A DNA stretch of 64,000 nt from Actinomadura graeca (GTDB lineage: Bacteria > Actinomycetota > Actinomycetes > Streptosporangiales > Streptosporangiaceae), in NCBI RefSeq assembly GCF_019175365.1, contig NZ_CP059572.1, positions 7,378,001 to 7,442,000 on the forward strand, in the 5' to 3' direction. Of the stretch, positions 1 to 64,000 are shown piece after piece. The notes below the pieces were generated by a model, which was not told the origin of the DNA, did not search any database, and saw only the letters and a program-made list of their open reading frames with translations. A program made the position numbers and the translations under genes. Each line of letters opens with the position of its first letter. The first letter of the stretch is position 1.

Positions 1-1086
1 GAGACGACGCTCACGCTGCCCGAGGCCGGGGTCAGCATCACGGGCGTGTACGGGACGGATCCGGCGCGGCTCCAGCGGGTGCTCCGCGGCGCCCGCCTGA
101 CCGCAACCTGGCCGAAAGACGCAACACAGCCCGAACAGCCCGCACAGCCCGAACAGCCCGCACAGCCCGAAGAGCCCGAACAGCCCGCACAACCCGGGCA
201 GCCCGCACAGCCCGAACAACCCGAACAGCAGAGCCGGCAGCACCAGCCGTCCCCGGGCGTGTCCCCGCCTCGGCCGGACGCCCGTCCAGGGGCGGGCCCG
301 GGTCCGACCACCGACCCGGACGAGCCGTCCATCAACCTGCCGTCCCTCATCGACCCCGATGACGCACCGGAGGTCCCCGACGGAATCGACGAGGAGGTGG
401 AAGGGGCGTGGGTCTCGGGCAGGGGCTTCGACACCTGCACGGCACCGGCGCTCGCGTCCATGAGGGCATGGCGGCCCTCGTTCAAGGTCACCAACATCTA
501 CATAGGCGGCGCGGCGCGCGGCTGCGCGCAACCCAACCTGACCAGGGGGTGGGTGAGGGAGGTGCGCCGCATGGGCTACCGCATCACGCCCACCTACGTC
601 GGCCTCCAGGCGCCTTGCGGCGAGCGCACACAGCGTTTCACCGCGGGGAACGCCGCGGTCGAGGGCGGCAGGGCCGCCGTGGACGCCGCACGCCGGGCCG
701 ACGCGCTCGGAATCCCGCGCCACCGGCCGATCTACTTCGACATGGAGGCCTACACCGCCAGGACCGGATCCTGCAGGAACGCGGTGCTGAGGTTCGTCGA
801 CGCGTGGGTCCGGGGGCTGCGAGCCGAGGACTACAAGCCGTGCCTGTACAGCAGCGTCCGCTCCGGCATCCGCGACGTGGGCCGGGCGGACGGGATCAGC
901 AAACCCGCCTGCATCTGGTTCGCCAACTGGGACGGCCGTGCCCGCATCTACGGCGACCCGCACCTGCCGGACTCCTTGTGGGCCCCGCACCGGCGGATCA
1001 AGCAGTACCGCGGCGGCCACAGGGAACGGCACGGCGGCGTGACGATCAACATCGACAGCAACATCGCCGACGGCCTCGTCTACTGA
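1..1086 (+). CDS. DUF1906 (Rv2525c-like) glycoside-hydrolase-like protein, 5' truncated
   Basis: The frame is open from base 1, so the true start lies outside the window; a GTG at 46 is only an internal candidate. After about 35 residues comes a Pro/Gln/Glu-rich linker made of QPEQPA-type repeats (about residues 42-75), then an acidic spacer. From about residue 137 a DUF1906 domain begins ([14 protein letters not shown]) with the typical YIGG and YFDMEAY segments and ends with [11 protein letters not shown]. The DUF1906 fold is a TIM barrel related to glycoside hydrolases and lysozyme-like proteins, usually exported and linked to the cell envelope. The repeat linker suggests an extracellular domain on a stalk. 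Substrate is unknown; the export signal cannot be seen because the 5' end is missing. Confidence 0.85.
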
Positions 1087-1274
1087 CCCGGCGACGTGCC
1101 TTAAGCTGGGGAATGCTCGGGGCGCCGGACGACCGCGCCCCGCGGCTGCATCGCGGCGCCGGAGTGCCGCGATGCGTCATCACCGGGGATCGCACTCGCC
1201 GCCGCCCGCCGCTCTGGCGGGGACCGGGGGCGCAATCACTGTCCCGCCGACCGCCAGCCGGATGGAGAATATTC

Positions 1275-2663
1275 ATGGCACGCCGTTCCGATGTGCTGGA
1301 CACGATCGTCAACCTCGCCAAGCGCCGGGGCCTGGTCTACCCGTCGAGCGAGATCTACGGCGGGCTCCGCGCCTCCTGGGACTACGGCCCGCTCGGAGTC
1401 GAGCTGAAGAACAACGTGAAGCGCCAGTGGTGGAAGTCCATGGTGCAGGGCCGCGACGACGTGGTCGGCCTCGACTCGTGCGTGATCCTCGCGCGGGAGG
1501 TCTGGGAGGCCAGCGGCCACGTCCAGGCGTTCGTCGACCCCCTGACCGAATGCCAGTCGTGTCACAAGCGCTTCCGGGCCGACCACCTGGAGGAGGCGTA
1601 CGAGGAGAAGCACGGCCGCCCGCCGGCGAACGGCCTCGCCGACATCTCCTGCCCCAACTGCGGTGTCAAGGGCTCCTTCACCGAGCCGAAGATGTTCAAC
1701 GGCCTGCTCAAGACCTACCTCGGCCCCGTCGAGGACGAGTCGGGCCTGGCCTACCTGCGCCCCGAGACGGCACAGGGCATCTTCATCAACTACCTGAACG
1801 TCCAGCAGTCCGCGCGCCGCAAGGTGCCGTTCGGCATCGGGCAGATCGGCAAGTCGTTCCGCAACGAGATCACGCCCGGCAACTTCATCTTCCGGACCCG
1901 CGAGTTCGAGCAGATGGAGATGGAGTTCTTCGTCAAGCCCGGCAGTGACGAGGAATGGCACCAGTACTGGATCGACGAGCGCCTCCAGTGGTACGTCGAC
2001 CTCGGCATCCGCAAGGAGAACCTGCGGCTGTACGAGCACCCCGCCGAGAAGCTGTCCCACTACTCCAAGCGCACCGTGGACGTGGAGTACCGCTTCGACT
2101 TCGTCGGCAGCGAATGGGGCGAGCTCGAGGGCGTCGCCAACCGCACCGACTACGACCTGTCGACCCACTCCAAGGCGTCCGGCACCGACCTGTCGTTCTT
2201 CGACCAGGAGTCGGGGGAGCGCTTCACCCCGTACGTGATCGAGCCCGCCGCCGGCGTCGACCGCTGCACCCTCACGTTCATGATGGACGCCTACGCCGAG
2301 GACGAGGCGCCCAACGCCAAGGGCAAGCTGGAGAAGCGCACCGTCATGCGGCTGGACCGCAGGCTCGCCCCCGTCAAGGTCGCGGTGCTGCCGCTGTCGC
2401 GCAACACCGACCTGTCCCCGAAGGCCCGCGACCTGGCCGCCCGGCTGCGCCGCAACTGGAACGTCGACTTCGACGACGCCGGGGCCATCGGCCGCCGCTA
2501 CCGCCGCCAGGACGAGATCGGCACGCCGTTCTGCGTCACCGTCGATTTCGACACCCTGGAGGACGACGCGGTGACCGTCCGCGAGCGCGACTCGATGAGC
2601 CAGGAGCGCATCTCGATCGGCCAGGTCGAGTCCTTCCTGGCCGCCCAGCTCGTCGGCTGCTGA
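1275..2663 (+). CDS. glyS: glycyl-tRNA synthetase (alpha2 type)
   Basis: Charges tRNA-Gly with glycine in the cytoplasm. The 462-aa product has the single-chain class II GlyRS architecture: an N-terminal catalytic core beginning [12 protein letters not shown], an internal CPNC element, motif 2 near residue 194 ([19 protein letters not shown]), motif 3 near residue 325 ([10 protein letters not shown]) and a C-terminal anticodon-binding domain from about residue 365 ([12 protein letters not shown]). The ATG at 1275 is preceded by GGAG about 8 nt upstream. The same frame stays open far upstream and a TAAGCT hexamer (1102-1107) suggests a leader of about 160 nt. I see no T-box core in that leader. 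A strong hairpin follows at 2681-2714. Confidence 0.97.
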
Positions 2664-2680
2664 CCGCACCACGCACACCC

Positions 2681-2714
2681 AAGGCGGGCCGCCCCTGAGG
2701 GGACGGCCCGCCTT
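2681..2714 (+). terminator. Rho-independent-like terminator after glyS
   Basis: A 15-bp stem with one C-A mismatch (AAGGCGGGCCGCCCC against GGGACGGCCCGCCTT) closes a TGAG loop, 17 nt after the glyS stop. There is no T run, which is usual for high-GC actinomycetes. Confidence 0.8.
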
Positions 2715-2919
2715 CCGTCTACGAGACCCCTGTCCACGAAACTCTCGCCTACGAGACCCGGCCGACGGACGGGACGTCCCCGGCACCGGGCCAGGCGCCG
2801 ACACGCCACAGACTGGGCTAGGTTGGCCGAACAGGCACCCTCGCCTGCCAGGCGGGTGCACGCAGAAGCGACGACCACCGACAGCGACGACCACCGACCG
2901 GTCGACGGGAGGGCTCCGC

Positions 2920-3495
2920 GTGTCCGGCAAGCACGACCGAGGCCGCCCCCCGACGCCCACCCGGCGCCTGACCCGGCTGCTGGTCGCCGCACTCGGATTG
3001 ACCGCCTACCTAGCAGCACCCACGCCCGCCCTAACGCCCCCCACTGCGTTCACAGCCGCGCCCGCTGCCGCGTCCACCAACGCCCCCGCCGCTTCGCCTG
3101 CCGCGGCGCCCGCCGCTGTGTCCAAGGCTGCGCCCGCCGCTGCGGCGCCCGCCAACGCGTCTGCCGCTGCGTCTGCTGGCGCGAGCGTTCCGGTGTCGGC
3201 GGGCGTGGGGGTCGGCGTGCGGGGCGGGACGGCCCAGAACGCGTCGTCCGGGAGCCGGGGGTCCACTCCCCGCCTCGACACCCGCGATCACACCGCCGCC
3301 GTCCTGGCCGCCGCGGCACGCCACATCGCTGGGGCACCCGCACAGATCCCGTACGCGACGCCGCCGGAGCCCGGTGGCCCCGCCGCGCCGCAGTTCCTCC
3401 GAATCGCCCGCCCGGTCGCCGCCCCCATACCGCCTGCCCTCGCGCCCCGGGGTGTGCCGCGCGGGCGCGCCCCGCCCCTTTCCACGCGGATCTGA
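2920..3495 (+). CDS. putative secreted Ala/Pro-rich protein
   Basis: A 191-aa open frame starts at GTG 2920 with GGGAGG about 8 nt upstream. It has a basic N-terminus (HDRGRPPTPTRRLTRL) and then a hydrophobic stretch (LLVAALGLTAYLAAPTPAL, about residues 20-38) that reads as a signal peptide. Next is a low-complexity Ala/Pro/Ser region to about residue 90. The last 100 residues are Pro- and Ala-rich with no domain I recognise. It lies just upstream of secDF, separated by 66 nt. Reality of the gene rests on the ribosome site and signal-like N-terminus; composition alone would also fit a spurious frame. No function assigned. Confidence 0.5.
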   Translation: MSGKHDRGRPPTPTRRLTRLLVAALGLTAYLAAPTPALTPPTAFTAAPAAASTNAPAASPAAAPAAVSKAAPAAAAPANASAAASAGASVPVSAGVGVGVRGGTAQNASSGSRGSTPRLDTRDHTAAVLAAAARHIAGAPAQIPYATPPEPGGPAAPQFLRIARPVAAPIPPALAPRGVPRGRAPPLSTRI

Positions 3496-3561
3496 CGTTC
3501 CTGTCCGCGGTGCCGCACTGCCCTGAGGCGGCGGCGCCGGATTTCCGTGTGGAGGTTCCCC

Positions 3562-5850
3562 TTGTCTCGCGCCACCGTGGTGCGGGCGGTACTGGCGTTC
3601 GCCGTGCTCGCCGCATCGCTGTACTTCGCCCTGTCCGAACCCGCCCGCCTCGGCCTTGACCTGCGCGGCGGCACCCAGATCGTCCTTGAGACCCAGGACT
3701 CGCCCGCAGTGAAGGCCGGACGGGAGTCCACGGACCGGGCGCGCGAGGTGCTGCGCCACCGGGTCGACGCGCTGGGCGTCGCCGAGGCGTCGATCACCCG
3801 GTCCGGGGATCGCCGGCTGATCGTCGAGCTGCCCGACGTCCAGGATCCCGCCCGGGCCGCCGCGCTGCTCGGCAAGACCGCCCAGCTCACCGCCCACCCC
3901 GTCAGACCTCCCGGGAGCGCCCCCGGCGGCGCCTCCGCGGACAGGACGATCCCGGACGAGTCAGGCCGCCCCCTCACGATCGGCCCCGCCGCTCTTACCG
4001 GGGACGGCATCGGCTCGGCGTCCGCCTCCTACGATCCTCAGGGGCTCGGCGGCTGGACCGTCGACATCCGCTTCAGGGGCGACGGCGGCGCGATCTGGGA
4101 GCGGCTCACCGCCAAGGCCGCGTGCGCCGCCGGGGACGAGCGGCGTATCGCGATCGTCCTGGACGGCAAGGTGATCTCCTCACCGCAGGTCACCACCGGC
4201 GTGGCCTGCGGGGTCGGCATCACGGGCGGATCCACGCAGATCACCGGGGACTTCGGTCCCAAGGAGGCCAAGGACCTCGCCGCGCTGGTGGAGGGCGGCT
4301 CCCTGCCGGTGCCGGTGAAGCTCATCGAGCAGCGGGTGGTGGGGCCGACGCTCGGCGAGGCCGCGATCGAGGCGAGCGCGCGTGCCGCCGTCATCGGCGT
4401 GCTGCTGACCGGCCTGTTCATCGTCGCCGTGTACCGGCTGGCGGGGCTCCTGGCCACCGTGGCGCTCGCCGGGTACGCCCTCATCTCCTACGGCGCGCTC
4501 GTCGCGGTCGGCGCGACGCTGACCCTGCCCGGCCTCGCCGGGTTCGTGCTGGCGGTCGGGATGGCGATCGACGCGAACGTGCTGGCCTTCGAGCGCGCCA
4601 GGGAGGAGCGCGCCGCGGCGCCGGGACGGGGCCCGAGGGCGGCGCTGGCCGCCGGGTTCACGAAGGCGTGGTCGGCCGTCGCGGACTCCGCCGTCACGAC
4701 GCTGCTGGCGGGCGGGCTGCTGTTCTTCCTGGCGTCCGGCCCGGTCAGGGGCTTCGGCGTCACTCTGACGATCGGCGTCCTCGGCTCGCTCGTCTCGGCG
4801 ATGCTGATCAGCCGTGTCCTCACCGACACCGCCCTCGCGCGCCTGCCCCGGCTGGGCCGGTCGAGGGCGGGCGGGCTCGGGACGCCCGGCCGGATCCGAC
4901 GGTGGCTGGAGGAACACGAACCCGACCTGATGAGGCGGCGCCGGCTGTGGCTCGGCGTCTCGGCCCTCGCGGTCGTCCTCGCGGTGGCGGGCATCGCCTC
5001 CCGCGGCCTCGACTACGGCGTGGAGTTCACCGGCGGGCGGCTCGTCGAGTACTCCACGGCCCGCCCCGTGGACATCGACACCGCCCGCTCCGCCGTCGCC
5101 GGTGCCGGGTTCCCGCGTGCCGTCGTCCAGGCGTCGGGGGAGAACGGCATCTCCGTCCGGACGTCCGCCATCGGCGACGCCGAGGCGAGGCGCGTCCAGG
5201 ACGCGCTCGCGGCGAAGGGCGGCGGCGCGGTGAAGCAGCGCGACGAGCTGATCGGCCCGAGCCTCGGCGGTGAGCTGCGCACCAAGGCGATGGTCGCGCT
5301 CGGCGTGGCCCTCGCCGTGCAGCTCGCCTACCTCACGATCAGGTTCCGCTGGACGTTCGGCGCCGGCGCCGTCCTCGCCATGCTCCACGACGTCCTCGTG
5401 GTCACCGGGGTCTTCGCGTGGCTGGACAAGCCGATCGACGGGGTGTTCCTCGCGGCGCTGCTCACCGTCATCGGTTACTCGGTGAACGACTCGGTCGTGG
5501 TCTTCGACCGGATCCGGGAATTGCGGCGCGCGCGGCCCCGGACGCCGTTCGCGCGCGTCGCAAACTTGGGCGCGTTGCAGACCGTCCCCCGTACCGTCAA
5601 CACCGGGATGGGCGCCGTGTTCATCCTCGCGGCGCTGGCGGTGCTCGGCGGTGACTCCCTCACCGACTTCGCCATCGCCCTCCTGGTCGGCATCGGCGTC
5701 GGGACGTACTCCAGCGTCTTCACCGCGACACCGCTGGCGATCGTCTTCGAGCGGTTCTCCCCGGCCCCGCCGCCTGACGCGCCACCGGTCCCGGAACCGA
5801 CGCGGCGACGCGCAGGCCGCGCGCCGGGAGACTCCGGCGCCGTCGTCTGA
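3562..5850 (+). CDS. secDF: protein translocase subunit SecDF (fused)
   Basis: Membrane component that uses the proton gradient to assist SecYEG-dependent export. The 762-aa chain contains a SecD half (LGLDLRGGTQI near residue 30, a short periplasmic region, then five membrane segments from about residue 275) and a SecF half from about residue 457 (DYGVEFTGGRLVEY near 482, VNDSVVVFDRIRE near 640). Both halves carry the conserved polar residues of TM4. I prefer TTG 3562 because GGAGG sits 6 nt upstream; the GTG at 3547 overlaps that ribosome site. Many actinomycetes keep separate secD and secF beside yajC, so this could be a second, fused copy. Its periplasmic P1 domain looks short. Confidence 0.93.
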   Translation: MSRATVVRAVLAFAVLAASLYFALSEPARLGLDLRGGTQIVLETQDSPAVKAGRESTDRAREVLRHRVDALGVAEASITRSGDRRLIVELPDVQDPARAAALLGKTAQLTAHPVRPPGSAPGGASADRTIPDESGRPLTIGPAALTGDGIGSASASYDPQGLGGWTVDIRFRGDGGAIWERLTAKAACAAGDERRIAIVLDGKVISSPQVTTGVACGVGITGGSTQITGDFGPKEAKDLAALVEGGSLPVPVKLIEQRVVGPTLGEAAIEASARAAVIGVLLTGLFIVAVYRLAGLLATVALAGYALISYGALVAVGATLTLPGLAGFVLAVGMAIDANVLAFERAREERAAAPGRGPRAALAAGFTKAWSAVADSAVTTLLAGGLLFFLASGPVRGFGVTLTIGVLGSLVSAMLISRVLTDTALARLPRLGRSRAGGLGTPGRIRRWLEEHEPDLMRRRRLWLGVSALAVVLAVAGIASRGLDYGVEFTGGRLVEYSTARPVDIDTARSAVAGAGFPRAVVQASGENGISVRTSAIGDAEARRVQDALAAKGGGAVKQRDELIGPSLGGELRTKAMVALGVALAVQLAYLTIRFRWTFGAGAVLAMLHDVLVVTGVFAWLDKPIDGVFLAALLTVIGYSVNDSVVVFDRIRELRRARPRTPFARVANLGALQTVPRTVNTGMGAVFILAALAVLGGDSLTDFAIALLVGIGVGTYSSVFTATPLAIVFERFSPAPPPDAPPVPEPTRRRAGRAPGDSGAVV

Positions 5851-5854
5851 CGGC

Positions 5855-5914
5855 CCCCGCTGACACCGGTCCCGGCAAGAGGGGCCCGGCAAGAGGGGCC
5901 CGGTGTCAGCGGGG
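5855..5914. terminator. long bidirectional hairpin between convergent genes
   Basis: A perfect 15-bp stem (CCCCGCTGACACCGG at 5855-5869 pairing with 5900-5914) encloses a 30-nt loop holding two copies of CCCGGCAAGAGGGG. It starts 4 nt after the secDF stop and covers the last codons of the opposing gene, so it can end transcription from both sides. Confidence 0.75.
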
Positions 5915-7375
5915 CAGGATCGACCGTCTCATCGGAGCCCTCACGCTCTCGGCGAGGCAGGCGATCTTCCGGTGGCCGTCGTCCCAGTCGTCCTTGAGCG
6001 GATAGACGAAGGAGTAGTCCTCCGGGCCCCTCCGCCCCTTGAAGATCGTCTTCCTGCTCTTTGCGCATGCGATGCCGGCCTTCCTTTCGACCGCCTTGCG
6101 CCCGGGGAACGGCTCGGCGGGCAGGACGTGGACGGCGAAGATCTGCACCCAGTGCGGCGTGGTGCAGGCGACCCTGCGCTGGACCGAGGACGCGTTGTTC
6201 CACTTCCCGAAGCAGTCGCCGGGAACTAGCTCCGCGAGGGTGCGGGTGCTGCCGTCGACCGTCGCGGACAACGGCGTCGTGAGCATGCCGGGACCGGTGT
6301 AGCGCAGGATGCACAGGACCTCCCGGTCCCCGTCGCGCCACGCCCGCTTGTCCGGCTGGAGCGAGTACAGCTCCAGGTCGTCGGAGTGGCGGCTCTTCCG
6401 CACCCACGTCAGCCGCTTGTGGCAGGCGTCGGTCGCCTGACGGAGGGTCTCCCGCTCGCCGGGGTACGGACCGTCCACGAGCCGGGTCTTGGCGGCGACC
6501 TCACCGTCGTGGGGGCGGCGGCACGGCAGCGCCGTGACGAGGCGGTCACCGGTGCTCCCGCTGAATCCGGTGAAGCAGTCGCCGACCCGCAGCGTCGCAA
6601 TGAACACCTTGCCGCTGCCGCGGATGTGACCGGCGTCGTCGCGGTCCGGCGAGAACAGCGAGCCGATGGCCAGGACCACGGCGAGCGACCAGGCCACGAG
6701 CCACAGGGCGGATGCGGCGAGGCCGCCCACCGCCATCCCCTTGCCCGCCTCCCCGCGCCGCGCGATCTGCACGAGCGCCGCGACGCCGAACCCGACCGCG
6801 AACGGCACGAGCCCGGTGAGCCCCGTGACCAGCGTGACGATCGCGAGCCTGTTCTTCCGCGGCAGGAGGTCCGGCGGAGGCCCGTCAAACGGTGAGGACG
6901 GCACCGGCGGACGCGACGCCGCCTCCCCGCCGGGACGACCCCGCGGCGTGAGCGGCGGCGCCGCCATGGACGGTGGCGTCGCCAAAGGAAGGTGCGCGGC
7001 CGGAGGCGATGACGCCCCGCCGTAGGATGACGCGGCCATGGGCGGCGGCGTCGCCAGGGGAGTAGGCGCTTCCAGGGAAGGCGGTGTCATTGGAGGAGTA
7101 GGCGCTGCCAAAGGAGGAGGCGTCGCGAAGGGAGTAGGCGCTGCCAGGGGAGGTGCCGCCGGAGGAGAAGGCGTCGCCGGAGGAGAAGGCGTGGCAGGGG
7201 GAGAAGACGCTGCAGGGGGAGAAGACGCTGCCGGGGGAGGGGGCGTCGGCGGGGGAGGGGGCTCGGCCATGGAGGCTGACCCGGCCGTGGGCGGGAGCGG
7301 GTGCGGGAGCGGGAGGGCCCAGCCCGGTGCGGGCTCGGGCTTCTCCAGGGGCTTCTCCGGGGGGTCGTCGTCCAC
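5906..7375 (-). CDS. Pro-rich DUF4190/septum-formation-like membrane protein
   Basis: About 489 aa. The first 165 residues are a Pro/Ala-rich repetitive region (APTPxATPPP-type units). Two membrane helices follow at about 178-205 and 213-240, in the arrangement of DUF4190 proteins. The exterior part has two copies of a domain beginning with a GDCF motif (LRVGDCFTGFSG near residue 264; LVPGDCFGKWNN near residue 387), each with further Cys, like the Septum_form family. The protein is probably membrane-anchored with a disordered cytoplasmic N-terminus. GTG 7375 is chosen because GAAGG lies about 10 nt upstream; GTG 7423 would add 16 residues but has no visible ribosome site. A role in division or envelope is inferred only from the family name. 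Confidence 0.8.
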   Translation of the reverse strand: MDDDPPEKPLEKPEPAPGWALPLPHPLPPTAGSASMAEPPPPPTPPPPAASSPPAASSPPATPSPPATPSPPAAPPLAAPTPFATPPPLAAPTPPMTPPSLEAPTPLATPPPMAASSYGGASSPPAAHLPLATPPSMAAPPLTPRGRPGGEAASRPPVPSSPFDGPPPDLLPRKNRLAIVTLVTGLTGLVPFAVGFGVAALVQIARRGEAGKGMAVGGLAASALWLVAWSLAVVLAIGSLFSPDRDDAGHIRGSGKVFIATLRVGDCFTGFSGSTGDRLVTALPCRRPHDGEVAAKTRLVDGPYPGERETLRQATDACHKRLTWVRKSRHSDDLELYSLQPDKRAWRDGDREVLCILRYTGPGMLTTPLSATVDGSTRTLAELVPGDCFGKWNNASSVQRRVACTTPHWVQIFAVHVLPAEPFPGRKAVERKAGIACAKSRKTIFKGRRGPEDYSFVYPLKDDWDDGHRKIACLAESVRAPMRRSILPR

Positions 7376-7613
7376 TGTGCTGGTGCCTTCAGGTACGGAT
7401 TGGCGGGGGGAGGAGCGGCGCACTCAGGCGCCTGCCGTTGTGAGCGGACAGGTGGCAGGGTGGTGTGCTCACCCCGGGGACGCTATTGAGGGCCCCCGAC
7501 AAAAGCCGCAAGATACGCAAAGTTCGTAGTCAAGTTGTGATCATGGGAACGTGACAGTTCTGCCCCGTGACTGCCCGGTTCCCCACGGCCCGGCCTGACG
7601 GCTCTGCCGGGCT

Positions 7614-7639
7614 CCGTGGCCGGGACGCCCCGGCCACGG
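7614..7639 (-). terminator. hairpin terminator after the GH15 gene
   Basis: Perfect 11-bp stem (CCGTGGCCGGG / CCCGGCCACGG) with a 4-nt loop, 31 nt beyond the stop of the minus-strand GH15 gene. Confidence 0.65.
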
Positions 7640-7669
7640 GACCTTCGCCGCGTCCTCGCGGTCGCGGGT

Positions 7670-9556
7670 TCAGGCCAGCGGCGGCTGGTCCTCGTCGCTT
7701 TCCGCCATGATCACCTGCATGACCGCGTTGATCAGTGCCAGGTGCGTGAACGCCTGCGGGAAGTTGCCGAGGTGCCGGCCGGTGTGCGGGTCGATCTCCT
7801 CGGCGTACAGCTGCAGCGGGCTCGCGTACGACAGCAGCTTCTCGCACAGCGCCCGCGCCCGCTCCAGCTCACCGATCATCACCAGGGTGCTGACCAGCCA
7901 GAACGAGCAGATCGTGAAGGTGCCCTCCTCCGACTCGAACCCGTCGTCGGTCTCCGTCGCCCGGTAGCGCAGGACGAGGTCGTCCTCCGACAGCTCGTCG
8001 GCGATGGCGAGAACGGTCTCGCGCACCCGCTTGTCGTCGGCGGGCAGGAAGCCGAGCATCGGGATCAGCAGAGCCGACGCGTCCAGGGCCGTCGCGCCGT
8101 AGTGCGCGGTGAACACGCCCCGCTCGTCGAGGGCGTTCGCCATCACGTCCGCGTGGATCTCGTCCGCCGCGGCCTGCCAGCGCAGCGCCCGCTCCTGGTC
8201 GCCGCGGACCCGGGCGAGACGCGCGCCGCGGTCGGCCGCCACCCAGCAGAAGATCTTGGACGAGGTGAAGTGCTGCGGCTCCCCGCGCACCTCCCACATG
8301 CCGCAGTCGGGCGTCCGCCAGTTGGCGAGGGCGTCCTCGACCTGCTTGACGACGATCTTCCAGAGCCGGTCGTCGAGCCGGTCCCGCTTGCGCACGAACA
8401 GGTAGATGGACCCGATGATCGCGCCCCACACGTCGTGCTGGGCCTGCATGTACGCCTCGTTGCCGATGCGCACCGGGCGGGCGTTGTCGTAGCCGGACAA
8501 GTGCTCCAGCGTGGACTCGGGCAGCTCCTCCCGCCCGTCCAGCCCGTACATGATCTGCAGTTTTCCCTCGGCGGCCTCGGCCACGTCGGTGATGAAGTAG
8601 AAGAAGTCGTTGGCCTCCCAGTCGTATCCGAGGGTGTAGAAGGCCCACAGCGCCATCGTGGAGTCGCGGATCCAGGTGTAGCGGTAGTCCCAGTTCCGGT
8701 CGCCGCCCGGCGTCTCCGGCAGTGACGTCGTCGCCGCGGCCGCCACCGCCCCCGACGGCGCGAACGTCAGACCCTTCAGGGTCAGGGCGCTGCGCTGCAG
8801 GTGGCTGCGCCACGGGTGGTCGGGGAACCGGCCGCGGTCCAGCCAGTGCTGCCAGTGGTGGACGGTCCAGACGAGCCGTTCCTGCGCCTCCTCGTAGCTG
8901 GACGGCGCCTGGTGCTCGCTCCACGACAGCGCGACGAACCGCGCCTCGCCCTGCTTCAGCAGCGTCCTGGACGTGGCGAGCGACCCCTCGAACCCGACGT
9001 TCATGTCGGTGGTGAGGCGCAGCCCGATGCCGTTCCCGCGCGCGACGGCCTCGTGGTAGCCGGCGCCGGTGTGCTCCCACCGCGCGGGCGTCTGGCCGTA
9101 GTCGAACACCGGCATGCAGTCGAGCCTGACCTGGACCTGCCCGTTCACGCACCGGACCATCCGCAGCAGGACGTGGTCGGCGTCATAGTCCGTCGGCGCC
9201 CTGCGATGGGTGTGGGACCGTTCGGTCTCGTGGTGCCAGGGCCCCATGAGCAGGGCGTCGGTCACGACGAGCCAGCCGCCGTGCACCCACCACGTGGTCT
9301 CCATCACCATCGTCCCGGGGATGTAGCGCTGCGCCGCGGGCACCTCCACGCCCGCCGGGCCGACCCTGAAGTACCCGGCGTCCCGGTCCAGGATCGAGCC
9401 GAACACACTGGGCGAGTCCATCCGCGGCAGGCACATCCACTCGATGTTGCCGCTGGGGGCGACCAGCGCGGTCGTCTCGCAGTCGGACAGGAACCCGAAA
9501 TCGGCGATGGGGGCGAACGGATCTCCCGCCCGGCCGCCGGCGACCTTCGGCCTCAC
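7670..9556 (-). CDS. glycoside hydrolase family 15 protein (trehalase/glucoamylase-like)
   Basis: A 628-aa cytoplasmic GH15 enzyme, an inverting exo-acting alpha-glucosidase family that in mycobacteria includes a trehalase. It has an N-terminal beta domain (IADFGFLSDCETTALV) and an (alpha/alpha)6 barrel with WDYRYTWIRDS near residue 289, WEVRGEPQHFTSSK near 422 (general acid region) and ESEEGTFTICSFW near 543 (general base region). The end carries the usual LGNFPQAFTHLALI segment. GTG 9556 is preceded by GGAGGTGA 7 nt upstream, which rules out the upstream ATGs at 9580 and 9577 that overlap the ribosome site. It is divergent from ppdK. Trehalose as substrate is an inference from family relatives. 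Confidence 0.92.
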   Translation of the reverse strand: MRPKVAGGRAGDPFAPIADFGFLSDCETTALVAPSGNIEWMCLPRMDSPSVFGSILDRDAGYFRVGPAGVEVPAAQRYIPGTMVMETTWWVHGGWLVVTDALLMGPWHHETERSHTHRRAPTDYDADHVLLRMVRCVNGQVQVRLDCMPVFDYGQTPARWEHTGAGYHEAVARGNGIGLRLTTDMNVGFEGSLATSRTLLKQGEARFVALSWSEHQAPSSYEEAQERLVWTVHHWQHWLDRGRFPDHPWRSHLQRSALTLKGLTFAPSGAVAAAATTSLPETPGGDRNWDYRYTWIRDSTMALWAFYTLGYDWEANDFFYFITDVAEAAEGKLQIMYGLDGREELPESTLEHLSGYDNARPVRIGNEAYMQAQHDVWGAIIGSIYLFVRKRDRLDDRLWKIVVKQVEDALANWRTPDCGMWEVRGEPQHFTSSKIFCWVAADRGARLARVRGDQERALRWQAAADEIHADVMANALDERGVFTAHYGATALDASALLIPMLGFLPADDKRVRETVLAIADELSEDDLVLRYRATETDDGFESEEGTFTICSFWLVSTLVMIGELERARALCEKLLSYASPLQLYAEEIDPHTGRHLGNFPQAFTHLALINAVMQVIMAESDEDQPPLA

Positions 9557-9860
9557 AACCTCACCTCCCTGAACCATCATTCCCTCTCTCGCTCGGTGGG
9601 TACGTCATGGCGGGCGGAGTGTCCTCCGCCCCTCCGGCGCGACGGGGACGCCGGACTGGATTAGACCACTATCCCGGCTCTGAGCTGGGCAGACGCTCTG
9701 ATGGCGACCGGGCGCCGAGCAATACTCGGCGGCGCGGGTACAGTCCGGGCAAACAGGGCAGCGAACCCGCCGCCGCCTGGGAAAACGCGACGCCGCGCGT
9801 TCCCGGCCGCGCGGGTCCGGCACTGCCGCTGGGTGGAACCGGAGCGAGAAGGAGCTCCCC
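9557..9860. other. divergent intergenic region between GH15 gene and ppdK
   Basis: About 300 bp that must contain both promoters. I see no gene, repeat or clear operator. The only start-linked signals are the two ribosome sites. Confidence 0.6.
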
Positions 9861-12581
9861 GTGCCGAAGTTCGTGTACGACTTCACTGAGGGAAACAAGG
9901 ACCTCAAGGATCTGCTGGGCGGCAAAGGCGCCAACCTGGCCGAGATGACCAACCTCGGCCTGCCCGTGCCCCCGGGGTTCACGATCACCACGGAGGCATG
10001 CCGGCACTATCTCGAACACGGGAACCCGCCCGGGGGACTGGCGGAGGAGGTGGACCGGCACCTCGCCGCGCTGGAGGCCCAGATGGGCAAGCGGCTCGGG
10101 CAGAGCGACGACCCGCTGCTGGTCAGCGTCCGCTCCGGCGCCAAGTTCAGCATGCCGGGGATGATGGAGACCGTCCTCAACGTCGGCCTGAACGACGAGT
10201 CCGTCCACGGCCTCGCCGAGCAGTCGGGCGACGAGCGTTTCGCGTGGGACTCCTACCGGCGGCTCATCCAGATGTTCGGCAAGACCGTCCTCGGCATCGA
10301 CGGGGACCTCTTCGAGGACGCCGTCGAGGCGGCGAAGGACGCCCGCGGCACCAAGGACGACGCCGACCTGCGCGCCGAGGACTACCGCGGCCTCGTCGAG
10401 CGGTTCAAGGCCATCGTCCGCGAGCAGGCGGGACGGGACTTCCCCTCCGACCCGCGCGAGCAGATGGACCTCGCCGTCCGGGCCGTCTTCGACTCCTGGA
10501 ACGCCGACCGCGCCATCCTGTACCGCCGCCAGGAACGCATCCCCGTCGACCTCGGCACCGCCGTGAACATCTGCTCGATGGTCTTCGGCAACCTCGGCGC
10601 CGACTCCGGGACGGGGGTCGCCTTCACCCGCGACCCGGCGTCCGGGCAGCAGGGCGTCTACGGCGACTACCTCCAGAACGCGCAGGGCGAGGACGTCGTG
10701 GCCGGCATCCGCAACACGGTGCCGCTGACCGAGCTGGAGCGGATCGACAAGGACTCCTACGACCGTCTCCTTGAGATCATGGAGACGCTGGAGAACCACT
10801 ACCGCGACATGTGCGACATCGAGTTCACGATCGAGCGCGGCAAGCTGTGGATGCTCCAGACCCGGGTCGGCAAGCGGACGGCCGCCGCCGCGTTCCGCAT
10901 CGCCTGCCAGCTCCTCGACCAGGATCTCATCGACGTGGACGAGGCGGCCCGCCGCGTCACCGGCGACCAGCTCGCCCAGCTCATGTTCCCGCGCTTCGCC
11001 GCGGGCGACCAGGGCTCGGACGCCGTCAAGAAGCTGGTCAGGGGCATGAACGCCTCGCCCGGCGCGGCCGTCGGTAAGGCGGTGTTCACCACCGAACGGG
11101 CCGTGGAGCTGGCCGGGCGCGGCGAGGACGTCATCCTCGTCCGGCGCGAGACCAACCCCGACGACCTCGCCGGGATGGTCGCCGCCAAGGGCGTCCTGAC
11201 GTCCCGCGGCGGGAAGACCTCGCACGCCGCCGTCGTCGCCCGCGGCATGGGCAAGACGTGCGTGTGCGGTGCGGAGGACCTGGACGTCGACGTCAAGGGC
11301 GGGCGTTTCACCGCCCCCGGCGGCATCACCGTGAAGGAGGGCGACGTCATCTCCATCGACGGCTCGTCCGGCGACGTCTACCTCGGCGAGGTACCCGTCG
11401 AGGACTCGCCCGTCGTCCGCTACTTCGAGGGCGGGCTGGCCGCCGACGGCGGCGACGAGCTGGTCGCGGCCGTCGACCGGATCATGCGGCACGCCGACGG
11501 GCGCGCCGCGCTGGACGTCCGCGCCAACGCCGACAACCCCGAGGACGCCGCGCGGGCCCGCCGCTTCGGCGCCGCCGGGATCGGGCTGTGCCGCACCGAG
11601 CACATGTTCCTCGGCGACCGCCGGCGCCTCGTCGAGGAGCTGATCCTCGCCGAGGACGCCGGCCAGCGGCAGACCGCCCTGGACGCCCTCGAACCGCTGC
11701 AGAAGCAGGACTTCGAGGGGATCTTCGAGGCCATGGACGGGCTGCCGGTCACCATCCGGCTCATCGACCCGCCGCTGCACGAGTTCCTCCCCGACATCAC
11801 CGAGCTGTCGGTCAAGGTGGGCCTCGCCGGCGACGGCGCGGACCCGCAGGACCGGAGACTGCTCGACGCAGTCACCCGACTGCACGAGCAGAACCCTATG
11901 TTGGGACTGCGCGGCGTGCGGCTCGGTTTGGTGATTCCCGGGCTCTTCTCGATGCAGGTTCGCGCGATCGCCGAGGCGGCCGCCGCGCGGCGCCGCGCGG
12001 GCGGCGACCCGCGCCCGGAGATCATGATCCCGCTCGTGGGCGCCGTCCAGGAGCTGGAGGCCGTCCGGGACGAGGCGCGCGGCATCCTGGACGAGGTCAA
12101 GGACGCCACTGGCGTAGACGTGCCCGCGCTGATCGGCACCATGATCGAGCTACCGCGGGCCGCGCTGACCGCCCGGCAGATCGCCGAGGCCGCCGAGTTC
12201 TTCTCCTTCGGGACGAACGACCTCACCCAGACCACCTGGGGCTTCTCCCGCGACGACGTCGAGGCGGCGTTCTTCTCCCGCTACCTGGAGCTCGGGATCT
12301 TCGGGGTGTCCCCGTTCGAGACCCTCGACCGGGACGGCGTCGGGCGGCTCGTCCGCATCGCCGCCGAGGAGGGGCGCAAGGCCCGTCCGGGCATCAAGCT
12401 CGGCATCTGCGGCGAGCACGGCGGCGACCCCGACTCGGTGCACTTCTGCCACGAGGTCGGCCTCGACTACGTGTCGTGCTCCCCGTTCCGCATCCCGGTC
12501 GCCCGCCTGGAGGCCGGCCGCGCCGCGATCGAGGCGGCACGCGCGGAGGGCGGCGCGGCCGGGGGGAGCGACAGCCGCTGA
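9861..12581 (+). CDS. ppdK: pyruvate, phosphate dikinase
   Basis: Interconverts pyruvate, ATP and phosphate with PEP, AMP and pyrophosphate. The 906-aa length is normal for the family. The N-terminal ATP-grasp domain starts KFVYDFTEGNKDLKDLLGGK. The swivelling phosphohistidine domain carries GGKTSHAAVVARGMGKTC near residue 453 with the catalytic His. The C-terminal TIM barrel has FFSFGTNDLTQ near 777 and GICGEHGGDP, and ends with the catalytic Cys in DYVSCSPFRIP near residue 872. GTG 9861 follows GGAG by 6 nt. The gene stands alone, divergent from a GH15 gene, which fits a role in the pyruvate/PEP node of central metabolism. Confidence 0.97.
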   Translation: MPKFVYDFTEGNKDLKDLLGGKGANLAEMTNLGLPVPPGFTITTEACRHYLEHGNPPGGLAEEVDRHLAALEAQMGKRLGQSDDPLLVSVRSGAKFSMPGMMETVLNVGLNDESVHGLAEQSGDERFAWDSYRRLIQMFGKTVLGIDGDLFEDAVEAAKDARGTKDDADLRAEDYRGLVERFKAIVREQAGRDFPSDPREQMDLAVRAVFDSWNADRAILYRRQERIPVDLGTAVNICSMVFGNLGADSGTGVAFTRDPASGQQGVYGDYLQNAQGEDVVAGIRNTVPLTELERIDKDSYDRLLEIMETLENHYRDMCDIEFTIERGKLWMLQTRVGKRTAAAAFRIACQLLDQDLIDVDEAARRVTGDQLAQLMFPRFAAGDQGSDAVKKLVRGMNASPGAAVGKAVFTTERAVELAGRGEDVILVRRETNPDDLAGMVAAKGVLTSRGGKTSHAAVVARGMGKTCVCGAEDLDVDVKGGRFTAPGGITVKEGDVISIDGSSGDVYLGEVPVEDSPVVRYFEGGLAADGGDELVAAVDRIMRHADGRAALDVRANADNPEDAARARRFGAAGIGLCRTEHMFLGDRRRLVEELILAEDAGQRQTALDALEPLQKQDFEGIFEAMDGLPVTIRLIDPPLHEFLPDITELSVKVGLAGDGADPQDRRLLDAVTRLHEQNPMLGLRGVRLGLVIPGLFSMQVRAIAEAAAARRRAGGDPRPEIMIPLVGAVQELEAVRDEARGILDEVKDATGVDVPALIGTMIELPRAALTARQIAEAAEFFSFGTNDLTQTTWGFSRDDVEAAFFSRYLELGIFGVSPFETLDRDGVGRLVRIAAEEGRKARPGIKLGICGEHGGDPDSVHFCHEVGLDYVSCSPFRIPVARLEAGRAAIEAARAEGGAAGGSDSR

Positions 12582-12638
12582 ACGCCTGGTCCCCGCCACG
12601 GAGCATGCGGAAAGTGGCGGGGACAACACGCCGGACTT

Positions 12639-13496
12639 GTGAACTTCGCGCGCGCGCCGGACCATCTAAGTAACGTGGCCAAGGCGATGACGTTGGAAGT
12701 GGAGTTGCCGGACCTGGAACCGGACGAAGAGGATGAGAGCCCGCGTACCCGGGGTCGGGGGCGGGGCCGCGGACGCGGCCGGCGCGAGCGGGGCAGGCGC
12801 TCGCTCTGGTTCACGATCCCGGTGAGCGTCCTCAGCGGCGTGATCGCGATCGTGGTCCTGACGCCGCTGACGGTCGGGGCGCGGATCTGGTACCAGGCGC
12901 GCCAGGACGAGCGGCCCCGCTCCGACGCGATCATCGTGCTCGGCGCGGCCCAGTACAACGGCGTCCCCTCGCCGACCCTGCGGTGGCGGCTCCAGCACGC
13001 GCTCGACCTCTACCGCGCCGGCGTGGCGCCCGCGATCGTCACCGTCGGCGGCAAGGCCCCCGGCGACAACTTCACCGAGGCCGAGTCCGGCCGCCGCTGG
13101 CTGGTGCAGAGGGGCGGGGTCCCGGCCGCCAAGGTCGTCGCGGTGCCCGTCGGCCGCGACACGCTGGAGAGCTTCGAGGCGGTCGGCAAGGAGTTCGAGC
13201 GGCTGCGCTGGTCGTCCGGCGTGATCGTCACCGACCCCTGGCACGGCCTGCGCTCCAAGCGGATGGCCGAGGCCAACGGCATCAAGGCCGCCGCCTCGCC
13301 GACCCGCAGCGGCCCCAGCGTCCAGACCCGCGACACCCAGCTCCACTACATCGTCCGGGAGACGGGCGGATACCTCTCGTACGTCCTGCTGGGCAAGAGC
13401 GTGAAGACGCCCAGCGAAACGATCAAGATCATCCATGGCGACCCGGCGCAGACGGGCACGCCCACGGGCCCGTCCTCCGGGACGCCCGGCCCGTGA
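12639..13496 (+). CDS. YdcF family (DUF218) membrane protein
   Basis: Up to 285 aa. The N-terminal 50 residues are acidic and then Arg/Gly-rich (RGRGRGRGRR). One membrane helix (about 56-82) precedes a DUF218 domain from about residue 93 (DAIIVLGAAQYNG), with GAPAIVTVGGK-like and VTDPWHGLRSKRMA motifs. DUF218 proteins such as SanA and YdcF are linked to envelope integrity or bind S-adenosylmethionine; the reaction is unknown. The start is uncertain: GTG 12639 gives the longest form, GTG 12675 or ATG 12687 are alternatives and none has a good ribosome site. The C-terminus is a short Thr/Pro/Gly tail. Confidence 0.85.
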   Translation: MNFARAPDHLSNVAKAMTLEVELPDLEPDEEDESPRTRGRGRGRGRGRRERGRRSLWFTIPVSVLSGVIAIVVLTPLTVGARIWYQARQDERPRSDAIIVLGAAQYNGVPSPTLRWRLQHALDLYRAGVAPAIVTVGGKAPGDNFTEAESGRRWLVQRGGVPAAKVVAVPVGRDTLESFEAVGKEFERLRWSSGVIVTDPWHGLRSKRMAEANGIKAAASPTRSGPSVQTRDTQLHYIVRETGGYLSYVLLGKSVKTPSETIKIIHGDPAQTGTPTGPSSGTPGP

Positions 13497-13556
13497 GGCG
13501 AACACCTTCCTCGAAGGTCATCTCAACGTCACCGTGGCCGCCTATCCTGGAAGCAC

Positions 13557-15011
13557 ATGACCAACTATCCTGACCGCGGTCAAGCCCCGGACGGCTCCAC
13601 CGCGAACAACCCCGCAGGGCACCCTCACACTGCGCCCTCTAACACTGCGCCCCCTAACCCTGCGCCCTCTCAAACTGCGCCCCCTGGCAGCACGCTCCCT
13701 CACACGGCGCCCCCTCACCCTGCGCCTCCTCAGACCGCGCACCCTCAGACCGCGCAGTGCTACAGCCCGTCCGACCGCGAGCGCTGGGCGCCCGAACCGC
13801 CCAAGCGCCGTGACCGGACGGCGTTCGAACGCGACCGCGCCCGCGTCCTGCACAGCGCGGCCCTGCGCAGGCTGGCCGCGAAGACACAGGTGGCCTCGCC
13901 CGGCGCGGACGCCGGGGCCGACACCGTGCAGAGCCTGCGCACCAGGCTCACCCACTCCCTCGAATGCGCACAGGTGGGCCGTGAGCTGGGCAAGTCCCTC
14001 GGCTGCGACCCCGACCTGGTCGAGACCGCGTGCCTGTCCCACGACATCGGCCACCCGCCGTTCGGGCACAACGGCGAGGCCGCGCTGGACGTCGTCGCCC
14101 GCGACTGCGGCGGATTCGAGGGCAACGCGCAGAGCCTGCGCGTCCTCACCCGGCTGGAACCCAAGTCGTTCGCGCCGGACGGACCGCCCCTCCACGGCCG
14201 CAGCGTGGGGCTCAACCTCACGCGCGCTGCACTTGACGCCGCGATGAAGTACCCGTGGACCGAGGCCGACGCCGTCAACGGGAAGTTCGGCATCTACGCC
14301 GACGACGTGGACGTGGCACGCTGGGTCCGGGGTGACGCCCACCCCGGCCGCACCTGCTTCGAGGCCCAGGTCATGGACTGGAGCGACGACGTCGCCTACT
14401 CCGTCCACGACCTGGAGGACGCGCTGGTCGCCGGGCACATCGACTTCGCCCGGCTCGCCGACCCCGCCGAGCGGCGCCTCGTCGCCGCCACCGCGATCAA
14501 GCTGTACTGCGCCGACGCCGACCTCGCCGAGCTGGAGGAGCGTTTCGCCGTGCTGCTCGCCGAGCCCTGCTGGCCCGACCACTACGACGGCACCCCGCGC
14601 GACCTCGCCGCGCTCAAGAACCTCACCAGCACCCTGATCGGCCGGTTCTGCGTGGCCGCCGAGACCGCCACCCGCGACGCCTACGGCGACCGCCCCCTGA
14701 CCCGGTACGCGGCGGAGCTGATCGTCCCGCGCGAGCAGCGCCTGGAGAACGCGCTGCTCAAGGGCATCACGGCGCACTACGTGTGGATCAGCCACGAGGA
14801 GATCCGCGCCCGCCAGCGGACGCTGATCACCGAACTGGCCGAGATGATGCTCGCCGGCGCCCCCGGCACGCTCGACCCCGGCTTCCGCGCCGCCTTCACC
14901 GACGCCGATGACGACGCGGCCCGCCTGCGCGCCGTCGTCGACCAGATCGCGTCCCTGACCGACCTCTCGGCCACCACCCGGCACGCGATGCTGAGCGACC
15001 GCGACCACTGA
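13557..15011 (+). CDS. dgt: deoxyguanosinetriphosphate triphosphohydrolase-like protein
   Basis: HD-domain enzyme that splits dNTPs to deoxynucleosides and triphosphate. The metal-binding HD residues are clear: [10 protein letters not shown] near residue 132 and [15 protein letters not shown] near 160, followed by [13 protein letters not shown] near 275. The 484-aa length exceeds the usual 420 or so because of an N-terminal extension (about residues 20-67) made of five-residue HTAPP-type units. These come from a 15-bp tandem array. The ATG at 13557 has TATCCT at 13543-13548, 8 nt before it, and also GGAAG; it may be leaderless. In many actinomycetes dgt is near dnaG, but here dnaG is 20 kb away. 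Confidence 0.93.
13626..13745 (+). repeat. 15-bp tandem array inside dgt (8 units)
   Basis: Eight consecutive imperfect 15-bp units of the type CACACTGCGCCCYCT, each giving a pentapeptide such as [15 protein letters not shown] or QTAPP. The unit length keeps the frame. Confidence 0.85.
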
Positions 15012-15403
15012 CCCCGCACGATCGGCGGCCTTGCGTCCCCTCTCCCAGCTCAGCCCTCGCCCGTCCTCTGCCACTGACCCCCGCACGGTCGGCGGCCTTG
15101 CGGTCCCCTTTCGCAGCCCTGCCCCGTCCGACCAGCAGGGCCGGCCTGCCGCTTTAACAGCCCTCGCCCGCCCTCCAGCCGCTCTCGCCCGTCCTCCACC
15201 AGCTCTCGCCCGTCCTCCACCAGGTCTCCGCCCACCGTCTCGTCTGGCAGGTCCTGACCCACCACTTAGCGATCCATTGCGGCCCCCGGCGCGCCCAGGT
15301 AGGCCCGGCGCGCCCAGGTAGGCCCGACGCGCCCAGCGCCGACCCTTGTCTCTCCGGAGGGGCCGCTGTAGTGATAGCAAGAAGTCATCTACAGGAGGTC
15401 GCC
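15012..15403. repeat. repeat-rich intergenic region between dgt and the flavoprotein gene
   Basis: No gene is supported here. Three repeat types are visible. (1) A 36-38 bp direct repeat at 15005-15040 and 15071-15108; its first copy includes the dgt stop codon. (2) C-rich CTCTCGCCCGTCCTCCACCAG-like units around 15160-15240. (3) A 19-bp unit GGCGCGCCCAGGTAGGCCC at 15288-15306 and 15307-15325, with a partial third copy to 15336. Confidence 0.75.
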
Positions 15404-16630
15404 ATGCCCGAGGAGACGTTCGTCATCGCCGGCGCCAGCCTGGCCGGTGCCAAGGCGGCGGAGACGCTCCGCGAGGAGGGCTTCACCGGCCGCGTGGTGC
15501 TGATCGGCGAGGAGATCGAACGCCCGTACGAGCGGCCGCCCCTGTCCAAAGGCTTCCTGCTGGACAAGGAACAGAGGGAGAAGGCCCACGTCCACGAGGC
15601 CGACTGGTACGACAAGCACGAGGTCGATCTGCGGCTCGGCGTCTCCGTCGCGGCGATCGACCGCGCCGCGCACCAGGTGCGCCTGTCGACCAAGGAGCCG
15701 ATCGGCTACGACAAGCTCCTCCTGGCCACCGGGGCGTCCCCGCGGCAACTGGAGGTCCCCGGATCCAGGCTCCAGGGCATCCACTACCTGCGGACGATGG
15801 CCGACTCGGCCGCCCTGAAGCAGGCGCTCGCACCCGGCGGCCGCCGCGTCGTCGTCGCCGGGGCGGGGTGGATCGGACTGGAGACCGCCGCCGCGGCCCG
15901 TTCCTACGGCAACGACGTCACCGTGATCGAGCCAGAACCCGCGCCGCTGCACGCCGCCCTCGGCCCCGAACTGGGCGCCGTCTTCGCCGCGCTGCACCGC
16001 GAACACGGCGTCGACCTGCGCCTCGACCAGGGCGTGGCCGGATTCTGGGGCGCCGGGCAGGTCTCGGCCGTCGTCACCTCCGGCGGCGCCGAGATCCCCG
16101 CGGACGTCGTGATCGTCGGAATCGGCGCCCGCCCGAACACGCGACTGGCCGAAGAGGCCGGGCTGGAAGTCTCGAACGGCGTGCTCGTCGACGCCTCCCT
16201 CCGCACGTCCGACCCCGACATCTACGCCGCCGGCGACGTCGCCAACGCCTACAACCCGCTCCTCGACCGCCGGATCCGCGTCGAACACTGGGCGAACGCC
16301 CTGAACGGCGGCCCGGCCGCCGCACGTGCCATGCTCGGCCAGGACGTCACCTACGACCGCGTCCCCTACTTCTTCAGCGACCAGTACGACCTCGGCATGG
16401 AGATGTCCGGCATCGCGACCCCGGGGGAGTACGACGAGGTCGTCTTCCGGGGAGACGTCGAGGGCCGCGAGTTCATCGCCTTCTGGCTGTCCGGCGGACG
16501 CGTCGTCGGCGGGATGAACGTCAACGTGTGGGACGTGACCGGTGACGTGCAAGCACTGATCAGGTCCGGCCGCCCCGTCGACACCACCCGCCTAGCCGAC
16601 CCGGCGACCCCCCTGGCCGACCTGGTCTGA
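15404..16630 (+). CDS. FAD-dependent ferredoxin reductase-like oxidoreductase
   Basis: A 408-aa pyridine-nucleotide-disulphide-type flavoprotein of the ferredoxin reductase family (BphA4/rhodocoxin reductase-like), passing electrons from NAD(P)H to a ferredoxin. The FAD Rossmann motif is at residues 8-20 (IAGASLAGAKAAETLR), the NAD motif near 150 (VVVAGAGWIGLETA), and the FAD-binding YAAGDVANAYN near 274. The C-terminal reductase domain contains FFSDQYDLGMEMSG. ATG 15404 has AGGAGGT 7 nt upstream, so the in-frame GTG at 15371 is not the start. No ferredoxin or oxygenase gene is adjacent, so the partner is unknown. Confidence 0.93.
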   Translation: MPEETFVIAGASLAGAKAAETLREEGFTGRVVLIGEEIERPYERPPLSKGFLLDKEQREKAHVHEADWYDKHEVDLRLGVSVAAIDRAAHQVRLSTKEPIGYDKLLLATGASPRQLEVPGSRLQGIHYLRTMADSAALKQALAPGGRRVVVAGAGWIGLETAAAARSYGNDVTVIEPEPAPLHAALGPELGAVFAALHREHGVDLRLDQGVAGFWGAGQVSAVVTSGGAEIPADVVIVGIGARPNTRLAEEAGLEVSNGVLVDASLRTSDPDIYAAGDVANAYNPLLDRRIRVEHWANALNGGPAAARAMLGQDVTYDRVPYFFSDQYDLGMEMSGIATPGEYDEVVFRGDVEGREFIAFWLSGGRVVGGMNVNVWDVTGDVQALIRSGRPVDTTRLADPATPLADLV

Positions 16631-16726
16631 GCCACCAGAGCTGAGCCACCTAACCTGACCAACCACCTGGCCTGGGCCACCACCAGGTCTGAGCCACCAG
16701 GTTTGACCAACCACCTGGACGCGGCA
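16630..16726. repeat. degenerate tandem repeat between flavoprotein and MFS genes
   Basis: Imperfect alternation of TGAGCCACCAG- and TGACCAACCACCTGG-type units of 14-17 bp, directly after the flavoprotein stop. No gene or hairpin is obvious. Confidence 0.6.
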
Positions 16727-16778
16727 CCTCGTCGCCGCTGATCCGCCTGAGAGCATTCCACCGGGGATGTCAGCAACG

Positions 16779-16784
16779 TAAGGT
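16779..16784 (+). promoter_or_regulatory. candidate -10 box TAAGGT for a leaderless transcript
   Basis: TAAGGT lies 7 nt before GTG 16792 and fits the TANNNT pattern of actinobacterial leaderless genes. There is no ribosome site between it and the start. The -35 is weak. Confidence 0.45.
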
Positions 16785-16791
16785 CGTCCGG

Positions 16792-18138
16792 GTGGTGACG
16801 GAGAAGATCACGCCGCCCGTCCGGGCACGGACGTCGGTGACGGTGGCGTTCACCGTCCACGGCCTGGCCGGTACCGCCTGGGTGACCCGGATCCCGCAGA
16901 TCAAGGAGCATCTCGGCCTCGGCGAGGGCGCGATGGGCGTGGCCCTCCTCGGCGCGCCCGTGGGCGTCGCCGTGGCCGTGCGGTTCGCGGGCATGATCGT
17001 CGCGCGCTGGGGAAGTCGCGCGACGACCATCGGCGGCGGGATCACCGGCGCGCTGTCGCTCGTCCCCCTCGGACTGGCCTGGAACCTCGCCGCGCTGATC
17101 TGCGCTCTGGCGGTGCTGGGCGCCTCTCTGGGCCTGATGGACGTGGCCATGAACGCCCAGGGCGTCGCCGTCGAGCGCCTCTACCGGCGCCCCCTGATGT
17201 CCGGAATGCACGGCGCGTACAGCATCGGGACCCTCATAGCCGCCCTGATCGGGTCCGCCGCGGCCCACAAGGACGTCCCGGTGCCGGTGCACCTGTCCCT
17301 GGCGGCGGCCGTGCTGATGATGGTCCTGCTGCTCGGTTGCCGAAACCTCATGGACCGTTCCGCCGACACCCTCGACTCCTCCGACCCTCTCAACTCACCA
17401 GGCACCCTCGACTCACCAGGCACTTTTGTCTCCGCCACCCCCGCCTATGCCTCTACCCACGACCCCACTCACGACCCCACCCACGACCCCATCCGCGAGG
17501 AGCCCGAGGAGCCGAGAACACCGAGCAAGCCGGACGGTCCCTCCACCACGCCCAAGGCCATCCCCACCCCAACACCGGCCGGTGGCTCTGGGCGCTGGCT
17601 CCTGGCGATGCTCGGGATCATCGGCCTCTGCTCGTTCGTCGGTGAGGGGGCCATGGCCGACTGGAGTGCGATCTACCTGCGGGAGAGCCTCGGCACCGGC
17701 CCCGGCGTCGCGGGCCTCGGGTTCGCCGGATGCGCCGTCGCCATGACGATCGGACGGCTCGCAGGGGACAAGGTCGTGGCGCGTTTCGGTCCCGTCCCGG
17801 TACTGCGGGCCGGGTCCCTGGCCGCCGCCGTGGGACTCGGGCTTGGGCTCGCGGTCCGTGACCCGTCCGCCGCCGTGGCCGGTTTCACACTGTTCGGCCT
17901 CGGCATCGCCGTGGTCGCGCCCGTCACCTTCAGCGCCGCGGGCAACGTGCCCGGCGTCCCCGCCGCGTCGGGCATCTCCAGAGTGACGGGCGTCGGCTAT
18001 GCCGGGCTGCTCGGCGGACCGCCCATCATCGGTTTCGTCGCACAGGGGATCGGCCTGGGCTGGGCACTCGCCGTCCCGGTGGGTCTCGTCGGCCTGATCT
18101 TCCTGCTGGCTCCGGCGGCCGCCACGGCCGGGCGTTGA
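16792..18138 (+). CDS. MFS transporter, FucP/YbjJ-like
   Basis: A 448-aa membrane protein with about 12 hydrophobic helices in two blocks: residues 15-185 and 264-445. The first block has the MFS loop signature (RFAGMIVARWGSR, DVAMNAQGVAVER), as in YbjJ-type permeases. The cytoplasmic loop between the halves (about 186-262) is unusually long, rich in Asp, Pro and Thr, and contains repeats (THDP three times; SPGTLD-type units). The substrate cannot be told. GTG 16792 is likely leaderless. The gene stands alone between two intergenic gaps. Confidence 0.88.
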   Translation: MVTEKITPPVRARTSVTVAFTVHGLAGTAWVTRIPQIKEHLGLGEGAMGVALLGAPVGVAVAVRFAGMIVARWGSRATTIGGGITGALSLVPLGLAWNLAALICALAVLGASLGLMDVAMNAQGVAVERLYRRPLMSGMHGAYSIGTLIAALIGSAAAHKDVPVPVHLSLAAAVLMMVLLLGCRNLMDRSADTLDSSDPLNSPGTLDSPGTFVSATPAYASTHDPTHDPTHDPIREEPEEPRTPSKPDGPSTTPKAIPTPTPAGGSGRWLLAMLGIIGLCSFVGEGAMADWSAIYLRESLGTGPGVAGLGFAGCAVAMTIGRLAGDKVVARFGPVPVLRAGSLAAAVGLGLGLAVRDPSAAVAGFTLFGLGIAVVAPVTFSAAGNVPGVPAASGISRVTGVGYAGLLGGPPIIGFVAQGIGLGWALAVPVGLVGLIFLLAPAAATAGR

Positions 18139-18212
18139 ACCGCCACCCGACCCGGCGCGCCGCGTGCTGATCTTTTGCCCAGGTTGTGACCATGGCATAT
18201 GTCCGGCTCCGG

Positions 18213-18218
18213 TAAGGT
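18213..18218 (+). promoter_or_regulatory. candidate -10 box TAAGGT for gtrA-like gene
   Basis: TAAGGT, 8 nt before GTG 18227, same hexamer as upstream of the MFS gene. A TTGTGA at 18184-18189 is too far away to be a normal -35. Confidence 0.45.
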
Positions 18219-18226
18219 CTGGGCGA

Positions 18227-18688
18227 GTGAACACCATGCAGCGGTCAAGACCGGTCAGAACGGTCTCGTCCGCCCCGGCCTACCGCACGTTCCTTCGCGA
18301 ACTGCTCAGTTTCGGTTTCGTGGGTTTCGTCGGCACGCTCATCATGATCTTCGGCGCGAACCTGATGCGCGCCTGGCTCGGCGGCAGCCCCGTCACGAGC
18401 GTCGTCGTGCCCACCGTGGTGTCCACCCTGACCTCCTACCTGGCCAACCGCTTCTGGACGTTCCGGCACCGCGACAGCGACGGCTCCGGCCGCGAGGTCG
18501 TGGTCTTCTTCGCGCTGAACGGCGTCGGCCTGCTCATCCAGGTCCTGTGCACCGGATTCACCTACTACACCCTCGGCCTGCACGGCGGCGTCGCCTACAA
18601 CCTCGGCCTGCTCGCCGGCGTCGGCCTCGGCGCGGCGTTCCGCTATTGGTCGTACAAGAAGTGGGTCTTCACCCACGCGGCCGCCTGA
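18227..18688 (+). CDS. GtrA family membrane protein
   Basis: A 153-aa protein with four hydrophobic helices. GtrA signatures are clear: FLRELLSFGFVGFVGTLI near the N-terminus, the SYLANRFWTFRHR motif between helices 2 and 3, and the final RYWSYKKWVF. GtrA proteins are thought to move lipid-linked sugars across the membrane or help cell-wall polysaccharide synthesis. GTG 18227 (leaderless) or ATG 18236 are the plausible starts; the longer frame from 18164 has no support. No glycosyltransferase gene is adjacent. Confidence 0.9.
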   Translation: MNTMQRSRPVRTVSSAPAYRTFLRELLSFGFVGFVGTLIMIFGANLMRAWLGGSPVTSVVVPTVVSTLTSYLANRFWTFRHRDSDGSGREVVVFFALNGVGLLIQVLCTGFTYYTLGLHGGVAYNLGLLAGVGLGAAFRYWSYKKWVFTHAAA

Positions 18689-18804
18689 CGACTGAGCCTG
18701 CAACCCGCAGCCCTACCTGTCAGTCGCCTATCTGCCTGCCGCTTGGCATCCCGCGCCCTGCGAAGGGTCGCCCTGACCGGCGGCACCCTGCCTCCGCCCT
18801 TCCC

Positions 18805-18889
18805 GACCGCCTGCTCCTCCTGACCGCCTGCTCCTCCTGACCGCCTGCCCTTCCTGACCGCCTGCCCTTCCTGACCGCCTTGGCATCCT
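18805..18889 (+). repeat. 17-bp tandem array (5 units)
   Basis: Two units GACCGCCTGCTCCTCCT, two units GACCGCCTGCCCTTCCT and a diverged fifth (GACCGCCTTGGCATCCT), head to tail. The array lies in the spacer upstream of the ECF41 sigma gene. Confidence 0.9.
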
Positions 18890-18936
18890 CCGCTTCTGCT
18901 GGGAATGCCCAGGGCGGAGATCGGGTCGTACACACC

Positions 18937-19830
18937 ATGAGCACGCCTCTCCGGAACCGGCCGAGCCGCCTTGACGACGAATGGTCCCAGCACCGGTCGG
19001 CGGTCTTCGGCGCCGCCTACCGCATCACCGGCAGCGTCGCCGACGCCGAGGACATCGTCCAGGACGTGTGGCTGCGCGCCGCGGCCCAGGAATCCCTGGA
19101 TGGCATCCGCGACCTGCGCGCCTGGCTACTCACCGTCGCCGCGCGCCGTTCCTACGACGTCCTCGGCACCGCCCGTGCCCGCCGCGTCGACTATGTCGGC
19201 CCGTGGCTGCCCGAACCCCTCCTGACCGGCCCGGACGTGGCCGACAAGGTCCTCGTGGACGACACCGTCGGCACCGCGATGATGCTGGTCCTGGAAGAAC
19301 TGACGCCCCCCGAGCGAGTCGCGTTCGTCCTGCACCAGGCATTCCAGGTGCCCTACGACCAGATCTCCGAGGTGCTCGGCAAGTCGCCCGCGGCCTGCCG
19401 GCAGCTCGCGTCCAGGGCCCGCCGCAAGGTCGCCGCCGCCCAGCCCGCCCGTCCCGCTTCACGCGCCGAACGCGAGAGGGTACTGACGGCCTTCCGCGCC
19501 GCATACGAGGAAGGTGATGGCGCGGCGCTGATGAACCTGCTCGACCCGGACGCGACGTACACCACCGACGGCGGCGGCAAGGTCTTCGCCGCCCGCAAGA
19601 TCATCGTCGGCGCGGCGCGGGTCATCAACACCCTGCTCAGGGTGGGCGCGCGCCACCGGGTACGTCTCGTTCCCGCCGAAGTCAACGGCGAACCGGCCCT
19701 GCTGGTCCACACGGACGGCCGCGTGACCGGCGTCGACACGATAGAGATCCAGAAGGGCCGCATAACCGCCTACCGCCGCGTCCTGAATCCCGACAAACTC
19801 GCCCCCCTGACCAATCACCTCCACCACTAG
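18937..19830 (+). CDS. ECF41-family RNA polymerase sigma factor (SigJ-like)
   Basis: A 297-aa sigma factor with sigma2 (about residues 8-75, ITGSVADAEDIVQDVWLR), sigma4 (about 118-165, LTPPERVAFVLHQAFQVPYD) and a fused SnoaL-like C-terminal domain. The ECF41 marker YVGPWLPEPLL is near residue 86. The C-terminal markers DGGGKV (near 211) and NPDKL (near 283) are present. In ECF41 the C-terminal domain replaces an anti-sigma factor. No anti-sigma gene is adjacent, as expected. ATG 18937 is chosen because homology starts soon after it. A CMD/AhpD-type gene 1.2 kb downstream carries an ECF41-like promoter, which fits the usual ECF41 neighbourhood. Confidence 0.92.
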   Translation: MSTPLRNRPSRLDDEWSQHRSAVFGAAYRITGSVADAEDIVQDVWLRAAAQESLDGIRDLRAWLLTVAARRSYDVLGTARARRVDYVGPWLPEPLLTGPDVADKVLVDDTVGTAMMLVLEELTPPERVAFVLHQAFQVPYDQISEVLGKSPAACRQLASRARRKVAAAQPARPASRAERERVLTAFRAAYEEGDGAALMNLLDPDATYTTDGGGKVFAARKIIVGAARVINTLLRVGARHRVRLVPAEVNGEPALLVHTDGRVTGVDTIEIQKGRITAYRRVLNPDKLAPLTNHLHH

Positions 19831-20957
19831 GATCTCGAACCGCCTAGACAAGACCGCGTCCGCGAACAAGCCAGGCCAGCCATTTCACCTGGCGGCCCAG
19901 CACACCCCCGGTCGGCTCCGCCAGCCACGCCCGGCCCAGTTGAACCGCCCCATGACGGGCTCGCCCCTCAAGGGCGCCTGCCTGCCCGTCCGGTCCGGAC
20001 AGCGGACGCGCCCTTGAAGCGAAGCCGAACAGCAAAGGCAGACTCCGAACGACCTGGTCGAGGCGACCGCAAGCCGGGCGGCCACGTCAGACGGCGATGG
20101 GCCACCCGCCCTCGACACAACGGATCGCCGCGACAATCACGGACCGCCGTCCTCCTCCGCAGCCCTGGTCACCCGCAGATCCTGGTGCCAGTCCCAGAGC
20201 CTCAGAGCGGACGCGATGCCATCCGCCACCGAGTGGCTCCCGGCACCGGACCAGCAGCGGCTTGCGGCCCTCTGCTCTGCGACGACTCTTGAACTGGCTC
20301 GCCGCGTCCCTCATTAGATACCGTGCCAGCGCCCTCCGCGTCGTCGGCGCATCGAGCGACCTGCTGACTAGAGGATCACCCGCCGGTGCCCCGTCGCCCC
20401 GGTGACCGGGAACCGTCCGCCTACCCGATGCGCAGGTGTGGCCCCCACTCAACCATTAGCAGCGCTGTTCTGGCTGACCCTGTTCATCCTCAACCTTCTC
20501 GCGCCGCAGGCGGCGGCGATGGTCTACCGGAGCGCAGCTGATCTCATCATCTGGCCGACAGTCCTGATCCAAGGACGGACGCCGCCGTCGCGGCGAGGCG
20601 GCCGCTGCCGTCGAGTGCCGTCGAGTGCCGTCGAGCAGGATGGGAGACGCACCCAGCCGTGCGCCGTCCATACTGAACACCGCCTACCCAATGCGTCTGT
20701 TGACGGCGAGCTGTAAAAGACAAGTGTCTCGATGACCCTGCGCTCGTCCTTTCCGCGGTGGGTGGCCGCAACTTGATACTGCTCCTCCGCATGTGGCACG
20801 CGCACAACCGCCACGCAGGGAGCCGCGCACCAATCGCCTCAACTCCCTGAGCTGCAACTGCCCCCAGCGGCAACGTCGTCGTTCCCATAGAAGCCGCACC
20901 GCCCTGCACCGCTCCGTTCTGCACCGCACCGCTCTGCTTCTGCCTACCGCTCCACAC
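19831..20957. other. 1.1-kb region without a recognisable gene
   Basis: Six-frame reading gives only short frames with no domain I recognise and erratic codon use. A hydrophobic segment is encoded near 20460-20530 (LAALFWLTLFILNLLAPQ) but has no convincing start or continuation. There is a GTCGAGTGCC triplication at about 20612-20635 and CTGCACCGC-type repeats near 20900-20930. I take it as decayed sequence between the sigma gene and its probable target. Confidence 0.5.
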
Positions 20958-20984
20958 AGTCACAGCGTGGTCGGCAACGTCGTC
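20958..20984 (+). promoter_or_regulatory. ECF41-type promoter of the CMD/AhpD gene
   Basis: AGTCACA (20958-20964), 16-nt spacer, CGTC (20981-20984), 26 nt before the ATG of the peroxidase-like gene. It differs at one base from the TGTCACA...CGTC pattern described for ECF41 sigma factors. The cognate-type sigma gene is the next gene upstream. Confidence 0.7.
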
Positions 20985-21010
20985 TTCCTGGTGACGAAGG
21001 GAGAACGACG

Positions 21011-21451
21011 ATGGCACGCATACTTCTGGGTGAGGCCACACCCGAGGTCTACAAGGGTTTCATGGACATCGGCCGAGTGATCCGCAAAGGCCCTCTTGAT
21101 CGACGGGTTCAGGACCTGATCAAGATCCGCGCGTCACAGCTGAACGGATGCGCCTTCTGCGTGGACGCTCACATCCGGGACGCACGCACGCTCGGTGAGT
21201 CCGAGGAGCGCATCCACCACACCACCATCTGGCGCGAATCGCACCTCTACACAGAGCCGGAACGCGCCGCGCTCGCCTACACAGAGGCCGTCACGCGTCG
21301 CGAACCGGTCAGCGACGAACTTTGGGACACGCTGCGCGAGCACTATCCGAACGACCGTGAACTCGGAGACCTTGTCGGACTTGTGTCTCTGATCAACGCG
21401 CTCAACCTGTTCGGAGTGCCACTGAAACTCAGGCCGCCCGTCCGAGACTGA
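21011..21451 (+). CDS. carboxymuconolactone decarboxylase/AhpD-family protein
   Basis: A 146-aa CMD-family protein with the thiol pair Cys47 and Cys50 in NGCAFCVDAH, the AhpD-like alkylhydroperoxidase signature. It may reduce peroxides or act as a protein disulphide enzyme. ATG 21011 has GAAGGGAG about 9 nt upstream. Upstream is an ECF41-type promoter, and CMD genes are the commonest partners of ECF41 sigma factors. The gene converges on the LLM oxidoreductase gene with a 68-bp gap. The precise substrate is unknown. Confidence 0.93.
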   Translation: MARILLGEATPEVYKGFMDIGRVIRKGPLDRRVQDLIKIRASQLNGCAFCVDAHIRDARTLGESEERIHHTTIWRESHLYTEPERAALAYTEAVTRREPVSDELWDTLREHYPNDRELGDLVGLVSLINALNLFGVPLKLRPPVRD

Positions 21452-21519
21452 GCCCGCCCTTCAGGGTCTGCCTGGGCGGGCCGGATAGCGACGGACGTGC
21501 CGACGGACATGCCTCGTCC

Positions 21520-22389
21520 TCACCGCCCTGCAGGGACGATCTTCTCGGTCTGCGCCACCGCCTCGCCCAGGACGCCCGCAAGGTCCTGACCGGTGGCCTG
21601 GGAGAAGATCACCTGATCGATCCCGGATTCGGCGAGCCGCCCGACGGTGTCGACGGCCGCGTCCACCGATGTTCCGTCCCTGAGGAAAGCCAGCGCGGTC
21701 TTCTGAATGTCGGCATAGTCGCGTCCCTCCCGTTCGCAGTGCTCCCGCAGGACCTCCAGCTTCCGGGGCAGTTCCTCGCCGTCGAAGAGGTTGCACGCGT
21801 CGGCGTGCTTTGCGACGAACCGCAGTGTCTTCTTCTCGCCGCCTCCGCCGATCAGGATGGGCGGATGCGGCCGCTGAAGCGCGGGCGGAGAGTTCAACGG
21901 ACGCTCCAGCCGGTAGTGCTCGCCCTCGAACGCCGACTCGTCGCCCTGCCACATCTGGTGGGCGATCTTCAGCGTCTCCTCCAGCCGCTCGAACCTCTCC
22001 GCCGTGGGCGGGAACGCGACGCCGAGACCCCGCGACTCCTCGTCGTTCCACGCCGCGCCGATGCCAAGCCAGGCCCGTCCGCCCGAGAGGACGTCCAGCG
22101 TTGTCACCGTCTTCACCAGGAGCCCCGGGTGCCGGTAGGTGACGCCGGTGACCATCGTTCCGAGGGTGATCCGCTTGGTCAGCGCCGCCGCGTACGCCAG
22201 TGCCGAATAACCCTCCAGCATCGGTTCCTCGGCCGCGCCCACCACGTTGATCTGGAAGAAGTGGTCCATCACCCAGAAGGAACGCAGTCCGGCCTCGTCG
22301 GCCTCCTTGGCGATGCGACCGAATGTCGGCCCGATCTGTTCAGGTCCGCCGGAAAAGGTGAAACTGGGGACTTGCAGTCCGATATGCAT
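21520..22389 (-). CDS. LLM class F420-dependent oxidoreductase
   Basis: A 289-aa luciferase-like TIM-barrel protein. It opens MHIGLQVPSFTF and contains FWVMDHFFQ, LGTMVTGVTYRHPGLLVK and the GGRAWLGIGAAWNDEESRGLG stretch of F420-binding members, then HPPILIGGGGEKKTLR. Such enzymes oxidise or reduce small organic substrates with F420 or flavin. ATG 22389 has GAGG upstream. The promoter at 22448-22478 has a 19-bp spacer filled by the palindrome CTGGAGTGCGCTCCAG, the same as the MerR gene at 26918. It is therefore probably induced by that regulator. Confidence 0.93.
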   Translation of the reverse strand: MHIGLQVPSFTFSGGPEQIGPTFGRIAKEADEAGLRSFWVMDHFFQINVVGAAEEPMLEGYSALAYAAALTKRITLGTMVTGVTYRHPGLLVKTVTTLDVLSGGRAWLGIGAAWNDEESRGLGVAFPPTAERFERLEETLKIAHQMWQGDESAFEGEHYRLERPLNSPPALQRPHPPILIGGGGEKKTLRFVAKHADACNLFDGEELPRKLEVLREHCEREGRDYADIQKTALAFLRDGTSVDAAVDTVGRLAESGIDQVIFSQATGQDLAGVLGEAVAQTEKIVPAGR

Positions 22390-22447
22390 GGCAGATCCTC
22401 ACGTTCGTCATGTGCTTCGCGAGCTCGCAGACCGAATATCGGAGACA

Positions 22448-22478
22448 ACTATGCGAGCTGGAGTGCGCTCCAGGTCAA
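22448..22478 (-). promoter_or_regulatory. MerR-type promoter/operator of the LLM oxidoreductase gene
   Basis: On the minus strand: TTGACC (22478-22473), 19-nt spacer, CATAGT (22453-22448). The perfect palindrome CTGGAGTGCGCTCCAG occupies 22458-22473. An overlong 19-bp spacer with a centred palindrome is the hallmark of MerR-activated promoters. The start codon is about 55 nt downstream. Confidence 0.85.
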
Positions 22479-22676
22479 GCCTCGGCCTTCGCCCTCCTCC
22501 TCGTCTGTACCGCCAGACGGGCGCAGCAACCCTGGTCCCGAGCGATCTCGTCGTGTCCGTAGAGACACCGACTTGCGCGATGGGCCTCGCGGTACACACG
22601 AACGATCATGCTGCGCCTGCCACTGCCCGGCTGGACGTTGCTGCCCAGTGTGATGCGTCAAGTGTGTGAATCGGTG

Positions 22677-22733
22677 GCGCATGTGTGATCCGGCTGTGCA
22701 TGTGCGTTCCGGCGGTGCATGTGCAATCCGGCG
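22677..22733 (+). repeat. 19-bp tandem array (3 units)
   Basis: Three imperfect units of GTGCATGTGCRWTCCGGCG type. They lie in a gap of about 880 bp (22390-23270) that holds no gene; the gap also carries the MerR-type promoter and one copy of the 168-bp palindromic element. Confidence 0.75.
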
Positions 22734-22953
22734 CTTTGGGTGCTCGCCGATGTGTGTGCGTGATGCAGGACGGTGCCCGGCTGCGTCGGCGAGATGGGCT
22801 GACGTCCCGGCGGACGCCCCGGCCTGTGGTCCGTGACTGCCACCTAATTGGCCCACCGAAGTTTCTCGGCTTGTAAAATGCTTCGGCGATCATCTGACTT
22901 TCAAATTTCTATGCCGAGTATCGAGGATCGGATATTCGAAATTGGAGATTCGC

Positions 22954-23121
22954 GGTGGGGGCGGCGCTGCGTACGGGGCCGCCCCTCCAAAGTCAAGGGC
23001 GCTTCGCGTCGCTACGCGATGGGACTCCGTCCCACCCTTGACTTCGGAGCCTCTGCGGCCCCTGGGTGCAGCTCTCATCGGGCAGGCTCCGCCTGCCCCC
23101 GCCCGACGCGCCGCCCCCACC
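22954..23121 (+). repeat. 168-bp palindromic element, copy 1
   Basis: Bounded by 14-bp terminal inverted repeats GGTGGGGGCGGCGC / GCGCCGCCCCCACC. Internal nested hairpins: GGGGCCGC with GCGGCCCC; AAGTCAAGGG with CCCTTGACTT; CGCGT-CGCT-ACGCG; TGGGAC-TCC-GTCCCA; GGGCAGGC-TCC-GCCTGCCC. An inverted copy at 26469-26636 matches at 167 of 168 positions. Small, non-coding and TIR-bounded, it resembles a MITE or REP-like element. No clear target-site duplication is seen. Confidence 0.9.
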
Positions 23122-23234
23122 GCCCCATCAATGCCAAAAGTGGGGATAATTCATCTCAATTCAGACAGCTGTGGTGCTCGGATGTTTTCCTGTCGCGAAG
23201 GTGACAATAGACGAACCTGATTTAAGCGTTGATC

Positions 23235-23263
23235 TTGACCGGGAGGCGATATCATTCGAATAT
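23235..23263 (+). promoter_or_regulatory. candidate promoter of the HNH gene
   Basis: TTGACC (23235-23240), 17-nt spacer, GAATAT (23258-23263). This would start transcription at or next to ATG 23271, giving a leaderless mRNA. Confidence 0.45.
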
Positions 23264-23270
23264 GCGTTCG

Positions 23271-24494
23271 ATGGCGATCGATCTTGATGAGGCGTCCACC
23301 GCGGAAATGGTGAACGCTCTCTCGATGATCGCTGCCGAACTCGCACAGCGGCCCACGCCCGACTCGTCAGCGGCGTGTATGGAACTCACCGAGACCCTCG
23401 CAGCCGCCAGCGACCTGTGCGAAAGCGTCCTTGCCGGGTTCATCGGACGTGTCGACACCCATGGCGAGGTGCAGCGTTGGGGGTTGCCTTCCACCCGAGC
23501 CTGGCTCCGCTCACGGTTGGGCATGCGTGACCACAACGCCAAGCAGCGCCTCACTTCTGCGCGTCAGCGCCACCGCCTGCCCCAGACCACGAAGCTCTGG
23601 GCGGCGGGAGAACTGTCCAGTGACTACGCGGCCACCATCTCCGACGCCGTCGCCCGCCTGGACGACTCCGACTGCGGTGCGGCGGAGAGCCTGCTGCTCG
23701 ACATGACCAGCCAGGGGTTCTCTCCGGGGAAGCTGGCCTCCTTCGGCCGCCGCATCCGCGATGTCATAGCCGAGCGAGACGGCACCGGTCAGGTCGACCC
23801 GGAGTCGAGCCGTGGTTACACCCGCTCATGGATCACCTGTACTCGTTCCTTGGACGGCGGCCGCTACCTCAAGGGCTGGCTCAACGCCGAAGACGCGGCG
23901 GTGTGGGAAGGGACCGTGGCGCCGCTGGCGGCACCTGCCGGGGCCGACGACCATCGCGACCTGCCCGAGCGCACCGCCGCCGCCGTGACCTCCGTCCTGG
24001 CGGGCGGGCACACCGCCACCAAGGTCACCGTCATCTGTGACTTGGAGACCCTCACCGGCGGCACGGCCCCCGCCCGCCTCACCGACGGCACTCCCATACC
24101 CGCCGAACACGCCCGCCGCATCGCTCTGTCGGCCGGGGTGTCCCCTCTCATCCTCGGGCGCGGCCACGTTCCGCTGTACCTTGGCCACCGGCACCGCTTC
24201 GCGAGCCCCGGGCAACGCCGGGTACTGGAGACCCTCTACTCCACTTGCGCCGTTCATGACTGCGAGATTCCGGGCACTCTGTGCGAGATTGACCACGTGG
24301 ACGGCTGGGCGCTCGGCAACAGCCCAACCGACATCGACAAGCTTGCCTTGTGCTGCGGATGGCACAACCGCTTCAAACACACCAACGCTGAACAGATCCG
24401 AATCAGCCGAGGTGCGGACGGCCGTTACATCTACCGTGTCCTGCCGCCGCCAGGAAGCGTCCGCAGGCAGAGAATGGATTCCGAGGGGCTATGA
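23271..24494 (+). CDS. DUF222/HNH endonuclease signature protein (13E12 family)
   Basis: About 407 aa. The N-terminal two thirds is DUF222 (WGLPSTRAWLRSRLGM, GELSSDYAATISDAV). The C-terminal HNH domain has CEIDHVDGWALGNSPTDIDK near residue 345 and CGWHNRFKHT near 365, with the Cys pairs, His and Asn of the nuclease fold. The 13E12 family is expanded in actinobacteria and often lies in mobile or repeat-rich regions; a biological role is not established. ATG 23271 is favoured by promoter spacing, ATG 23262 is the alternative. The gene lies between the two inverted 168-bp elements. Confidence 0.9.
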   Translation: MAIDLDEASTAEMVNALSMIAAELAQRPTPDSSAACMELTETLAAASDLCESVLAGFIGRVDTHGEVQRWGLPSTRAWLRSRLGMRDHNAKQRLTSARQRHRLPQTTKLWAAGELSSDYAATISDAVARLDDSDCGAAESLLLDMTSQGFSPGKLASFGRRIRDVIAERDGTGQVDPESSRGYTRSWITCTRSLDGGRYLKGWLNAEDAAVWEGTVAPLAAPAGADDHRDLPERTAAAVTSVLAGGHTATKVTVICDLETLTGGTAPARLTDGTPIPAEHARRIALSAGVSPLILGRGHVPLYLGHRHRFASPGQRRVLETLYSTCAVHDCEIPGTLCEIDHVDGWALGNSPTDIDKLALCCGWHNRFKHTNAEQIRISRGADGRYIYRVLPPPGSVRRQRMDSEGL

Positions 24495-24649
24495 CTCGCG
24501 TCAACCCCACCGAAAGGCCACGCCACCAAGCCGATGTCCCCCCAACCGGTCAATTGGAGCGGCCTACCTCTCAACCGTGGCATGCCACCAACCGCTGCCC
24601 GCCATCCGCCCTCTCAGTGCGTGTTGATCGATCCTTTTATTGGCACTCG

Positions 24650-25105
24650 AGAATGCGTCGGCCTTGGCGGACGGCGGGCCGTCCGCCACGTGCCAGGCGG
24701 CGGGTCATAAGGCCGATCGCGGCCCACCGAATCATGGCTTCGCTGGTGGCGGGATCGCGTTCGTGGTCGCGTGCCAGCCGCCGGTGTGCGGTCAGCCATG
24801 CCAGAGCCGCTCGACCGCCCACCGGCGCGGGAGCACGGCGAACCCCTCCCGATTCGCAGGCTTGCGGACAAGCCGATCGTGGTGCACAGGCTGTCGCGGG
24901 TCCGCCCCGCCCGCCGTCCTGCTTGGCGGCGCCGGAGCGGCGGGAGCCCAGCAGGCGTTCGGCGAAACTTGCGTCGGCGAACACCAACCGGCAGGTGGGC
25001 AAGGTGCAAGCTGGTGCGGGTGATGGCCGAGCGGGCGCCGCGTAGATCGCCGATGAGCGGCCCGGTGTCCGTGGGCGTCACCGCTAACCGATTGCGCCCT
25101 GTCGG
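24650..25105 (-). pseudogene. degraded IS5-type transposase, C-terminal part
   Basis: Fragments of one transposase appear in three minus-strand frames: RLAVTPTDTGPLIGDLRGA, then TCRLVFADASFAERLL, then GFAVLPRRWAVER, then AWLTAHRRLARDHERDP and EAMIRWAAIGLMTRRLARG. The order is that of IS5-family DDE transposases (VTPADT...DGGYAG...FVVLPRRWVVERT...WLxRxRRLxRDYE). At least three frameshifts and loss of the N-terminal third make it non-functional. No terminal inverted repeats were identified. Confidence 0.8.
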
Positions 25106-25187
25106 AGGCGGTGTACTGGCGCACCGCGTGCTGGAGACGCTGTCGCTCTGACTGGCGCCAGCACCCGTGCGGCGCCACGGCTTGGAG

Positions 25188-25655
25188 AAGGTGAACATCG
25201 TGGATGGCGCGCTGGTGCCCGTGCGAGACCGGCCCCTGGCCGAGCGCAGCAAGAACCGACTACTAGGCCAACACACAGATCGCCATCAGATGCCGACACA
25301 TGCCTGATGGCCGCGGCCGGCGCCCCGCTGTCGGCCAACCATGACGACTGCAAGCCCACTGCGGCTCGGTGATCGACCAAACCCCGCGTGGGCGGCATGT
25401 GATGACCGACGGCGCCCGCCAGGGCAACCCCGGTGTGATCATTCCCGGCGGCAAGCCCTGCGGCAGCGGCGCCCGGGAGCCCTGGCAGATTTCAACTCCA
25501 TGCACCGCAGCGTCCGCGCCCGAACCGGACGAGCCCTGGTCGGGCCGAAGAACCGGAAGACCCTGCGCGACCGCCGTCGTAAGGGCACACCCTGCGGGAC
25601 ACCCCGGCTGGCATCGCCTATCCCCACAACCTAACCGCCACCGCCTGTTGCACCC
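25188..25655 (+). pseudogene. degraded DDE_Tnp_4/IS5-type transposase
   Basis: Opposite in direction to the previous fragment and a different subfamily. Pieces in order: IVDGALVPVRDRPLAE (catalytic-domain start), ADTCLMAAAGAPLSANHDD, QGNPGVIIPGGKP, DFNSMHRSVRAR, KNRKTLRDRRRKG, GIAYPHNLT. They match the usual VDGTLVP...NRNDCKAW...HRxVRARVEH...MKNWKILRDCRxKG...HNL layout but lie in shifting frames with an in-frame stop near 25370. It lacks the N-terminal helix-turn-helix part. Confidence 0.78.
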
Positions 25656-25826
25656 GTCCTGACGCAGTTGGCAACGGCCCATCCGGCCTGCGAGCTACGT
25701 GACAGCCCTTGGTAGCGCAAGGTGAGCAAGGAAGCGTACTCGCGAGGTCAGCCGCTCGACTTGCCCTGGGACGCGAAGTGTGGACGCGCCTTGGAGTGTC
25801 GGTGCGGTGGTGCATGCTCTGGGCCC

Positions 25827-26324
25827 ATGAGCATGAACGGGGAGTACCTGGCGGTCACAGCTGCGCAGCTCGACAAGGCGATCAAAGAACCGGGATGGGC
25901 CTTGAAACTGGCTTACCAGGTCATGGATGCGGAGGGAGAGCCCCAGCGGCCCCCTGCTGAGGCTCGCTGCATGACCACGCATAAAGCGTGGCATGCGATC
26001 GCTTTCCTGCTGGAACGCGCTGGCTTTCGCGACTATATCGTCTACGGTGACCAGGCTCTCACCGATGAGGACTGGGGTTATGGTCCGCCGAGGTATCTGA
26101 CCCCCGAGCGGGTCAGGGAAGCAGCAGATGCGCTTGCGAACCTTTCATACAACGATCTGATCGCCGAGGTGGCTCCTGCGGATCTGTCAGCTGCGGAAAT
26201 CTATCCGTCTATTTGGGACGACGAGGACGCGCTCGAATGGGTGCGTGGCTGGTTCGAGGATCTCGAACCGTTCTTCCGGGCCGCAGCCGGTCGAGGCGAT
26301 GCCATGCTGACCTGGTTGGACTGA
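25827..26324 (+). CDS. DUF1877 (YfbM-like) family protein
   Basis: A 165-aa soluble acidic protein starting MSMNGEYLAVTAAQLDKAI, the standard opening of DUF1877 proteins. It continues with KAWHAIAFLLER and the RYLTPERVREAADALA segment. Function is unknown; some relatives sit in toxin-immunity or T6SS-related contexts, but no such partner is visible here. ATG 25827 has CATGCT 8 nt before it and TTGGAG at 25791, so the mRNA may be leaderless. It lies inside the segment bounded by the 168-bp inverted elements. Its lower GC relative to its neighbours hints at transfer. Confidence 0.85.
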   Translation: MSMNGEYLAVTAAQLDKAIKEPGWALKLAYQVMDAEGEPQRPPAEARCMTTHKAWHAIAFLLERAGFRDYIVYGDQALTDEDWGYGPPRYLTPERVREAADALANLSYNDLIAEVAPADLSAAEIYPSIWDDEDALEWVRGWFEDLEPFFRAAAGRGDAMLTWLD

Positions 26325-26468
26325 CCACGAAGCGCCACTGCTCACTACTTCGCCAGCCCCGCTACTCCGCCACGTCCGCTACTCCGCGATCAACGCGACT
26401 CCGCCGTGGCGTTGGCCTGGTCACGTATGACGAAACGGGACTGCCGGTTGATTTGGCGGACGGGGGAC

Positions 26469-26636
26469 GGTGGGGGCGGCGCGTCGGGCGGGGGCAGGCG
26501 GAGCCTGCCCGATGAAAGCTGCACCCAGGGGCCGCAGAGGCTCCGAAGTCAAGGGTGGGACGGAGTCCCATCGCGTAGCGACGCGAAGCGCCCTTGACTT
26601 TGGAGGGGCGGCCCCGTACGCAGCGCCGCCCCCACC
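26469..26636 (-). repeat. 168-bp palindromic element, copy 2 (inverted)
   Basis: Reverse complement of 22954-23121 with a single substitution. Here the terminal inverted repeat extends by four more bases (GGAC/GTCC outside each end), giving 18 bp. It sits in a 593-bp gene-free gap between the DUF1877 and MerR genes. Confidence 0.9.
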
Positions 26637-26880
26637 GTCCAGGAAGAACGCAGTCTTTTCGGGCGCCCGTGGATAGATGGCTCTGGCAACTTTGACTACT
26701 CGATCTATCACCTTGCACCGCACCATCCCGAAATCGATATGGGTTTTGTGGTCCGCGCTACCAGCGAGGGAGATTCAACGATTATCCGAGAGGGCAGTTC
26801 AGACAACCTGTGCAGAGTCGTGAGGTCATCGTCTGCAACTCTCACCACGCAGGTCCGGGGGAACCGAGCATGAAGGACTG

Positions 26881-26911
26881 TTGACCTGGAGTGCGCTCCA
26901 GGTGGGATTCT
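26881..26911 (+). promoter_or_regulatory. MerR-type autoregulated promoter
   Basis: TTGACC (26881-26886), 19-nt spacer, GATTCT (26906-26911). The palindrome CTGGAGTGCGCTCCAG at 26886-26901 is identical to that upstream of the LLM oxidoreductase gene. GTG 26918 lies 6 nt after the -10 box. Confidence 0.85.
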
Positions 26912-26917
26912 GGGCGC

Positions 26918-27295
26918 GTGAGTTCATACTCTCCAGCTGAGACCGCCGAGAAGACCGGTTTCAGCATCGACACGCTGCGTTACTACGAGAAGATCGGCTT
27001 GCTTTCGGGGATCGCGCGGAACGCATCGGGCCGACGGGTCTTCAGCGACGATGACCTGTCATGGCTCGGGATGCTTCGTTGCCTGCGGGAGACCGGTATG
27101 CCGATCGCGGAGATGCTGCGGTACACGGAGCTCGCCCGGGGTGGGGAGGAGACCGTCCAGGAGCGGCTCGAAATTCTGCAGGATCACGACCGGCGGGTGG
27201 AGGACCAGATCGCCAAGTTGCGGGAGCAGCAGGAGCAGATCCAGTGGAAGATAGGCATCTACCAAGGGGCCTTCCGCGAGACCACGCTGGCCTGA
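26918..27295 (+). CDS. MerR family transcriptional regulator
   Basis: A 125-aa regulator with an N-terminal winged helix (YSPAETAEKTGFSIDTLRYYEKIGLL) and a dimerisation coiled coil (about residues 75-118, EERLEILQDHDRR, KLREQQEQIQWKI). There is no Cys-rich metal-binding loop, so a metal sensor is unlikely; the shape fits NmlR/AdhR-type regulators of aldehyde or redox stress. The GTG start 6 nt after the -10 box points to a leaderless mRNA. It most likely controls itself and the LLM oxidoreductase 4.5 kb away through the shared palindrome. Confidence 0.93.
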   Translation: MSSYSPAETAEKTGFSIDTLRYYEKIGLLSGIARNASGRRVFSDDDLSWLGMLRCLRETGMPIAEMLRYTELARGGEETVQERLEILQDHDRRVEDQIAKLREQQEQIQWKIGIYQGAFRETTLA

Positions 27296-27371
27296 AGAGC
27301 AGCCGACTTCCGCAGTTGCTGGCCACCTGCGTGCCCAGCACCGCCTCTTCCGCTTGTCTCTGATGCCCACC

Positions 27372-27493
27372 CACTCGGCCTGTGTGCCCCGCTTGGCCTG
27401 TGTGCCCCGCTCGGCCTCTCCACTCGGCCTGGGTGGCTCACTCACTGGGTGGCTCACTCGGCCTGGGTGACCGACTCGGCCTGGGTGACCGAC
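27372..27493. repeat. degenerate 17-18 bp tandem array
   Basis: Units such as TCGGCCTGTGTGCCCCGCT and ACTCGGCCTGGGTGACCG repeat with changes, the last form twice exactly. The rest of the gap to 27934 holds ACGRCCCTCC-type and GAGGCCC-type short repeats and no gene. Confidence 0.65.
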
Positions 27494-27934
27494 ATCAGCC
27501 GGTGTCTCGAGATCCGGCCCTTTGTAACGGCCCTCCATAACGACCCTCCGGTCCTCCGCAACGGACCCCATAACGACCCTCCGCCCCGGTGGCCCGCACG
27601 TCAGAGCTGTGCTTGGACGAGCGCGACGTTGCTTCGCGATACGCCTGGTGTGGCCCGAGGCCCGAGGCCCGAACCCCGAGGCCCGGTGTTCGCCTCCGGT
27701 AGCACCTCATTGATCGGGGAACGCGGCTTGCGCGGCGGCTGAGGCCAATCTGCGACAGGCCCTATGCCCCCGCCCGCTTACGCACCGCAACCACTCACGT
27801 CCTGAGAGCTCAGACCTACTGCTTGCGCGCGTCCGGGCCTTGTCCCGGGCGTGCCTGGCCGGGTGGACGATCTGTGCGCCGGGTGGCTTCGGTGTGCATT
27901 GCGCGCTGGATCGTGGGCGGCTCGGGCTCGTCTG

Positions 27935-28333
27935 TCATTGTTGTCGGCTGTCTGCGGGCTGCCGGGAGTCGAGTAGTGCTTGTGCGTGAGCCCAGGTCTC
28001 GGATGGGTCGAAGCGGTCGGCGGTCCAAGTATGGGAGCGGATTCGGCCGCGTGTCCGGAAGCGGCGCATGATGGCGACGTGTGGTGGCCAGGCGACGAAG
28101 CGGTTCAGGTCGGCGGCGGTCGTCCAGACCGAGACGGAACCGCTGCGGCGTTGCAGGGGGTTGGACCACAGCCATAGGCCGACGGCGCCTTCGAGGGTGG
28201 GCCAAGCGCGGCGGAGTGACAGGCCCGCTCTGTAGATGGAGGGCAAGTCTCGGGCGGTGCCGGTGAAATCGGTGACGCTGATCAGGACGGAACCTTCCGC
28301 CTTCGCGGGCCCTGGACGCCATTGGGTTCTCAT
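27935..28333 (-). CDS. conserved hypothetical protein, DUF3291-like
   Basis: A 132-aa protein (MRTQWRPGPAKAEGSVLISV...). The middle has SLRRAWPTLEGAVGLWLWS, VSVWTTAADLNRFVAWPPH and HVAIMRRFRTRG, a pattern of small dimeric alpha/beta-barrel proteins related to DUF3291 or monooxygenase-like folds. Function is unknown. Its ATG overlaps the stop of the upstream gene in ATGA, so the two are translated together. The pair is divergent from a MocR regulator. Confidence 0.75.
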   Translation of the reverse strand: MRTQWRPGPAKAEGSVLISVTDFTGTARDLPSIYRAGLSLRRAWPTLEGAVGLWLWSNPLQRRSGSVSVWTTAADLNRFVAWPPHVAIMRRFRTRGRIRSHTWTADRFDPSETWAHAQALLDSRQPADSRQQ

Positions 28334-28920
28334 GGGGTACGGCCGAGGAGGGCGAGCAGGCGGTTCTGGGGAGCGGTGTCGTCCGGGACGGGGACTTGCT
28401 CGTCGAAGGCGGTGCCGGGGCCGCGGTCGTCGGTGGGGACGATGGCGGCGACCTTGAGGGAGGCGGTGACGAGTTCCTCGGACGGCTCCCAGGGCACTTG
28501 GATCGTGGTGGCGACGTCCCAGGCGTGGACGACCAGGTCGACGAAGTGGAAGCTGATCGCCAGGGCGGCGGGGAAGCCGCCGCTGTCGAGGAGTTCGGGA
28601 AGGATGAACTCCTGGTCGGGTGACGCCCCTGCGAAGGCGGTGGTGACGAGGTCGGCGGAGGTCTTCGCAGCGGCCAGGGGGTCGGTGCCGAGATCGCCGT
28701 TCCGCCAGTTCCGGAGGCGGGCGCCGTCCCCGCGGGCGGCTGCGGCGAAGCCCTGGTCCTGGCTGACCTGGTGGCGCAGGAGGCCGTGCAGCGTCCAGTC
28801 CGGGCAGGGCGTCGCCAGCGTGAGCTGGTCGGGCCGTACCTGCGCGACCGTGGAGAGGTAGAGGTCGAGCGCCTTCAGGTCGAGCGGACGGAAGTCGGTG
28901 TCGAGCAGCTCGGTCAGCAT
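28330..28920 (-). CDS. TIGR03086 family protein (DinB/mycothiol maleylpyruvate isomerase-like)
   Basis: A 196-aa protein of the mycothiol-dependent/DinB four-helix superfamily: LLDTDFRPLDLKAL, the LATPCPDWTLHGLLRHQV motif with a metal-ligand His, and the SFHFVDLVVHAWDVA segment giving further His ligands. Members are putative metal-dependent, often thiol-linked enzymes of unknown substrate. ATG 28920 is preferred (GAGG just upstream); GTG 28929 would add three residues. It is first gene of a two-gene operon and divergent from the MocR regulator at 29003, which probably controls it. Confidence 0.85.
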   Translation of the reverse strand: MLTELLDTDFRPLDLKALDLYLSTVAQVRPDQLTLATPCPDWTLHGLLRHQVSQDQGFAAAARGDGARLRNWRNGDLGTDPLAAAKTSADLVTTAFAGASPDQEFILPELLDSGGFPAALAISFHFVDLVVHAWDVATTIQVPWEPSEELVTASLKVAAIVPTDDRGPGTAFDEQVPVPDDTAPQNRLLALLGRTP

Positions 28921-28966
28921 GTGCCTCACGGTAGGAAGGCCGAGAGGCCCAGGTACAGGGCCAAAA

Positions 28967-28996
28967 TTGCAGGAAATGACTGAGCCGATTTAGGGT
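28967..28996 (+). promoter_or_regulatory. promoter of the MocR-type regulator
   Basis: TTGCAG (28967-28972), 18-nt spacer, TAGGGT (28991-28996), 6 nt before GTG 29003. This implies a leaderless mRNA. The same 82-bp gap must hold the promoter of the divergent operon. Confidence 0.6.
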
Positions 28997-29002
28997 CGGC
29001 GG

Positions 29003-30415
29003 GTGGATCTTCATGTGAGCCTCGTGGGGCGCCGCGATCTCGCCGGGCAGATCTACCGGCAGCTCCGCGCGGCGATCCTGGACGGGCGGCTCCGCGTCGG
29101 CGAGGCGCTGCCGCCGACCAGGGAGCTTGCGCGGCGGCTGGAGATCTCCCGCAACACGGTGGCCGTGGCGTATGACCGGCTTATCGCGGAAGGGTTTCTG
29201 CGTGGGCGGGTGGGCGCCGGGACGTTCGTCCAGGAGGCGGGGCCGGTGCCGCGCGGTGCCCCGGAAGCGTCGCCGCTGAGGCCGCGGGCGATCTGGGACG
29301 AGGTATCCGTGTGGCCGACGTGGACGCCGGGTGTCCGGTGGGATTTCCGCGCCGGGTTGCCCGACGTGCGGCTGTTCCCGTACGAGTCCTGGCGGCGGAT
29401 CATGGCGGGGCGGCTGCGGCCCTCGGCGCTGGACGATGCCGCCGCGGCGGGCGACCCGGCCGGTCTCCCGGATCTGCGGCGGGCCATCGCCCGGCATGTG
29501 GGGGTTTCGCGGTCCGTGCGGGCGTCCGCCGATGATGTCGTGGTCACCTCGGGGATCCAGCAGGCGCTGGACCTGATCGTCCGGGTGCTGCTGGAGCCGG
29601 GTGACGTGGTCGCCGTGGAGGATCCGGGGTACCCGCCCGCGCGGCTGCTGTTCCAGGCGGCGGGCATGCGGGTGCGGGGAGTCCCGGTCGATGCCGAGGG
29701 GCTGCGGGTGGACGCGCTGCCGGACGGCACGCGAGCGGTCTATGTCACGCCGTCTCATCAGTTCCCGCTGGGTATGCCGATGTCGCTGCCGAGGAGGCGG
29801 GAGCTGCTCGACTGGGCGCGGCGGCGGGACGTCGTGGTCGTCGAGGACGACTACGACACCGAATATCGCTACGGGGGCCGTCCGATCGAGCCGCTGCAGA
29901 GCATCGATGAGGATGGGCGGGTCCTCTACCTGGGCACGTTTTCCAAGATCATGCGACCGGTGCTGCGGCTCGGGTTCCTGGTGGCGCCGCCGTCGCTGCA
30001 CCGCGCGTTCCGGATCGCCCGGTACGTCTCGTCCTGGCACGCGGAGCTGCCGTCGCAGGCCGCGCTGGCCCGGTTCATCGACGACGGGCTGCTCGCGCAA
30101 CACATCCGCAGGTCGCGACGGGAGTATCAGGCGCGGCACGAGCGGGTCGCCGAGCTGGTCGGGGACTGGCCGGGTCTCACCCTCGTCCCGTCCGCGGCGG
30201 GGCTGCACCTGAGCGCGACCCTCCCGGACGGGACGGACGACGCGGCGCTCGTCCGGCGGGCGCTCGCGGAGGGCGTCGGTCTGTTCGCGCTGTCGGAGTT
30301 CGCCGTCGATGGTCCGTCCGTCCTCGGGTTGGTGTTCGGCTATGGCGCCGTGGCTCGGCCGGAGATCGATGTGGGTCTCGCACGTCTATGCGACATCGTC
30401 GCGGGGCTGGGATGA
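29003..30415 (+). CDS. MocR/PdxR-type GntR family regulator with aminotransferase domain
   Basis: A 470-aa fusion: an N-terminal GntR winged helix (about residues 12-80, LPPTRELARRLEISRNTVAVAYD) and a class I aminotransferase-like domain from about 110. The PLP lysine lies in LYLGTFSKIMRPVLRLGFL (near residue 318), and the DDYDTEYRYGG motif with the PLP-binding Asp/Tyr is intact. MocR proteins sense PLP or amino-acid derivatives and usually regulate a divergent gene. Here that would be the TIGR03086 operon rather than pyridoxine genes, so the effector is open. Confidence 0.93.
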   Translation: MDLHVSLVGRRDLAGQIYRQLRAAILDGRLRVGEALPPTRELARRLEISRNTVAVAYDRLIAEGFLRGRVGAGTFVQEAGPVPRGAPEASPLRPRAIWDEVSVWPTWTPGVRWDFRAGLPDVRLFPYESWRRIMAGRLRPSALDDAAAAGDPAGLPDLRRAIARHVGVSRSVRASADDVVVTSGIQQALDLIVRVLLEPGDVVAVEDPGYPPARLLFQAAGMRVRGVPVDAEGLRVDALPDGTRAVYVTPSHQFPLGMPMSLPRRRELLDWARRRDVVVVEDDYDTEYRYGGRPIEPLQSIDEDGRVLYLGTFSKIMRPVLRLGFLVAPPSLHRAFRIARYVSSWHAELPSQAALARFIDDGLLAQHIRRSRREYQARHERVAELVGDWPGLTLVPSAAGLHLSATLPDGTDDAALVRRALAEGVGLFALSEFAVDGPSVLGLVFGYGAVARPEIDVGLARLCDIVAGLG

Positions 30416-30547
30416 CCTGACGTGAGCGACCAGGGTGGCCGCGTTGAGCGTCCGGTTGGCGGGACTGGTGCTCACCCGAAGGCGGGTGGCGCTGGCCGAA
30501 GGGAGTGGCTTGCCGTCGTCGGGGCGTCAGCCTGGGGTGCTGCGGGG

Positions 30548-31828
30548 CTAGCGCTGGACGGGGGTGACTCGGCGGCCGTCGGCGGCGAAGAGCAGGATGC
30601 GCTCTAAGTCGACGGTCAGGGCGACGTGGTCGCCGTGGTTCGGACGGTCGCCGGAGGCGATGCGGAACAGAAGGTCGGAGCGGCGGTGGTGGCCGGCGTG
30701 CTTCTCTTGCGGGGTCTCGTCCGTGAATGACGGGCGGTGCAGGCGCGTCCGCAGCCGGGCCATGAGACCGGCCGGTTCGGAGTGGGCCGGGGGATCGGGG
30801 GGCCGGGTCGCGCCGATGTCGTTCGCGTCCACTGTCGGCATGCCCGCCTCGGCGTAGGCGAGCCATTCGTGTCCGTGGAACTCCAGTGCGCGTACCTGCC
30901 CGGACAGAGTGGTGCCGGGGGCCGCGGGGGAGCCGGGGGCGATCGGGGCCAGCATGTCGGGGCGGATACCCACGATGACGGGCTTTCCGTGGTGGGTGAT
31001 CAGCCAGGACGCGCGGGGATCGTCCCAGGGGAGGGCCAGTCGCTGCGAGCCGAGGTCGAGCATCATGCCCTCGCCTTCGACCGCCCAGAGCGTCGCCTGC
31101 AGCAGGTTGATCGGCGGGTTGCTGAGGAACGCCGCGACGAACACCGTCGCCGGGTCCGCGTAGATCTGCTCGGGGGTTCCGACGTCTTCCAGGACGCCGT
31201 CGCGCAGCACTCCCATCCGGTCGGCCATCGTCATCGCCTCGACCTGGTCGTGGGTGACGTAGACGGTGGTGGTGCCGCTGGCGCGTACCAACGCGGCGAT
31301 CTCGACGCGCAGTTCGGTGCGCATGCCCGCGTCCAGGCTGGACAACGGCTCGTCCAGGAGGAACAGCGACGGCTCGCGGATCAGCGCCCGGCCGATCGCG
31401 GCCCGCTGACGCTGGCCGCCCGACAGCGTCTGCGGCAGCCGGTCGATCATCGTGCTGAGGCCCAGCGCGCGCGCCAGCTCGACGACCTTCGCGGTGGCGG
31501 CGGTGCGGTCCCCGCGGGCCGCCTCCAGCGGGAACATCATGTTGCCCTTGACGGTGCGGTGCGGGTAAAGCGCGCCTTCCTGGAACACCATTGCCACGTT
31601 CCGATCACGCGGCTGGAGGTCGTTGGCGAGAGCGCCGTTCAGCCAGAGCTCGCCCGCGGTGATCTCCTCAAGGCCGGCGATCATCCTCAGGATCGTGGAC
31701 TTGCCGCATCCGGACGGCCCCAGCAGGACGAACAGCTCCCCGTGGTCGATGCGAAGCCGGACGTTACGGATGGCCATCTGTCCGCCGGGATAGACCTTGT
31801 CAACGCCGTCGAGCACAACATCCGTCAT
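30548..31828 (-). CDS. ABC transporter ATP-binding protein, MsiK/UgpC-type
   Basis: A 426-aa ATPase of the MalK/UgpC group. Walker A is GPSGCGKST near residue 38, Q-loop VFQEGALYPH, signature LSGGQRQR near 136, Walker B SLFLLDEPLSSLD near 157 and the switch His in VYVTHDQVEAM. From about residue 240 there are regulatory/TOBE strands, with an insertion of about 60 residues (ATRPPDPPAHSEP, then basic). No permease or binding protein is nearby. Stand-alone ATPases of this type in streptomycetes (MsiK) energise several sugar importers. Confidence 0.93.
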   Translation of the reverse strand: MTDVVLDGVDKVYPGGQMAIRNVRLRIDHGELFVLLGPSGCGKSTILRMIAGLEEITAGELWLNGALANDLQPRDRNVAMVFQEGALYPHRTVKGNMMFPLEAARGDRTAATAKVVELARALGLSTMIDRLPQTLSGGQRQRAAIGRALIREPSLFLLDEPLSSLDAGMRTELRVEIAALVRASGTTTVYVTHDQVEAMTMADRMGVLRDGVLEDVGTPEQIYADPATVFVAAFLSNPPINLLQATLWAVEGEGMMLDLGSQRLALPWDDPRASWLITHHGKPVIVGIRPDMLAPIAPGSPAAPGTTLSGQVRALEFHGHEWLAYAEAGMPTVDANDIGATRPPDPPAHSEPAGLMARLRTRLHRPSFTDETPQEKHAGHHRRSDLLFRIASGDRPNHGDHVALTVDLERILLFAADGRRVTPVQR

Positions 31829-32100
31829 CGGGTGCCGCCTGAGGGTGGGCAGGATCTGGGTGCGTTATCCCATCGCGCGCCGGACGGTTTGTCCATAGTC
31901 AGCCTGGGATTACTCGCCGTTAACCGGTCCGGGTGCGGCCAGGTGCTGAGACGGGGCGTGTCTAGGCCGTTCTCGTGTTCGCGGGTCCGACTGGAGATCG
32001 CGAAACCGCCGTGCGACGCTGCTGATCGAGGCGGAGGCCGGCCCGCGTCCGGCGGTGTCGCTCCGTCCGGCCCCGACCAGGGTCCGAAGGAGGAGCTCCC

Positions 32101-34047
32101 ATGTCCGACTTCCCACCCGCCGGCAGTTCACCGGCCGACTCCCAATCAGCGGATTCACCCACGAACACATCCCGTGCGAGCACATCCCACGCGAGCACGT
32201 CCCGCGCGAGCACACCTCAGGGGAGCACACCTCAGGGGAACGCACCTCAGGGAAACGCACCTCAGGGAAACGCACCTCAGGGGAACGCACCTCAGGCGAG
32301 CACATTTCGTGCGAGCGCGTCCGGCGCAACGCACTTCAGTGCAGCACCGTCCGATCCAACGCAGTGCGATACAACGCAGTGCGATGCAACGCAGTGCGAT
32401 GCAACGCAGTGCGATGCAACGCAGTGCGATGCAACGCAGTGCGATGCAACGCAGTCGAATGCGACACCGGCCGATGCAACACCGGCCGATGCAACACCGT
32501 CCCGTGTAGCTGGGGTGTTCCCTGCGGGCGTTGGTGGTGTCACCCGGCGGGCCTTTCTGCACCGCACCGGTGCGGGTGCCGTCCTGCTCGCGGGTGGCGT
32601 CCTCGCGGGGGGCACGGCCGCCGCCGCTCCCGTGCGGCAGGCCGCGGCGCGGATCGGACCGGCGGACCTCGATCCGCTCGTCCTGCTCAAGCGGATGCTG
32701 GCGTTCGACACCCAGAACTTCGGGGACGGCGGCGTCACGCGCCCGCACGCCGAGATGCTCAAGGCCGTCTGGGGGTCGGCGGGTGTCCCCGCCGAGATCG
32801 TGCCCACTCCCAAGAAGGACAACGTCCACCTCATCGCGCGGATCGAGGGCACCACGGCGGCCGCTCCGCTGCTGCTGCTCGGGCATTCCGACGTCGTGCC
32901 GGTGGAACGCGACAAATGGACCGTCGATCCGTTCGCCGGGGTCGTCAGGGGCGGTGAGATCTACGGGCGCGGGGCCCTCGACATGAAGGGCGCCAACGCC
33001 GCGTTCGTCACCGCGCTGCTGCGCCACCTCAAAGAGGGCGGCCGCTTCGACCGGGACATCATCGTCCTCACCGACTGCGACGAGGAGTCCGGGCCGTACG
33101 GGTCGCGGTGGCTCGCCGAGCACCACTGGGACAAGATCAACGCGGGGATGGTCCTCACGGAGGGCGGCTGGTTCCTCGCCCAGAAGGACCGCACGACGCC
33201 GATGCTCATCACCGTGACGCGCCAGGACAAGGTCTACTTCAATATCGACCTCGTCGCGGACGGCACGGCCACCCACTCGTCCAAGCCCAATCCCGACTCG
33301 GCCATAGCCAAGCTCTCGCGCGCCGTCACGGCCGTCGACACCTGGCTCGCGCCCGTCACCCTGACGCCCGTCACCCGGGAGTACTTCTCCGCGCTGGCCA
33401 AGGCCACCCAGGACGACGGGTTCAAGCGGGCCCTGGAGCTGCTGCTCTCCGCCCGCTCGCAGCAGGCCCGTGAGCGGGCTGCTGCGCTGGTAGTCAAGCG
33501 CAGTTCTTACCCGTGGCTGCACCGCGCGCTCCTCCGGACGACCCATTCGTTCGTCATCGAGAACGCGGGCTACAAGGAGAACGTCATCCCCTCGACCGCC
33601 ACCCTCCGGATCAACTGCCGGGGCGTCCCGGGCGGCCAGCGCCCCCGCGACTTCCTGGCGGACTTCCGCGGGCGGCTCAAGGACAGGGACGTGACGGTCA
33701 AGCTCATCGGCGCCCCAGGGGAGTCCGAGGAGGACGCCCTCAAGCGCCTGGACGAGACGTTCGCCAAGCCGCCGTCCAGCATCGACTCGCCGCTCTACCA
33801 GGCGATCGGCGCCGCCGCGGGGAAGACCTACCCGGACGCGGTGTTCGCTCCGGCCCTGTTCGAAGCGGGGACGAGCCTGTCGCCGTGGACGTCGCGCGGG
33901 ATCCCCGGGTACGGCGTCTACCCGTACGTCCTCGACAACGACCAGCTCGTCACCATGCACGGGAACGACGAGAGGATCTCCGTGGCCGCACTCCGCCAGG
34001 GCACGGAGTTCATGTACCGGCTGTTCGACCGGTTCAGGGTCCGCTGA
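32101..34047 (+). CDS. M20 family metallopeptidase, Tat-exported, with repeat N-terminus
   Basis: A 648-aa protein. Residues 1-150 are low complexity, built from NAPQG- and QCDAT-type five-residue repeats. A Tat signal follows (TRRAFLHRTGAGAV near residue 152) with AGGTAAAA, then an M20 peptidase domain. LLLLGHSDVVPVE gives the first metal His, RGALDMKGANAAF the bridging Asp and TDCDEESGPYG the catalytic Glu pair. The dimerisation domain includes ATHSSKPNPDSA. ATG 32101 has AGGAGGAG upstream. A Tat signal 150 residues from the start is odd; an internal GTG just before it would give a conventional precursor. Likely cleaves amide or peptide bonds outside the cell. Confidence 0.9.
   Translation: MSDFPPAGSSPADSQSADSPTNTSRASTSHASTSRASTPQGSTPQGNAPQGNAPQGNAPQGNAPQASTFRASASGATHFSAAPSDPTQCDTTQCDATQCDATQCDATQCDATQCDATQSNATPADATPADATPSRVAGVFPAGVGGVTRRAFLHRTGAGAVLLAGGVLAGGTAAAAPVRQAAARIGPADLDPLVLLKRMLAFDTQNFGDGGVTRPHAEMLKAVWGSAGVPAEIVPTPKKDNVHLIARIEGTTAAAPLLLLGHSDVVPVERDKWTVDPFAGVVRGGEIYGRGALDMKGANAAFVTALLRHLKEGGRFDRDIIVLTDCDEESGPYGSRWLAEHHWDKINAGMVLTEGGWFLAQKDRTTPMLITVTRQDKVYFNIDLVADGTATHSSKPNPDSAIAKLSRAVTAVDTWLAPVTLTPVTREYFSALAKATQDDGFKRALELLLSARSQQARERAAALVVKRSSYPWLHRALLRTTHSFVIENAGYKENVIPSTATLRINCRGVPGGQRPRDFLADFRGRLKDRDVTVKLIGAPGESEEDALKRLDETFAKPPSSIDSPLYQAIGAAAGKTYPDAVFAPALFEAGTSLSPWTSRGIPGYGVYPYVLDNDQLVTMHGNDERISVAALRQGTEFMYRLFDRFRVR
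32167..32316 (+). repeat. 15-bp tandem array A in the M20 gene (10 units)
   Basis: Units drift from ACATCCCGTGCGAGC to GCACCTCAGGGAAAC and back, encoding TSRAS/TPQGS/NAPQG pentapeptides. Confidence 0.85.
32353..32502 (+). repeat. 15-bp tandem array B in the M20 gene (10 units)
   Basis: Seven units of GATGCAACGCAGTGC type (four exact, the others with small changes) are followed by three GATGCAACACCGGCC-type units. They encode QCDAT and PADAT pentapeptides, placing six Cys at regular five-residue spacing. Confidence 0.9.
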
Positions 34048-34729
34048 CCGCGCGCCCGATCGAGGGGTAGTCCACGACCAGGCCGTCCTGGTCGAAGACG
34101 ATCTCCTCGGTGAACCCGGGGCTGGAGAACCGCACCACGCGGCGGTCGCCGTCCCGGCGGACGAACCTGTACGTCTGCCGGGACGGTGTCACCACGAGGT
34201 CCGGGACCGACACCCAGGCCATCAGGTGCTCCACCGGCGCGCCGTCGCTCGGCGCACCGTCGTCCGAGGGGCCATCGTCAGGGGCGCCGTCGTCCGGGGC
34301 GCCGTCGTCCGGGGAGCCACCGGGAGGGGGGCCGTCGAGGAGGCGGCCCCGCAGCACCGGCATCGTGTTCGTCAGCGGCGACAACCCGAGGTCGCAGTCG
34401 AGCGCGCCGCGCAGCGCCGCCGCGTCGCCGCCCGGGGGCGGGAGCGCCACGTGCCCCTCGGCGCGGGCGGTCACCGTCCACTCGCCCTCGGGCCGGTTGA
34501 CCAGTTCCAGCCACCGCCGCCAGGGCCCCGCCTCCGCGTCGGTGCCGTGCGCCCGGACGGCGAGCCGGGCCGTCACGTACCGCTCGCCGGTGGTCAGCTC
34601 GTACTCCAGCCGGTAGGGGATCGGGCCGCCGCCGATCGCCGACCCGGTCGCCGCCATCCGCCCGGCGTCCAGTTCGACGTCCGCGACCTCCGCGCCCTCG
34701 GGCTTCACCCACACCAGCGATCTCGTCAT
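34034..34729 (-). CDS. putative glycolipid-binding domain protein
   Basis: A 231-aa protein matching the putative glycolipid-binding family by its opening (TRSLVWVKPEGAEVADVEL), the IPYRLEYELTTGERYVTARLAV core and LALDCDLGLSPLTNTMPVLR-like stretch, ending FRRDGDRRVVRFSSPGF. A small repetitive insert (DDGAP/DDGPS units, about residues 142-165) interrupts the fold and is probably a surface loop. Its 3' end overlaps the convergent M20 gene by 14 bp. Ligand is unproven. Confidence 0.8.
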   Translation of the reverse strand: MTRSLVWVKPEGAEVADVELDAGRMAATGSAIGGGPIPYRLEYELTTGERYVTARLAVRAHGTDAEAGPWRRWLELVNRPEGEWTVTARAEGHVALPPPGGDAAALRGALDCDLGLSPLTNTMPVLRGRLLDGPPPGGSPDDGAPDDGAPDDGPSDDGAPSDGAPVEHLMAWVSVPDLVVTPSRQTYRFVRRDGDRRVVRFSSPGFTEEIVFDQDGLVVDYPSIGRAVSGP

Positions 34730-34815
34730 CCCCCCAGTATCGTGTGGCGGCCGCCGCGATGCCGGTTCCGGCGCGATGCGCCGGATGTCGTGGCGCCGCC
34801 GTAGACTCCTTCGTC

Positions 34816-36846
34816 GTGGCAGGCCGCATTCGCAATGAGGACATCGCGCTCGTCCGGGAGCGGTCGTCCATCGACGCCGTCATCGGCGAGTACCTGCAGC
34901 TGCGCAGCGCGGGCGGCGGCAATCTCAAGGGCCTGTGCCCCTTCCACGACGAGAAGTCGCCCTCGTTCAACGTGACGCCCTCGCGCGGGCTCTACTTCTG
35001 CTTCGGCTGCGAGGCGGGCGGCGACGTCATCAAGTTCGTCCAGGAGATCGAGCACCTGTCGTTCTCGGAGGCGGTGGAACGGCTGGCGGCCCAGGCGGGC
35101 GTCCAGCTGCGCTACGAGGACGGCGGTGGCGGGGGCCCCCGGCGGGACGGCGGGCAGCGTGCGCGGCTGCTGGAGGCGCACAAGGCGGCCGCCGAGTTCT
35201 ACGTCGGGAACCTCGGTTCGCCCGAAGGGGCGATCGGGCGGACGTTCCTGTCCGAGCGCGGCTTCGAGGCGGCCGACGCCGCGCACTTCGGGGTGGGGTT
35301 CGCGCCCAGGGAGTGGGAGGGGCTCGTCCGGCACCTGCGCGGCCGCGGCTTCGCCGACCGCGAGATCATCGCGGGCGGGCTGGCCAAAGAGGGGCGGCGC
35401 GGGCCGATGGACCGGTTCCGCGGCCGGCTGATGTGGCCGATCCGCGACCTGAGCGGCGACGTCATCGGATTCGGGGCCCGCCGCCTGTACGAGGACGACG
35501 AAGGCCCGAAGTACCTGAACACGCCCGAGTCGCCGCTGTTCCACAAGAGCTCGGTGCTGTACGGCGCCGACCTGGCGAAGAAGGAGATCGCCCGGCGGCG
35601 GCAGGCCGTGGTCGTCGAGGGCTACACCGACGTGATGGCGTGCCATCTGGCCGGTGTGCAGACCGCGATCGCGACGTGCGGGACGGCGTTCGGCGACGAC
35701 CACATCAAGATCCTGCGCCGGCTGCTGATGGACCAGGACGAGTTCCGCGGCGAGGTGATCTTCACCTTCGACGGCGACTCGGCCGGGCAGAAGGCGGCGC
35801 TGCGCGCGTTCGAGGACGAGCAGAAGTTCGTCACGCAGACGTTCGTGGCCGTGCAGCCGGACGGTCTCGACCCCTGCGACCTGCGGGTGCGGCACGGCGA
35901 CGCGGCGGTCCGCGACCTGGTGGCCTCGCGGCTGCCGCTGTTCGAGTTCAAGGTGCGCAGCGCGATCGAGCAGCACGACCTCGACACCGCCGAGGGACGG
36001 CTCGGCGCGCTGGACGCGGCGGCGCCCGTCGTCGCCGCGATCAAGGACCGGGCGCTCCGCCAGATGTACGCGGTCAGCCTCGACCGCTGGCTCGGGATCA
36101 TGGACGAGCAGTTCGTGCTGGCGCGCGTCCGTGACCTGGCCGCCCGCCGTCAGGCCCGCCGGCGGGCGAACGGCGGGCGGGCGAACGGCGGCCGCGGGGG
36201 TGGCGGCCAGGCGGGGAACGGCCGGGAAGGCGCGCGGACGGGCGACGGGCGCGCGGTGAACGGGCCCGGTGGCGCGGGTGGCCGCGAGTCCGGTGCGGCG
36301 AACGGACCCGGAGGGGCGAACGGTCCCGGTGCGGCGAACGGTCCCGGAGGCGGGCGGCCCGCCTACGATCCGAACGACCCCGAGGTGCAGCGGGAGCGCG
36401 AGCTGCTCAAGCTCGCCGTCCAGCGGCCCGCGGTGCTGGGGCCGGCGTTCGACGACGTTCCGGCGGAGGCGTTCATCGCGCCGCCGCACGCGGCGGTGCG
36501 CGCGGTGATCGCGGACGCGGGCGGGGTGACGGCGGCGGGCGCGGTCGCCGAGTGGGTCGCGCTGCTCCTGGAGCGGGCGCCGAACGACCCCGTCCGGGAT
36601 CTGGTCACCAAGCTCGGAGTCGAACCGGTACGGTCCGCCCAGGAATCGGACGACCGTTATGCGGTCGAGTTGCTGGCCCGAATACAGGAGCGCCAGCTCA
36701 CCCGCATGATCGCGGACACCAAATCTAAACTCCAGCGGCTGAATCCGGACGAGGCCCCGGAGGAGTACCCGCGGCTCTTCGGCGATCTTGTCGCGCTTGA
36801 GCAGCAGAGACGGGTGTTGCGGGAGCGCGGACTTGGGGCCCAGTAA
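34816..36846 (+). CDS. dnaG: DNA primase
   Basis: Makes RNA primers for replication. The 676-aa protein has the CHC2 zinc domain (CPFHDEKSP near residue 40 and FCFGCEAGGD near 60), the catalytic core (FLSERGFEAADAAHFGVG), TOPRIM motifs (VVVEGYTDVMACH near 265, FDGDSAGQKAA near 317) and a C-terminal helicase-interaction domain. Between core and C-terminus is a Gly/Asn/Arg-rich linker (about residues 450-515) of ANGPGG-type repeats. GTG 34816 has TAGACT 8 nt upstream and no ribosome site, so it may be leaderless. The frame continues upstream to 34744, but conservation starts at the chosen site. Confidence 0.97.
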   Translation: MAGRIRNEDIALVRERSSIDAVIGEYLQLRSAGGGNLKGLCPFHDEKSPSFNVTPSRGLYFCFGCEAGGDVIKFVQEIEHLSFSEAVERLAAQAGVQLRYEDGGGGGPRRDGGQRARLLEAHKAAAEFYVGNLGSPEGAIGRTFLSERGFEAADAAHFGVGFAPREWEGLVRHLRGRGFADREIIAGGLAKEGRRGPMDRFRGRLMWPIRDLSGDVIGFGARRLYEDDEGPKYLNTPESPLFHKSSVLYGADLAKKEIARRRQAVVVEGYTDVMACHLAGVQTAIATCGTAFGDDHIKILRRLLMDQDEFRGEVIFTFDGDSAGQKAALRAFEDEQKFVTQTFVAVQPDGLDPCDLRVRHGDAAVRDLVASRLPLFEFKVRSAIEQHDLDTAEGRLGALDAAAPVVAAIKDRALRQMYAVSLDRWLGIMDEQFVLARVRDLAARRQARRRANGGRANGGRGGGGQAGNGREGARTGDGRAVNGPGGAGGRESGAANGPGGANGPGAANGPGGGRPAYDPNDPEVQRERELLKLAVQRPAVLGPAFDDVPAEAFIAPPHAAVRAVIADAGGVTAAGAVAEWVALLLERAPNDPVRDLVTKLGVEPVRSAQESDDRYAVELLARIQERQLTRMIADTKSKLQRLNPDEAPEEYPRLFGDLVALEQQRRVLRERGLGAQ

Positions 36847-36887
36847 GTCAAGTGTCCGCAAAATAGGTCCTGTGATCTAGCCCCTAT

Positions 36888-38063
36888 TTGACGCAAACTG
36901 TCTGCGTGGGCCCTTCGGTGCTGCCTAGCGAGGCGCCATCGGTTGATCAGGTGGCGGACCTCGTCGCACGTGGCAGAGAACGCGGCGGTGTGACCGTCGA
37001 TGACGTCGCTGCCGCGCTCGATCGCTCGGACTTGCCGGACGACTCCCTCGAACGGGTCGTCCGGATGCTCGCAGAGCAGGGGGTGGAGGTCCTCGAATCT
37101 CAGCAGGAGACCGAGGACGTCGCGCGAGCGGATGAGGGAGACCTCGGCAAGCGGGCGCCGACGAGCGACCTGGTTCGGATCTACCTGAGAGAGATCGGTC
37201 GCGTACCGCTTCTCACGGCAGAAGATGAAGTAGAACTCGCGAAATCGATCGAGGCGGGGCTGTTCGCCGAGGAGAAGATGGCGCACGTCGCCATCCTCGC
37301 CCGCGGCGAGCGCCTCGACCTCGAACTGCTCGCCCGCGATGGTGTGCGGGCGAAGCAACGCCTGATCGAGGCCAACCTGCGGCTGGTGGTCTCGATCGCG
37401 AAACGCTATGTGGGACGGGGGATGCTCTTCCTCGACCTCATCCAGGAGGGAAATCTCGGTCTGATCCGTGCGGTCGAGAAGTTCGACTACACGAAGGGGT
37501 TCAAGTTCTCCACCTACGCCACCTGGTGGATCCGGCAGGCGATCACCCGTGCCATCGCCGACCAGGCGAGGACCATCCGGATCCCGGTGCACATGGTGGA
37601 GACGATCAACAAACTGGTCCGCGTGCAGCGCCAGCTCCACCAGGATCTCGGCCGCGAACCCACCCCCGAGGAGATCGGCCTGGAGATGGGCCTGTCGCCC
37701 GTCCGGGTCGTGGAGATCCAGCGGATCGCCCAGGAGCCCGTGTCGCTCCAGTCGCCGATCGGGGAAGAGGACTCCGACCTCGGTGACTTCATCGAGGACG
37801 CCGACGCCGTCGTCCCGATCGAGGCGGCCGCGTTCATCCTGCTGCAGGACCAGCTTGAGGACATCCTCGGCACGCTCTCGGAGCGGGAGCAGCGCATCAT
37901 CCAGCTGCGCTTCGGCCTGACCGACGGGCACCCGCGGACCCTGGAGGAGGTCGGCCGGGAGTTCGGCGTCACCAGGGAGCGGATCCGCCAGATCGAGTCC
38001 AAGACCCTGGCGAAGCTGCGCCATCCGTCCCGCGCGCAGATGCTGCGCGAATACCTCGACTGA
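36888..38063 (+). CDS. RNA polymerase principal-type sigma factor (RpoD/Hrd-like)
   Basis: A sigma-70 of up to 391 aa with regions 1.2 ([17 protein letters not shown]), 2.1-2.4 ([29 protein letters not shown]), 3 ([12 protein letters not shown]) and 4.2 ([19 protein letters not shown]), all canonical for promoter -10 and -35 recognition. Length and a short N-terminus fit an actinobacterial group 1 or 2 factor. TTG 36888 is the longest start; GTG 36906 is equally plausible and neither has a ribosome site. An inverted repeat AAATAGG / CCTATTT (36861-36867, 36883-36889) abuts the start. It follows dnaG by 41 nt, recalling the dnaG-rpoD order of other bacteria. Confidence 0.95.
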
Positions 38064-38069
38064 CGCGGT

Positions 38070-38098
38070 GGCCCTCCCGGTCGCCGGCCGGGAGGGCC
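38070..38098 (+). terminator. terminator after the sigma gene
   Basis: Perfect 11-bp stem GGCCCTCCCGG / CCGGGAGGGCC with a 7-nt loop, 6 nt beyond the stop codon. Confidence 0.8.
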
Positions 38099-38137
38099 AG
38101 ACGGAAGCGCCGGCGGGGAGGACTTGCTGGGTGCTCT

Positions 38138-38241
38138 GGCAGGGAGGACTGGCGGGGGCGCCTGGCAGGGAGGACTGGCAGGGAGGACTGGCAGGGAGGA
38201 CTGGCAGGGAGGACTGGCAGGGAGGACTGGCGGGGACGACC
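38138..38241 (+). repeat. 13-bp tandem array (8 units)
   Basis: GGCAGGGAGGACT six times exactly, with one variant (GGCGGGGGCGCCT) as second unit and another (GGCGGGGACGACC) at the end. It is intergenic, between the sigma terminator and the YbjQ-like gene. Confidence 0.92.
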
Positions 38242-38363
38242 GGACGGGCATGCGGCCGGGACCAGGAGGCATGCGCCGAGCAGGCGATCCGGGCACGCTG
38301 GGCCGACCGGACGGACCGGTCCGAGTGGCACCATTCGTCCGTGTCGTGGATTACCGTTGACGC

Positions 38364-38840
38364 ATGCTGATCGTGACGACTGATGGCGTGGCCGGGTACG
38401 AGATCCGCAGCGTGCTCGGCGAGGTCCAGGGGACGGCCGTCCAGACCGATCAGGCCAGGGCGGCGGGGCCGCACGGGCAGGGCAGCAGCGCCACGTTCCG
38501 GGTGACCGGGGAGCAGCCCCCGGCCGGGCTGGCCGCGGCGCGCCGCGAGGCGGTGGCCCGGCTCGGCGAGGAGGCGCGCCACAAGGGCGCGAACACGGTC
38601 GTCGGAATGCGGTTCGACACGGCGGCGGTCGGCGGCGGCTACGAGGTGTGCGCGTACGGGACGGCCGTCTGGGCCGAGCCCGCGGGCCAGGCTCGCGACC
38701 ACATGCAGCAGATGCCGCAGCAGCACCCCATCCCGCAGGGACATCAGGGGCAGATGCCCCCGTATGGCGACCCGCAGCCGGGCGGCCCGCCGATGGCCGC
38801 GCGCAATCTGACCATGGGCCTGCACGATCGCCCCCGCTGA
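38364..38840 (+). CDS. YbjQ/DUF74-like heavy-metal-binding domain protein
   Basis: A 158-aa protein. Residues 1-105 form a YbjQ (UPF0145) domain: MLIVTTDGVAGYEIRSVLGEV, then AVARLGEEARHKGANTVVGM and YEVCAYGTAVW. The last 50 residues are a Gln/Pro/Met/Gly-rich tail (MQQMPQQHPIPQGHQG). The family forms pentamers and is annotated as metal-binding, but its function is not settled. ATG 38364 has TACCGT (38352-38357) 6 nt upstream and no ribosome site, hence probably leaderless. Confidence 0.87.
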   Translation: MLIVTTDGVAGYEIRSVLGEVQGTAVQTDQARAAGPHGQGSSATFRVTGEQPPAGLAAARREAVARLGEEARHKGANTVVGMRFDTAAVGGGYEVCAYGTAVWAEPAGQARDHMQQMPQQHPIPQGHQGQMPPYGDPQPGGPPMAARNLTMGLHDRPR

Positions 38841-39045
38841 CCGCTTCTGGACGCACCGTCCGGACGGCGCGGCGGACGCCCGTCGGCGACGGCCGCGCGC
38901 CGAATGCCGCGAATGCGCCTCAAAGGGGCCGGGAGAGGCGCTGGAGAAGGGTTTCCGGGCGGTCCGCGGAGGACGGCGGGGCTCGTCGATCAAGCCACTC
39001 GATCAACTGGCCGGACGTGGGATGACCCACTGTCGAGGGGGCGAC

Positions 39046-39090
39046 TTGACGTACTGAGGTTAGCTTTGGCTAATTTAGGCAAGCCTAACC
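39046..39090 (+). promoter_or_regulatory. efeO promoter with two adjacent iron boxes (DtxR/IdeR type)
   Basis: -35 TTGACG (39046-39051), 17-nt spacer, -10 GCTAAT (39069-39074). Two inverted repeats lie side by side: TTAGC-TTTG-GCTAA (39060-39073) over the -10 box and TTAGG-CAAG-CCTAA (39075-39088) just after it. The second closely matches the IdeR/DmdR consensus core. This predicts repression by iron-loaded repressor. Confidence 0.85.
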
Positions 39091-39111
39091 ATTGCGCCCT
39101 GGAGTTTACCC

Positions 39112-40245
39112 ATGCGTCCTGTCCCCGTCCTCGCCATCGCCGGCGTGGCCGCCGTGTCGATGTCCCTCCTCTCGGCGTGCGGCGGTGACGACGGCAAGGC
39201 GGAGGCCGCGGACGCCGTCGCCGTGACCGCCACCGACGACTCGTGCGAGGTGGCGAAGAAGGACCTCCCCGCGGGCAAGACCACCTTCAAGGTCGCCAAC
39301 AAGGGCTCGAAGGTCAACGAGTTCGAGGTGCTGAAGCCGGACGGCAAGATCCTGTCCGAGCGCGAGAACATCGGCCCCGGCACCACCGTCGACTTCGTCG
39401 TGAACCTTCCCGCCGGCGCGTACAAGCTGCTGTGCAGCGCCGGGCAGACCGGCAAGGGCCCGACCCAGGACATCACGGTCAGCGGCCAGGCCAACGGCGT
39501 CGGCGACCAGCGCCTCACCAAGGCCGCCGCCGACTACAAGTCCTACGTCATCACGAGCCTCGACGACACGATCGCCAAGACGCGGCTGTTCGTGGACGCG
39601 GTCAAGAAGAACGACGTCGAGAAGGCCAAGGAGCTGTACGCGCCGTCCCGCGTCGGCTGGGAGTCGATCGAGCCCGTCGCGGAGAAGTTCGGCGACATCG
39701 ACCCGAAGGTCGACGCCCGCGAGGCCGACCTCAGCCCGGCGGAGAAGAAGGACTGGTCGGGCTGGCACCTGCTGGAGAAGGCCCTCTGGAAGGACGGCTC
39801 GGTCAAGGGCAAGGAGAAGTACGGCGACCGCCTCCTGGAGGACCTCGGCGTCCTGAAGGGGCGGCTGCCCGGCCTCACCCTGGACCCGGTGAACGACATG
39901 GCCGCCGGCGCCAAGGAACTGCTCGACGAGGTCGCGACCGGCAAGGTCACCGGCGAGGAGGAGGCGTTCAGCCACACCGACCTCGTCGACTTCAAGGCCA
40001 ACGTCGACGGCGCCAAGAAGGTGTACGAGCTGCTCAAGCCGGTCGTCCAGGAGAAGGACGCGCAGCTCGCCAAGGACCTCGACGACAATTTCGCCGCCGT
40101 CGAGGCGCTGCTGAAGAAGTACGAGAAGGGCGACGGCTACGTCTCGTACGACACGGTCGGCAAGAGCGACCGCAAGAAGCTCGCCGACGCCGTGAACGCG
40201 CTGGGTGAGCCCCTGTCGAAACTCGCTGGAGTGGTGGCGAAGTAA
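39112..40245 (+). CDS. efeO: iron uptake lipoprotein EfeO (cupredoxin-M75)
   Basis: A 377-aa exported lipoprotein; the lipobox LLSAC places the lipidated Cys at 23. An N-terminal cupredoxin domain (about 35-125, with CEVAKKDLPAG and LLCSAGQTG) is followed by an M75/imelysin-type helical domain with the metal motif HLLEKALW near residue 218. EfeO binds iron outside the membrane and passes it to the EfeU permease. efeB starts right after its stop codon. Twin iron boxes upstream predict iron repression. No efeU is in the window. Confidence 0.95.
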   Translation: MRPVPVLAIAGVAAVSMSLLSACGGDDGKAEAADAVAVTATDDSCEVAKKDLPAGKTTFKVANKGSKVNEFEVLKPDGKILSERENIGPGTTVDFVVNLPAGAYKLLCSAGQTGKGPTQDITVSGQANGVGDQRLTKAAADYKSYVITSLDDTIAKTRLFVDAVKKNDVEKAKELYAPSRVGWESIEPVAEKFGDIDPKVDAREADLSPAEKKDWSGWHLLEKALWKDGSVKGKEKYGDRLLEDLGVLKGRLPGLTLDPVNDMAAGAKELLDEVATGKVTGEEEAFSHTDLVDFKANVDGAKKVYELLKPVVQEKDAQLAKDLDDNFAAVEALLKKYEKGDGYVSYDTVGKSDRKKLADAVNALGEPLSKLAGVVAK

Positions 40246-41514
40246 ATGACCGAAGCCGGTTCTGAGGGACGGGAAGGCGCGGCGGAGGGTACGGCCCTGG
40301 GCCCGTCGCGGCGGCGGATGCTCGGCTTCGGCGGCGCCAGCCTGCTCGTCGGCGCCGCCGCCGGTGTGGGCCTGGACCGGGTCGCCTCCGCCGAGGAGGA
40401 CCGCTCCGCGGGCGGCGCCATCGCCTTCCACGGCGCGCACCAGGCCGGGATCGCGACGCCCGTCCAGGACCGGCTGCACTTCGCCGCGTTCGACGTCACC
40501 ACCGGCGACCGCGCGAAGCTGGTCCGGATGCTCCAGGAATGGACGGCCGCCGCGGCGGCCATGACGGCGGGCAGGTCCGTCGGGCACGGCGCGGTCGGCG
40601 GGCCCGCCGTCGCGCCGCCCGACGACACCGGCGAGGCCGTGGGGCTGCCGCCGTCCCGGCTGACGCTCACGATCGGCTTCGGTCCCACGCTGTTCGAGAA
40701 GGACGGCAAGGACCGGTTCGGCCTCAAGGCGCGGCGCCCGCAGGCGCTCGTCGACCTGCCGCACTTCCCCGGCGACAACCTCGACCCCGACCGCGGCGGC
40801 GGCGACATCGCCGTGCAGGCGTGCGCGGACGACCCGCAGGTGGCCGTGCACGCCATCCGGAACCTGGCGCGCATCGGGTTCGGGGTCGTCGCGGTCCGCT
40901 GGTCGCAGCTCGGGTTCGGCAAGACGTCCTCGACGACGCCCGAGGCGCAGACCCCCCGGAACCTGTTCGGGTTCAAGGACGGCACCGAGAACATCCCCGG
41001 GACCGACGCGGCCCTGCTCGGCAGGCACGTGTGGGCGGCGGCCGGCGACGGCTCGGACTGGATGGCCGGCGGCTCGTACATGGTGGCGCGCCGGATCCGG
41101 ATGCACATCGAGACGTGGGACCGCACGTCCCTGCGCGAGCAGGAGGAGATCTTCGGCCGCGACAAGGGCGAGGGCGCCCCGGCGGGCGCGCGCAAGGAAC
41201 GCGACAAGATCGTCCTCGCGCGGATGAGGCCGGACGCGCACGTCCGGCTCGCCCACCCCGACTCCAACGGCGGCTCGAAGATCCTCCGGCGCGGCTACTC
41301 GTTCACCGACGGCTCGGACGGCCTGGGACGCCTGGAGGCGGGCCTGTTCTTCATCGCCTTCCAGCGCGACCCGCGCACCGGCTTCATCCGGATCCAGCAG
41401 TCCCTGGCCGCCGACGCGATGAACGAATACGTCCAGCACGTGGGTTCGGGCATCTACGCATGCCCCCCAGGCGTCCAAGAAGGCGGCTTCTGGGGCGAAA
41501 CCCTCTTCAAGTAG
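40246..41514 (+). CDS. efeB: deferrochelatase/Dyp-type peroxidase EfeB
   Basis: A 422-aa haem peroxidase of the Dyp family, exported by the Tat route (SRRRMLGFGGASLLVG near residue 22). The GxxDG motif with the distal Asp is GFKDGTENIPG near residue 243. The proximal haem His is in AHVRLAHP near 331, followed by ILRRGYSFTDG. EfeB works with EfeO in ferrous iron uptake or removes iron from haem. Its ATG directly follows the efeO stop, so the pair is one operon under the upstream iron boxes. Confidence 0.96.
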   Translation: MTEAGSEGREGAAEGTALGPSRRRMLGFGGASLLVGAAAGVGLDRVASAEEDRSAGGAIAFHGAHQAGIATPVQDRLHFAAFDVTTGDRAKLVRMLQEWTAAAAAMTAGRSVGHGAVGGPAVAPPDDTGEAVGLPPSRLTLTIGFGPTLFEKDGKDRFGLKARRPQALVDLPHFPGDNLDPDRGGGDIAVQACADDPQVAVHAIRNLARIGFGVVAVRWSQLGFGKTSSTTPEAQTPRNLFGFKDGTENIPGTDAALLGRHVWAAAGDGSDWMAGGSYMVARRIRMHIETWDRTSLREQEEIFGRDKGEGAPAGARKERDKIVLARMRPDAHVRLAHPDSNGGSKILRRGYSFTDGSDGLGRLEAGLFFIAFQRDPRTGFIRIQQSLAADAMNEYVQHVGSGIYACPPGVQEGGFWGETLFK

Positions 41515-41729
41515 CCACCCCCGCCCCCCGGCGGCCTCAACCACGTGACATTGCCCACCCCGCCCCCACCCAAGCGGGAACCCACGATCGCGTGCGAAGC
41601 CAGGTGCGAGCGGAGCGAGAACCTGATCGCGCAGCGAGCCCTCTAGGGCGAGGTCGGAGCGATGCAGCGATCGCGCGCAGTGCCCGCCGAAGGAAGGCGC
41701 CCCAGCGCCTGACGCCAAGGGCACTGCAA
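41515..41729. other. structured intergenic region between convergent genes
   Basis: Rich in inverted repeats: GCAGTGCCC (41677-41685) pairs with GGGCACTGC (41719-41727) around an inner GGCGC/GCGCC stem, and CCCTCTAGGG near 41640 is a further hairpin. GATCGCG recurs three times. It probably terminates both efeB and the opposing gene; part may be a dispersed repeat. Confidence 0.55.
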
Positions 41730-42974
41730 TCAACCCGCGCGTTCGGCGCGGATTCTGGTGACCACGTCGCCGGCGGCGGTTTTGATGGACTCTAGTTCTT
41801 GCAGGTAGGCCCAGTAGTCGGGGTGGGGGGCGGTGAGCTTGCCGGGGGCCTTTTCGAGGCGTTCTACGAGCGAGTCGAGGACGCGGGCGTGCTGGGGTGC
41901 GGCGCCGCCTGGTTGGGCCATGGCGAGGCGCTGGGCGTCGCGTATGGCGAAGCGGACGGCCTCGACGGGCTTGGCGGGGTCGGCGGCGACCGATTCCAGT
42001 TCGGTGACCCGTCCGGTGACCTGTGCGGCGCGGCGGTCGGCGGCGTTGAGTTCGGTGCGCGCGGCGGTGAGGGCCTGCTGCGCCTGCTTCCATTCGTTGC
42101 GGGCCACGTGCGCGGACGCCTCGTTCAGGCGCTCGCGGGCCCGTGTGACGCCCGACTCGATGGCTTCGGGAGCGCCGCGGAGGTCCTGCCAGCACGCCTG
42201 CGCGTAGCCGCGCAGGAGGGCCTTCATCGCCTGCCTGACGGGCTCGGCGCGGCCTGCGACGACGTCCACGCGGGTGCGGACCGAGGCGAGGGAGTTGCGG
42301 ACCTTCCCGGCCATCTGCGGCAGTTCCTCGGCCGCCTCCCGGGCGGCGGCGGCGATGGCGCGCACCTCGTCGGCCTTCTTCAGCGCGCCGTCGAGGCCGA
42401 GGCCGCCGAGGCCCTGCGAGCCGAGCTGGGCGAGCGCCTCCTTGGCGCGTGCCACCTCCGCCTCGGGATCGGAGGCGTCCATGCCCGCCTCCCGGGCCGC
42501 GGCGATGGCGGTGTCGGCGGCGGCCACGGCGTCGCGGGCGGCGGTCAGGCGGGGCGGGAGCTGGTCCAGGGCGGCCTCCAGCCGCGCCATGCCCGGTGAG
42601 AGGCGCTCGGCGAACCCGTTCAGCCTCCCGGTGATCTCCCGGAGCCGGTCGGCGGAGCCGATGAACGCGCGGCGTGCGGCGTCGAGCTGGGCGGGTGTCC
42701 GGTCCTGATCATCGAGGTCGTGGGCGTCCAGGACGGAGATGTAGGCCACCGAGGCGGCGTCGGCGGCCTCGGACAGCCCGGCGAACTCGCGGCGCGCGGG
42801 GGCGGCCGCGGAGGCGTCCAGGTCCTCGAAGACGGTGACGCGGCCGTCGAGGTACTTCTGCGCCTGATCCATCTCGTAGAAGGCGGCCGCGGCCGCCTCG
42901 CGCGCCTCGACCGCCGCCGAGGCGGCAGCCTGCGTCCCCCGGCCCCGCCGGCGCTGGTCGCCCGGTCCCCGCAA
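41730..42974 (-). CDS. coiled-coil protein of the Ter cluster, unknown function
   Basis: A 414-aa Ala/Glu/Arg-rich protein that is almost entirely helical, with heptad-like stretches (EAREAAAAAFYEMDQAQKYL near residue 20; AARTELNAADRRAAQVTGRV near 325). It has no signal peptide or membrane helix. TTG 42974 is chosen because AGGGAGG lies 6 nt upstream; the frame upstream is open but looks like shadow of the terD region. It is divergent from the first terD gene with a 192-bp gap, so it likely belongs to the same stress cluster. Family not recognised. Confidence 0.75.
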   Translation of the reverse strand: MRGPGDQRRRGRGTQAAASAAVEAREAAAAAFYEMDQAQKYLDGRVTVFEDLDASAAAPARREFAGLSEAADAASVAYISVLDAHDLDDQDRTPAQLDAARRAFIGSADRLREITGRLNGFAERLSPGMARLEAALDQLPPRLTAARDAVAAADTAIAAAREAGMDASDPEAEVARAKEALAQLGSQGLGGLGLDGALKKADEVRAIAAAAREAAEELPQMAGKVRNSLASVRTRVDVVAGRAEPVRQAMKALLRGYAQACWQDLRGAPEAIESGVTRARERLNEASAHVARNEWKQAQQALTAARTELNAADRRAAQVTGRVTELESVAADPAKPVEAVRFAIRDAQRLAMAQPGGAAPQHARVLDSLVERLEKAPGKLTAPHPDYWAYLQELESIKTAAGDVVTRIRAERAG

Positions 42975-43083
42975 CGCCGCCTCCCTTCGTTCCCTGCCCA
43001 GTCTGGCGCAGGCGGCGCGGTTTCGCGTAGCCGGGCCCGGGCCGTGTGGCGAGGCCCTCCGAGGTGATGCCTTTGCAACGTGG

Positions 43084-43109
43084 GGAACGGATAGCATCAC
43101 TGCTACGTC
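43084..43109 (+). promoter_or_regulatory. candidate ECF-type promoter upstream of terD
   Basis: GGAAC (43084-43088), 17-nt spacer, CGTC (43106-43109), about 57 nt before the start of the first terD gene. This resembles stress ECF sigma promoters. Sequence match only. Confidence 0.4.
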
Positions 43110-43166
43110 GATATAACGTGGCGCCGGGTCGGCGTCCGATACGGCATGCGATCCTGGAGGCGTACT

Positions 43167-43742
43167 GTGGGTGTCAGTCTCAGCAAGGGCGGCAATGTCT
43201 CGCTCACCAAGCAGGCACCGGGGCTGACCGCGGTCACCGTCGGGCTCGGCTGGGACGTGCGGACCACGACGGGGACGGACTTCGACCTGGACGCCTCCGC
43301 GCTGGTTCTGGACGCCTCCGGGAAGATCCTCACCGACCAGCACTTCGTGTTCTTCAACAATCTGCGCACGCCGGACGGCGGCGTCGAGCACACCGGCGAC
43401 AACACCACCGGCGCGGGCGAGGGCGACGACGAGCAGCTGAAGGTCAACTTCGGGGCGCTGCCGGCCACGGCCGAGCGGGTCGCGTTCGCGGTGTCGATCT
43501 ACGACGGGGACGGCCGCGGCCAGAACTTCGGCCAGGTCCGCAACGCCTACATCCGCGTCCTGAACCAGGGGGACGGCGCGGAGCTGGCGCGCTACGACCT
43601 GTCCGAGGACGCCTCGATGGAGACCGCGATGGTGTTCGGGGAGCTGTACCGGTCCGGCGCGGAGTGGAAGTTCCGCGCGGTCGGCCAGGGGTACGCCTCG
43701 GGGCTCGCCGGCATCGCCACCGACTTCGGCGTCAACATCTGA
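43167..43742 (+). CDS. terD: TerD family protein 1
   Basis: A 191-aa cytoplasmic TerD-domain protein: [19 protein letters not shown] opening, GLGWDVR, the calcium-binding [12 protein letters not shown] and [13 protein letters not shown] loops, and a [19 protein letters not shown] end. TerD proteins bind Ca2+ and form stress-related complexes with TerC and others; in streptomycetes they affect differentiation. GTG 43167 has GGAGG 6 nt upstream. It is the first of a head-to-tail set terD-terD-terC-terD. Confidence 0.96.
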
Positions 43743-43786
43743 TCAGTTCCACCGGACCCCACCACCGGGAAGGGAGTGGCCCGAAC

Positions 43787-44365
43787 ATGGGAGTCTCACT
43801 CGCCAAGGGCGGCAACGTCTCGCTGACGAAGGCCGCACCCAACCTCAGCGCCGTGTCGGTCGGGCTGGGCTGGGACGTGCGCGCCACCACGGGCGCCGAC
43901 TTCGACCTGGACGCCTCGGCGCTGATGCTCGCCGGGACCGGCAAGGTCATGTCCGACCAGCATTTCGTGTTCTTCAACAACCTGAAGAGCCCGGACGGCT
44001 CGGTGGAGCACACCGGCGACAACCTGACCGGGGAGGGCGAGGGCGACGACGAGTCGATCAACGTGGACCTCACCGGCGTCCCGGCGGAGTGCGAGCGGAT
44101 CGTGTTCCCGGTGTCGATCTATGACGCCGACAACCGGCACCAGAACTTCGGCCAGGTCCGCAACGCGTTCATCCGCATCGTCAACCGCGCCGACGGCAAC
44201 GAGCTCGCCCGCTTCGACCTCACCGAGGACGCCTCCACCGAGACGGCCATGGTGTTCGGCGAGCTTTACCGCCACAGTGGCGAATGGAAGTTCAGGGCCG
44301 TCGGCCAGGGGTACGCCTCTGGACTGGCCGGTATCGCCCTGGACTTCGGCGTCAACGTCGGCTGA
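43787..44365 (+). CDS. terD: TerD family protein 2
   Basis: A 192-aa TerD paralogue, very similar to the upstream copy ([58 protein letters not shown]). All Asp residues of the two metal-binding loops are kept. ATG 43787 has GGGAG about 10 nt upstream and lies 44 nt after the first copy. The pair looks like a local duplication. Confidence 0.96.
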
Positions 44366-44424
44366 CGGCCGGCGCACCCCGCACGGCGGCCTTCCCGGTC
44401 GTCCTCCTAGTCAGAGACACGAGC

Positions 44425-45561
44425 ATGATTCTTCGCACCTTCGGGTGGTCCTTCGCCGTCACGGCCCTTGGCCTGCTGATCGCCCTGCTGTACGACGGGG
44501 CGACGGGCCTGGCGCTGGTGGCGGTGCTGGCCGTCCTTGAGATCTCGCTGTCGTTCGACAACGCCGTGGTCAACGCCAAGGTGCTCGACAGGATGAGCCC
44601 GTTCTGGCAGAAGATCTTCCTGACCGTCGGCATCGCCATCGCCGTGTTCGGCATGCGGCTGGTGTTCCCCCTGCTGATCGTGGGGATCACCGCGAAGCTG
44701 AACCCCTACGAGGCGTTCGACCTGGCGATCAACGACTCGCACCGCTACCACGAGCTGATGACCGACGCCTACCCGATGATCGCGGCGTTCGGCGGCATGT
44801 TCCTGATGATGCTGTTCCTGGACTTCGTGTTCGAGGAGCGCGCCGACAAGTGGCTGCCGTGGCTGGAGAAGCCGCTCGCCCGCATCGGCAAGCTGGACCA
44901 GCTGTCGGTGGTCGTCGCGGGCGGCGCGCTGGCGTTCGTGGCCGGCCTGTACGCCGAGGACCCGGGCGACGTCATGATCGCCGGTGTACTGGGCATGGTG
45001 ACCTACATCCTGGTCAACGGGCTCGGGGAGCTGTTCTCCGAGGCGGGCGGTGACGAGGACGACGAGGACGCCGGCGAGGACGGTCCCGCGGGCGTCGCGG
45101 CGGGGGAGGGCGCGTCCGGGAGGTCCGGGCCGAGCTCGCTGGCGCTGGCCACCGGCAAGGCGGGATTCTTCCTGTTCCTGTACCTGGAGGTGCTGGACGC
45201 CTCGTTCAGCTTCGACGGCGTCATCGGCGCGTTCGCCATCAGCACCGACCCGATCATCATCGCGCTGGGCCTGGGCATCGGCGCCATGTACATCCGGTCG
45301 CTGACGGTGTTCCTGGTCCGCAAGGGCACCCTGCACGAGTACGTCTACCTGGAGCACGGCGCCCACTGGGCGATCGGCGCGCTGGCGGTCTGCATGCTGG
45401 TCTCGATCGGCCACCACGTCCCCGAGTGGATCACCGGGGGGCTCGGCGCCGGCCTGATCATCGCGGCGTTCGTGTCGTCGGTGGTGCGCAACCGCGGCGA
45501 CGGCCAGGACGCCTCCGCCGGGGCCGGCGAAGGGGAACGGCTGCCCGCGGGCAAGGTCTGA
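44425..45561 (+). CDS. TerC/DUF475 family integral membrane protein
   Basis: A 378-aa membrane protein with about nine helices. Signature acidic residues sit within helices: EISLSFDNAVVNAKV near residue 41 and EVLDASFSFDGVIGAF near 257, as in TerC/DUF475 proteins. A charged cytoplasmic loop (about 210-240, DEDDEDAGED) separates the halves. TerC is thought to be the membrane anchor, possibly metal-transporting, of the TerD complex. ATG 44425 is chosen because the membrane domain starts there; the ribosome site is weak, so coupling to terD 2 (60 nt upstream) is likely. Confidence 0.93.
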   Translation: MILRTFGWSFAVTALGLLIALLYDGATGLALVAVLAVLEISLSFDNAVVNAKVLDRMSPFWQKIFLTVGIAIAVFGMRLVFPLLIVGITAKLNPYEAFDLAINDSHRYHELMTDAYPMIAAFGGMFLMMLFLDFVFEERADKWLPWLEKPLARIGKLDQLSVVVAGGALAFVAGLYAEDPGDVMIAGVLGMVTYILVNGLGELFSEAGGDEDDEDAGEDGPAGVAAGEGASGRSGPSSLALATGKAGFFLFLYLEVLDASFSFDGVIGAFAISTDPIIIALGLGIGAMYIRSLTVFLVRKGTLHEYVYLEHGAHWAIGALAVCMLVSIGHHVPEWITGGLGAGLIIAAFVSSVVRNRGDGQDASAGAGEGERLPAGKV

Positions 45562-45671
45562 CCCGCGCCGGACCCGGACGGCCCGGGTCCGGTCCGCGGC
45601 CCGCGGCGGCCGCGGCTCCACCACGCTCCGCACCCCGCGACGCGCATCACACCGTAAGGAGCCCACCCACC

Positions 45672-46250
45672 ATGTCGATCTCGCTGCAGAAGGGGCAGAA
45701 GGTCTCCCTGGCCAAGCCCGGCGGAGGCACGCTCACCCGGGTCCGGATGGGCCTGGGCTGGGACGCGGTCGCCAAGAAGGGCCGGTTCGGCCGGTCCAAG
45801 GCCCAGTCCATCGACCTGGACGCGTCCTGCCTGCTGTTCGACGCCGCCGGCAACCTCGCCGACCAGGTCTGGTTCCGGCAGCTGCGCAGCAAGGACGGCT
45901 CGGTCCAGCACACCGGCGACAACCTGACCGGCGCGGGCGAGGGCGACGACGAGGTCATCAACGTGGACCTGCAGGGCCTGCCCGCCAACGTCGTCCAGCT
46001 GGTGTTCACCGTCAACTCCTTCACCGGCCAGGACTTCTCGCAGATCGAGAACGCCTTCTGCCGGCTCGTGGACGAGGCCACCGGCGAGGAGATCGCCCGC
46101 TACGACCTGACCGGCGCGGGCCGCCACAATGCCCAGATCATGGCGAAGGTGGCGCGGGACGGGGACGGCTGGTCCATGACCGCGATCGGCGCCACCGCGA
46201 CGGGCCGCACGTTCCAGCACCTCCTCCCGGCGGTGGCGACGCATCTGTGA
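45672..46250 (+). CDS. TerD family protein 3 (more distant)
   Basis: A 192-aa TerD-domain protein that differs from the other two: SISLQKGQKVSLAKPGG start, a basic insert (AVAKKGRFGRSKAQ), [23 protein letters not shown] and a divergent C-terminus (GRHNAQIMAKVARDGDGW). The metal-loop acids are kept. ATG 45672 has AAGGAG about 11 nt upstream. It follows terC and precedes the biosynthetic module, the usual place for this TerD type. Confidence 0.94.
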   Translation: MSISLQKGQKVSLAKPGGGTLTRVRMGLGWDAVAKKGRFGRSKAQSIDLDASCLLFDAAGNLADQVWFRQLRSKDGSVQHTGDNLTGAGEGDDEVINVDLQGLPANVVQLVFTVNSFTGQDFSQIENAFCRLVDEATGEEIARYDLTGAGRHNAQIMAKVARDGDGWSMTAIGATATGRTFQHLLPAVATHL

Positions 46251-46430
46251 CGCACCTCTCCTGACGCCGTGACGATCCGTCCCGGCGGCGCCGCCCCCTG
46301 CCCTGGGCCGGACGCCTCCGCCGGTGAATCGTTGTGTGCGGCGGATAGTGTTGAATCGTTCCGGGGGACGACCCGGGCAGGGGCCGACGATCCGCGTGTC
46401 GGCGGTCGCATCCTGAGGGGAACTTTGTGA

Positions 46431-47588
46431 ATGCGGCATTTCGATCACATTGACACCGCCCATCGCAAGCACCTCTTCTACCGGCATCCGCGGCGTTTCG
46501 AACGTCACGACGATCCCGCGGTGCTGGCGGTGGCGCTCGGCGCGACGCTCTACAGCCCGGCGACCCGCCCCGTCCTCGCCGACGACATCGAGAAGGCGTC
46601 GCGGCGGGGCGTGATGAGCATGGTCGTCTGCCTGGAGGACGCCATCGCCGACGCAGACGTCGCCGCCGGGGAGGCCAACGCGGTCGCCCAGCTGCGGGCG
46701 CTGCGGGGGCGGGGAGCGGACGTGCCGCTGCTGTTCGTCCGGGTCCGCGAGCCCGAGCAGATCGGCGACCTGGTGGACCGGCTCGGGGACGCCGCGCCGC
46801 TCGTCAGCGGGTTCGTCCTCCCGAAGTTCGGCCCGGCGGGAGGTGGAGCGTTCCTCGACGCGCTGGCGGACACCTCCGCCCGCACCGGGCTCCGGCTCCT
46901 CGCCATGCCGGTGATCGAGAGCCCCGAGGCCGTGTACGCCGAGACGCGCACCGAGATGCTGCACGACGTGGCGCGGCTGCTCGCCAAGCACCGGGAGCGG
47001 ATCCTCGCCGTCCGGCTGGGCGCCGCCGACATGTCGGCCGCCTACGGGCTGCGCCGGCCCCCGGACCTGACGATCTACGACATCCGTCCCGTCGCGGGCG
47101 TGATCTGCGACGTCGTCAACATCCTCGGCCGCGCGGACGGCACCGGGTTCGTCGTGACGGGCCCGGTCTGGGAGTACTTCTCGGCGGGGGAGCGGATGTT
47201 CAAGCCGCAACTGCGCCAGTCGCCGTTCGACGCGCAGCACGCCGCGCCGCTGCGGCAGCGGCTGATCACCTCCGATCTGGACGGGCTGATCCGCGAGGTG
47301 CACCTGGACAAGGCCAACGGGCTCACCGGCAAGACCGTGATCCATCCCAGCCATGTGGCGGCCGTCCACGCGCTGTCGGTCGTGACGCACGAGGAGTACT
47401 GCGACGCCGCCGACATCCTCGGGGTCGCGGGTGGAGGCGCGATGGCCAGCTCGTATGCGAACAAGATGAACGAGGCGAAACCGCATCGCGCGTGGGCGGA
47501 GCGGCTGATGCTGCGCGCCCGGGTGTTCGGGGTGGCGGCCGAGGGCGTGACCTTCGTCGAGCTGCTGGAAGCGGCGGGCAGCCGTTGA
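46431..47588 (+). CDS. HpcH/HpaI aldolase/citrate lyase-like protein of the Ter module
   Basis: A 385-aa CitE-type TIM-barrel lyase. It carries MVVCLEDAIADADV (acidic metal or CoA region), FVLPKFG, LLAMPVIESPEAVY, the LGAADMSAAYGLRR motif and a C-terminal KTVIHPSHVAAVH. Similar stand-alone CitE-like proteins are the first enzyme of the Ter-linked module, where a carbon-carbon lyase or ligase step is predicted. ATG 46431 has GAGGGGAA upstream. Its stop overlaps the start of the next gene, so the module is one transcript. Confidence 0.92.
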   Translation: MRHFDHIDTAHRKHLFYRHPRRFERHDDPAVLAVALGATLYSPATRPVLADDIEKASRRGVMSMVVCLEDAIADADVAAGEANAVAQLRALRGRGADVPLLFVRVREPEQIGDLVDRLGDAAPLVSGFVLPKFGPAGGGAFLDALADTSARTGLRLLAMPVIESPEAVYAETRTEMLHDVARLLAKHRERILAVRLGAADMSAAYGLRRPPDLTIYDIRPVAGVICDVVNILGRADGTGFVVTGPVWEYFSAGERMFKPQLRQSPFDAQHAAPLRQRLITSDLDGLIREVHLDKANGLTGKTVIHPSHVAAVHALSVVTHEEYCDAADILGVAGGGAMASSYANKMNEAKPHRAWAERLMLRARVFGVAAEGVTFVELLEAAGSR

Positions 47589-49006
47589 CGGGGGCGGGCG
47601 AGGTGCCGTGGCGGGGCACGTGGGTGGCGTCCCGCCTGGGCGTGCGGCTGGTCGATAGCGCGGATCCGGCGGATCTGGTGGGGCTCGCTGATCTGGTGGG
47701 GTCGGCCGACCTGGCGGGGTCGGCCGACCTGGTGGGGTTGGCCGATCTGGTGGGGCTGGCCGTCCGGCGGAACCCGAAGCGCGCTCATCTGCTGGTGTCG
47801 GCCGTGCTGGGCAAGCATGTGCCCACCGACCCTCGGCTCGTGTACGGGGCGGGTCTCCTCTTGGGGGACCTTGTGCGCGCGCGCCTGCGCGGCGCGGACG
47901 CCTCCTACGGAGGTGCCTACCTGGCGGATGCGCTGCTGGGCGTGAAGGCGGCCGCTGCGGGCCTGCGTGACTCTCTGCGGGAGCCGTGCGCGTCTGTCGA
48001 CGCCGTCGTCCTCGGCTATGCGGAAACGGCGACGGCGTTGGGGCATTCCGTCGCGGACGCCTTGGGCGGCGCCTACTACCTGCACTCCACGCGCCGCGCG
48101 GTACCGGGCTTCATCCCCTACGGAGGGTTCGAGGAAGAGCACAGCCACGCGACGAGCCATTTGCTGCTACCCGGCGACCCGACGGCGCTTGACCGGGACG
48201 TGCCCGTCGTTTTGGTGGACGACGAGTTGTCGACGGGGAAGACCGTCCTCAACACGATCGAGGCGCTCCACGCCGCGCGCCCCCACCGGCGGTACGTGGT
48301 GGCGGTCCTGGTCGACCTGCGCGGCGAGGACGACGAGGCCCGTGTATGTGCCCTCGCCCGGCGGCTGAATACGCGGATCGACATCGTCGCGCTCGCCCAT
48401 GGCCGCGTGGAACTGCCCGAGGGCATCCTGAGCGCGGGGCGGAGCCTCGTGGAGGATCTGTCCACCCAGGTCGTGCGGGAGGACGCCCCTGGCCGGTTCG
48501 AGGTGACCCGGGTGGACCTGGAGTGGCCGAGTGGGGTGCCGGACGGAGGACGCCACGGTTTCCTTCCCGTCCACAGGACACGGCTGGAGAAAGACCTCCC
48601 GCGTATGGGTGACGCCCTCGCGGGCCCTCTGAGCGGTGCCGGACGTGTGCTGGTGCTCGGGTTCGAGGAACTGATGTACGCGCCGCTGCGGCTGGCCGAG
48701 GCGCTCGCCGATCTGATACCGGAGGTGGACGTCCGGTATTCGACCACCACCCGCTCGCCCGTCCTCGCGGTGGACGACCCGGGGTACGCGATCAGGACGC
48801 GTCTGGCGTTCCCTTCGCATGACGACCCGTCCGACGGACCGGGGGAGCGCTACGCCTACAACGTGGACGCCTCGTTCGATCGCATCGTGCTCGTAGTGGA
48901 CGACATAGGCGACACCGAGGAGCTCTCCAAGGGACTCTTGGAGCGGCTGCGCGCGCTTGCGCCGGTGCTGCTCGCGACGATCCCGTCCTACAGGAGCGAG
49001 CCATGA
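47585..49006 (+). CDS. Ter-module phosphoribosyltransferase (PRTase with TRSP domain)
   Basis: A 473-aa protein with a PRTase domain carrying the PRPP loop VVLVDDELSTGKTVLN near residue 212 and GYAETATALGHSVADALGG near 142. A C-terminal TRSP domain follows (about 345-470; YSTTTRSPV, FDRIVLVVDDIGDTEELSKG). The start is TTG 47585 overlapping the previous stop (TTGA); GTG 47603 is an alternative. Residues 30-59 are a six-residue repeat (DLVGLA five times) encoded by an 18-bp array, which looks like a local expansion. The family is predicted to build an N-glycosidic bond in a nucleoside-like product. Confidence 0.9.
   Translation: MTGAGEVPWRGTWVASRLGVRLVDSADPADLVGLADLVGSADLAGSADLVGLADLVGLAVRRNPKRAHLLVSAVLGKHVPTDPRLVYGAGLLLGDLVRARLRGADASYGGAYLADALLGVKAAAAGLRDSLREPCASVDAVVLGYAETATALGHSVADALGGAYYLHSTRRAVPGFIPYGGFEEEHSHATSHLLLPGDPTALDRDVPVVLVDDELSTGKTVLNTIEALHAARPHRRYVVAVLVDLRGEDDEARVCALARRLNTRIDIVALAHGRVELPEGILSAGRSLVEDLSTQVVREDAPGRFEVTRVDLEWPSGVPDGGRHGFLPVHRTRLEKDLPRMGDALAGPLSGAGRVLVLGFEELMYAPLRLAEALADLIPEVDVRYSTTTRSPVLAVDDPGYAIRTRLAFPSHDDPSDGPGERYAYNVDASFDRIVLVVDDIGDTEELSKGLLERLRALAPVLLATIPSYRSEP
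47672..47761 (+). repeat. 18-bp tandem array inside the PRTase gene (5 units)
   Basis: Five units of GATCTGGTGGGGCTSGCC type, each encoding DLVGLA or DLVGSA. Frame is preserved. Confidence 0.9.
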
Positions 49007-49126
49007 GCAGGAGTGAGCCATGAGCAGGAGCGGACCTTGAGCAGGAGCGGACCTTGAGCAGGAGCGGACCTTGAGCAGGAGCGGACCTTGAGCAGGAGCG
49101 GACCTTGAGCAGGAGCGAGCCGTGAC
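48991..49126 (+). repeat. 17-bp tandem array carrying stop, ribosome site and start (8 units)
   Basis: Eight head-to-tail units: CAGGAGCGAGCCATGAG, CAGGAGTGAGCCATGAG, five times CAGGAGCGGACCTTGAG, and CAGGAGCGAGCCGTGAC. The stop of the PRTase gene (TGA 49004-49006) lies in the first unit and the GTG start of the next gene (49122) in the last. Every unit has an AGGAG ribosome-site core. Confidence 0.95.
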
Positions 49127-50258
49127 GCCGCCCTCGGCCCTGCCCGAGCCGCTCTACGGCCCGGCGTTCGGCAGTTACGCCGCCGAGGACGTCGCGTGGC
49201 TGCTCAAGGACCTGTCCCATGCGCGCTTGGAGGCTCCGACCGAGGAGCGTGAGGCGGCCATTCAGGCGGGTCGTGCCCACTACGCCGAGTCCTTGCCGGT
49301 GGAGTACCAGCCGGGCCCGGAGTACCGGCGGCTGTTCGCCGCGGCTCTGAAGGAGTCCGCGGAGCGCTTGGCGTATGCGACGGGTCTCCTCACCGGGATG
49401 GTCCTCGCCGAGCGCGGGCCGGACACCGTCCTGGTCTCGCTGGCGCGCGCGGGTACCCCGGTCGGGATCCTCGTCCGCCGCTGGGCGCGGTTCGCGCATG
49501 GCCTGGACCTCCCGCACTACGCGGTCAGCATCGTCCGGGGCCGTGGCATCGACACCGTCGCGCTCCGGTACCTCGCCGGGCGCCACGACCCGTCCACCGT
49601 GATGTTCGTGGACGGATGGACGGGGAAGGGCGCGATCTCCCGTGAGCTGACGGCCGCGCTGTCGGCGTACTCCGGAGCCCGGTTCCCCGACGATCTCGCC
49701 GTTCTCGCAGACCCGGGACGGTGCACCACCCTGTACGGCACACGGGACGACTTCCTCATCCCGTCCGCTTGCCTCAACTCCACGGTGTCGGGTCTCGTCA
49801 GCCGTACGGTCCTGAACGACGATCTGATCGGACCCGGTGACTTCCACGGCGCCAAGTTCTATGCGGACCTGGCCGCGGACGACGTGTCGGCCCATTTCCT
49901 CGACACCGTCTGCGCGCGCTTCGCGGACGTCGCCGAGCGGGTCGCGAAAGACCTTCCGGACCTGCGCGCCTCCGACAGGGCCCCCGACTGGTCCGGCTGG
50001 GAGGCCGTCCGCCGCGTCGGAGCCGCGCACGGCGTGGACGACCTCAACCTCATCAAGCCGGGCGTCGGGGAGACGACCCGGGTCCTGCTACGCCGCGTCC
50101 CCTGGAAGGTCCTCGCGCGGACCGGCGCGCAGGCGGACCTGACGCACATCCGGCTGCTGGCAGAGGAACGCGGCGTGCCCGTACTGGACGTGGACGACAT
50201 CCCGTACGCGTGCATGGGCCTCATCCACCCCCGATTCGGCAAGGGAGCGGTGCAGTGA
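49122..50258 (+). CDS. StiP-type PRTase/PELOTA protein of the Ter module
   Basis: A 378-aa protein with the StiP (PRTase_1) domain: FGSYAAEDVAWLLKDLS, HYAESLPVEYQPGPEY, VSLARAGTPVGILVRRW and the PRPP-type loop VMFVDGWTGKGAISREL near residue 163. A C-terminal PELOTA-like RNA-binding domain follows (about 305-372; VLLRRVPWKVLARTG, DVDDIPYACMGLIHP). The GTG at 49122 is in the last unit of a repeated ribosome-site array. The next gene overlaps its stop. Annotation as a cysteine protease in databases is doubtful; the domain is PRTase-like. Confidence 0.9.
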   Translation: MTPPSALPEPLYGPAFGSYAAEDVAWLLKDLSHARLEAPTEEREAAIQAGRAHYAESLPVEYQPGPEYRRLFAAALKESAERLAYATGLLTGMVLAERGPDTVLVSLARAGTPVGILVRRWARFAHGLDLPHYAVSIVRGRGIDTVALRYLAGRHDPSTVMFVDGWTGKGAISRELTAALSAYSGARFPDDLAVLADPGRCTTLYGTRDDFLIPSACLNSTVSGLVSRTVLNDDLIGPGDFHGAKFYADLAADDVSAHFLDTVCARFADVAERVAKDLPDLRASDRAPDWSGWEAVRRVGAAHGVDDLNLIKPGVGETTRVLLRRVPWKVLARTGAQADLTHIRLLAEERGVPVLDVDDIPYACMGLIHPRFGKGAVQ

Positions 50259-51061
50259 CCGTCCTGGTGTGCTCGGACCTCGACCGCACGCTCATCTACT
50301 CTGCGGCCGCGTTCGCCTTGGACGGCCCCGACGAGGCGATGCCGCGCCTACTCTGCGTCGAGTTCTACCAGGGCGCGCCGCTCTCCTACGTCACCGAGAC
50401 GGCCGCGCAGACCCTGGAGGCCCTCGCCAGAGCCGCCACGTTCGTCCCCACCACGACACGCACTCCCGAGCAGTACCGTCGCGTGCATCTGCTGGAGAAA
50501 CCGCCCGAGTATGCGATCTGCGCGAACGGCGGGCACCTCCTCGTGGACGGTGTGGACGACCCTGCGTGGTCGTCCGAAGTCCGCTCCCGGGTCGCGTCCG
50601 CATGCGCGCCCCTTACGGAAGTGCAAGACCACCTGATCCGCCTGGGCGGCGAGTTCGTCCTCAAGCGCAGGACCGCCTCGGACCTGTTCGCCTATACGGT
50701 CGTCGACCGCACAGCCCTCCCGGCGGGCTGGGTGGAGGACCTCACCGGCTGGTGCGGGGAGCGCGGCTGGCGCACGTCCCTGCAAGGCCGCAAGGTCTAC
50801 TGCCTGCCCGCCTCCCTGACCAAGGCGGCCGCCGCCGCCGAAGTCGCCCGCCGCACCGGCGCGTCCCGCACCATCGCCGCCGGGGACTCCCTCCTGGACC
50901 TCGACCTCCTAGAGGCCGCCGACGTCGCCGTCCGGCCCGCCCACGGCGAACTGCACGACACCGGCTGGACGTCCGCCACCGCCATCGTGACCGCGTCCCG
51001 CGGCATCGCCGCCGGCGAGGAGATCGCAGGCCGGCTGCTCGATCTCGTCGCGTCGGAATAA
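50255..51061 (+). CDS. HAD family hydrolase of the Ter module
   Basis: A 268-aa phosphatase of the HAD superfamily: motif I CSDLDRTLIYS near residue 7 with both catalytic Asp, motif II TTTRTPEQYRRV, a type C2 cap, and motif III/IV GRKVYCLPASLTKAAA and TIAAGDSLLDLDLL near 209. GTG 50255 overlaps the stop of the StiP gene (GTGA). It would remove a phosphate from the product of the two PRTases. It is the last gene of the module; the ATP-grasp gene often found in such modules is not next to it. Confidence 0.93.
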   Translation: MTVLVCSDLDRTLIYSAAAFALDGPDEAMPRLLCVEFYQGAPLSYVTETAAQTLEALARAATFVPTTTRTPEQYRRVHLLEKPPEYAICANGGHLLVDGVDDPAWSSEVRSRVASACAPLTEVQDHLIRLGGEFVLKRRTASDLFAYTVVDRTALPAGWVEDLTGWCGERGWRTSLQGRKVYCLPASLTKAAAAAEVARRTGASRTIAAGDSLLDLDLLEAADVAVRPAHGELHDTGWTSATAIVTASRGIAAGEEIAGRLLDLVASE

Positions 51062-51177
51062 ATCACCGGACGCGCGACCCGCGCGTGGAGAATCGACCGG
51101 CCGCCAGGGGTCGTCGCGGCCCGTTTCCGCGGTCACAATCACGGTGAGGCCACGACCAGGGAGGGCGCCCTGAGAAC

Positions 51178-52497
51178 ATGAGCACCCGTCTCACCGGTGA
51201 CGAGACCGCGCTGTGGCAGGCCGCGGCCCGGGTGCTCGACGCCAACTGGACCGGCGCCGCCACCGCCGCGTCCCCGGGGCTCTACCCGCACCAGTGGAGC
51301 TGGGACTCGGCGTTCATCAGCATGGGCCTGGCCCGGCACCGCCCCGACCGCGCCGAGGCCGAGCTGCTGTCGCTGTTCCGCGGCCAGTGGGCGGACGGGA
51401 TGCTCCCGCACCTCGTATTCAACAGCAGCCTCGCCCGGCACGCGTTCTTCCCCGGCCCCGAACTGTGGCGCAGCGAACATCAGCCCGGCGCGCCCCGGGG
51501 CGTCCACACCTCCGGGCTCACCCACCCCCCGCTGCACGCCCTCGCCGCCCTCCGCCTCCACAAGTGCGCCCCCGACGCCGACGGCAGCCGCGCGTTCCTC
51601 GCCCGCCTCTATCCGCTGCTGGCCGCCCAGCACCGCCACCTCGCCCGCACCCGGGACCTGGCCGGCGGGGGCCTCATCGCGATCTGCCACCCGTGGGAGT
51701 CGGGCCTGGACAACAGCCCCGCCTGGGACCGGCCCCTCGGGCGGCTCCGGCTCCCGCCCACCGCCTACGCGCCCGCCCACGTCCCCCGGACCCTCCCGAC
51801 CGGCGAGGACTACGACCGCTACGTCCGGCTCGCCATCCTCATGCGCGAGGCCGGCTACGACCCCGGCTACCTCCGCGACTCGCATCCGTTCGCCGTCGAG
51901 GACCCCCTGGTCAACGCCACCTACATCGCCTCCACGCACGCCCTCGCCGAGATCGCCGCGCTCGTCGGCGGTGACCCCGTCCCGCATCGCGAGCGCGCCG
52001 GGCACGTCCACGCCGCGCTCCGCGAACGCCTCTGGGACACCGAGGCCGGCTGCTTCCGGGCCCGCGACCTGCGTGAGGACCGGCTCCTGCCGGTCGTCAC
52101 CGCCGCCTCCTTCGGCCCGCTCCTGGACCCCGACCTGCCGGCGCCGATCGTCCGGGACCTGGTCGACCTCCTGCTGTCGGCCCGCTTCGCCGGGGCCGCC
52201 GGCTACCCCGTCCCCACCTGCGACATCCAGGCCCCGGCCTTCGACCGCGGCGGATACTGGCGCGGACCCACCTGGATCAGCACGAACTGGCTGCTCTGGT
52301 ACGGCTCCCTCGCCCACGGGCTCCCGGTCGTCGCGGACCTGCTCTACGGGTCGACCATGCGCCTCGTCCGCCAGTCCGGCTTCCGCGAGTTCTTCGACCC
52401 CTTCGACGGGACGGGCCGCGGCTCCCACGACCACTCCTGGTCCGCGGCGCTCGTCCTGGACCTGCTCGGTGCCCGCCGCGCCCCGCAGGCCGCCTGA
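51178..52497 (+). CDS. MGH1-like (alpha/alpha)6-barrel glycoside hydrolase
   Basis: A 439-aa cytoplasmic protein like mannosylglycerate/glucosylglycerate hydrolases and GH63/GH37-type trehalases. It shows PGLYPHQWSWDSAFISMGL near residue 33, GMLPHLVFN near 77, HPWESGLDNSPAWD near 172, YWRGPTWISTNWLLW near 360 and a final EFFDPFDGTGRGSHDHSWSA-type segment with the putative base. There is no signal peptide. ATG 51178 lies 116 nt after the Ter-module HAD gene, so it may have its own promoter. Probable role in compatible-solute or oligosaccharide turnover. Confidence 0.88.
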   Translation: MSTRLTGDETALWQAAARVLDANWTGAATAASPGLYPHQWSWDSAFISMGLARHRPDRAEAELLSLFRGQWADGMLPHLVFNSSLARHAFFPGPELWRSEHQPGAPRGVHTSGLTHPPLHALAALRLHKCAPDADGSRAFLARLYPLLAAQHRHLARTRDLAGGGLIAICHPWESGLDNSPAWDRPLGRLRLPPTAYAPAHVPRTLPTGEDYDRYVRLAILMREAGYDPGYLRDSHPFAVEDPLVNATYIASTHALAEIAALVGGDPVPHRERAGHVHAALRERLWDTEAGCFRARDLREDRLLPVVTAASFGPLLDPDLPAPIVRDLVDLLLSARFAGAAGYPVPTCDIQAPAFDRGGYWRGPTWISTNWLLWYGSLAHGLPVVADLLYGSTMRLVRQSGFREFFDPFDGTGRGSHDHSWSAALVLDLLGARRAPQAA

Positions 52498-52514
52498 TCG
52501 CCTACCGTGGGGGA

Positions 52515-52997
52515 ATGCGCCTACTCCGAGGCCGGGTGCCCGCCGGCGTCGCCCTGGAACGCGGCGAACGCGTCCTCGCCACGGCCCCCACCCGCGGCGG
52601 TTCCCACGTCACGGCGACCACCACGGCCCTGCACGTCCCCACCCCCGAGGGCGGCTTCACCCGCATCCCCTGGGAACGCGTCGACCAGGCGTCCTGGAAG
52701 GACGGCTGGCTCCACGTCCAGGAGACCTCCGCCGGGGCCGAGCACCACGTGCGCCTCACCGACCCCGGCTCCGTCCCGGAGACCGTCCGCGAACGCGTCA
52801 CCGCGACCATCGCCGTCAGCCACCAGGCCAGGCTCCCCGGCGGCGGAAAGGTCCGGATCGCCGGCCGCCGTCCCGCCGCCGGGGGAGAGGTCCGCTGGTC
52901 CTTCGTCTTCGGCGCGGGCCTCGACCCCGCCGACCCGGGCCTACGGGCCCAGGCCGAGCAGATCCTCGAGGACCTGCGCCGCCAGACCGGCCTCTGA
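52515..52997 (+). CDS. actinobacterial conserved hypothetical protein (PH-like)
   Basis: A 160-aa protein (MRLLRGRVPAGVALERGERVLATAPT). The pattern of short beta strands with WERVDQASWKDGWLHVQE resembles a bacterial PH-like domain; the end has a helix (DPGLRAQAEQILEDLRRQTG). No membrane segment. ATG 52515 has TACCGT (52503-52508) 6 nt upstream, suggesting a leaderless mRNA. Function unknown. Confidence 0.75.
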   Translation: MRLLRGRVPAGVALERGERVLATAPTRGGSHVTATTTALHVPTPEGGFTRIPWERVDQASWKDGWLHVQETSAGAEHHVRLTDPGSVPETVRERVTATIAVSHQARLPGGGKVRIAGRRPAAGGEVRWSFVFGAGLDPADPGLRAQAEQILEDLRRQTGL

Positions 52998-53010
52998 CCA
53001 GCGGAGCCGG

Positions 53011-53295
53011 TCAACCCGGATAGGCGTTCGGCTCCGCGCCGGCCTTCGCGCCCTCTCCGCCCTGCACCTGCTCAGGCGCCTTGTCCTTGGCCGACGACGT
53101 CAGGCTCTCGGCCTTCCCCCGCGCGACCCCGGCGACCTCGTTGCCCTTGGCCCGCAGCTTCTCCGTGGCCTCCTGGACGTTCGGGTTCTCCGACACCTGC
53201 CGCGACCACTCCTTCAGCTGCTCGTAGCGCTCGCGCCCCGCCCTCGTCCCGAAGACGTAGCCGATCGCGGCGCCGGCGATGAACGCGTATTTCAT
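53011..53295 (-). CDS. YtxH-like small membrane-associated protein
   Basis: A 94-aa protein: one short N-terminal hydrophobic segment (MKYAFIAGAAIGYVFGTRAG), then an amphipathic, charged helix (YEQLKEWSRQVSENPNVQEA) and a Gly/Ala/Pro-rich tail. This matches YtxH-like or general-stress small proteins. ATG 53295 has GGGAG 6 nt upstream. It converges on the preceding gene with a 13-bp gap. Confidence 0.8.
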   Translation of the reverse strand: MKYAFIAGAAIGYVFGTRAGRERYEQLKEWSRQVSENPNVQEATEKLRAKGNEVAGVARGKAESLTSSAKDKAPEQVQGGEGAKAGAEPNAYPG

Positions 53296-53442
53296 GTCAA
53301 CTCCCAGGTCCTGGCGGTAAGGTCCCACACCCATACCCACGATCGGCGCCTCCATCCACACCGCCCGCAACGCGTGCGCGAACAGCCCTGGACATGCGCT
53401 AACCTAGACCCGCCGGTACGCCCCCGGGCCCGGCAGGCACGA

Positions 53443-53515
53443 TCCCGCGTAGCTCAATCGGCAGAGCAGCCGGCTGTTAACCGGCAGGTTATTGGTTCGA
53501 GTCCAATCGCGGGAG
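53443..53515 (+). tRNA. tRNA-Asn (GTT)
   Basis: 73 nt folding as a full cloverleaf: acceptor TCCCGCG/CGCGGGA with discriminator G, D arm GCTC/GAGC, anticodon stem CCGGC/GCCGG-type with GTT at 53476-53478, and T arm ATTGG-TTCGAGT-CCAAT. CCA is not encoded. TAACCT at 53400-53405 may be its -10 box. Confidence 0.96.
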
Positions 53516-53764
53516 CAAGAGGATCTTCTCATCGTCGCAGTTCAGGCCCCATCCGTGAAGCCGGAGCGGGGCCGTTTCCGTGTCTGCGCGACATTCTGTC
53601 TGGCTCCGGTCCGCCGATGTCGTTCGACGATGCGGTTCGGCTCCGTGGTGTTGTTCGTTCGGGCGGGCCTGCGATTCGTGGCGGCAGATGTCCCGTCCGG
53701 CCTCGTGGGAGCACTCGGCGGGGACGTGGTTGCGGTCTTGGGTGGGGCTCGCAGGCCCGGGTGG

Positions 53765-54508
53765 TCAGCGGGGTAGGGGCGAGGTTGCGCGGGGGACGGC
53801 CGCGAAGCCGCTGACGTGCAGCCAGGTGGGCAGGGCGCGGCAGGACGGGCGGTCGCCGGTGAGGCGGAGGGACCCGGTCTGGAGGGCGGCCGACCAGGTC
53901 AGGTCGCCCATCCAGATCCGGGTGAGGACGGGCACGTCGGTGTCCAGCCAGATGGTCACCGGGCGGCCGGGGTCGGTGTCGCAGACGTCGGCGCCCTCGG
54001 AGCGGGACAGCACCATCCACCAGTACTCCTGACCGGCTGAGGCGTCCGCGAAGTGCACCTGGACGGTGACCGGGCGCTCGGGCATGCGCTCCGGATCGGA
54101 CGCGCGGCCGATGTCGAGCATCAGCAGGGCCGGGTCGTACTCCTCCGGCAGGACCTCCTGCATCCAGCGGACGCCCCATGCGCCCATCAGCTCCAGGACC
54201 GGGCGCAGTTCCTCGCCCGCGGGGGTCAGCCGGTAGCGGGCCTCACCGTCGACCAGGTGACGCTCGACGAGCCCGGCCCGTTGGAGCTGGCGCAGCCGGG
54301 CGGCCAGCAACGTCGGGGACATCCGGGGCACGGCCCGCGCGATGGCGTTAAACCGGTCCTGGCCCCACAGCAGTTCGCGGATGACGAGCAGCGTCCAGCG
54401 CTCCGCGAGGATCTCGGCCGCGCGGGCGACCGGGCAGTACTGGCCGTAGCGCTTCACTGGTGACCGTGACGATCCACGTCCCCGCCTCCGTTCGCCGATG
54501 TCCTGCAC
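53765..54508 (-). CDS. HxlR family regulator with SCP2-like C-terminal domain
   Basis: A 247-aa protein. The winged helix spans about residues 18-115: YGQYCPVARAAEILAERWTLL, FNAIARAVPRMSPTLLAARL, GEARYRLTPAGEEL. A sterol-carrier-like C-terminal domain follows (about 140-245), as in actinobacterial HxlR fusions. The Cys in QYCPVA is the conserved redox-sensing position of the family. GTG 54508 has TACATT 7 nt upstream, so the mRNA is probably leaderless; GTG 54457 is an alternative. Divergent from a DsrE-like gene, with a palindrome in the gap. Confidence 0.88.
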   Translation of the reverse strand: MQDIGERRRGRGSSRSPVKRYGQYCPVARAAEILAERWTLLVIRELLWGQDRFNAIARAVPRMSPTLLAARLRQLQRAGLVERHLVDGEARYRLTPAGEELRPVLELMGAWGVRWMQEVLPEEYDPALLMLDIGRASDPERMPERPVTVQVHFADASAGQEYWWMVLSRSEGADVCDTDPGRPVTIWLDTDVPVLTRIWMGDLTWSAALQTGSLRLTGDRPSCRALPTWLHVSGFAAVPRATSPLPR

Positions 54509-54524
54509 TACAGAAAATGTACTG
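54506..54524. promoter_or_regulatory. candidate HxlR operator in the divergent promoter
   Basis: Imperfect inverted repeat CACTACA-GAAAA-TGTACTG (one mismatch) overlapping the minus-strand -10 box TACATT and the GTG start. Position and form fit autoregulation by the HxlR protein and control of the DsrE-like gene. Confidence 0.5.
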
Positions 54525-54581
54525 GTTCGGGACCGGGCCATGCCGAAGGATCGTCGGCAGGACGAGCGAAGGAGCGAGATC

Positions 54582-54947
54582 ATGTCCGGAAAAGCCGTGG
54601 TCAGTCTTATCACCGGGTTGGAGGACCCGGAGCGTGTCACCGTGGCGTTCCTGGTCGCCGTCGGCGCCGCCGAGCAGGGGCGTCCGACGCTGATGTTCCT
54701 CACCAAGGAGGCCGCGCGGCTGGCCGTCGAGGGGGTGGCGACGGGGGTCGCCTGCGACGGCTGCCCGCCGCTCGCCGACCTGGTCGCCCGCTACACCGCG
54801 GCCGGCGGCCGGTTCCTGGTCTGCCCGATCTGCTTCAACTCCCGCAAGCTCGACGAGAAGGGCCTGATCGCTGGCGCCGAGCTCGGCGGCACGGTCCCGA
54901 TGTGGGAGTGGATCGGCGACGAGGGCGCCACCACCTTCAGCTACTGA
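54582..54947 (+). CDS. DsrE family protein
   Basis: A 121-aa DsrE/DsrF-fold protein: VVSLITGLEDPERVTVAFLVAV-type opening, LMFLTKEAARLAVEG, and a Cys-rich centre (CDGCPPLADLV, FLVCPICFNSRKL) with four Cys that could carry persulphide. Such proteins handle sulphur transfer or reactive sulphur. ATG 54582 has AAGGAG 10 nt upstream. It is divergent from, and probably controlled by, the HxlR regulator. Confidence 0.88.
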   Translation: MSGKAVVSLITGLEDPERVTVAFLVAVGAAEQGRPTLMFLTKEAARLAVEGVATGVACDGCPPLADLVARYTAAGGRFLVCPICFNSRKLDEKGLIAGAELGGTVPMWEWIGDEGATTFSY

Positions 54948-55033
54948 ATTGATCCGGTGGGTGGGCGGGCCGATATCCGGGTGGTGCGGTTCGGCTAAGG
55001 CGGTCCTGCCCTTTCAGGCGTCCTCGGTCGCCG

Positions 55034-56305
55034 TCATGGGACGACCCGTAGTGTCGCGGGGCCCTTGAACTGGCTGAAGGGTCTGTAAACGGGGGGCCGT
55101 TCACCGTCTTCCAGATGCAGCCCGGGGTAGCGCCCGGCCAGAAGCTCCAGGGCGATCTCGAGTTCGAGTCTGGCGAGGGGGGCGCCGATGCAGTTGTGGA
55201 TTCCGTGGCCGAAGCTGAGGTGCTGTTTCGCGTTGGCCCGGTCGAGTCTGAATTCTCCTGGCGATGAGAAATGGTCGGCATCGTGGTTCGCCGAGGCGTA
55301 GAAGAGGAAGAGCCTGTCGCCTTTGGCGAACGTGACCTCGCCGACGGTCGTCTCTCGTGTCGCCGTGCGGAACAGTCCGAACACGGAGGTGTCGAAGCGC
55401 AGGCCCTCGGCGACGACCTGGTCGGCGGCGACGTCCCCGCGCACGAGGGCCGCCCAGCGGGAGGGGTGTTCGAGAAGGGCGCGGACGATGTTGGTGATGG
55501 CGTTGCCGGTGGTCTCCCATCCGGCGGCGATCAGGCCGATCGTCTGGGCGGCGATCTCGTCGGGGGTGAGCACACGTCCGTGCGGGTCTCCGAGGATCAT
55601 CACCGACATGAGGTCGTCGCCCGGCTGCGCCCGCCGGGTCTCCACCAGGTCGCGGAGGTAGGCCATCGCCTCGGTGAAGCCCCGGCCGTGGACGATCAGC
55701 TCGCTTTCGCCGAGCCCCGCCGTCCCGGCGAACAAGGCCATCTCGTGGGTGATCCACCGCCGGAGCTGGTCGTGCTCGCTGGAGGGGAAGCCGGTCACGT
55801 GCATGACGACCTCCAGCGGCACGACATCGGAGAACTCGCTCACCAGGTCGAAGGCGCCGGACGAGGGGAGCCGGTCGACGTTCCGCGCGATGATCTCGCG
55901 GATCGACGGCTCGAACGCGGCGATGGCGCCGGGCTTGAAGCCCTTGTGCACGATCCGGCGCACATCGGTATGCCGTGGCGGATCGCCGACCGTCACGATG
56001 GTGTTGTCGAACAGGAGATCCGCCGCCCGTTGCGCTTCGTCCGGCAGCCCGACGGGTCTGGGAAACGAATCGCTGGAGGAGAACGTCTTCGGATCAGCGG
56101 CGATCTGCTTGATGTCGTCGTATCGGGTGACGCACCAGGACTGCAGCGCCTCGGAAAAGAAGATGGGTTCCTGTGCGCGGGCCTTTTCCAGGAAACGGTA
56201 GGCCGAGCCGATATGCGGGCCGAACGGGTTGAAGGTGCGCAGGTCGAGCGCGTCGGTGTCGTCGCCCGTTAATGCCAGATCCCCCGGTGGTTCATCGGCT
56301 TGCAT
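55034..56305 (-). CDS. cytochrome P450
   Basis: A 423-aa bacterial class I P450. The I-helix has AAGWETTGN near residue 262 (Glu-Thr acid-alcohol pair), the K-helix ExxR is EGLR near 297, and the haem-ligand Cys is in FGHGIHNCIGAP near residue 372. ATG 56305 has AAGGAG 9-10 nt upstream, so the in-frame ATG 56335 is not needed. No ferredoxin gene is adjacent. Substrate unknown; possible secondary-metabolite or xenobiotic oxidation. Confidence 0.95.
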   Translation of the reverse strand: MQADEPPGDLALTGDDTDALDLRTFNPFGPHIGSAYRFLEKARAQEPIFFSEALQSWCVTRYDDIKQIAADPKTFSSSDSFPRPVGLPDEAQRAADLLFDNTIVTVGDPPRHTDVRRIVHKGFKPGAIAAFEPSIREIIARNVDRLPSSGAFDLVSEFSDVVPLEVVMHVTGFPSSEHDQLRRWITHEMALFAGTAGLGESELIVHGRGFTEAMAYLRDLVETRRAQPGDDLMSVMILGDPHGRVLTPDEIAAQTIGLIAAGWETTGNAITNIVRALLEHPSRWAALVRGDVAADQVVAEGLRFDTSVFGLFRTATRETTVGEVTFAKGDRLFLFYASANHDADHFSSPGEFRLDRANAKQHLSFGHGIHNCIGAPLARLELEIALELLAGRYPGLHLEDGERPPVYRPFSQFKGPATLRVVP

Positions 56306-56512
56306 GGGCTTCGTCTCCTTTGAAGGAGTCGGCACGTCAAACGCACGCTACCACCTGTATCCTCCGAGGTCGCGTTCCGCCATCTGATAGTGGCCGCTTG
56401 GCAAGGAGCGCGCTGTGACCTGCGGGTTTGTGCCCGAGCCATTCTCGTCGTGCCTTCGTTGTTCGGATGAAGTGGGAATGGGCCGTCGCTCTGGCGGGCC
56501 TTCGCGGCCGGT

Positions 56513-57955
56513 TCAGCGAGGCCCGGGCACGGGACGGCGCCGCGCCGCGGGACGGGCTGAGGCGGAGGCCGGCGGATCGGCCGGCCCGGGCCGGGGCCGG
56601 GCCGGACGGAGGAGGACGGCGGCGAACGCGCCGGCCAGTGACAGCGCGCCGCTGACGGCGATGGCGGGCGCGAAGCCGTCCGAGAAGGTCTGCGCGGTGC
56701 CGTAGCCGCCCTTGGCGCCGAAGACCGCGGCGAGGACGGCCACGCCGAGGACGGCGGCGAACTGGCGGAGCGTATTGAAGACGCCGGAGGCCGTCCCGAT
56801 CTCCTGGGGCGCGACGGCGTTGATGACGGAGGTCTGGGCGGCGGGCATCGCCATGCTGATCCCGGCGCCCGCCAGGATCATCGGGACGATCAGGTGGGGG
56901 AACGCGAGTGACGGGCCTGCTTCGAGGCTGATCCATCCCATGCCTGCCGCCTGCATGGTCAGGCCGGTGACGGTCAGCGTGCGGGCTCCCACGCGGTTCA
57001 CCAGCGTTCCGGCGAGGGGGGCGACGACCGTCACCGTCGCCGTCCACGGGACGAGGTGCAGCCCGGCGGCCAGTGGCCCGTCGCCCAGGGCCGTCTGGAG
57101 GAACTGCGCCATGAAGAAGAGGGAGCCGTAGAGGGACGCGTACATGAAGAGCGCGGCGGCGTTGCCGGCGGAGAAGCCGCGCGAACGGAACAGCCGCATC
57201 GGCACCATCGGCTGCCGGACGCGGAGCTCCCACGCGACGAAGCCCGCGAGGAGCACCGCGCCGGCCGCCAGGGCACCGTCCACCTCCAGGGCCGTCCAGC
57301 CGGTGGTGTTGGCGCGGATCAGGCCCCAGACCAGTCCGAGCGCGCCGGCGGTCACCAGGGCGACGCCGCCGAGGTCGAAGGACGCCGCGGCGCCACGGCT
57401 CTCCGGGACGCGGCGGAGCACCAGGGGGATGACGGCCACCCCGATCGGCACGTTGAGCCAGAAGATCCACTGCCAGGCGAGGCCCTCCGTGACGATCCCG
57501 CCGAGCACGGGGCCGGCCACCACCGCCAGGCCGATGAGCCCGGCGAAGACGCCCAGGGCCCTGGCGCGTCGTTCGGGCGGGAAACCGTGGCTGAGCAGCG
57601 CCATCGCGAGCGGCATCACCAGCGCCGCACCGCATCCCTGGACGGTGCGGGCGGTGATCAGCCAACCGATGCCGGGGGCCAGGGCGCACGCCGCGGATGC
57701 CGCCGTGAACAGCGCTATCCCGCCCACGAACATCCGCCTGCGCCCGAACCGGTCGCCGAGCGCGGCGCCGGTCATGAGCAGGACGGCGAAGCTCAGGGTG
57801 TAGGCGTTCACCGTCCATTCGAGCTGTTCCATGGTGGCGGACAGGTCCAGCCGGATGCTGGTCAGCGCGGTCGCCACCACCGTCGCGTCCAGGGCCACCA
57901 TCAGTGACGCCGCCGCGGTCAGGCCGAGCAGCCAGCCGCTTGTCCTCTGGGACAT
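56513..57955 (-). CDS. MFS efflux transporter, DHA2 (14-helix) type
   Basis: A 480-aa membrane protein with about 14 helices. DHA2 motifs are clear: LDATVVATALTSIRLDL in helix 1, GALGDRFGRRRMFVGG-type loop 2-3, and GPVLGGIVTEGLAWQWIFW in helix 5 (motif C). The C-terminal 35 residues are a Pro/Ala/Arg-rich tail. ATG 57955 has GGAGG 9 nt upstream. Such pumps expel drugs or dyes. Divergent from a sigma factor gene 135 bp away. Confidence 0.92.
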   Translation of the reverse strand: MSQRTSGWLLGLTAAASLMVALDATVVATALTSIRLDLSATMEQLEWTVNAYTLSFAVLLMTGAALGDRFGRRRMFVGGIALFTAASAACALAPGIGWLITARTVQGCGAALVMPLAMALLSHGFPPERRARALGVFAGLIGLAVVAGPVLGGIVTEGLAWQWIFWLNVPIGVAVIPLVLRRVPESRGAAASFDLGGVALVTAGALGLVWGLIRANTTGWTALEVDGALAAGAVLLAGFVAWELRVRQPMVPMRLFRSRGFSAGNAAALFMYASLYGSLFFMAQFLQTALGDGPLAAGLHLVPWTATVTVVAPLAGTLVNRVGARTLTVTGLTMQAAGMGWISLEAGPSLAFPHLIVPMILAGAGISMAMPAAQTSVINAVAPQEIGTASGVFNTLRQFAAVLGVAVLAAVFGAKGGYGTAQTFSDGFAPAIAVSGALSLAGAFAAVLLRPARPRPGPADPPASASARPAARRRPVPGPR

Positions 57956-58090
57956 GCGCGTTTCCTCCGGGTTGCGTTCCTCGGTATTCCATCGGTCGCC
58001 TGTACAGACCGGGCGGCGCCGCGGATTCGGCGGGCGGAGGCCGACGACTTCGACGGGCACCGCCGGTCAGTACAAGGGGAGGTGCGTCCT

Positions 58091-59068
58091 ATGCAGACCG
58101 ATGAGAGAAATCCCGACGAGTTCGCGCGGCTGTCCGATCCGTTCCGGCGGGAGCTGCTGGCCTACTGCTACCGGATGCTGGGTTCGGTGCACGACGCCGA
58201 GGACCTGGTGCAGGAGGTGTACCTGCGCGCGTGGCGCTCCTACGCCGGGTTCGACGGCCGGGCGTCGCTGCGGACGTGGCTGTACCGGATCGCCACCAAC
58301 GCGTGCCTGAACGCCCTGGAGCACAGCAGCCGGCGGGTGCTGCCCTCCGGCCTCGGAGCGCCGTCCGACGACGTGCCGCCGGTCGGCTCGCGCGCACCCG
58401 AGGTGACCTGGCTGGAGCCGTTCTCCGACAGGCTGATCGGACGCGCGCCGGACGACCCGGCCGCCGTGGTGGCGGCGCGGGCCGGGCTGCGGCTGGCCTT
58501 GATCGCCGCGCTCCAGTACCTGCCGGGCAGGCAGCGGGCGGTGGTGATCCTGCGGGACGTGCTGGCGTGGCCGGCGGCGGAGGTCGCCGAGCTGCTGGGC
58601 ATGACGGGCACGGGGGTGAACAGCACGCTGCTGCGCGCCCGTGCCCGGCTGGAGCGGCTCGTCCCCGCCAGCGACGAGATCACCGAGCCGGACGAACCGG
58701 AGATGCGGGAGCTGCTCGACCGGTTCGCCAAGGCGTTCGAGGCCGTCGACGTCCCCGCGATCACGCGGCTGCTCACCGAGCAGGCGGCCTGGGAGATGCC
58801 GCCCGTCCCGCAGTGGTTCAGCGGCAGGGACTCCATCGGGCGGCTCCTCACCGAGCGGTTGTCCTCGGGTCCCGGCGGCAACCGGCTCGTCCCCACCCGC
58901 GCGAACGGCCAGCCGGCGTTCGGCATGTACCTGCGAGGCGAGGACGGGCTACTGCGCGCGCACTCCATCCAGGTGCTCACCGTCTCGCGTGCCGGGATCG
59001 TCCACATTTCGAGCTTCATCGACCAGGCCCTGTTCGCTTCCTTCGGCCTGCCCCTCACCTATGAGTGA
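58091..59068 (+). CDS. SigG-like ECF sigma factor with SnoaL-like C-terminal domain
   Basis: A 325-aa sigma factor: sigma2 (about 15-85, DPFRRELLAYCYRMLGSVHD, RTWLYRIATNACLNAL), sigma4 (about 140-190, YLPGRQRAVVILRDVLAW, TGTGVNSTLLRARARL) and a SnoaL-like domain to the end (FAKAFEAVDVPAITRLL, PQWFSGRDSIGRLL). It matches actinobacterial SigG-type factors, which lack a separate anti-sigma factor. ATG 58091 with GGAGG upstream is preferred to GTG 58082, which overlaps the ribosome site. It may control the divergent efflux pump. Confidence 0.92.
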   Translation: MQTDERNPDEFARLSDPFRRELLAYCYRMLGSVHDAEDLVQEVYLRAWRSYAGFDGRASLRTWLYRIATNACLNALEHSSRRVLPSGLGAPSDDVPPVGSRAPEVTWLEPFSDRLIGRAPDDPAAVVAARAGLRLALIAALQYLPGRQRAVVILRDVLAWPAAEVAELLGMTGTGVNSTLLRARARLERLVPASDEITEPDEPEMRELLDRFAKAFEAVDVPAITRLLTEQAAWEMPPVPQWFSGRDSIGRLLTERLSSGPGGNRLVPTRANGQPAFGMYLRGEDGLLRAHSIQVLTVSRAGIVHISSFIDQALFASFGLPLTYE

Positions 59069-59094
59069 GTGTGGTGCTTCCCGCCGGAACGGGA

Positions 59095-62013
59095 TCATGG
59101 CGGTTCTGTGGCGGTATCGGTCGGGTGGTCGCCCTTGAGGAGGGCTTGGACGTCGCGGGCTTCGGGGACGTCGAGGTCGGTGTAGATCGCGAGGGCCTGC
59201 CGCGCGTGGTGGCGGGCGTGGTCCCGGTCGTGGCCGGAGGCTGGGGCGCCGAGATGGATGACGGCCAGGCCGGTGTGGGCGCGGGCGAGCTCGTAGCGGT
59301 CGCCCGTTTCGAGGGCGATGGCCAGGGCCAGCTCGTGCTGGACGCGGGCCCGGCCGTCGTGTCCGAGGTCGTGGAGCGTCTCGCCGAGGCCGTTGAGCGC
59401 GCGGGCCTGCCCGTTGCGGTCACCGTGCTCGTGGAAGAGCGCGAGGGCGCGGAGGTGGTGGTCGGCGGCCCGCCGGGGTCGGCCCTGCCGCCGGACGGGA
59501 AGCCCGAGGTTGGTCAGGGCGTCCGCCTCGCCGATGCGGTCGCCGATCTCGCGGTACAGCGCGAGGGCGCGGAGGTGGTGGTCGGCCGCCTGCGTGTACC
59601 GGCCCTCATGGTGGTGGACGTTGCCGAGGTTGCCCAGCATGCGCGCCTCACCGCGCCGGTCGCCGAGCCCGCGGTTGCGGGCCAGAGCCTCCCACAGGGC
59701 GCTGACCGCTTCGGCGTAGGCGCCCTGCCGCCAGCGCACCAGGCCGAGGTTTCCGAGAGCGCGGGCCTGCCCTGGCAGGTCGCCGATCTCGCGGTAGAGG
59801 GCGAGGGCCCGCCGGTTGCCGTCGGCGGCCCGCCGGTACCGGCCTTGGCGCCAGTGGACGATGCCGAGGCTGCTCAGGGCGCGGGCCTGCCCGTAGCGGT
59901 CGCCGGTCGCCTCGAAGATCGCCAGCGCCTCCTGGACGATCTGGTCGGCGCGCTCGTAGCGGCCCTGGTACCAGTGGACGCCGCCGAGGCTGGTCAGGAG
60001 GTGCGCCTCCCCGCCTCGGTCGCCCGAGGCCGCGGCCGCGCGGCGGGCATGGCCGTAGAGGTTCTCCGCGTCGGTGAGGTGGCCGCCGATGTCGAGGTAG
60101 CGGAACAGGGTGGCGGCCAGGCGGGTCGCATGCTCCGGCAGGCCGTGCGCGGCGGCGTGGGCGCAGACGGCGACGAGGTTGGGCCGTTCGGCGTCCAGCC
60201 AGGCGAGGGCGGCGGCCGGTTCGTCCACCGGCGCGCCGGGCGTCTCGGCCGCCGGGACGCGGGGACGGCGGTCCTTCTCGGCCGGGTACAGGACGTCCAT
60301 CGCGGCGGCCGCGGTGCCCAGGTAGTGGTCGAACAGCCTGGTAAGGGCCGCGCGGCACCGGTCCGGGGACTCCTCGGCCGCGACGGTCTCGGCGGCGAAG
60401 GCCCGCGTCAGGTCGTGGTACCGGTAGCGTCCGAGCGCGGGCTGGTGCAGGAGGTGGACGTCGAGGAGGTCCTCGCACAGGCGGCGGGCCTGTTCGGCGG
60501 TCGTGCCCGCGAGCGAGGCCGCGGCGTGGACGTCGGCGTCCGCTCCGGGGTGCAGGCCGAGGCGCCGGAACATCCGCCGCTGGTCGGGCGTGAGGGCACG
60601 GTAGGACAGCGCGAAGGCCGCGGCGACGTCGCGTTCCCGGTCGTTCAGGACGGTGAGCGCGCCGCGATGCTCGGCGAGACGTCCGGCCAGGTACGTCACG
60701 GTCCAGGCCGGACGCGAACGCAGGTGCGCGGCGGCGATCCGGACGGCAAGCGGCAGCCGCCCGCACAGGTCCACGACCCGCCTTGCCGCGTCGATCTCGT
60801 CGGCGCCGATACGGCGCGGTGAGGCACCGGCGACGAGCACGGCCAGCCCGTCGGCGGGGGCCAGCACGTCCAGCGAGATCGGCAGGGCCTCGTCGAGGGA
60901 GATCAGCCGTCGCCGGCTCGTCACCAGCACGAGGCATTCCGCCTCCCCCGGCAGCAGCGGCCGGACCTGCTCCGCGCCGGAGGCGTTGTCGAGCACGATC
61001 AGCGTCCGGGTCCCGGCCAGCCGGCTGCGGTAGAGCGCGGCGCGTTCGTGCACGTCGTGGGGGATCCGCTCGCCGGGCACCCCCAACGCCCGCAGCAGCC
61101 GTTCGAGCGCGTCCTCGGGACTTACCGGGTCGACCGAGTCAGTGTGCCCGTGGAGATCCAGGAACAGGCATCCGTCGTCGAACCGATCGGCGAGGAGGTG
61201 GGCCGCGTGCACGGCGAGGGCCGTCTTGCCGATCCCGGCCATGCCGTCGATGGCCGAGATGGCCGCCACGCCCGCAGGACGCCGCCCGTCCGCGGCGAGG
61301 TGCAGGAGCCGCGACAGTTCGTCGTCCCGACCGGTGAAATGCGCCGTGTCCGCGGGCAATTGCCGTGGAGGAGACCAGTTGTCGTTCACCGGCCGGGGCG
61401 TTGGCAGCGGCGGGAGCGTCGCGGGGTCCGCGTCGTCCGGGAAGGGACGGTCGGGCAGGCACACCCACGCGTCGGTCTTGGTCTCCTTCTCCAGCACCCG
61501 CGCCCGGCGATACGAGAAGGGCGAGCTTCGCCGTTCGTGCCGGACGACCTCCGCGTAGAAGGAATTGGAGACCGCGAGTGCGAGAAGCCCCGAGGAACAC
61601 GCCAGTGCCTGCTTGAACGGCTCGGCGTTCAATATCCGGAACGTCAGGTTGATCGCGCTCCCGACGACACCGTGTTCGTCATACTGGATGTGACCTGCAT
61701 TCATCGCTATCCGTAACCGGATCCGAGCCTGCCACTCGCATTCCTGGTTGTAGGCGGCCAATTCCTTGGCGAGCAGAATTGGGAGATCGGTGACGAGAAC
61801 CTTCCTGGGTATCTCGGATGACACGAGTACCAGGGCCCCGTCGCCGCGATCCTCCCGATAGCAGTCGTCCCACGGCACCGCCGAACCGTCGAACGCCTTG
61901 GACAACGCCTCGTACAGTCCGCCGCGCACCACCACCCGGTCGGCGTCGGACCTCAGGGGGTCGCCGAAACCCTCGATGTCGGCGCACACGATCGACCGAT
62001 GCACCGTGCTCAT
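59095..62013 (-). CDS. nucleotide-cyclase-like/NB-ARC/TPR signalling protein
   Basis: A 972-aa STAND protein. Residues 1-165 are a class III cyclase-like domain: CADIEGFG (first metal Asp), REDRGDGALVLV (second) and GVVGSAINLTFRI with the Asn and Arg of the active site; Glu fills the usual purine-specifying Lys position. The NB-ARC ATPase has Walker A GMAGIGKTAL near 258, Walker B TLIVLDNA near 340 and LPLAVRIAAAHL (GLPLA motif) near 425. From about 640 to 950 there are eight or more TPRs (GQARALGNLGLVRWRQG type). ATG 62013 has AAGGGAG upstream. Related proteins are regulators or defence sensors; the role is open. Confidence 0.9.
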   Translation of the reverse strand: MSTVHRSIVCADIEGFGDPLRSDADRVVVRGGLYEALSKAFDGSAVPWDDCYREDRGDGALVLVSSEIPRKVLVTDLPILLAKELAAYNQECEWQARIRLRIAMNAGHIQYDEHGVVGSAINLTFRILNAEPFKQALACSSGLLALAVSNSFYAEVVRHERRSSPFSYRRARVLEKETKTDAWVCLPDRPFPDDADPATLPPLPTPRPVNDNWSPPRQLPADTAHFTGRDDELSRLLHLAADGRRPAGVAAISAIDGMAGIGKTALAVHAAHLLADRFDDGCLFLDLHGHTDSVDPVSPEDALERLLRALGVPGERIPHDVHERAALYRSRLAGTRTLIVLDNASGAEQVRPLLPGEAECLVLVTSRRRLISLDEALPISLDVLAPADGLAVLVAGASPRRIGADEIDAARRVVDLCGRLPLAVRIAAAHLRSRPAWTVTYLAGRLAEHRGALTVLNDRERDVAAAFALSYRALTPDQRRMFRRLGLHPGADADVHAAASLAGTTAEQARRLCEDLLDVHLLHQPALGRYRYHDLTRAFAAETVAAEESPDRCRAALTRLFDHYLGTAAAAMDVLYPAEKDRRPRVPAAETPGAPVDEPAAALAWLDAERPNLVAVCAHAAAHGLPEHATRLAATLFRYLDIGGHLTDAENLYGHARRAAAASGDRGGEAHLLTSLGGVHWYQGRYERADQIVQEALAIFEATGDRYGQARALSSLGIVHWRQGRYRRAADGNRRALALYREIGDLPGQARALGNLGLVRWRQGAYAEAVSALWEALARNRGLGDRRGEARMLGNLGNVHHHEGRYTQAADHHLRALALYREIGDRIGEADALTNLGLPVRRQGRPRRAADHHLRALALFHEHGDRNGQARALNGLGETLHDLGHDGRARVQHELALAIALETGDRYELARAHTGLAVIHLGAPASGHDRDHARHHARQALAIYTDLDVPEARDVQALLKGDHPTDTATEPP

Positions 62014-62156
62014 CCCGGCGGGCTCCCTTCGGCCGAACAGGGAAACAGGACGGACGTCCGCTCGACGACCCGGGTCATCGAGGGCGGAGCCTAGCCTGCG
62101 AATCCGCCCATGAGACGGCCGATCAAGGACGACGGTTGTTGGTCCTTTGACCTTCT

Positions 62157-62236
62157 GAGGCAGAACCGGCGCGCCTACCCTGACCCGCGACACCGAAGAG
62201 CTGATCCGTAAGGTGGTTGAGGAGAAGTGGACGTGA
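62157..62236 (+). pseudogene. remnant of an XRE-family regulator (C-terminal end only)
   Basis: The frame ending TGA 62234-62236 reads TRDTEELIRKVVEEKWT and resembles the last residues of XRE/DUF5753 regulators. It overlaps the DUF397 start in GTGA, as intact pairs do. Upstream an in-frame stop appears at about 62154 and nothing of the helix-turn-helix remains. Confidence 0.55.
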
Positions 62237-62409
62237 GTGATGCGCTGTGGCGTAAGAGCAGCCGGAGCACGAACAACGGCGGCGCTTGTGTTGAACTGGC
62301 TTCTGTGGCGGGTGCGGTCGCCGTCCGTGACTCCAAGGATCCGGATGGGCCCCGGTTGGTGGTGGGGTGTGGGGAGTTCGCGGGCTTGGTGGCGGTGTTG
62401 AAGCGCTGA
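62233..62409 (+). CDS. DUF397 domain protein
   Basis: A 58-aa protein with the complete DUF397 pattern: [34 protein letters not shown] and a final FAGLVAVLKR. DUF397 proteins almost always follow an XRE regulator with which they form a signalling pair affecting differentiation. Here only a remnant of that partner is present. GTG 62233 is chosen because GAGGAG lies 6 nt upstream and the overlap with the remnant's TGA is typical; GTG 62227 is too close to the ribosome site. Confidence 0.9.
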   Translation: MSDALWRKSSRSTNNGGACVELASVAGAVAVRDSKDPDGPRLVVGCGEFAGLVAVLKR

Positions 62410-62477
62410 CCGCCCGGACGGTGAGTCTTGGTCAGCTGGGCCGGGGCTTCGTTTGCTAGAACGACCGCTTCGTGTGT

Positions 62478-63152
62478 TCACGACCACGGGGTTCTTGCCA
62501 GGCCGGACTGGTAGGCGACGACGACCAACTGGGCGCGGTCGCGGACGCCGAGTTTTGTTTTCGCCCGCTGGACGTGCGTGCGCACGGTCAGGGGGCTGAG
62601 GAACAGTTCCTCGGCGATCTCGGTGTCGGACTTGCCGTCCGCGACCAGGATCGTCACCTCGCGTTCGCGGGCGGTGAGGGCGGACACCTCGGACGGGAAC
62701 GGTTGTTCCGCGCCGGGTTCGGGGGTGGTGAGGAAGCGGCTGATGAGGGAGCGGGTGGCCGCGCCGGACAGCAGCGCGTCGCCCGCGGCCACGGTGCGGA
62801 TGCCGGTGAGGAGGCCGTCGGCGGAGACGTCCTTGCCGAGGAAGCCGCTCGCCCCGGCGCGCAGGGCCCGGGCGACGTGCTCGTCGGTCTGGAACGTGGT
62901 GAGGATGAGGACGCGGGTGTCCCGCAGGTCCGGGTCGGCGCAGATGGCCTCGGTCGCGGTGAGGCCGTCGACGCCGGGCATGCGGATGTCCATGAGGACG
63001 ATGCCGGGACGGTGCGCGCGGGCGAGCTCGGCGGCCTGCCCGCCGTCCGCGGCCTCGCCGACCACCTCCATGTCCTCGCAGGAGTCGATCAGTATGCGGA
63101 AGGTCGCCCGCAGCAGGGTCTGGTCGTCGGCGAGAAGGACGCTGATGGTCAT
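62478..63152 (-). CDS. NarL/LuxR family response regulator
   Basis: A 224-aa regulator: receiver domain (about 1-120) with LLADDQTLLR acidic pair, the phospho-acceptor Asp in IVLMDIRMPG near residue 54 and the Lys in FLGKDVSADGL; a LuxR helix-turn-helix (about 155-215) has LTAREREVTILVADG and LFLSPLTVRTHVQRAKTKLG. ATG 63152 has GGAAGG 7 nt upstream. It lies 16 nt after the histidine kinase gene, so kinase and regulator form one operon. Confidence 0.95.
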   Translation of the reverse strand: MTISVLLADDQTLLRATFRILIDSCEDMEVVGEAADGGQAAELARAHRPGIVLMDIRMPGVDGLTATEAICADPDLRDTRVLILTTFQTDEHVARALRAGASGFLGKDVSADGLLTGIRTVAAGDALLSGAATRSLISRFLTTPEPGAEQPFPSEVSALTAREREVTILVADGKSDTEIAEELFLSPLTVRTHVQRAKTKLGVRDRAQLVVVAYQSGLARTPWS

Positions 63153-63168
63153 CCGGGCCTTCCGGTGA

Positions 63169-64000
63169 TCAGGGGTGGATGGGCAGGTCGGCGGTGACGG
63201 CGAAGCCCCCTCCGGGGCGGCGGCCCGCCCGGAGACGTCCTCCGGCGGACTGGGCGCGTTCGCGCATCCCGATGAGGCCGAACCCGCCGCCGGGAGCCGG
63301 GGGGCGCGGGACGGTGCCGCCGTCATCGCTGATCGTGAGGGTCAGGGTGTCGGCCTTGTAGGTGAGCGTCACGTCGGCCGTGTCCGCACCGGCGTGCTTG
63401 GCGACGTTGGTGAGCGCCTCCTGGACGATGCGGAACGCGGCCAGGTCGACGCCTGGGGAGAGCGGGCGCCGCTCCCCGTCGACGGTGATGGTGGCGCGGA
63501 GCCCGGCGGAGCCGAAGTCGGAGACCAGGTCGTCGAGGCGCGCCAGCCCGGGGGACGGTTCCAGGGGGTCCTGCGGATCGTCGGATCGGCGCAGGAGGCC
63601 GACGGTGGCCTGGAGCTCGCGCAGCGCCGAGGCGGTCGTGCTGGTCAGCTCGTCGAGGATCCGCGCGGCCTGCTCGGGACGGGTGCGCAGGAGGTGGGCC
63701 GCGGTGCCCGCCTGGGCGTTGGCCAGGGCCATGTGGTGGGCGACGACGTCGTGGAGTTCGCGGGCGATGCGGACGCGTTCCTCGGCGACGCGGTGCCGGG
63801 CCTCCTCCTCGCGGGTGCGCTCGGCGTACTCGGCGCGGGCGTGCACGGCGTCCAGGTAGGCGCGCCTGCCCCGCACGGCGGCACCCGAGACGACCGCCAC
63901 GATGATCCAGAACGCGGGGGCGAACGTCGCGAGCTTCTGGGCCTCGTCGTCGTCCATGGTCAGCTGCGCCGCCACGGCGAACGTCGCGATGGCGGCCAGG
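63169..64000 (-). CDS. NarL-type sensor histidine kinase, 5' truncated by window edge
   Basis: The frame is open to base 64000; only the last 277 codons are seen. It starts inside a membrane segment (LAAIATFAV, then FAPAFWIIVAVVSGAAV). The HisKA_3 dimerisation domain has RIARELHDVVAHHMAL with the phospho-accepting His. A HATPase domain follows (FRIVQEALTNVAKHAGAD N-box; DDGG and GGGFGLIGMRERAQ G-boxes). GTG 63975 is an internal codon, not the start. It signals to the adjacent response regulator; the sensing part lies outside the window. Confidence 0.94.
   Translation of the reverse strand, partial: LAAIATFAVAAQLTMDDDEAQKLATFAPAFWIIVAVVSGAAVRGRRAYLDAVHARAEYAERTREEEARHRVAEERVRIARELHDVVAHHMALANAQAGTAAHLLRTRPEQAARILDELTSTTASALRELQATVGLLRRSDDPQDPLEPSPGLARLDDLVSDFGSAGLRATITVDGERRPLSPGVDLAAFRIVQEALTNVAKHAGADTADVTLTYKADTLTLTISDDGGTVPRPPAPGGGFGLIGMRERAQSAGGRLRAGRRPGGGFAVTADLPIHP

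What the first reader, a model, noticed from the sequence alone, without database searches (positions are those of the whole stretch)
22954..26636. A near-identical 168-bp palindromic element occurs twice in opposite orientation, framing a 3.3-kb island
Copies at 22954-23121 and 26469-26636 differ at one base only. Each has 14-bp terminal inverted repeats and nested hairpins (AAGTCAAGGG/CCCTTGACTT, GGGCAGGC/GCCTGCCC and others). They flank an HNH/DUF222 gene, two ruined IS5-type transposases and a DUF1877 gene. Near identity in non-coding DNA means recent copying, gene conversion or function. It looks like an unnamed MITE/REP-type element, perhaps mobilised by a transposase elsewhere; the pair could also invert the island.
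Basis: partly seen in the sequence, partly recalled or inferred. Interest (0 to 1): 0.82.

Follow-up and report, generated by a model that had tools for sequence, protein, structure and literature searches.

The report
Hairpin-ended nuclease cassette in Actinomadura
Two near-identical 170-letter DNA hairpins frame the gene of a predicted DNA-cutting enzyme; together they are one copy of a cassette scattered through Actinomadura genomes whose copies resemble each other more within a species than between species, likely because the enzyme cuts at or near the hairpins and makes the copies overwrite one another.

Summary
The palindrome pair is real (170 bp, one mismatch, opposite orientation) and forms the two ends of a cassette: hairpin, DUF222/HNH nuclease gene, variable stretch, inverted hairpin. 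Of 65 Actinomadura genomes, 39 have a hairpin match and the nuclease, 5 the nuclease only, 21 neither, none the hairpin alone. One genome has 31 hairpin matches, mostly in such pairs. At the window's locus 12 of 20 relatives fetched are empty; 7 genomes in all are occupied. The cassettes evolve in concert: in 31 of 33 same-locus pairs from different species, each nuclease gene is closer to another copy in its own genome than to its counterpart. Hairpins are homogenised more strongly still (99% in this genome, whose two nuclease genes are 73% alike). At three loci the cassette lies inverted against one shared flank. The nuclease is under purifying selection. Outside Actinomadura the hairpin apex occurs without the nuclease; in 12 of 18 plasmids looked at it lies just beyond the mobilisation genes, presumably in the leading region, hinting at a single-stranded-DNA hairpin. 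Most likely mechanism (inferred): nuclease-triggered gene conversion between hairpin-ended copies. The literature searches made listed no description of it.

The parts
22953..23122 (+). Left hairpin module (170 bp, multi-branched palindrome), 5' of the DUF222/HNH gene and in the same orientation
   Evidence: 79 of 91 DUF222/HNH genes examined in Actinomadura have one upstream
26468..26637 (-). Right hairpin module, inverted copy, one mismatch to the left one
   Evidence: 43 of 91 genes examined have such a 3' inverted copy, whole or partial
22992..23042 (+). Apical core of the left hairpin (GTCAAGGG...CCCTTGAC with two small hairpins); the part shared with plasmids of other Actinomycetes
26548..26598 (-). 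Apical core of the right hairpin
   Evidence: by register with the left copy
23262..24494 (+). DUF222/HNH endonuclease gene, 410 aa from the ATG at 23262 (a longer TTG-started ORF begins at 23229)
   Evidence: Pfam DUF222 E 2.4e-25; HNH residues invariant in 50 of 50 homologues aligned; dN/dS 0.10 to the same-locus copy of G019
23250..23255 (+). Predicted -10 box TATCAT, 6 nt before the ATG: predicted leaderless mRNA that would not contain the hairpin
   Evidence: pattern TANNNT-N5-7-RTG somewhere around the start in 89 of 91 homologous stretches, 6 of 91 after one base shuffle each
24495..26467 (.). Variable 3' stretch of the cassette: decayed, possibly IS-derived DNA and the DUF1877 gene
25827..26324 (+). 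DUF1877 gene, cargo in the 3' stretch (a 40% relative lies at the same place in G019)
22480..26880 (.). Whole segment absent from empty-site relatives: the cassette plus about 470 bp left and about 240 bp right of the hairpins
   Evidence: 12 relatives have about 100-150 bp between the luciferase-like (LLM) gene and the MerR gene
22455..22479 (.). Left MerR-operator-like box at the insertion boundary (the right-hand box is at about 26881-26902)
   Evidence: sequence comparison with the empty sites; the name operator is inferred

Best explanation
The two 168-bp palindromes are the end modules of a hairpin - DUF222/HNH - hairpin cassette that is scattered through Actinomadura genomes and whose copies are more alike within a genome than between genomes, likely through gene conversion set off by its own predicted HNH nuclease cutting at or near the hairpins. 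Shown by sequence: the cassette architecture, its empty sites, similarity that ends just outside the hairpins, concerted evolution of nuclease gene and hairpins, opposite orientation at three shared loci, purifying selection on the nuclease, and Watson-Crick compensation in the hairpin. Inferred: that the hairpin is extruded or folded as single-stranded DNA (its apex is shared with hairpins near the mobilisation genes of actinobacterial plasmids), that the HNH protein recognises it and nicks or cuts there, that repair from another copy spreads hairpin and nuclease, and that the same process once carried the cassette to new loci.
For: Profile: 39 of 65 genus genomes with both, 5 nuclease only, 0 hairpin only, 21 neither, Fisher p 1.1e-12. 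Arrangement: hairpin upstream on the same strand in 79 of 91 genes examined; 17 of 17 in G039 and 10 of 10 in the G001 set picked by nuclease alone; inverted 3' copy, whole or partial, in 43 of 91. Empty sites in 12 of 20 loci fetched. Concerted evolution: 31 of 33 same-locus pairs (10 loci, 5 species) closer to an own-genome paralogue; four-gamete incompatibility rises with distance within genomes and is flat across species. Hairpins: at equal nuclease divergence (72-80%) 97.4% alike within genomes (n=36) against 85.8% between (n=2747). Similarity between units falls to chance about 40 bp outside the hairpins. Opposite orientation at three loci. dN/dS about 0.1, HNH motif intact.
Against: No biochemistry: that the HNH protein touches the hairpin is inferred from association. 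Nine nuclease loci, chosen because no hairpin had been found near them, have none at low stringency, and two of these in G002 (L181/L182) are close duplicates, so the gene can multiply without hairpins. Outside Actinomadura the hairpin persists without the nuclease (0 of 8 loci with it); M. veneta has 6 matches, 4 full length. Of the 39 genomes, G020 has only a core-type match about 5 Mb from its nuclease gene, and G035, G047 and G049 only partial hairpins. 14 of 88 nuclease stretches have in-frame stops. The 31-of-33 test takes the closest paralogue, which favours paralogues where copies are many. Host recombination could convert repeats unaided. Recent spread to new sites was not caught.
Confidence: 0.5

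Rival explanations
1. Passenger model: the hairpins recombine because they are long, near-identical palindromes. Host enzymes that cut cruciforms (SbcCD-like, recalled) break them and RecA repair homogenises and inverts whatever lies between; the HNH gene is only cargo.
For: Hairpins are homogenised more than the nuclease genes; the cassette is found in both orientations between its hairpins; hairpins persist without HNH in other genera.
Against: Hairpin matches and nuclease co-occur in 39 genomes with no hairpin-only genome; 79 of the 82 hairpin-linked genes have the hairpin upstream in one orientation (the other 3 only downstream, two of them cut by a contig end); the nuclease is under purifying selection with an intact motif.
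Confidence: 0.25
2. Single-strand hairpin model: the palindrome is a leading-region or single-strand-origin type DNA hairpin (ssi/Frpo/sso-like) acquired from conjugative or rolling-circle elements. It starts priming or transcription on single-stranded DNA, so that the nuclease cassette is copied or expressed when DNA enters as a single strand; conversion is secondary.
For: The apical core lies 0.2-1.5 kb from the 5' end of the mobC/relaxase operon, on the side away from the relaxase gene, in 12 of 18 plasmids looked at; it adjoins RepSA and an integrase in Micromonospora PLK6-60; compensation is Watson-Crick with two G-U pairs in all.
Against: Many of these plasmids share a backbone, so they are few independent cases; oriT was not located; no -10-like element was seen in the hairpin; no relaxase or Rep gene was noticed beside the chromosomal cassettes (not searched systematically).
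Confidence: 0.3
3. Structured-RNA model: the hairpin is a non-coding RNA working with the HNH protein, as omega-RNA works with IscB.
For: A strongly folded element usually lies 100-300 bp 5' of an HNH gene in the same orientation; compensatory changes in 12 of 39 pairs.
Against: No Rfam match at E <= 1; a second, inverted copy at the 3' end of many units; the same apex on plasmids without HNH beside it; two G-U and four A-C cells; the predicted HNH transcript starts after the hairpin.
Confidence: 0.08
4. Classical MITE moved by a DDE transposase encoded elsewhere.
For: Short, palindromic, dispersed, empty sites exist.
Against: No target duplication at 22 pairs; the ends enclose a fixed nuclease gene; the DDE element found (IS4 family, G002) inserts into the hairpin rather than moving it.
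Confidence: 0.05

Closest known systems
REPtron (TnpAREP/RAYT gene bordered by REP palindromes; PMC8266576, passages read)
   Same: A DNA-processing enzyme gene bordered by palindromes that also occur elsewhere; REP is processed as single-stranded DNA.
   Different: The enzyme here is a predicted HNH nuclease, not a HuH protein; the palindrome is 170 bp and multi-branched, not some 20-40 bp; the gene itself is multicopy (17 in G039), whereas tnpAREP is in most cases single copy.
REP13E12 / 13E12 repeat family of Mycobacterium tuberculosis (DUF222/HNH; PMC13061034 and PMC10589994, passages read)
   Same: Multicopy DUF222/HNH genes; reported as gene-conversion hotspots that lack a defined function.
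   Different: No hairpin ends are mentioned in the passages read; none was sought there in this work.
Free-standing HNH homing endonuclease genes (recalled; titles and abstract starts only seen)
   Same: A nuclease gene spread and homogenised by break-induced copying.
   Different: The units lie at many unrelated loci and carry their own hairpin ends, instead of homing into one allelic site.
Frpo/ssi single-strand promoters of plasmid leading regions (PMC11541004, passages read)
   Same: DNA hairpins in the leading region; 12 of 18 plasmids looked at have the core in a matching position.
   Different: No sequence relation was tested; no -10 element was seen; in Actinomadura it is chromosomal and tied to a nuclease gene.

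Membership tests
REPtron / REP | Gene bordered by inverted palindromes | tested here: met
REPtron / REP | HuH Y1 transposase-like protein | tested here: not met
   the only Pfam family at E <= 0.001 is DUF222; HNH motif
MITE | Terminal inverted repeats | tested here: met
MITE | Target-site duplication | tested here: not met
   at most 2 bp abutting in 22 of 22 pairs tested (of 23 listed; G044 starts too near a contig end); shared words within 60 bp mean 4.6 against 4.9 in mismatched pairs. The exact ends are uncertain by some 40 bp.
Homing endonuclease gene | Intact nuclease motif under selection | tested here: met
Homing endonuclease gene | Conversion of copies by homologous repair | tested here: inconclusive
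   signature of conversion met; that the nuclease causes it is not shown
Homing endonuclease gene | Cleavage of the cognate site | not testable with these tools
   needs protein
Frpo/ssi single-strand promoter | Position in the leading region next to oriT | tested here: inconclusive
   matching position on 12 of 18 plasmids, several with related backbones, oriT not located; not so for the chromosomal cassettes
Frpo/ssi single-strand promoter | -35 and -10 elements in the folded strand | tested here: inconclusive
   TTGAC is in the stem; no -10-like box seen by eye; no promoter model was run on the folded strand
IscB / omega-RNA | RuvC plus HNH protein with an upstream RNA | tested here: not met
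   only DUF222 in Pfam, nothing in NCBIfam or PADLOC; no Rfam match
REP13E12 | DUF222/HNH coding sequence in several copies | tested here: met
   relation beyond the DUF222 domain not tested

The most novel reading that the evidence does not exclude
A new class of mobile element: a transposase-free cassette whose engine is a DUF222-type HNH nuclease and whose ends are large single-strand-folding hairpins of plasmid leading-region origin. It spreads and keeps its ends identical by nuclease-driven copying, and so gives the large, so far functionless DUF222/13E12 family of actinobacteria its first mechanism.
Probability: 0.35. Interest if true: 0.9.

Novelty: new variant of a known kind. Interest (0 to 1): 0.72.

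Why it matters
DUF222 genes are common in this bacterial family (43 of 80 genomes sampled, up to 24 matches each, which is the number of candidates scored); the Pfam name is still 'unknown function', and a 2026 preprint on M. tuberculosis says of REP13E12 that it lacks a defined function (PMC13061034, passages). Here the gene comes with a DNA partner, a clean cassette, empty sites and a measurable conversion signature, so the function becomes testable with one purified protein and one oligonucleotide. The hairpin family also links chromosomal cassettes to plasmids and a rolling-circle integrative element, and may mark single-strand start sites in actinobacterial conjugation; the main text of the Nature 2024 paper on leading regions holds neither 'actinobacteri' nor 'actinomycet'.

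Tried and rejected
Riboswitch or attenuator in the HNH leader: rejected as main reading because 89 of 91 genes have a -10-like box 5-7 nt before an ATG/GTG around the start, after the hairpin. Known RNA family: no Rfam hit at E <= 1. Tandem-repeat enrichment outside the hairpins, suspected by eye: not supported (p 0.78). Hairpins at DUF222 genes of other genera: 30 loci returned for DUF222, 28 of them outside Actinomadura, were put through a simple inverted-repeat and folding scan. It showed nothing comparable, but it is weak: its inverted-repeat part missed the known hairpin of the window's own locus (L313), and many loci fold as well as that one, so the question stays open. Phages: no convincing core match; viral contigs: none for one exact 29-base pattern. 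Structure: the AlphaFold model is poor (mean pLDDT 64.7; most of the HNH part below 50) and gave no PDB match at E <= 0.001, so nothing was drawn from it. PADLOC and NCBIfam: nothing. Solved structures by sequence: none at E <= 1.

Rows dropped and biases: 3 of 91 nuclease stretches shorter than 1000 bp left out of the tree; hairpins shorter than 146 bp left out of the 106 compared; the outer stem P1 does not appear in the structure of the 15 diverse hairpins; Pseudonocardia EC080625-04, of 19 plasmid records, not looked at. Most loci were fetched because they held a hairpin, so 79 of 91 is not a random sample; the sets picked by nuclease alone are G001 (10 of 10) and L188 (1 of 1), and the nine in L179-L187 were picked because no hairpin was known there (0 of 9). 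Hairpin distance is mostly 100-320 bp but reaches 0.8-2.6 kb in six loci (L078, L091, L095, L099, L104, L119). At most 5 candidates per genome were scored and the row list was cut, so copy numbers are lower bounds. The p-values treat related genomes and copies as independent.
Full report
What is there. The window carries two copies of a 170-bp, multi-branched palindrome at 22953-23122 (+) and 26468-26637 (-), one mismatch apart. Either strand folds far better than shuffled sequence (z -8.1 and -8.7); no Rfam family matches at E <= 1. Between them lie a DUF222/HNH gene (23262-24494), a decayed stretch and a DUF1877 gene. The host genome (8.98 Mb, 3 contigs) has one further full copy at 3.56 Mb; it has two DUF222/HNH genes of this family, and both have a hairpin upstream in the same orientation.

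A cassette, not a lone repeat. The genus is Actinomadura (contig titles and lengths agree with those of the relatives fetched). Of 149 genomes searched, the window's own included, 49 have a hairpin match at E <= 1e-5. Over 65 genomes of the genus, 39 have hairpin match and nuclease, 5 only the nuclease, none only the hairpin, 21 neither (Fisher p 1.1e-12, genomes treated as independent). Among the 39, G020 has only a core-type match about 5 Mb from its nuclease gene, and G035, G047 and G049 only partial hairpins. G039 (sp. OS1-43; A. opuntiae in the names) has 31 matches. Of 91 nuclease genes examined, 79 have a hairpin upstream on the same strand, 3 only one downstream and 9 none; 43 have an inverted one downstream, whole or partial. 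In G039 all 17 genes listed have the upstream one; in G001 (A. nitritigenes) 10 of 10 genes picked by nuclease alone have it and 8 of 10 also the downstream one. The nine without were picked because no hairpin was known near them, and have none at low stringency, so the hairpin is not obligatory.

Ends and empty sites. Within one genome, similarity between units falls to chance about 40 bp outside the hairpins, so the units have sharp ends. No target duplication was found: abutting direct repeats are at most 2 bp in 22 pairs, and shared words within 60 bp are no longer than in mismatched pairs. At the window's own locus the gene order is a carboxymuconolactone-decarboxylase-like gene (labelled CMD in the calls; name recalled), a luciferase-like (LLM) gene, the cassette, MerR, a mycothiol-isomerase-like gene (Pfam MDMPI_N), and a GntR-like gene (name recalled). 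Of 20 relatives' loci fetched, 12 have about 100-150 bp between the LLM and MerR genes and no hairpin or nuclease match, 4 are occupied (G025 seen on one side only), and 4 are unclear (a contig end, a missing MerR match, or other extra DNA); G000, G019 and G039 are also occupied. The absent segment includes about 470 bp left and 240 bp right of the hairpins in G000, so the original insertion may have been larger than the hairpin pair, or the flanks grew later. In G001, G008, G039 and G044 further DNA lies between cassette and LLM/MerR genes; it is alignable among all four on the LLM side and among three on the MerR side, so the position is shared.

Concerted evolution. Flanks show that ten cassette loci are shared between two or more of five species. 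The nuclease tree nevertheless groups copies mostly by genome. In 31 of 33 same-locus pairs both copies are closer to some copy elsewhere in their own genome than to their counterpart; both exceptions involve the G044 copy at locus A. Taking the closest paralogue favours genomes with many copies; for the 8 pairs between G039 and G001 the mean identity to own-genome paralogues also exceeds the identity to the counterpart on both sides (same call). Independent reinsertion at ten shared loci is the alternative; gene conversion is simpler. Within genomes, incompatible site pairs (four-gamete test) rise with distance: from 0.42 to 0.69 in G001 (0.61 beyond 700 bp), 0.50 to 0.72 in G039 and 0.45 to 0.62 in G008; across 32 species, one copy each, the fraction stays at 0.49-0.51. 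Hairpins are homogenised beyond the genes: for unit pairs whose nuclease genes are 72-80% alike, hairpins are 97.4% alike within genomes (n=36) and 85.8% between (n=2747; pairs not independent). In the window's genome the three hairpins are 98.8-99.4% alike while the two nuclease genes are 73% alike. Purifying selection alone would keep hairpins alike between genomes too; they are not.

Inversion. At three loci the cassette lies in opposite orientation relative to an orthologous flank: G008 (L188) against G001 (L178) and G039 (L118); G030 (L069) against G004 (L080) and G011 (L066); G031 (L098) against G001 (L172). Each was judged from one flank, whose alignment stops up to a few hundred bp from the hairpin, so the breakpoints lie at or near the hairpins. 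At locus X the orientation is the same in all six species whose two flanks were seen. So the pair seems to invert the island over evolutionary time; whether it flips today is untested.

The nuclease. The HNH residues (D344, H345, C365, H368, N369 of the 410-aa protein) are invariant in 50 of 50 homologues aligned (chosen from 120 listed); dN/dS is about 0.1 (0.07-0.20 over the comparisons); 14 of 88 stretches have in-frame stops. A -10-like box lies 5-7 nt before an ATG or GTG around the start in 89 of 91 (6 of 91 after one base shuffle each), predicting a leaderless mRNA that starts after the hairpin.

The hairpin beyond Actinomadura. Fifteen hairpins (6 Actinomadura, 9 other Actinomycetes) share the fold; 12 of 39 predicted pairs show changes on both sides, with two G-U and four A-C cells in all. 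In 106 Actinomadura hairpins the outer stem also covaries (for example G-C in 45 and T-A in 59 at one pair); G-T cells there (157, against 12 A-C) fall largely at two pairs whose register differs between variants. This points to a constraint on DNA strands rather than on one RNA. None of 8 non-Actinomadura loci has the nuclease nearby. In a class-wide sample 17 of 394 genomes match the core region at E <= 1e-8, two of them Actinomadura. In plasmids 19 records match the core at E <= 1e-3. In 12 of 18 looked at it lies 0.2-1.5 kb from the 5' end of the mobC/relaxase operon, on the side away from the relaxase gene and in one orientation; in two of these the mobC position is annotated only as hypothetical. 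That this side is the leading region is inferred, since oriT was not located, and several of the 12 share a backbone. The other six (one search looked across the record start of the Cutibacterium plasmid) show no such neighbour. In Micromonospora PLK6-60 the hairpin adjoins RepSA (E 3.6e-110) and an integrase, that is, an AICE-like element. These are places where DNA passes through a single strand, which suggests, without proof, a single-strand hairpin such as ssi/Frpo or a single-strand origin.

Mechanism. Combining these, the likeliest account is a self-homogenising cassette: the predicted nuclease acts at or near the hairpins, breaks are repaired from another copy, and this keeps hairpins nearly identical, mixes nuclease alleles and sometimes inverts the middle. 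The nuclease-hairpin contact is the untested step. The main rivals are host-driven recombination at the palindromes with the nuclease as passenger, and a single-strand-origin role inherited from plasmids; they are not exclusive.

Literature. Searches for DUF222, REP13E12, 13E12 repeat family and combinations with HNH, palindromic and Actinomadura listed no paper whose title or abstract start points to such a cassette; listings, and passages of four papers, are all that was seen. PMC13061034 reports REP13E12 loci as gene-conversion hotspots without defined function, in line with the behaviour seen here in another genus.

Noticed in passing
L085, L129, L130, L131 (G002): An IS4-family element (Nterm_IS4 E 6e-29) sits at the same stem position of four of five hairpins, with a 10-bp target duplication (9-10 of 10 bases matching), two in each orientation: the hairpin is a repeated target for it.
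   Followed up: partly
L219:2640-6085 (Micromonospora sp. PLK6-60); M. veneta copies L229, L346, L350: The hairpin lies at one end of a conserved segment of about 440 bp; in PLK6-60 next to RepSA and an integrase; several copies in M. veneta.
   Followed up: partly
L032, L033, L375, L377-L383, L386, L387 (plasmids): The hairpin core just beyond mobC/relaxase operons, in several followed by a recombinase - Fic - VbhA module.
   Followed up: partly
just outside the hairpins in G039 and G001 units: A genome-specific 12-mer (GCACGGCCAACC in 18 of 27 sides of G039, ACCCGAACACCC in 18 of 23 sides of G001) abuts the hairpin on its outer side.
   Followed up: no
L148 (G020) and G028:C13:25070-25154: In Actinomadura itself, plasmid-type core hairpins occur that are not the 170-bp form; in G020 it lies far from the nuclease gene.
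   Followed up: no
L068:4895-5290 (G019): A 40% relative of the window's DUF1877 gene at the same place in the cassette, so this cargo may be old.
   Followed up: no
L162 (G011) and L155 (G015), LLM-MerR spacer: Spacers of 1.7 and 0.76 kb without hairpin or nuclease: other DNA at the same site, or remnants.
   Followed up: no
L181 and L182 (G002): Closely similar hairpin-less DUF222/HNH units with similar upstream DNA at two places: another way of multiplying.
   Followed up: no
L326:754-1143 (G074): An unrelated 90-nt inverted repeat upstream of a DUF222 gene in another genus.
   Followed up: no
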